Source: a virus
Length of the DNA: 21,020 nt
Virus record (IMG/VR): IMGVR_UViG_3300042352_001303
Span: 1-21,020 of that record
Strand: one strand, 5' to 3'
In this document: in pieces, positions 1 through 21,020 of the stretch
Layout of the letters: the number at the start of each line of letters is the position of its first letter
How positions within the stretch are numbered: position 1 is the stretch's first letter
Notes under the pieces: model-generated
Told to the model about the DNA's origin: nothing
Databases searched by the model: none
Seen by the model: only the letters and a program-made list of their open reading frames with translations
Made by a program: the position numbers and the translations under genes

Positions 1-166
1 GGTATACCTTTTCAACCAACGGATTATTCTTAAATAACTCAGGAAAATCTGTTACAACAATAATTTTTGAGTTATACGAGTCATATAATTTTCTAAGGAC
101 AGGTGTGGAACATAAAGTATCCCCAATTGCCTTTGCTTCTGTTAAATCAAGGCATATTTTTTTCAT
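1..166 (-). CDS. Glycosyltransferase family 9 (heptosyltransferase-like), N-terminal part only
   Basis: The minus strand opens with ATG at 166-164 and reads without a stop to the window edge (55 codons; the C-terminus lies outside). The translation begins MKKICLDLTEAKAIGDTLCS and continues TPVLRKLYDSYNSKIIVVTD, then FPELFKNNPLVEKVY. The pattern 'GDTL-x-(S/T)TPVLR-x-L-x-x-x-Y', a beta strand ending VVTD, then 'NPLVEKV' is the typical start of GT9 enzymes, the ADP-heptose LPS heptosyltransferase fold (GT-B). GT9 proteins transfer heptose or related sugars to surface glycans. The sugar and acceptor cannot be told from 55 residues. The gene is divergent from the Thr-Pro fibre gene, with 91 bp between them, and it adds a further glycosyltransferase beside the operon at 5677-12369. 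No Shine-Dalgarno is seen upstream. Family recognition is fairly secure from the N-terminal signature; everything beyond it is unseen. Confidence 0.72.
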   Translation of the reverse strand, partial: MKKICLDLTEAKAIGDTLCSTPVLRKLYDSYNSKIIVVTDFPELFKNNPLVEKVY

Positions 167-257
167 ATGTAAAATATAAAATAAAAAGGGATAAAATACA
201 GATTAAAGTTTGTTCACTTCACTTTAAGGTAAATGAATTTTCATAGTATTTATTGTA
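167..257. promoter_or_regulatory. Divergent intergenic region between the GT9 gene and the fibre gene
   Basis: These 91 bp separate two divergent starts, so they should hold promoters for both directions. The stretch is strongly AT-rich. The clearest element is TATTTATT at 247-254, close to the fibre ATG at 258 and related to TATTTATA boxes in front of other genes in this window. Read on the minus strand it is AATAAATACTATG, close to the T4 late promoter core TATAAATA. I see no Shine-Dalgarno for either gene and no convincing hairpin. Calling this a promoter region is inference from gene arrangement. Confidence 0.45.
247..254 (+). promoter_or_regulatory. TATTTATT box just before the fibre gene
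   Basis: TATTTATT (7 of 8 to the TATTTATA box seen before 12527, 13240 and 16362), 3 nt before the ATG at 258. Read leftwards it is AATAAATACTATG, also close to a T4 late promoter core for the GT9 gene that starts at 166. Confidence 0.25.
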
Positions 258-3200
258 ATGACGAGTCTTGTAATAACTAGTTTGAGTGGGGTTGGCCCTT
301 TTACCGTAACATTATGTGATATTACTAACACGTATTGTTATATTGTGGCGACTAATGTAACAACCACTCCATTACTAGTTAATATACCAATACAGTTAAC
401 CAATGTTCAACAAATATTGGTTAATGTTACCGATTCGTATAATTGCGTTGATTTACAATTATATAGTTGCCCTGAACCAACACCAACATCAACAATAACC
501 CCAACCCCAACACAAACCTTAGGGGGATGTAATTGTATTACATTTACAAACTCAACATTTTTTAACCTTAATTTTGGATTAGCCGAATGTAACGGAATAA
601 TATTATCGTCAGTAATAAATCCTGGTGTAACTTTGTATTATTGTGGACAATCCCCATATGGGGATGTAGGTGTCGGTATTAATGTTGGTAATATTTGTAT
701 TAATACATGTTATCCACCGACAAATACTCCTACACCAACAAATACACCAACATCTGTAACGCCAACACCTACCCCAACAAATACTCCAACACAAACTGAA
801 ACGCCGACAAATACTCCAACACAAACTGAAACGCCGACAAATACTCCAACTAACACCCAAACACCAACTAACACGCCAACTAACACGCCTACACCAACTA
901 ACACACCTACACCAACTGAAACTCCAACTGAAACTCCAGTTGAAACTCCGACAAATACCCCAACTGAAACTCCAACACCAACTGAAACTCCAACACCAAC
1001 TGAAACTCCAACACCAACTGAAACTCCAACAAACACACCAACAAATACGCCAACTAAAACTCCAACAAATACTCCAACAAATACGCAAACTAAAACTCCA
1101 ACAAATACTCCAACTAAAACTCCAACAAATACTCCAACAAATACTCCAACAAATACTCCAACTAACACACCAACTAAAACGCCAACAAATACTCCTACAC
1201 CAACAAACACACCAACACCAGGATTATCACCAACCCAAACACCGACTAACACCCCAACTAACACCCAAACACCGACTAATACGCCAACAAATACTCCAAC
1301 TAAAACTCCAACAAATACTCCAACTAACACTCCAACTAACACCCCAACAAATACCCCAACAAATACGCCAACTCAAACTCCAACAAATACGCCAACTAAC
1401 ACCCCAACAAATACCCCAACAAATACGCCAACTCAAACTCCAACAAATACGCCAACTCAAACGTTAACCCCAACTAACACTCCAACTAACACCCCAACAA
1501 ATACTTTAACTCCAACAAATACTCCTACACCAACAAACACACCAACACCAGGATTATCACCAACCCAAACACCGACTAACACTCCAACTAACACTCAAAC
1601 ACCGACTAATACGACAACAAACACACCAACAAATACTCCAACAAACACACCAACAAATACGCCAACTAAAACACCAACAAATACCCCAACAAATACGCCA
1701 ACTCAAACTCCAACAAATACGCCAACTCAAACGTTAACCCCAACTAACACTCCAACTAACACCCCAACAAATACTTTAACGCCAACAAATACTCCTACAC
1801 CAACAAACACACCAACACCAGGATTATCACCAACCCAAACACCGACTAACACTCCAACTAACACTCAAACACCGACTAATACGACAACAAACACACCAAC
1901 AAATACTCCAACAAACACACCAACAAATACACCAACTAAAACACCAACAAATACTGTAACACCAACAAATACTGTAACCCCAACAAATACTGAAACGCCA
2001 ACAAATACTCCCACCCCAACAAATACACTTACACCAACAAATACAGTAACACCAACAAATACTTCAACTCCAGCAAATACTGAAACGCCAACAAATACAC
2101 CAACACCAACAAATACCCTTACACCAACAAATACAGTAACACCAACAAATACACCTACACCAACTAAAACTCCAAGCCAAACGCCAACTAAAACTCCAAC
2201 TAAAACTCCAACTAAAACTCCAACCCAAACTCCAACGCCAACTAAAACTCCAACCCAAACCCAAACTCCAACCCAAACTCCAACTCCTACATCAACGTAT
2301 ATTCCGTCTTGGGACTGTAATGGTATTTATTGTTTTGACCCAGGTGATGGTACAGGATATTTTTCTACATTTGAAGAGTGTGACAGTGTATGTAACACTT
2401 ATGATTGTGTCGAGGGTAATTGTGTACAAAATTTAACTGGTGAGGGAGAATATGTTGGTATAATTGAGTGTTTAACTTTTTGTTTACCAACACCAACTCC
2501 AACCCAAACACCAACTAATACACCAACTAACACTCCAACACCAACTGAAACGCCAACTAACACACCTACACCAACTGAAACGCCGACCCAAACACCAACC
2601 CAAACACCAACTAACACTTCAACACCAACTAACACTCCAACGCCAACTGAAACGCCAACTAATACTCCAACGCCAACTGAAACGCCAACTAACACACCTA
2701 CACCAACTGAAACACCAACCCAAACACCAACTAACACACCTACACCAACTAACACACCTACACCAACTGAAACTCCAACCCAAACACCAACTAACACCCC
2801 AACGCCAACTAACACACCTACACCAACCCAAACACCAACCCAAACACCAACTAACACTCCAACACCAACTAACACACCTACACCAACTGAAACTCCAACC
2901 CAAACACCAACTAACACCCCAACGCCAACTGAAACTCCAACAAATACCCCAACTGAAACACCAACAAATACTCCAACTGAAACGCCAACTGAAACGCCAA
3001 CTAATACTCCAACCCAAACTAACACACCAAGTCCAACTGAAACTCCAACAAATACTCCAACTGAAACTCCAACAAATACCCCAACTGAAACTCCAACAAA
3101 TACTCCAACTGAAACTCCAACAAATACGCCCACCCCAACTGAAACACCAACAAATACTCCAACTGAAACGCCAACCCCAACTGAAACTCCAACAAATACC

Positions 3201-5588
3201 CCAACTGAAACTCCAACAAATACTCCAACTGAAACTCCAACAAATACGCCAACCCCAACTGAAACTCCAACAAATACACCAACTGAAACTCCAACAAATA
3301 CTCCAACAGAAACTCCTACCCAAACTCCGACCCAAACGCCAACTGAAACTCCGACAAATACTCCAACTGAAACTCCAACAAATACCCCTACACCAACTAA
3401 CACTCCGACACCAACAGTTACGCCAACACCAACTAACACTCCAACACCAACTGAAACGCCAACAAATACCCCAACTGAAACTCCAACAAATACCCCAACT
3501 GAAACTCCAACAAATACTCCAACTGAAACTCCAACAAATACTCCAACTGAAACTCCAACAAATACACCAACCCCAACTGAAACTCCAACAAATACCCCAA
3601 CTGAAACTCCGACAAATACTCCTACCCAAACTGAAACACCAACAAATACTCCAACAAATACTCCAACGCCAACTCAAACTCCAACGCCAACTGAAACACC
3701 AACAAATACCCCAACTAACACTCCAACACCAACTCAAACACCTACACCAACTAACACTCCGACACCAACAGTCACACTTGGGTTAACTCCAACACCAACA
3801 AATACTTCAACCCCGACAAATACTATAACGCCAACAAATACCCCTACGCCAACAAATACTCCAACCCAAACACCGACTAACACCCCAACCCCAACAAATA
3901 CACCAACCCAAACATCAACTAACACCCCAACCCAAACTAACACTCCAACAAATACACCAACTCAAACACCAACAAATACTCCAACAAATACTCTAACACC
4001 TACACCAACAAATACACCAACAAATACACCAACAAATACACCAACAAATACTGTGACTCCAACCCAAACACCAACTAACACTCCAACCCAAACACCAACT
4101 AACACTCCAACACCAACTGAAACGCCAACACCAACACCAACAAATACACCAACAAATACACCAACTCAAACTCCAACTCAAACTCCAACCCAAACACAAA
4201 CAAATACTCCAACAAATACTGTAACTAACACCCAAACTCCAACAAATACGCCAACCCCAACTGAAACACCAACAAATACACCAACTGAAACTCCAACAAA
4301 TACTCCAACAAACACTCCAACAAATACGCCAACCCAAACTAACACTCCAACTAATACTGTAACACCAACAGTTACACCAACATCACCACCAGAATTACCA
4401 ATTTATACTGGTGAAACTGTTTGTGATATTCCATATAACATTAACACAGGGATTACAGGTTCTTGGCAGATTACAGTTCAGTTAGGTTCGTATGTGGGAA
4501 CTGTTTCAAGTATTTTTAATGCATATCAGGTACCAGATAAGTTCCAAGTTTTTTGGAATGGGAATTTGGTTATTGATACAGGATTTAGGGGTAACGCTAT
4601 TTTTAATCCACAATTAAATACCTTAGGATATCCAAGTGTTGTAGGTGGAGGTTTTGTTTCCACTTCTTGGACTAAATCAACAGCGTTTCCTGATTTCGCA
4701 ACAGTTGTGGTTACCGCACCTATTGATTCAACTAGATTTTATTTTAAATTGGGATGTCCGACTGTAACACCAACTCCAACCCAAACTCCAACCCAAACAC
4801 CAACACCAACAAATACTCCAACTAATACTCCAACACCTACACCTTTACCGATAATACCACTATGTTCTGTATTAATTAATGGGGGTGTTGACGTATACGC
4901 CTATTTTCCATCATCAAATACTAACGTATTGTTAGGTAATTCTTTTCCTTTTTCCCCAGATATTGCACATACAACAACTAAACTATGGTTGTATGATGGG
5001 ACAATTCTAGAATATGACATAACATTAAGTCCTTGGTCGGCAACGTTCAACAGAACTATCGAATGCCCTTTAGGTGTTAATTTAGGGAATGGTTTAGGCT
5101 CCATTACCAACACTGAGTTAATCTCAACAGACGATACAGTAACTCCTAATCAAATAATTGTTTTAGATATTACCACAAGTACCGCAGTCTCAACTGTAAT
5201 TGGAACACTAGGGGTTGGTAGGTATGTTTCGGGTGATATTTTATTAACAACTACAAATAAAATATTAGTTACTAATGAAGGTAATGATGGAGTATTCCTT
5301 AGTCAATATAGTTATCCGTCAGGTACTTTTGAAGTTGAGGTCGATATTACGTCAACCACAAGCCAACCGTATGGTTTATTTATTGATAGTGGTAATATAT
5401 ATGTTTGTAACAGTGGTGGTGAAATATATAATGTTGATGTTAACTTCCCATACACACAAACATTATCTAATATCTCAGGATTATTTGTTGGAGGAGCATC
5501 TCAAGTACTAAGTTGTTGTGATACTAACCTAAACTTACCACCAACTCCTACACCAACAAATACTCCAACACCTACACCAATCGCATAA
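258..5588 (+). CDS. Giant Thr-Pro-repeat (mucin-like) multidomain fibre or adhesin protein
   Basis: 1776 residues, with no recognised family over the full length. Order along the chain: residues 1-73, a small beta-rich domain; 74-88, a short TP linker; 89-152, a Cys-containing beta domain; about 154-680, Thr-Pro repeats ([24 protein letters not shown]); 681-745, a duplicated Cys-rich motif (DCNGIYC...EC...C, then DCVEGNC...EC...C); 745-1375, a second TP tract richer in Glu; 1376-1500, a beta-sandwich-like domain containing [19 protein letters not shown]; 1503-1530, a TP linker; 1531-1762, a domain with propeller-like strands ([19 protein letters not shown]); 1763-1776, a TP tail. No signal peptide or membrane helix is evident. 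TP tracts of this kind form stiff, extended, often O-glycosylated stalks. With glycosyltransferases directly downstream and tail proteins beyond them, I infer a virion fibre whose stalk may be glycosylated. A cell-surface adhesin is the alternative. The ATG at 258 follows a short AT-rich leader without a Shine-Dalgarno. Confidence 0.8.
717..2298 (+). repeat. First Thr-Pro coding repeat tract (6/12-nt periodic)
   Basis: About 1.58 kb of in-frame hexamer and dodecamer repeats of the form ccaacaaatact (PTNT), with variants actgaa (TE), actaaa (TK) and acccaa (TQ). The + strand is almost devoid of G. Third positions vary freely (aca, act, acg, acc for Thr; aat, aac for Asn), so the peptide repeat is more regular than the DNA. 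The tract holds three copies of a distinctive block reading GLSPTQTPT, with ggattatcac at 1221, 1551 and 1821. Confidence 0.95.
1381..1920 (+). repeat. 270-bp (90-codon) near-perfect tandem duplication inside the first TP tract
   Basis: Positions 1381-1650 and 1651-1920 carry the same order of landmarks 270 nt apart: acgttaaccc at 1461 and 1731, atactttaac at 1501 and 1771, and ggattatcac at 1551 and 1821. Only scattered substitutions separate them. Because 270 is a multiple of 3, the reading frame is kept. This marks a recent unequal-recombination or slippage event. A third, older GLSPTQ copy lies 330 nt further upstream, at 1221. Confidence 0.85.
2299..2490 (+). other. Cys-rich duplicated motif within the fibre gene
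   Basis: Residues 681-745 interrupt the TP repeats with two tandem copies of a roughly 27-residue motif: (W/Y)-D-C-x4-C, then a Gly-rich turn, an aromatic, and EC-x3-C. Each copy has four Cys, which suggests a pair of small disulfide-knotted knobs on the stalk. I recall similar 'C...C...PGDG...EC...C' motifs from Bacteroidota and phage proteins of unknown function, but no function can be assigned. Confidence 0.6.
2490..4380 (+). repeat. Second Thr-Pro coding repeat tract (Glu- and Gln-rich variant)
   Basis: About 1.9 kb of the same 6/12-nt periodic coding repeats, here dominated by PTETPT and PTNTPT, with PTQTPT towards the end and one break reading [10 protein letters not shown] near 3770-3800. 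Glu replaces the Lys variants of the first tract, so this half of the stalk would be acidic. Synonymous codon use is again mixed. It is in frame with the flanking domains. Confidence 0.95.
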
Positions 5589-5676
5589 CCAACAACAGAA
5601 TTATTCATAAAAAAACTAAAGGGTAATACTTTATTAACAACAAATATTTTTTATATTTTATTTAAAAATAAAAACC
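5589..5676. promoter_or_regulatory. Leader region of the glycosyltransferase operon
   Basis: An 88-bp AT-rich gap. It ends with tattttatttaaaaataaaa directly before the ATG at 5677, resembling the A/T leaders before 12527 and 13240. A weak inverted repeat (taaag...cttta, around 5617-5633) is too short to call a terminator. A promoter for the operon is plausible, but no clear -35/-10 pair is seen. Confidence 0.3.
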
Positions 5677-6924
5677 ATGAAAATATTTGTTCAGATAGCC
5701 TCTTATCGTGACCCCCAACTTATCCCAACAATCAAATCAATGTTGGAGAATGCCAAAAACCCAAAAAATTTAGTAATCGGAATTTGTCGTCAATACCATC
5801 CTGAGGATGGGTTTGATGATTTATCAGAATATGCTAAAGATAAACGATTTAGAGTTATTGATGTTTTATATTCTGACGCTAAAGGAGTTTGTTGGGCAAG
5901 AAACCAAGTTCAACAATTATATAAAGGTGAAGAATATACCCTACAAATAGACTCTCATATGAGATTTGAAAAATATTGGGACGATACCTTAATCAAAATG
6001 GTTAAACAACTTCAAAAGAAAGGATTTGAGAAGCCTTTATTAACAGGATACGTATCTTCATTTGACCCGGACAATGACCCGGCAGGTAGAGTTACGGTAC
6101 CTTGGAGAATGGCTTTTGATAGATTTATTCCTGAAGGGGCGGTATTCTTTTTACCTGAAACAATTCCTGGATGGGAAACCCTTAAAGAACCGGTTACTTC
6201 ACGATTTTATTCTGCCCATATGGCATTCACTCTTGGTCAATTTAGCGTTGAAGTTCAACACGACCCTGAATTTTATTTTCACGGAGAAGAGATATCAATC
6301 GCCGTTAGAGCATTCACTCACGGATATGATTTATTCCACCCACATAAAGTTGTGATTTGGCACGAATACACCCGTAAAGGTAGAACAAAACAATGGGACG
6401 ACGATAAAGAGTGGGGTAAGAAAAATGAATTATCCCATAAAAAAAATCGTCAACTATTTGGTATGGATGGTGAAGAGGTAACAATGGATTTTAGTTATTA
6501 TGGATTTGGAACCGAAAGAACTTTAAAAGACTATGAGATTTATTCAGGTCTTAGATTTTCAAATAGAGCGGCACAACAATATACTTTAGATAAACATTAT
6601 GCTCCTAATCCAACAATTTATGAAACTGAAGAGGAATGGTTGGCAAGTTACGCTACTATTTTTAAACATTGTATTGATGTTGGTTTTACTCAAGTTCCAG
6701 AAAATGACTATGATTTTTGGGCGGTAATTTTTGAGGGTAGTAATGGTAATGAGTTATATAGGAAAGATGCGGATAAGGAAGAAATCAATCGATTAAAATC
6801 TGACAAAGACGGATATTGTAAAATATGGAGAGATTTTCAAACAACTGAAAAACCAAATAAATGGATTGTATGGCCACATAGTGAGTCTAAAGGTTGGTGT
6901 GATATAATAACAGGTAACTTATAA
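5677..6924 (+). CDS. GT60-type GlcNAc transferase (Skp1/mucin-type protein O-glycosyltransferase family)
   Basis: 415 residues. The family pattern is clear: a start reading IFVQIASYRDPQL (residues 3-15), GVCWARNQVQQLY (70-82), the metal/sugar-nucleotide site LQIDSHMRFEKYWD (89-102, with D92-S93-H94 in the DxD position), FHGEEISIAVRAFTHGYDLF (201-220), WHEY (228-231) and the late FGTERTLKDYE (277-287). GT60 enzymes are GT-A-fold UDP-GlcNAc transferases. Known members modify hydroxyproline on Dictyostelium Skp1, or start mucin O-glycosylation by adding alpha-GlcNAc to Thr in Dictyostelium and Trypanosoma cruzi. Here the gene lies just after the Thr-Pro fibre gene (88-bp gap) and opens a seven-gene cluster, so the fibre is a plausible acceptor; this is inference. 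No signal peptide or membrane helix is seen, so the protein should be cytoplasmic. Sugar and acceptor are untested. Confidence 0.85.
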   Translation: MKIFVQIASYRDPQLIPTIKSMLENAKNPKNLVIGICRQYHPEDGFDDLSEYAKDKRFRVIDVLYSDAKGVCWARNQVQQLYKGEEYTLQIDSHMRFEKYWDDTLIKMVKQLQKKGFEKPLLTGYVSSFDPDNDPAGRVTVPWRMAFDRFIPEGAVFFLPETIPGWETLKEPVTSRFYSAHMAFTLGQFSVEVQHDPEFYFHGEEISIAVRAFTHGYDLFHPHKVVIWHEYTRKGRTKQWDDDKEWGKKNELSHKKNRQLFGMDGEEVTMDFSYYGFGTERTLKDYEIYSGLRFSNRAAQQYTLDKHYAPNPTIYETEEEWLASYATIFKHCIDVGFTQVPENDYDFWAVIFEGSNGNELYRKDADKEEINRLKSDKDGYCKIWRDFQTTEKPNKWIVWPHSESKGWCDIITGNL

Positions 6925-6926
6925 AA

Positions 6927-7775
6927 ATGGTTAAAATTTACGATGAATATGATTCATATTTAGAGGGAGGACATTTTTCATCACCAAGAAAAAATTTGGG
7001 GAATAAATTGTTTATATATTCCGCTTGTAGAATAATTAGTGAACTATTAGGGTATGAGTTAATATCTCCCGAAAACGCGTTAGTAAGAAGAGAAGATACC
7101 GAAAATGGACAATATAAAGAAATCCTATTCCCATTTAAAGGTGTTAAAGGAAATATTGTGGATGACCCAATTAAAGTTATTCAAGATGGCGACATCATAC
7201 AATTAGGTAGTATTGAAAATTTAATACAATCCTACCCAAATCATGGATTTTTAAATCAATCATATTTTTCAAAATATGATTACATTAAACCATATAAGAC
7301 TAAGGTTAAAGAATATTTTAAAAGTATCGTTAAAGATAAAAGGGTTGGTAACGATTTAGTAATTATGTTAAGAAGTAGTAATTACGACGGAAGTTTTGTT
7401 TTACCCGACAGTTATTACCTTAATATTATATCTCAAGAAACTTTTGATAATTTATATATTTCATTTGACCATATAAACAAACATCAATCATTAATTAATA
7501 AATTAGAGAAATATAACCCTAAATTAATTGATGGTGATATACTTGAAGTTTTTTCAGAAATCACATCATTTAATACAATAATCGCCGCTCAAGGAACATT
7601 TTCTTTTTGGGCTTGTTTTTTATCTAACGCCAATAAAATATATTGGCCGATTACCAATGATGGTCCAAATTCCGGTAAAAACTCAAATAACCCCGTGTTT
7701 AACTCATATGTTAATTTAACGGTCGATGATGAACCAAGATATGAATTAATAAACGTAACAGATATATACAAATGA
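6927..7775 (+). CDS. Probable fucosyltransferase-like glycosyltransferase (GT11-like)
   Basis: 282 residues. The N-terminal stretch NLGNKLFIYSACRIISELLG (residues 23-42) matches the 'GLGNQMFQYA.aR.lA..lG' signature of alpha-1,2-fucosyltransferases (GT11) and related GT-B enzymes. Later features also fit: a strand reading VIMLRSSNYD, then a SYY segment, a Rossmann-like LYISFDHINKHQSL, and near the end AAQGTFSFWACFLSNANKIY, comparable to the 'SSFSWWaa.L' donor-site segment of GT11. These enzymes transfer fucose from GDP-fucose. Whether this protein uses fucose cannot be told. The gene starts 2 nt after the GT60 stop and its own stop overlaps the next start by ATGA, so it should be co-translated with its neighbours. 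There is no signal peptide. Confidence 0.6.
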   Translation: MVKIYDEYDSYLEGGHFSSPRKNLGNKLFIYSACRIISELLGYELISPENALVRREDTENGQYKEILFPFKGVKGNIVDDPIKVIQDGDIIQLGSIENLIQSYPNHGFLNQSYFSKYDYIKPYKTKVKEYFKSIVKDKRVGNDLVIMLRSSNYDGSFVLPDSYYLNIISQETFDNLYISFDHINKHQSLINKLEKYNPKLIDGDILEVFSEITSFNTIIAAQGTFSFWACFLSNANKIYWPITNDGPNSGKNSNNPVFNSYVNLTVDDEPRYELINVTDIYK

Positions 7776-8452
7776 TAAAAACAATCAATTTTAGTCTTTT
7801 TGGTACTGAAATGAAGTATTACATGGGAGCCGAAAAAAATGTTATAATTAATAAAGAATTATTACCAGATTGGACAACCGTAATATATTACCATCCTCAA
7901 AACATAATTCAAGGTTATGTCGAAAAACTGTCTTCATTAGGTGCGACAATGGTGGATGTGTCAAATATAAAGTTAGGTGATAAAGAATCAATTCACTTCC
8001 CATATTTTTGGAGATTTCTTTCATTTTTACAAGACAGTCCCTCAATAGTTAGAGATTTGGACAGTAGAATTTCTGAAAGAGAAGTAAAATATATTAGAAA
8101 ATGGGAAGAAACAAATAAAGATTATTTTATTATCCGAGACCATCCGTGGCATGCACCCGTACCAAGTGGGTTATTTGGTATTAAGAAAAAAATAGAAGAG
8201 TTTGAAAAACACTTTATTGAGTTTGTTAATATTGATGAGTTACGTTGGGGGTCCGACCAAGAAATTTTAAGAATTTATATGGAAAATATTAGTGACGAAA
8301 ATGTGTTTTATTGTGGTTACGATATTCAAACCAATTATATACCTAGAGACGATAAAACTTTTTTTATTGGAATGCAAATGAATGAAAATGATGAACCAAC
8401 AGTCCCAAGTGGTGTACAGTGTTTAAATTACCTAAACGAAATAAATTTATAA
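7772..8452 (+). CDS. GT-A-fold glycosyltransferase with DxDSR motif
   Basis: 226 residues. The order of motifs is a short N-terminal strand (INFSLFG), LLPDWTTVIYYHP (residues 30-42), FWRFLSF (79-85), the DxD-type metal site IVRDLDSRISEREV (92-105, D95 and D97), and IIRDHPWHAPVPSGLFGIK (120-138). The sequence 'RD.DSR...RE......W.......RDHP.H......G.WG.K' recurs in uncharacterised capsule-type and viral glycosyltransferases. Donor and acceptor are unknown. The protein is close to the usual minimum for a GT-A domain, so it has no extra domain. It overlaps the preceding gene by 4 nt and sits 1 nt before the next, in keeping with a single operon. Confidence 0.65.
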   Translation: MIKTINFSLFGTEMKYYMGAEKNVIINKELLPDWTTVIYYHPQNIIQGYVEKLSSLGATMVDVSNIKLGDKESIHFPYFWRFLSFLQDSPSIVRDLDSRISEREVKYIRKWEETNKDYFIIRDHPWHAPVPSGLFGIKKKIEEFEKHFIEFVNIDELRWGSDQEILRIYMENISDENVFYCGYDIQTNYIPRDDKTFFIGMQMNENDEPTVPSGVQCLNYLNEINL

Positions 8453-8453
8453 A

Positions 8454-9215
8454 ATGAAGTATTGTTTTACAACTTTGGCTGTCGGTGAGCCATATGAAGA
8501 ATTAACCGCAAAGTTATACACAAGTTTAAGAGATAAAACTCAAAACTGTGAATTTTTTATAACAACAAATAACCCTAACTTCCCTGATTTAGGTGAAAAA
8601 ATTCACATTAATAGAGAGTCATTACAAAGTCTACACGATTCTAAAGGTGGATTTAGTTTTCATTTAAATTATAAGTGTTTATCAATTAAACACGTTTTGT
8701 CTAATGAAAAACAAATGTTATCATTAGACCCAGAATTTAAAAAATTTGATTACGTAATCTTTACTGACGGTGATTGGATTTTGGAAAGCGGGTTTTCTGA
8801 AGAGAAGATTTTAAATATGTTAAATTATATGGAAACTGAAGGATTTGATTTTGCATTTGAAAGACCTGCAAGTATCGGTGATGGTAGACGAGACCCTGAA
8901 AATAGTTTCTATAGAGATAAAATTTATGATTATGATATATTAGAATATGATAAATGGGATGAGGCTCACGTTGTTAATGAACAATGTTTGGTATTTAAAA
9001 ATAATTATAAATTTAGATTTTTTGCTCAAAGATGGGAACAATTTTTATGGTATTCAATCCATAACGATATTAGAAACTACCCTGACGGTTTTGAGATTGG
9101 AGTATCGGCTTTAGAAGCAGGGATGAAATGGAACTACAATGGAGTGTTTAATCACTTTTTACAAGGATGTTTCGGATTTTATACTAAACTTGGTGATTAT
9201 CACATTAGATTTTAA
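8454..9215 (+). CDS. Putative GT-A-like glycosyltransferase
   Basis: 253 residues, no precise family recognised. A nucleotide-sugar-transferase-like N-terminus (CFTTLAVGEPYEELTAKLYT, residues 4-23) is followed by FFITTNN, then FDYVIFTDGDW (98-108), where D105-G106-D107 is a good DxD metal site. An acidic and aromatic C-terminal half contains NEQCLVFKNN and a His-rich end (FNHFLQGCFGFYTKLGDYHI). The pattern fits a small retaining GT-A enzyme acting on sugar nucleotides. It lies 1 nt after the previous gene and 17 nt before the methyltransferase, within the same cluster. Substrate is not inferable. A non-enzymatic GT-like fold is possible but less likely given the intact DxD. Confidence 0.5.
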   Translation: MKYCFTTLAVGEPYEELTAKLYTSLRDKTQNCEFFITTNNPNFPDLGEKIHINRESLQSLHDSKGGFSFHLNYKCLSIKHVLSNEKQMLSLDPEFKKFDYVIFTDGDWILESGFSEEKILNMLNYMETEGFDFAFERPASIGDGRRDPENSFYRDKIYDYDILEYDKWDEAHVVNEQCLVFKNNYKFRFFAQRWEQFLWYSIHNDIRNYPDGFEIGVSALEAGMKWNYNGVFNHFLQGCFGFYTKLGDYHIRF

Positions 9216-9232
9216 TTATATATATATATATT

Positions 9233-9769
9233 ATGTCACACAAAGAACAACAAGATTTCCTAACGTATGTTAGAGACAAATTCCCAAATAAATTTGAGAA
9301 TTGTAGAGTTTTAGATATCGGCTCATTAGATATCAATGGTAATAACAGGTATTTGTTTACAAATTACGAATACATCGGACTAGATATTGGTGAAGGAAAC
9401 AACGTAGATGTTGTATGTAGAGGTCACGAATATAATGATGAAAAATTATTTGACGTAATTGTGTCTTCAGAATGTTTTGAACACGATGAATTTTGGGAAT
9501 TAACAATAAAGAAAGGTATCGATTTACTTAAACCAAATGGCGTGTTTTTATTTACTTGCGCTACAACAGGTAGACCGGAACACGGAACAAAAAGAACATC
9601 ACCAAGCGATAGTCCATTTACTTCAAGTTTAGAGAACGATTATTATCGAAATTTAGAAGAAGATGATATTCGACAATCAATTAATGTTGATGAAATATTT
9701 TCAGAATATGAATTTCAGAGTAGACTAAATTGGCCACAAGATTTGTATTTTTGGGGTATTAAAAAATAA
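9233..9769 (+). CDS. Class I SAM-dependent methyltransferase
   Basis: 178 residues, a compact Rossmann methyltransferase. Motif I is CRVLDIGSLDINGNN (residues 24-38), the ribose-binding acidic residue is D51 in YIGLDIGEG, and motif IV is FDVIVSSECFEHD (73-85). Motif VI-like KKGIDLLKPNGVFLFTCATT follows. It belongs to the Methyltransf_11/25-type superfamily. Members of this size methylate sugars, small molecules or proteins. Inside a glycosyltransferase operon, methylation of a sugar on the glycan being built is the most economical guess; methyl capping is common in surface glycans. The leader is an unusual run of alternating AT (9216-9230) without a Shine-Dalgarno. The fold assignment is secure; the substrate is not. 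Confidence 0.75.
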   Translation: MSHKEQQDFLTYVRDKFPNKFENCRVLDIGSLDINGNNRYLFTNYEYIGLDIGEGNNVDVVCRGHEYNDEKLFDVIVSSECFEHDEFWELTIKKGIDLLKPNGVFLFTCATTGRPEHGTKRTSPSDSPFTSSLENDYYRNLEEDDIRQSINVDEIFSEYEFQSRLNWPQDLYFWGIKK

Positions 9770-9772
9770 AAT

Positions 9773-10696
9773 ATGAAATCAAAAATTGTAACGGCTTATT
9801 GGATGGATGTTGAGGGGTATCCATTTCAAGGAGTACTTCCAGTTAGAAAAATAAGATATCAAGGTTCTTTAATTTCTCATTGTACTGGTAGTGGACTACC
9901 GGTTATTTGCTATACTCATAGTAAAAATTATGACGAACTTAATGATATTAAAGTAAAGTATAATTTAACTAATTTAGAGTTGAAAATATTAGAATTATCT
10001 GATGTGAAATATCACACTGAAATTGAAATGATTAGAAATAATAATTTTGATACCGATTTGGATGGTAGAGGTCCTGAAATAATGTGGGGAAAATTTGATG
10101 TGTTAGAAAGAGAACTTGACGGATTTGATAGGGTTTATTGGGTGGATGTTGGTTTACAACACCCGGGCATATTCCCTTGGATGTACTCTAAAGTTCACAA
10201 TGAGAATTCTGAAAATTTAGGCGTACCAACAAATTGGTGGGCTCATTTAGATGTGTTTAATTTTTCAAAATTAATTGATAGTGAAGTGTATGATAAATTA
10301 AATAAAATCTGTGAAAATAAAATAATGTTTGTTTGTTCATATGGTCCTCAAATAAGTTATCCGTTTTTAAATTATGGAATATTAAACAAATCGTTTGAAT
10401 CTCCATACCCGGTTGGTGGTATGTTTGGTGGGGATGTTCAAGTATTAAAGAAATATATAAATTTATTTTGGGAATTCACTGAGAAAATTTTAGAAAAAAA
10501 CTTACTTTGTACAGAAGAAGTAATTATGAAACCGTCCTACGATTTAATTGATAACGATGAAAAGGTTACACTTATGTTTAACGCGTTTGCGTCTGGGGAA
10601 CACGATGATTATCACTACACTATGTGGAATGAAGGAAAAAATACACCAAAACCTTTCTATATGATGTGGCACAATATAAAAAATTTTAAAATATGA
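9773..10696 (+). CDS. HtrL/WlaTC-like putative glycosyltransferase
   Basis: 307 residues. It begins KIVTAYWMDVEG and has FDRVYWVDVGLQHPGIFP at about residues 118-135. The same 'W-(V/I)-D-x-GL-x-x-x-x-x-P' signature occurs in the next gene (YMFWIDAGLTNTIHPGYF), so the two are probably related and may share catalytic logic. In HtrL/WlaTC-type proteins this WxDxG segment takes the place of a DxD. A later segment GGMFGGDVQVLKKYINLFWE resembles the 'a.fFgG....i......yy' region of that family. Known members act on lipooligosaccharide or capsule. The final four bases overlap the next start (ATGA), so the two proteins are translationally coupled. Donor and acceptor are unknown. Confidence 0.55.
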   Translation: MKSKIVTAYWMDVEGYPFQGVLPVRKIRYQGSLISHCTGSGLPVICYTHSKNYDELNDIKVKYNLTNLELKILELSDVKYHTEIEMIRNNNFDTDLDGRGPEIMWGKFDVLERELDGFDRVYWVDVGLQHPGIFPWMYSKVHNENSENLGVPTNWWAHLDVFNFSKLIDSEVYDKLNKICENKIMFVCSYGPQISYPFLNYGILNKSFESPYPVGGMFGGDVQVLKKYINLFWEFTEKILEKNLLCTEEVIMKPSYDLIDNDEKVTLMFNAFASGEHDDYHYTMWNEGKNTPKPFYMMWHNIKNFKI

Positions 10697-12369
10697 ATAA
10701 AATAACATTAGTAACCGGTTTATGGGATTTAGGTAGAGATAAACTCACCGAAGGGTGGTCTCGGACATATCAACATTATTTAGATAAATTTCAACAACTT
10801 TTACAAGTTGATGTAAATATGATAATTTTTGGTGATGAGGAATTAGAAAAATTTGTTTCAGAGAATAGACGTAATGAAAATACACAATTTGTTCGCAGAG
10901 AGTTATCTTGGTTTAAAAATAATGATTTTTATGATAAAATACAAAAGATAAGAACCAATCCTGATTGGTATAATCAAGTTGGTTGGTTAACAGAGTCAAC
11001 TCAAGCTAAACTAGAGATGTATAACCCTTTAGTTATGTCTAAAATTTATCTTTTACACGACGCAAAAATTTTAGATAAGTTTAATTCAGAATATATGTTT
11101 TGGATTGACGCGGGATTAACAAATACAATTCACCCTGGATATTTTACAAGTGATAAGGTTTTAGATAAACTACCTAAGTTAGTTAAGAATTTCCATTTTG
11201 TTTGTTTTCCTTATGAAACAACTAGTGAGATTCACGGATTTAAATATCAAGAGTTATGTGAATTAGCAGGAAAACCTGTTAATATGGTTGCAAGAGCAGG
11301 ATTCTTTGGTGGAAAAAAAGATTTTATTTCTGAAATAAATAGTTTATACTATGGATTAATGAACGATACATTATCCCAAGGATTGATGGGAACTGAAGAG
11401 TCGTTATTTACAATTATGACATACAAATACCCTAATTTAATTACTTATTCTGAAATTGAAGGTAATGGGTTAATGGGTAAATTTTTTGAGGATTTAAAAG
11501 ATATGACAGTTGAGGTAAAATCGGAAGTATCAAAAGATGTTGTTGTTAATAATTTGGACACATCAAAAGTTGGATTATACGTGATTACTTTTAACTCACC
11601 AAAACAATTGGAGGTTCTTATTCAGTCAATGTTAGATTACGATAAAGATTTTGTAGAGAAACCAAAGAAATTCTTATTAGATAATTCAACTGATTTATCA
11701 ACAACACCAAGATATCTTGAACTATGTGAACAATATGGTTTTGAACATATTAAAAAAAATAATATAGGTATTGTTGGTGGTAGAGTATTTGTTGCCGAAC
11801 ATTTTGATGAAACTGATTTGGATTTTTATTATTGGTTTGAAGATGACATGTCATTTTATCCTAAAAAGAATGAAGTTTGTAGAAATGGTTTTCCTCGTTT
11901 TGTGGGTAACTTATATCAAAAATCATTAGAGATTATTCAAAAAGAAAATTTTGATTTTTTAAAATTAAATTTTAGTGAATTTTACGGCTCAAACGATATT
12001 CAATTCTCATGGTATAATGTGCCCCAAGATTTCAGACAAAAACATTGGCCAAACAATCCTAAATTACCTGTACAAGGATTAGACACCAATTCCCCCAAAA
12101 CAAAATTTGATGAAATACATATTCACAAAGGATTACCATATGTATTGGGTGAGATTTTTTTATGTAATTGGCCAATTGTATTAACAAAAGAGGGTAATTA
12201 TAAATGTTATTTAGAGACAAAATGGGCTCACCCTCACGAACAGGTACTAATGAGTTATTCTTATCAAGAAACGGTTAAAGGTAATATTAAACCGGGATTA
12301 CTGTTATTAACACCAACAGAACACAATCGATTTGACCATTATGACGGCTCATTAAGAAAAGAAAGTTAG
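10693..12369 (+). CDS. Two-domain glycosyltransferase: HtrL/WlaTC-like plus GT2-like
   Basis: 558 residues with two GT modules. Residues 1 to about 265 look like the WlaTC/HtrL family: ITLVTGLWDLGRDK (4-17), WSRTYQHYLDKFQQLL (22-37), VNMIIFGDEELEKFV (41-55), FWIDAGL (136-142), and ARAGFFGGKKDF (200-211). After a linker (about 270-292), a second domain starts with VGLYVITFNSPKQLEVLIQS (293-312), then NNIGIVGGRVFVAEHF (356-371) and the DxD-like WFEDDMSFYP (381-390), the layout of a GT2 family GT-A enzyme. The C-terminus has a His-rich segment (KWAHPHEQVL). A protein with two transferase domains could add two successive sugars. It is the last gene of the operon and is followed by an HNH remnant rather than a clear terminator. 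Confidence 0.65.
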   Translation: MNKITLVTGLWDLGRDKLTEGWSRTYQHYLDKFQQLLQVDVNMIIFGDEELEKFVSENRRNENTQFVRRELSWFKNNDFYDKIQKIRTNPDWYNQVGWLTESTQAKLEMYNPLVMSKIYLLHDAKILDKFNSEYMFWIDAGLTNTIHPGYFTSDKVLDKLPKLVKNFHFVCFPYETTSEIHGFKYQELCELAGKPVNMVARAGFFGGKKDFISEINSLYYGLMNDTLSQGLMGTEESLFTIMTYKYPNLITYSEIEGNGLMGKFFEDLKDMTVEVKSEVSKDVVVNNLDTSKVGLYVITFNSPKQLEVLIQSMLDYDKDFVEKPKKFLLDNSTDLSTTPRYLELCEQYGFEHIKKNNIGIVGGRVFVAEHFDETDLDFYYWFEDDMSFYPKKNEVCRNGFPRFVGNLYQKSLEIIQKENFDFLKLNFSEFYGSNDIQFSWYNVPQDFRQKHWPNNPKLPVQGLDTNSPKTKFDEIHIHKGLPYVLGEIFLCNWPIVLTKEGNYKCYLETKWAHPHEQVLMSYSYQETVKGNIKPGLLLLTPTEHNRFDHYDGSLRKES

Positions 12370-12449
12370 TTTAATATTTTATCGTTTTTTTTTAAATTAT
12401 CTTCAGCCCATAGTGGTTGAAGATTTGTGTAATGACAAAATTTACACAT
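12366..12449 (-). pseudogene. Remnant of an HNH endonuclease C-terminus
   Basis: On the minus strand an ATG at 12449-12447 opens a 27-residue frame, MCKFCHYTNLQPLWAEDNLK plus KNDKILN, closing with TAA at 12368-12366, which overlaps the + strand GT stop by 4 nt. The string CxxCHYTNLQPLWAEDNLKKxDK is very like the last third of phage and homing HNH endonucleases ('H.tNLQPLwaedNl.Kg.k'). The frame upstream of the ATG is open for only about 16 more codons (NKIIFYLSSSSKTKEG) before a stop, and the His/Asn catalytic core is missing, so this is a decayed fragment. It occupies most of the 157-bp gap between the GT operon and the BppU-like gene and suggests a mobile HNH gene was once inserted there. 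Confidence 0.55.
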
Positions 12450-12462
12450 CCCTTCTTTAGTT

Positions 12463-12495
12463 TTTGATGATGATGATAAATAAAAAATAATTTTG
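12463..12495 (+). promoter_or_regulatory. Bacteroidota-type promoter match before the BppU-like gene
   Basis: TTTG at 12463-12466 and TAATTTTG at 12488-12495 match the Bacteroidota -33 (TTTG) and -7 (TAnnTTTG) elements with a 21-nt spacer. They lie 31 bp upstream of the ATG at 12527. In so AT-rich a sequence a chance match is possible, but the position, in the only sizeable gap before the structural genes, fits a promoter for 12527-15447. Confidence 0.35.
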
Positions 12496-12505
12496 TTTTA
12501 TCAAG

Positions 12506-12513
12506 TATTTATA
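12506..12513 (+). promoter_or_regulatory. TATTTATA box before the BppU-like gene
   Basis: TATTTATAATAAAAAC lies just before the ATG at 12527, with 13 nt between box and start. The same box with a nearly identical A-rich tail precedes the gene at 13240. Its reverse complement reads TATAAATACTTG, a strong match to the T4 late promoter core, pointing leftwards. Function is unknown; recurrence is the evidence. Confidence 0.3.
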
Positions 12514-12526
12514 ATAAAAACTTTAA

Positions 12527-13192
12527 ATGGATTTCTACATTAAGAAAAACGCAACCTTACCTGTGATTAAACTCCAAGTGGTGAAGGATGGTCGAAGTGA
12601 CTATGATAGCTTCATGAAAACTATTGAGTTATCGGCAATATTCTTTTCAATGGTTGATTCTGATACAGGTATACCAAAAATTAGTTCAAGACCGGCAGGA
12701 TTTGTTGAGAAAACATTCTTAGACCCCAACGCCGAACCAGAATATTACATTTATTATCAATTTACCTCAAAAGACACTAATAGAGTTGGTTCATATGAAG
12801 GACAATTTATGTTAAGAAACGATGATGGTGTTTTAATATTGCCAATACGTGAAAAATTAAACATCAACATCCAAGACTCATTTATTGCGGATGACTTAGT
12901 TTATGATAGTTGTTATGTTTCAGAATTCCCTTGTTGTGTTAACGGACCTTTTGTTTCGACAACAACAACTTCTCCATGTCCAAGTTGTCCAACATGTCCT
13001 GAACCAACACCGACACCTCAACCAACAACAACTACTACGACATATAACCCAACAACAACAACAACCACACATTCGCCAACTCCAACACCAACATTAACAC
13101 CAACGCCAGAACCCGAAATTTTAATCAATCCTATCTTAGTTGGTGAAGACCAATATTTGAGTGTTGGGGATAATGAATATTTAGAATATTAA
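12527..13192 (+). CDS. BppU-like baseplate/tail protein with Thr/Pro-rich tail
   Basis: 221 residues. Residues 1 to about 118 have the pattern of the BppU-like N-terminal domain of phage baseplate upper or tail proteins: MDFYIKKNATLPVIKLQV, a buried SAIFFSMVDSDTG (residues 36-48), YYIYYQFTSKDTNRVGSYEGQF (73-94, the aromatic 'Y.F...DT...G.Y.g.F' strand pair), and INIQDSF closing the sandwich. A Cys-rich bridge follows (DSCY, PCC, then CPSCPTC at 151-157), then a Thr/Pro tail with two six-Thr runs (about 161-196), and a short acidic end (EDQYLSVGDNEYLEY). BppU-type domains attach receptor-binding proteins to the tail tip. The Thr/Pro tail is a second possible acceptor for the GT operon. No Shine-Dalgarno is seen. 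Confidence 0.65.
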   Translation: MDFYIKKNATLPVIKLQVVKDGRSDYDSFMKTIELSAIFFSMVDSDTGIPKISSRPAGFVEKTFLDPNAEPEYYIYYQFTSKDTNRVGSYEGQFMLRNDDGVLILPIREKLNINIQDSFIADDLVYDSCYVSEFPCCVNGPFVSTTTTSPCPSCPTCPEPTPTPQPTTTTTTYNPTTTTTTHSPTPTPTLTPTPEPEILINPILVGEDQYLSVGDNEYLEY

Positions 13193-13215
13193 TAATCCAT
13201 CTTTAAAAATTAAAC

Positions 13216-13223
13216 TATTTATA
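13216..13223 (+). promoter_or_regulatory. TATTTATA box before the Asn-ladder fibre gene
   Basis: TATTTATAAAATAAAAAAC, 16 nt before the ATG at 13240, is nearly the same string as the one before 12527. It lies in a 47-bp gap with no other signal. Confidence 0.3.
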
Positions 13224-13239
13224 AAATAAAAAACAAATT

Positions 13240-15447
13240 ATGGCATTAACAGGAAAAACAATTGGACAACTAACATATCTTTCGGGAGTAACAACGGATA
13301 CATTATTTCCCGTAGAATTGAGTGGTGATACATACCATATAGCATATTCTGCGTTCACTAATTCAAACTATAACGAAGGAACTTACGATAATTTATATTC
13401 ATTCGCCACAGGTGGAACACTAACCGCTGGAAGTTATTATTTAATGACTGATTATCAAGCTTGTTATGACCAACCAAACTATGATAATGTAAAAAATCCA
13501 ATTACTACAGGTAACTATAAAACAGGAACAACCGAACCAATTTTATTATTGGCAATATCTACAACAGGATTTTCACCTACCGTATATTCTACATTATACC
13601 CTAATGATAACATAACATACGACATAACTTGGAATACCACTGAAATCACGAGTAGTCCTGCAAAAGGTAGAATCACTGAAAGAATTGATAACTTTAATAA
13701 TAGAACTGATTATGATAACAGAAGTATTTTATTTAAAAGATATCATGGATATTCATATGAAGAAAATAGTCCATTAGGTGGTCTTGTTGGGATAAGTGGT
13801 TTAACAGGAACAATTGCCGTGTTATATGGTAACGCAAGTACCACATTTACCTCAAATTTCTCAACAGGGTCGATTGTTTCAGTACAAAATTTAAATCCTT
13901 CCTTTTTTGAAGTTATGTCTGTTGTAACCAATTCTTTGGCAATTATATCAGGTGTAACAATAAGTGAAACTACTAACTCACCTTATTATTCTGGAAATGA
14001 TGATGGTATAATGAGTTATTACCAACCTAATATAAGACAAAACCAAGTTTTTGAATATACAACATTTGGGGATGCTTTAGATGTTAGTTCTGCGATAAAT
14101 AACTACATTGGTAACCAATCCAATTTATATTTAGAAGATAATAGTGGACAGTTTTTATTGGCTAATAATGTGTTTTTAGATGGGTCTTTTTTAAATAACA
14201 CCATCGGTAACGGTTCTTATAATAACACATTTAATGATGATTGTGATAATAATCAAATAGGAGACAGATTTTATAATAACTCAACAAATGATGATTTTGA
14301 TGGTAATATAATTGGAGAAAATTTTAGGAACAATTACATCACATCAAATTTCAATAATAATAGAATTGGTAGTGATTTTTATAGTAACACTTTACTAGGT
14401 GGGTCTTTTTATAGAAACAATATTGGAAATGATTTTAATAATAATGTTTGGACTAATTCAGATTTTCAAAATAATGAAATAGGAAATCAGTTTAATGATA
14501 ATAAAATTTATGATGACTTCTATAATAACGATATTGGTAATGGATATAATAACAATGAAAGTTATTCACAATTTTATCGTAATTTAATTGGGAACGGATA
14601 TAATGGTAATACCATATATTCAAATTTCTATGAAAATACTATTGAACACGTTTTTTATGGTAATACTATTGGGGCCAATTTAACTATTGGGTCATATGAT
14701 TTTAGGGGCAATAGGATTGGAAATGACTTCGAAAATAATACGATTATCGTTAATTTTGAAAACAACAACATTTTAAATGATTTTAATACTAATACCATAT
14801 ATTGCGAGTTTAGAAAAAATTCAATATTAAATGGTTTCAACACAAATACAGTTGGGGGAGTTAACAACTCAGGTCTTATTTTTGAGAACAACCAAATAAT
14901 GGATAACTTTAAAGGAAATAATATTCAAGGTAATTTTTGGAGTAACCAAATTAAAGCAGATTTTAAGGGTAATGAATTATTTGATGAGTTTGGATATAAT
15001 AACGTAGGGTATGGATGTTCACCTAATGTTTTTAGCGGTGTCACAACACATAACAATATTGGTAATTATTTTGTATTTAATACTTGTTACGGTTCATTTT
15101 TATTCAATACAATAGGAACAGGTTTCAATTATAATAATATTCAAGACGGATTTGGTTTTGGAGGCTCAATTTCTCAAGGAAATAAAATAGGAAATAATTT
15201 TGGAAATAATATTATTGGTGAATATTTCTATAACAATACCATTTCTGATAATTTTATCAATAACGCAATAGTTGATAATTTCCAACAAAATGATGTCACA
15301 AATGATGTGTCAGGAACTGATTTTACTCTTGCTACATTTGTTTATGCAGGTTATAATTGTAATATATTTAGAAATTCAGATGGTAATTTAAGATTGTCTT
15401 ATTATAACAATTTGGATCAAATAACAGTAACTAATATAAATAATTAA
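13240..15447 (+). CDS. Tail fibre/spike-like protein with about 40 nine-residue Asn-ladder repeats
   Basis: 735 residues. Residues 1-40 (MALTGKTIGQLTYLSGVTTD, then TLFPVELSGDTYHIAYSAF) have the 'I..LT..s.vt.d.l.PV...G.TY.i..s.' pattern of phage fibre N-termini. Residues about 45-285 form a beta-rich domain with an inserted loop region. From about 316 to 687 the chain is built of repeats F-x-x-N-x-I-x-x-x, usually exactly nine residues from one Phe/Tyr to the next, often alternating an IGN half with an I-x-D/S half (18-residue superperiod), for example FRNNYITSNFNNNRIGSDF. This predicts a parallel beta-helix with stacked Asn and Phe ladders, as in receptor-binding or depolymerase spikes. About 48 residues cap the C-terminus. 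No catalytic motif is visible. Placed after the BppU-like gene, it is probably an adhesion or spike protein of the tail. Confidence 0.7.
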   Translation: MALTGKTIGQLTYLSGVTTDTLFPVELSGDTYHIAYSAFTNSNYNEGTYDNLYSFATGGTLTAGSYYLMTDYQACYDQPNYDNVKNPITTGNYKTGTTEPILLLAISTTGFSPTVYSTLYPNDNITYDITWNTTEITSSPAKGRITERIDNFNNRTDYDNRSILFKRYHGYSYEENSPLGGLVGISGLTGTIAVLYGNASTTFTSNFSTGSIVSVQNLNPSFFEVMSVVTNSLAIISGVTISETTNSPYYSGNDDGIMSYYQPNIRQNQVFEYTTFGDALDVSSAINNYIGNQSNLYLEDNSGQFLLANNVFLDGSFLNNTIGNGSYNNTFNDDCDNNQIGDRFYNNSTNDDFDGNIIGENFRNNYITSNFNNNRIGSDFYSNTLLGGSFYRNNIGNDFNNNVWTNSDFQNNEIGNQFNDNKIYDDFYNNDIGNGYNNNESYSQFYRNLIGNGYNGNTIYSNFYENTIEHVFYGNTIGANLTIGSYDFRGNRIGNDFENNTIIVNFENNNILNDFNTNTIYCEFRKNSILNGFNTNTVGGVNNSGLIFENNQIMDNFKGNNIQGNFWSNQIKADFKGNELFDEFGYNNVGYGCSPNVFSGVTTHNNIGNYFVFNTCYGSFLFNTIGTGFNYNNIQDGFGFGGSISQGNKIGNNFGNNIIGEYFYNNTISDNFINNAIVDNFQQNDVTNDVSGTDFTLATFVYAGYNCNIFRNSDGNLRLSYYNNLDQITVTNINN
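14185..15300 (+). repeat. 27-nt (9-codon) repeat array coding the predicted beta-helix
   Basis: About 41 degenerate units of 27 nt, coding F-x-x-N-x-I-(G/x)-x-x. Asn at the fourth position and Ile at the sixth are the most constant, and some units carry one inserted residue (FYSNTLLGGSF, FNNNVWTNSDF). DNA identity between units is low, so the array is old and held at the protein level. Confidence 0.8.
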
Positions 15448-15449
15448 TT

Positions 15450-15698
15450 ATGAGAATAAATATTTTAACGGAAAACGATAAGGTAGAACAAGTAAGAGAA
15501 GCTTGGGTAAATAAAAACGTAATGAAAATACCTTGCTCTGCAACAGGAGAAGAACCTACAACTCATTGGTTTTGTACAATGGCTGGTTCTGAGGAATTGA
15601 TGATGTCTATTTACAATAAAAAAAACTTATCCATAATGGAACTAGAAATTGGTCCAAAAGAATTTCTTAATAAATGGAATCTGAAAATCATAAGATAA
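15450..15698 (+). CDS. Small conserved-looking protein of unknown function
   Basis: 82 residues, no family recognised. It begins MRINILTENDKVEQVREAWV and has a distinctive centre, GEEPTTHWFCTMAGSEELMM (about residues 33-52), with a Cys and a Trp-Phe pair, and ends IGPKEFLNKWNLKIIR. The length and mixed composition suggest one small alpha/beta domain. The ATG comes 2 nt after the fibre stop and the 3' end overlaps the start of the oxygenase gene by 25 nt, so all three are likely on one transcript. Coupling to the oxygenase hints at a shared task, but nothing in the sequence shows what it is. Confidence 0.6.
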   Translation: MRINILTENDKVEQVREAWVNKNVMKIPCSATGEEPTTHWFCTMAGSEELMMSIYNKKNLSIMELEIGPKEFLNKWNLKIIR

Positions 15699-16312
15699 TA
15701 AGAAATTTTCTCCTTCCTGGAGAAAAAGAAGAAATTATAGATTGGGTAAAGTCAATTAATTTTACTCAATCTATAAATAATCATCACATTAAAGAAGTTC
15801 GTAAAAATCTTAACGGCAACTCTTATATGTTTGATATTTCTAAAACTTCAGAAACAAAAAAAATCACAGAATTTCAATCAAGTGGTAATGTTATAAATGA
15901 GAATCCTCCACAAATAATAATTAATCTAATTGATCGTATTTCAAAAGAAATAAAAATTTCAAAAGATAACGTATTCTTTCAAGTAATAGATATGAATTCT
16001 GGTGGTAAGGTTAATCCACATTATGATGCCACTATAAATGGATTTATTAATTATAAATGTAATATCAGTGTATTATCTGAAATTTATGAATTTTACATAG
16101 ACAATGATGTAATGAATATAAATGAAGGCGATTTATATTGCTTTGAAGCTTCTTTATATAAACATTGGTCTAATGAATTCAATTTTAATAGAATATTATT
16201 GAGTTTTGGTTTTGTTTTGAAATATTCAGAGTTGGGTAGAAATGAGTATGACCATAGAGTTAGATTAAGTAATAGAATAGAAAAATACTTTCAAAAAAAC
16301 CCATCAATTTAA
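15674..16312 (+). CDS. 2-oxoglutarate/Fe(II)-dependent oxygenase (prolyl-hydroxylase-like fold)
   Basis: 212 residues. The start HKIIRNFLLPGEKEEIIDWV (residues 6-25) is the usual helix and strand opening of small 2OG oxygenases. The iron triad is seen as H116-x-D118 in NPHYDATINGF and H164 in LYKHWSNEF, followed by R173 in FNRILLSFGF, the 2-oxoglutarate-binding Arg. All facial-triad residues are therefore present. Family members hydroxylate Pro, Lys or Asn in proteins, or act on small molecules or nucleic acids (AlkB); this sequence has no clear subfamily mark. Phage genomes often carry such genes, commonly near tail genes. With a hydroxyproline-type GT60 and Pro-rich fibres nearby, a prolyl hydroxylase role is attractive but unproven. 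The start overlaps the previous gene by 25 nt; the N-terminal motif supports it. Confidence 0.75.
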   Translation: MESENHKIIRNFLLPGEKEEIIDWVKSINFTQSINNHHIKEVRKNLNGNSYMFDISKTSETKKITEFQSSGNVINENPPQIIINLIDRISKEIKISKDNVFFQVIDMNSGGKVNPHYDATINGFINYKCNISVLSEIYEFYIDNDVMNINEGDLYCFEASLYKHWSNEFNFNRILLSFGFVLKYSELGRNEYDHRVRLSNRIEKYFQKNPSI

Positions 16313-16328
16313 TGATGGGTTTTTTTTA
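16293..16328 (+). terminator. Rho-independent terminator after the oxygenase gene
   Basis: Arms ACCCATCA and TGATGGGT (within 16293-16320) flank a six-base loop ATTTAA. The A-run before the stem pairs further with the T-run after it (eight T at 16320-16327). The TAA stop of the oxygenase gene is in the loop, so the left arm is coding. It should end transcription before the Nudix-lysozyme gene. Confidence 0.88.
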
Positions 16329-16350
16329 TTTAAATTACCTTTTTTATTCA

Positions 16351-16358
16351 TATTTATA
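16351..16358 (+). promoter_or_regulatory. TATTTATA box before the Nudix-lysozyme gene
   Basis: TATTTATA lies right behind the terminator and 3 nt before the GTG start at 16362. It recurs before 12527 and 13240. An ATG at 16360 directly followed by TGA overlaps the GTG out of frame, so the GTG is the only plausible start for the long frame. Confidence 0.3.
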
Positions 16359-16361
16359 TAT

Positions 16362-18335
16362 GTGAAAAGTCTAAGAAATTATATAAGAACAGTCTTAAAT
16401 GAGGCTTCTATTAATGATAAAGGAGAGTTGGTTGACTTTAGTGTTAAGACTCAGTATCCTCATAAAAAAATAGGAAAATTCATAAAAGACTATATAGATA
16501 CCAATTATGAAGATTGGGCTAAAATGGGTTGGGCTATATTTGATTCATATTATGATTCAGATAAATACGAAAGTGATACTGATACATTTTGGAGAGCAGA
16601 AAGAATAGACAATCCTCAGGATTGGGATGTTCCTGTTTTGATTACTTTAAATAGTGATGAAGAAGCAGCACGAAAAGCTAGAGATGTAGGTTTTAGTGTA
16701 GATGATGAAGGTATTATCACAGGTCTTTGGGGTATTAATATGGTTGATTCTCTACAAGAATCAGAAAGACCTATTAAAAGAGTTGCTGGTGCTTTAATTA
16801 AAGATGAAGAATCTGGGGATGTTTTATTGATAAAGAGAAATGATAAAACTCCAAAATGGGCAATGGCCACAGGAAAGATTGATGAAGGCGAAGATTCTCT
16901 TGAGGCATTGGAAAGAGAAATTTATGAAGAGCTATTTATCAAACCTGGTCAGATTAGATTAAATTATAAGGGTCTTGAATCTTTCCCTGCACAAAACATG
17001 GAGTTATATTATTATGAAGGTTTTGTCAGAGGTAAATTTAAGCCTCATTTAGATGAGGAAAATCTAGATTATGGTTGGTTCTCAATTGATAAACTCCCAA
17101 GTCCATTAATTGGCGGTCTGTATAACAAAATAGAACAGATTGAAAAAAATACAATGAAATATTCTGACACAAAACAAATAGCAGAAGTAAGAAAGCAAGT
17201 TCGCTTGATTATGGAAAGTAAAATTATGCCTAAGTTTTACCTTCAGGAAGCTGTAAGATTAATAAAAGAAGAGGAAGAAAAATCACCAACTTTTCATTGG
17301 GATTTGACAAATAAAGGTGTAAAGGATGAGCCTTCGCCAACATATAATTGGGATTTAACAGACAAGGGTGTAAAAGATGATATTTCACCAACATACCATT
17401 GGGATTTAAGCAAAGATAAGCCTAAAATAGATTCTTATGAAAAAGCTAAAGAGTATATAGACAAGGCATTGTCTTATATTAAGGATAAAGTAACTGCTTT
17501 AGAGTTTATTAAAGACTTAAAAGACTATATACAAGATTTATCAACTGCTAGTAAAATAAAACTAACAAAATATGTTGCAACTGCCCTTTTGGGTATTGTC
17601 GGTTTTAATGGTTTATCAAATCTTATGTCAAATTCAAGTTCTGAGGTTGAAAAAGAAGTTATCAGTTCTATAGATAGAGAAATAAATACGAATATAGATA
17701 TAGAAAAGGGAATTCAAGCAAGCATAGAAAAAAATACAGAAAAGAACATAGAGAAAAGACAGGAAGTCAAAAATAGACCAAGCTCTGTAACATCTGAGTT
17801 AATTGATTCACTAAAAGACGAAGAACAACTAAGAACTACATTTTATGATATTGATGACGGGGCTTACACTGTAGGTTGGGGTCATGCTGTATTTAAAGAT
17901 CCTTCTAGGGGAAGTACGGGCGGAGATTATGATTTTATTCCTAGTTATGAAGATATAGTTCCAGGTGTTACATCAATAACAGTAGATCAGGCTGAGCAAT
18001 TATTGCGAAATGATGTTAATGATGCAAAAACTAAATTGGATGCACTATTGGATAATGAAGGGATAACTGCAAAAATAGATCAAGATATGTATGATGCTAT
18101 GGTGTCAATGGTATACAATATGGGTGCTGGAGAGAAGTTTAAGGAATCAGATTTTTTTAAGGCACTAAAAAAAGGCAATCTAATTAAAGCCTACCACAAA
18201 ATAGATGATATTGATAGTGCTGCTTTGCTGGATAAATATCCAGGATTAAAAACTAGAAGAGCTAAAGAAAAAGAAAGATTTGGTAGAAATCTAGCAATAA
18301 CAAAAACATCTTCAGATGTAAATAATTTATCATAA
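16362..18335 (+). CDS. Nudix hydrolase - T4-type lysozyme (GH24) fusion with capsid-targeting-like N-terminus
   Basis: 657 residues from a GTG start. Residues 1-15 (MKSLRNYIRTVLNEA) resemble the T4 internal-protein targeting peptide MKTYQEFIAE|A and end in an LxE|A site. About 16-135 is an unknown domain. About 136-255 is a Nudix domain: its box GKIDEGEDSLEALEREIYEE spans 171-190 and continues LFI to 193, with G171, E177, R185, E186, E189 and E190 in place (Phe where Gly is usual). At 283-297 lie IME|S and LQE|A, two more prohead-protease-like sites. Residues 308-358 hold three 17-residue SPT(F/Y)xWDL repeats. Residues 400-422 are a hydrophobic stretch, perhaps a membrane helix. About 475-645 is a GH24 lysozyme: E488, YDIDDG (495-500), T503, GWGH (505-508), MVYNMGAG (583-590), GLKTRRAKEKERF (628-640). 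Nudix enzymes hydrolyse nucleoside diphosphate derivatives; GH24 cuts peptidoglycan. Finding both in one phage protein is unusual. Packaging in the head is inference. Confidence 0.82.
   Translation: MKSLRNYIRTVLNEASINDKGELVDFSVKTQYPHKKIGKFIKDYIDTNYEDWAKMGWAIFDSYYDSDKYESDTDTFWRAERIDNPQDWDVPVLITLNSDEEAARKARDVGFSVDDEGIITGLWGINMVDSLQESERPIKRVAGALIKDEESGDVLLIKRNDKTPKWAMATGKIDEGEDSLEALEREIYEELFIKPGQIRLNYKGLESFPAQNMELYYYEGFVRGKFKPHLDEENLDYGWFSIDKLPSPLIGGLYNKIEQIEKNTMKYSDTKQIAEVRKQVRLIMESKIMPKFYLQEAVRLIKEEEEKSPTFHWDLTNKGVKDEPSPTYNWDLTDKGVKDDISPTYHWDLSKDKPKIDSYEKAKEYIDKALSYIKDKVTALEFIKDLKDYIQDLSTASKIKLTKYVATALLGIVGFNGLSNLMSNSSSEVEKEVISSIDREINTNIDIEKGIQASIEKNTEKNIEKRQEVKNRPSSVTSELIDSLKDEEQLRTTFYDIDDGAYTVGWGHAVFKDPSRGSTGGDYDFIPSYEDIVPGVTSITVDQAEQLLRNDVNDAKTKLDALLDNEGITAKIDQDMYDAMVSMVYNMGAGEKFKESDFFKALKKGNLIKAYHKIDDIDSAALLDKYPGLKTRRAKEKERFGRNLAITKTSSDVNNLS
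17283..17435 (+). repeat. Three 51-nt (17-residue) SPTxxWDL repeats
   Basis: Units start at residues 308, 325 and 342: SPTFHWDLTNKGVKDEP, SPTYNWDLTDKGVKDDI, SPTYHWDLSKDKPKIDS. The Ser-Pro-Thr-aromatic-x-Trp-Asp-Leu core is invariant. They lie exactly between the Nudix and lysozyme halves. No family is recognised; a linker that binds a partner or peptidoglycan is possible. Confidence 0.85.
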
Positions 18336-18347
18336 TTAATTAATAAA

Positions 18348-18947
18348 ATGTATACAGAAGAACAAATTGAAAATGCTGTAAAAACTAAGGGTTATGTTTG
18401 GTTTGATGATAACTTAAACAAAGGTTATGATGTTAATATTGTAAGTATAAGAAACTCAGATACTGATGATAAAGTTACAAATTTATTTGATGATACTATT
18501 ACGATTACATATAAAAATAAAAAAGGAGAAGTTGAATTTAGACAATGGCCTTGCACTACAGATCCAGGTAAAAAATCAGTTATAGGGTTTAAGAACCCTA
18601 AGGGGGTAGGAAGGCTTAAAGAGGGTCAGTATCGTGGTTCACACGAAATAAGAAAACATCAAGGTAAATATAATGCTTTATGCCAAAAAGGATTGCTTGA
18701 GGTTTATCGTGATAAAAACAAAGATATGGTTTACGATGAAAATAAGACTGAAAAAGGTAGCGGTTTTGGTATCAACATACATCACGCTGGATCAGATTCA
18801 ACTTTTGTTGATTTATGGTCTATGGGTTGTACAGTGTTTAAAAAAATAGCTGATTTTAATGAGTTTATGAAAATTTGTTATAAAGCTAAAGCTATTCATG
18901 GAAATTCTTTTACATATACTCTTTTGGAAAGTAAAGACATTGTTTAG
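18348..18947 (+). CDS. Probable L,D-transpeptidase-like (YkuD-type) cell-wall protein
   Basis: 199 residues. The core order is IVSIRNSD (31-38), a beta strand ITITYKNKKG, QWPCTTDPG (66-74), LKEGQYRGSHEIRKHQGKY (90-108), LEVYRDKNKD (117-126), GFGINIHHAG (139-148) and VDLWSMGCTVF (154-164). The 'G-x-N-I-H-x-x-G ... W-S-x-G-C' arrangement, with H145/H146 and C161, matches the catalytic His and SxGC Cys of YkuD-type L,D-transpeptidases. Those enzymes act on peptidoglycan stem peptides. I recall related proteins in Bacteroidota and their phages, often annotated only as hypothetical. No signal peptide is present. It follows the Nudix-lysozyme gene by 12 nt and precedes a terminator, so the pair probably forms a lysis or wall-degradation unit. 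The motif is persuasive; the activity (transpeptidase, hydrolase or neither) is open. Confidence 0.55.
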   Translation: MYTEEQIENAVKTKGYVWFDDNLNKGYDVNIVSIRNSDTDDKVTNLFDDTITITYKNKKGEVEFRQWPCTTDPGKKSVIGFKNPKGVGRLKEGQYRGSHEIRKHQGKYNALCQKGLLEVYRDKNKDMVYDENKTEKGSGFGINIHHAGSDSTFVDLWSMGCTVFKKIADFNEFMKICYKAKAIHGNSFTYTLLESKDIV

Positions 18948-18970
18948 GGGTATAAATGCAAAAAATAATT

Positions 18971-18999
18971 AAAACCTGCTTTTATGGCAGGTTTTTTTT
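18971..18999 (+). terminator. Rho-independent terminator after the YkuD-like gene
   Basis: AAAACCTGC (18971-18979), a seven-base loop, then GCAGG followed by eight T (18987-18999). It is a perfect stem with a good T-tract, 23 nt after the stop at 18947, and it closes the lysozyme/YkuD-like unit. Confidence 0.9.
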
Positions 19000-19046
19000 G
19001 TTTATATAAAATTTATTTTGTAATTTTATCCCATTAAAAAAAAGTT

Positions 19047-19652
19047 ATGGATTTTACACAGTTATCAGATTTAGATTTACACAACGAACTGCTAAGAAGA
19101 AGGCAGGTTTTAGATAATGACAACAAAGGTTTATCAGTTATTCCGTTGGAGTTTTTAATAACAGAATATGAAAAAAGAAAATCTGATATCACTAGTGAAT
19201 TGCATATTAAGTCAAAGGAGTTAGAAGAGTGGAATTCTGAAGATGAAGATTATACAATTTTGTTTAATGCGATTAAAACGCCAGATGGCAATATTTTATC
19301 TAGTAGACATAGACATGATTTTGTTGTTCATACAGATGAAGTTACAGGAAAAAAATATGGTGTAGATGGCGGTGCTGATTATTTTAGAAGAATAGGTGAT
19401 GTTTCTGATTGTGAGGACCTATCAATTACAGATAAAACTCCTATGTCTGAAATTAGACAAAAATTTCATTGGGGTTCTTATGGTGTAAATGGTGATGAAC
19501 CATTAAAAATGATAAGAATGTCAGAAATGTCAAATAATCATATCCAAGCAGTTATTAAAAATGTTTTTAAAGATAAGAAGAGCACGTTTAAGTCTTGGTT
19601 TGAGAGTGAATTAAAATTTAGAGAAGAAAGCAATATACTAATAGAAGGTTAA
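19047..19652 (+). CDS. Conserved-looking phage protein of unknown function
   Basis: 201 residues. The N-terminal part (residues 1-60) is charged and helical (LSDLDLHNELLRRRQVLDND). A distinctive middle follows: ILSSRHRHDFVVHTDEVTGK, then YGVDGGADYFRRIGD (about 104-118), then TDKTPMSEIRQKFHWGSYGV (about 128-147), and SNNHIQAVIKNVF near the end. The string 'dG..L.S..RHD...h.D...G..y..DGG.dY.R' followed by '(F/W)-x-WG......(P)LK......S..HI.aI' is one I recall from uncharacterised T4-like and marine phage proteins. His, Asp and Arg residues are grouped as in an enzyme or nucleic-acid-binding fold, but no function can be given. It starts after the terminator at 18971-18999 in a new transcription unit and ends 2 nt before the tRNA-synthetase-like gene. 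Confidence 0.65.
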   Translation: MDFTQLSDLDLHNELLRRRQVLDNDNKGLSVIPLEFLITEYEKRKSDITSELHIKSKELEEWNSEDEDYTILFNAIKTPDGNILSSRHRHDFVVHTDEVTGKKYGVDGGADYFRRIGDVSDCEDLSITDKTPMSEIRQKFHWGSYGVNGDEPLKMIRMSEMSNNHIQAVIKNVFKDKKSTFKSWFESELKFREESNILIEG

Positions 19653-19654
19653 GA

Positions 19655-21020
19655 ATGTTCATTACAACAACATTACCATATAGCAATAGTGAACCTCATA
19701 TAGGTCATGCTTTTGAATTTATTATAGCAGACGTTATAGCAAGATACTATAGAAACAAAATTGGTAATGATAATGTTTTTTTTAATGTTGGATTGGATGA
19801 GCATGGAAAGAAAATTTTTGATGCATCTATTAGAGAAGGTAAATTACCTTTGGATTTCTTGGATGAATTAGATATAAAATGGAGACAATTCTGTCATAAA
19901 TTTGAAATTTCTTTTGATAATTTTTATAGGACATCAGATTACCCACACTACTCAAAAGTTCAAAGGTTTTGGGTTGATCTCCAAAAGAAAGGATTAATCT
20001 ATGAAAAAGAATATTCAGGAAAATATTGTATAGGATGTGAATCTTTTAAAACAGATAAAGATTTGGTTGATGGAAAATGTCCAGACCATAAAAATGTGAC
20101 AATTACAGATGTGAATGAAAAGAATTATTTTTTCAGATTGTCTAAATTTAAAGATGAGCTCAAGAGAGTGTATGATGAAAACGAAATAGTTTTTACACCA
20201 GCTTCAAAAAAAACTGAAGTAATTAATTTTATTGAAGACTTACAAGATATATCTATTTCTAGACATAAAGATAGTGTGAGGTGGGGCATTCCAGTTCCAA
20301 CAGATAGAGAACAGGTTGTGTATGTATGGTTTGACGCTTTGTTGAATTATATCTTTGCGGCAGGTTATGGATCTAACTACAAAGATTTTGATGACAATTG
20401 GAAAGACACCATTCAAATTTTTGGCCCAGACAATATCAGATTTCAATCTGTAATATTTCAAGGTTTGTTATCTGCTGTTGGAATTAAAAATACATCTAGA
20501 TTAATTTGTCATGGAACGATACTAGACAAAGATGGTATTAAAATGTCCAAGACAATGGGAAATATTGTTAACCCAATGGAACAATTAGAAAGGTACGGAA
20601 TTGATGCTGTAAAGTATTATTCCCTTGTTGGGTTGAATATATACTCAAATTCATCTTGGAGTGAAGATGATTTAGTTAAATTATATAATTCTCATCTAGC
20701 TGATGATTATGGAAACTTGTTATCTAGAGTCGTTACCCTTATATCAAGAGGTTTAAAAGAGAATGAAATGTTGAACGACCCAAATATTGATTTGGACCAT
20801 TCGTTTATTGACAATGATAAATTAGCAGTTCTAATAAGAGAGCAGGTTTCTGAGATAAAAGACTTGTGGGAAAATTATAGAATTACAGAGGCATTTATTG
20901 AAACAAACAAATTAGTTAAGTGGTGCAATAAATATGTCAATGATGAACAGCCTTGGAAAAAAGAAGGTGATTGGTGGAACACATTGTTAGAGCTTCATTA
21001 TATTCTATTAATGGTAACTG
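19655..21020 (+). CDS. Methionyl-tRNA synthetase-like class I enzyme, C-terminus cut by window edge
   Basis: The frame opens with ATG at 19655 and stays open to the last base (455 codons). Class I signatures are complete: TTTLPYSNSEPHIGHAFEF with HIGH at residues 15-18, GLDEHGKK, a zinc knuckle with C125, C128, C142 and H145, WGIPVP and VWFDALLNY, and KMSKTMGNIVNP with KMSKT at 296-300. Organisation is that of bacterial MetRS with one knuckle, as in Thermus. The anticodon-binding helical domain has begun (residues about 330-455). Unusual are Q264 and F268 in FGPDNIRFQSVIFQ, where MetRS normally has a His and a Trp in the 'H.vfWp..L' segment that lines the methionine pocket, so amino-acid specificity may be altered. 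Aminoacyl-tRNA synthetases are known from very large phages and giant viruses but are uncommon. It is 2 nt after the preceding gene, with no Shine-Dalgarno. Confidence 0.85.
   Translation, partial: MFITTTLPYSNSEPHIGHAFEFIIADVIARYYRNKIGNDNVFFNVGLDEHGKKIFDASIREGKLPLDFLDELDIKWRQFCHKFEISFDNFYRTSDYPHYSKVQRFWVDLQKKGLIYEKEYSGKYCIGCESFKTDKDLVDGKCPDHKNVTITDVNEKNYFFRLSKFKDELKRVYDENEIVFTPASKKTEVINFIEDLQDISISRHKDSVRWGIPVPTDREQVVYVWFDALLNYIFAAGYGSNYKDFDDNWKDTIQIFGPDNIRFQSVIFQGLLSAVGIKNTSRLICHGTILDKDGIKMSKTMGNIVNPMEQLERYGIDAVKYYSLVGLNIYSNSSWSEDDLVKLYNSHLADDYGNLLSRVVTLISRGLKENEMLNDPNIDLDHSFIDNDKLAVLIREQVSEIKDLWENYRITEAFIETNKLVKWCNKYVNDEQPWKKEGDWWNTLLELHYILLMVT

Follow-up and report, generated by a model that had tools for sequence, protein, structure and literature searches.

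What becomes of a viral protein that carries a Nudix hydrolase and a lysozyme in a single chain, behind a short basic leader and with protease-type sites between its modules? The window, a stretch of 21,020 nucleotides from IMG/VR virus record IMGVR_UViG_3300042352_001303, encodes such a protein at positions 16362–18335, as a single intact frame of 657 amino acids with a GTG start. From the N terminus, it is composed of a basic leader, a segment termed module A, a Nudix domain, SPTxxWDL repeats, a hydrophobic helix and a GH24 lysozyme. The initial annotation had proposed a Nudix–lysozyme fusion, and both domains were found in one frame with Pfam scores over the cut-off, NUDIX at residues 139–246 (E 6e-16) and Phage_lysozyme at residues 486–636 (E 4e-19). 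The gene is probably a late gene for a T4-style polyprotein whose leader directs it into the head, where the prohead protease divides it into modules that later leave with the DNA. Its features are as follows.

16350–16357, plus strand: ATATTTAT, a promoter-like element a few bases 5′ of the start codon; a consensus match, not promoter proof.
16362–16403, plus strand: leader MKSLRNYIRTVLNE, residues 1–14, predicted capsid-targeting propeptide cut at LNE|A, from its predicted helix at 2–14 and similar N termini elsewhere.
16404–16760, plus strand: module A, residues 15–133, of no known family; acidic, 13.8 kDa, pI 4.3.
16752–16760, plus strand: LQE|S cleavage-type site, residues 131–134, before the Nudix module, its position shared with six standalone Nudix relatives.
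16761–17216, plus strand: Nudix module, residues 134–285, 17.7 kDa (Pfam NUDIX, 6e-16).
17208–17216, plus strand: IME|S site, residues 283–286, identified by sequence; within the predicted helix 271–307.
17241–17249, plus strand: LQE|A site, residues 294–297, from alignment with standalone lysozyme relatives.
17283–17435, plus strand: three tandem SPTxxWDL repeats, about residues 308–358; single copy in relatives; predicted disordered.
17574–17630, plus strand: probable transmembrane helix, residues 405–423, hydrophobic; hydropathy peak within a predicted helix at 395–423.
17817–18269, plus strand: GH24 lysozyme domain, residues 486–636 (Pfam, 4e-19); model pLDDT mostly above 85.

The gene probably begins its own transcription unit, because a terminator-like hairpin and T-run precede it at about 16300–16327. 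The ATATTTAT element belongs to the most frequent upstream 8-mers of the related contigs G004, G006, G007 and G008, and is also found 5′ of most lysozyme relatives and of five of the six distinct Nudix relatives. An AlphaFold model of the whole protein (mean pLDDT 64), confident for the lysozyme only, predicted disorder near residue 133 and at residues 308–354, and a helix over residues 271–307. Module A, modelled with low confidence, gave no Pfam match over the cut-off and has no homologue in the fetched loci.

The leader, MKSLRNYIRTVLNEA, is basic and extends over 14 residues up to LNE|A, with a predicted helix at residues 2–14 and a low-confidence break at residues 13–16. Like the propeptides of T4 IPI, IPII and IPIII (ipI, ipII and ipIII, translated from the T4 record), it is a short N-terminal segment ending in L/I-x-E followed by A, at residues 14/15. 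The match to the T4 internal-protein leader that had been proposed in both length and pattern thus applies to the pattern; the exact length differs, being 14 residues here compared with 10 in IPII and IPIII and 19 in IPI. In T4, packaging needs no more than the first 10 residues of IPIII (its CTS), and cleavage by gp21 falls after L/I-x-E (PMC9026906).

Three LxE-type sites had been described, namely that of the leader, IME|S at residues 283–286 and LQE|A at residues 294–297. All three are present exactly as claimed, and a fourth, LQE|S at residues 131–134 just before the Nudix domain, had been missed. With A or S required as the next residue, [LI]xE occurs at four sites (LNE|A at 14, LQE|S at 133, IME|S at 285 and LQE|A at 296; 1.1 expected), all of them in inter-module stretches. 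In 20,000 shuffles these stretches never received four sites of this kind, a result that is optimistic in that the stretches were picked after the sites had been seen. No L/I-x-E occurs beyond residue 303. The whole-protein count of [LI]xE triplets is uninformative, because the nine observed are the number expected by chance (8.9 in shuffles). This total, with the shortness of the motif, is what would be seen if a short amphipathic N terminus and common L-x-E triplets merely resembled a leader and cleavage sites, an explanation left with very little probability by site positions that two unrelated families conserve and by out-of-sample enrichment in several genomes.

The first of these families is that of the Nudix half. 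The Nudix box has the consensus GX5EX7REUXEEXGU; in the window protein (GKIDEGEDSLEALEREIYEELFI) the REUXEE residues are intact and the last consensus G is replaced by F. A direct search using the Nudix half alone found no relatives. The domain is 42% identical to a standalone leader-bearing Nudix protein of G006, and a two-sequence profile built from this pair retrieved eight standalone relatives; the G006 match seemed to run past its stop, which proved on checking to be a chance alignment. The six distinct relatives are 41–50% identical, 144–165 amino acids long and each equipped with its own leader. In all six, L-x-E stands shortly ahead of the Nudix fold (LTE|S, LNE|S, LME|N, LME|N, LLE|E and LLE|E), and since LQE|S of the window protein occupies the same place, the site overlooked in the initial annotation is a conserved one. 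The domain and its box are shared with Nudix hydrolases of the MutT, Ap4A and Dcp2 types and with T4 NudE, although similarity to NudE is weak and the close relatives are the leader-bearing phage proteins.

For the lysozyme half, a profile search yielded 67 relatives in IMG/VR, from which 28 representatives with less than 75% identity (window included) were taken, 24 of them full length with the WD motif. L/I-x-E lies within 25 amino acids upstream of the WD motif in 24 of these 24 distinct sequences, which do not represent 24 independent events. Random 25-residue windows after the WD motif contained L/I-x-E in 2.6 of 24 on average (maximum 8), and shuffling of the same 25 residues gave 14.5 of 24 on average (maximum 22 in 5,000 shuffles). 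Conservation of the site is not merely shared sequence, because the propeptides differ strongly among subgroups. In the window protein the site is LQE|A (294–297), which aligns with LNE|A, ISE|A and LNE|V of standalone relatives and, judged by this alignment, is the former leader site of a lysozyme gene. Sites 133 and 296 thereby match the L-x-E of standalone Nudix and lysozyme relatives, respectively.

The lysozyme domain contains a catalytic Glu and the T-x-G-x-GH motif, and its best PDB fold match is the phage muramidase 6et6 (TM-score 0.82 by target length, TMt). E488 and D499 are invariant and T503 is nearly so; the residue at the position of T4 Asp20 is not Asp, and D499 may replace the catalytic Asp. 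The fold and motif are those of GH24 phage lysozymes (T4 e, P22 and 6et6), from which the domain differs in this apparently shifted Asp and in being preceded by a propeptide, a WD motif (W313 and D314, invariant in 25 sequences) and a transmembrane helix, the last two of which the initial annotation had also overlooked. It is plausible from the fold that this half attacks the wall.

Resemblance of the fold to phage endolysins, together with a hydropathy peak marking a transmembrane helix ahead of the catalytic domain in most relatives and a promoter-like element common to likely late genes, would also suit a membrane-anchored lysis endolysin of the signal-anchor type, with extra cytoplasmic domains and an incidental leader and L-x-E sites. 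We regard this as distinctly unlikely. The helix is distant from the N terminus, at residues 405–423 of 657 and at about 75–130 in most standalone relatives, which is not the arrangement of a SAR endolysin. Separate candidates for lysis exist, a PG-binding amidase endolysin in G004 and an endolysin-like gene next in the window (18348–18947). The L-x-E in 24 of 24 lysozyme relatives and the leaders of the Nudix relatives would be left unexplained, and the lysis role is less likely because of the G004 amidase and because it does not account for the anchor position, the WD motif or the cut site. The endolysin-like gene lies directly 3′ of the ORF; its neighbourhood is not shared among its relatives, and the search for them yielded L104, an 8-kb contig in which adjacent small ORFs (L104:4056-6058, minus strand) have leaders very like those of T4 internal proteins (MIKSFSEFINES, MLNNFNQFINES, MILNDFNQFVNEA and MGTKHIKTYSNFLLEQ).

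Both halves of the protein also occur as separate genes within one contig. G006 (122 kb; loci L069 and L132) carries leader-bearing Nudix and lysozyme genes, and G024 (380 kb; loci L146 and L144) carries a leader-bearing Nudix gene and a lysozyme gene along with an S77 prohead protease. The window protein looks like a product of fused leader-bearing cargo genes, because the standalone relatives of both halves bear a leader or L-x-E at the same positions. Among the relatives found there was no other example of the same Nudix–lysozyme fusion. In three phages (L083, L087 and G024) the lysozyme is preceded in the same chain by a different leader-bearing domain (MNIRKIIIEE, MNNLRKILKEE and MEIRKIIREE, then FxWxxxV); leader-bearing cargo has therefore been joined to this lysozyme more than once.

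If the gene arose by fusion, the internal L-x-E sites could be its relics, with the protein packaged, only its leader removed and the Nudix–lysozyme injected as one bifunctional chain. Of the four sites, IME|S (285) and LQE|A (296) lie within the predicted helix 271–307, and polyvalent injected proteins normally work as multidomain chains (PMC5512222), both of which favour an uncut product. We nevertheless consider it unlikely, as the module-boundary sites coincide with those conserved in standalone relatives and LQE|S at residues 131–134 is situated in a predicted disordered linker.

The window leader scores best against the N termini of unrelated proteins in related phages, such as MKNLNYIIRKVLLET, MKNINDIIRKVLIES and MNSIRKIVREILKEA. 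One leader-bearing protein is present in the window record, and many are present in G004, G007, G008 and G024. A leader pattern defined on G004/G001 and afterwards applied to other contigs was found at 14 of 126 N termini in G004, compared with 1.3 expected from internal windows. Corresponding counts, some paralogues included, were 16 of 184 in G007 (2.0 expected, maximum 7), 17 of 175 in G008 (2.4, maximum 9), 12 of 134 in G024 (2.6, maximum 7) and 8 of 147 in G006 (2.6, maximum 9). L/I-x-E at N-terminal positions 10–20 is in about twofold excess in G004, G006 and G007 and in smaller excess in G008, with no such excess in RM378 and phi38:1. Leader enrichment was likewise absent from RM378, an S77 phage, and from the phi38:1 control, and was modest in Immuto.

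A family scan of 56 proteins left most without a known family. Recognised leader-bearing proteins include an ART-PolyVal ADP-ribosyltransferase (G004), an Acb1-like protein (G006) and polyA-polymerase-like, P-loop kinase-like and GP88-family proteins, some of which, to judge from their families, would be enzymes of the kinds expected of injected effectors. The Acb1-like 2H phosphoesterase (L129:11473-12036, minus strand; Pfam Acb1 over the cut-off) is encoded in the same contig as the leader-bearing Nudix and lysozyme genes, and is a candidate head-packaged anti-CBASS protein. Neighbouring gene runs at L119:13140-16515 and L125:6557-9223 share leaders such as MKIIISESQYNLLLES, a candidate leader class, and another candidate class, MKRIIKLTESDLARIVRRVISEQ, occurs elsewhere in G007.

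The leaders thus form several classes, of which only some resemble the T4 CTS, as might be expected if they sorted proteins to a place other than the head, such as the tail, the membrane or an intracellular structure. This has a low probability in our estimation, lower than that of a lysis role: the L-x-E fits the gp21 rule and the capsid-protein site of the same lineage, the T4 CTS is a characterised precedent of this form, and leader-bearing genes lie between the protease and the scaffold in G024.

Packaging in the head with cutting by a gp21-type enzyme would draw on a protease encoded elsewhere in the genome, as the 21-kb window record contains no head gene and no gp21-family protease. An S77 (gp21-family) protease is encoded in three large lysozyme-bearing contigs, G004 (1e-34), G007 (8e-24) and G024 (5e-29), and was not found in most other lysozyme-bearing contigs. 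G006 and G008, the larger contigs without S77, look incomplete because a full-length gp23-like capsid gene is also missing from both, so the absence of S77 there says little. At the position of the T4 E65 cleavage, gp23-like capsid proteins have LNE|V in G004, INE|A in G007, LME|T in RM378 and VSE|A (I at P4) in Immuto. The literature checked contained no virion proteomics for Immuto or Molly.

Several further observations concern head genes and the remainder of the window. Scaffold-like proteins beside the gp23-like capsid gene end in R-x-x-LAG[IL] (ARMKLLAGI, SRWQKLAGI and ERIKRLAGL; L012:2501-3934, L028:27626-28867 and L034:28198-29046, minus strand), a motif that recurs near the N or C terminus in several further proteins, among them the L001–L005 lysozymes, and that may be a second packaging tag. 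An RMxxLAG[IL] tail signal was dropped as evidence for the window protein, from which the motif is absent. Small ORFs of about 100 amino acids at L001:7379-7708 and, arranged in tandem, at L002:6736-7580 (minus strand) show similarity to part of the interior of the gp23-like major capsid protein (E about 1e-9 to 1e-6). In the window, positions 258–5588 encode a probable fibre or surface protein of 1,776 residues, in which PT-rich tandem repeats predominate; positions 5677–12369 hold a glycosyltransferase-like and methyltransferase cluster, of which the family search confirmed only the methyltransferase at 9233–9769; and a frame at 19654–21020, running off the right end, resembles by eye a methionyl-tRNA synthetase.

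The principle of cargo that is packaged, cut and injected is already known from T4, giant phages and polyvalent proteins (PMC9026906, PMC5694885 and PMC5512222). As with the T4 internal proteins, unrelated cargo stands behind similar leaders and related phages encode a gp21-family protease; unlike them, the window cargo is multi-module with further internal sites, and shares no recognisable homology with the mature internal proteins. T4 Alt, a packaged ADP-ribosyltransferase, is likewise an enzymatic head cargo with a gp21-cut propeptide and has a parallel in the leader-bearing ART-PolyVal protein of G004, although Alt is a single enzyme, whereas the window precursor carries both a Nudix domain and a lysozyme. 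Two enzyme domains on one chain recall the polyvalent proteins of phages and conjugative elements, which combine disparate enzyme domains, lysozyme among them, in a single chain and are thought to be injected along with DNA (PMC5512222). The window protein differs from these in that two domains only are recognised, no peptidase domain is present and cutting is predicted to fall to the prohead protease. In the giant phages SPN3US and phiKZ, too, the prohead protease cleaves head proteins on the C-terminal side of glutamate, and these ejection proteins leave together with the DNA (PMC5694885), although SPN3US uses A-x-E sites and some propeptides of more than 120 residues, compared with L/I-x-E and a short leader here. 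In the T4 record (L136:3416-5490), nudE, e (lysozyme), ipIII and ipII are neighbours, an order that mirrors the fusion, possibly by coincidence. Fused multi-site cargo and a leader-bearing set of such size were not found in the open-access papers searched, and no report of the leader set was found in PubMed Central (open-access papers only).

The reading as a head-packaged polyprotein, first advanced in the initial annotation, is well supported by comparison with relatives in respect of the capsid-targeting leader and the gp21-type sites between modules. Computation shows the architecture, the conserved site positions, the existence of each half as a leader-bearing protein in its own right and the protease of relatives; packaging, cutting, injection, substrate and enzyme roles are what we infer. 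Following fusion of separate leader-bearing cargo genes, the basic helical leader would bring the precursor into the prohead core, like the CTS of T4 internal proteins. A gp21-type (S77) prohead protease would then cut after L/I-x-E at residues 14, 133, 285 and/or 296, freeing module A (13.8 kDa), the Nudix hydrolase (17.7–19.1 kDa) and a membrane-anchored GH24 lysozyme (40.7 kDa), and these pieces would exit the head together with the DNA. The lysozyme would open the peptidoglycan, or else lodge in the inner membrane at the point of entry, and the Nudix enzyme may act on a host nucleotide, be it a defence signal, a NAD-type metabolite or an RNA cap.

Head-targeting leaders of the T4 kind have been known from a small number of proteins in T4 and related phages. 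Whether large uncultured T4-related phages pack dozens of unrelated effectors (Nudix, lysozyme, ADP-ribosyltransferase, Acb1-like and others) in the head by means of short, swappable, protease-removed leaders, some of them fused into self-splitting polyproteins, appears to us evenly balanced. If they do, the splitting of such polyproteins would give the prohead protease a new use, and injected effectors could be found by their leaders, a tag readable from sequence. Proteins of unknown function that bear the tag would then be candidate first-minute effectors or anti-defence factors, and the set of injected proteins that it marks in uncultured phages would be much larger.
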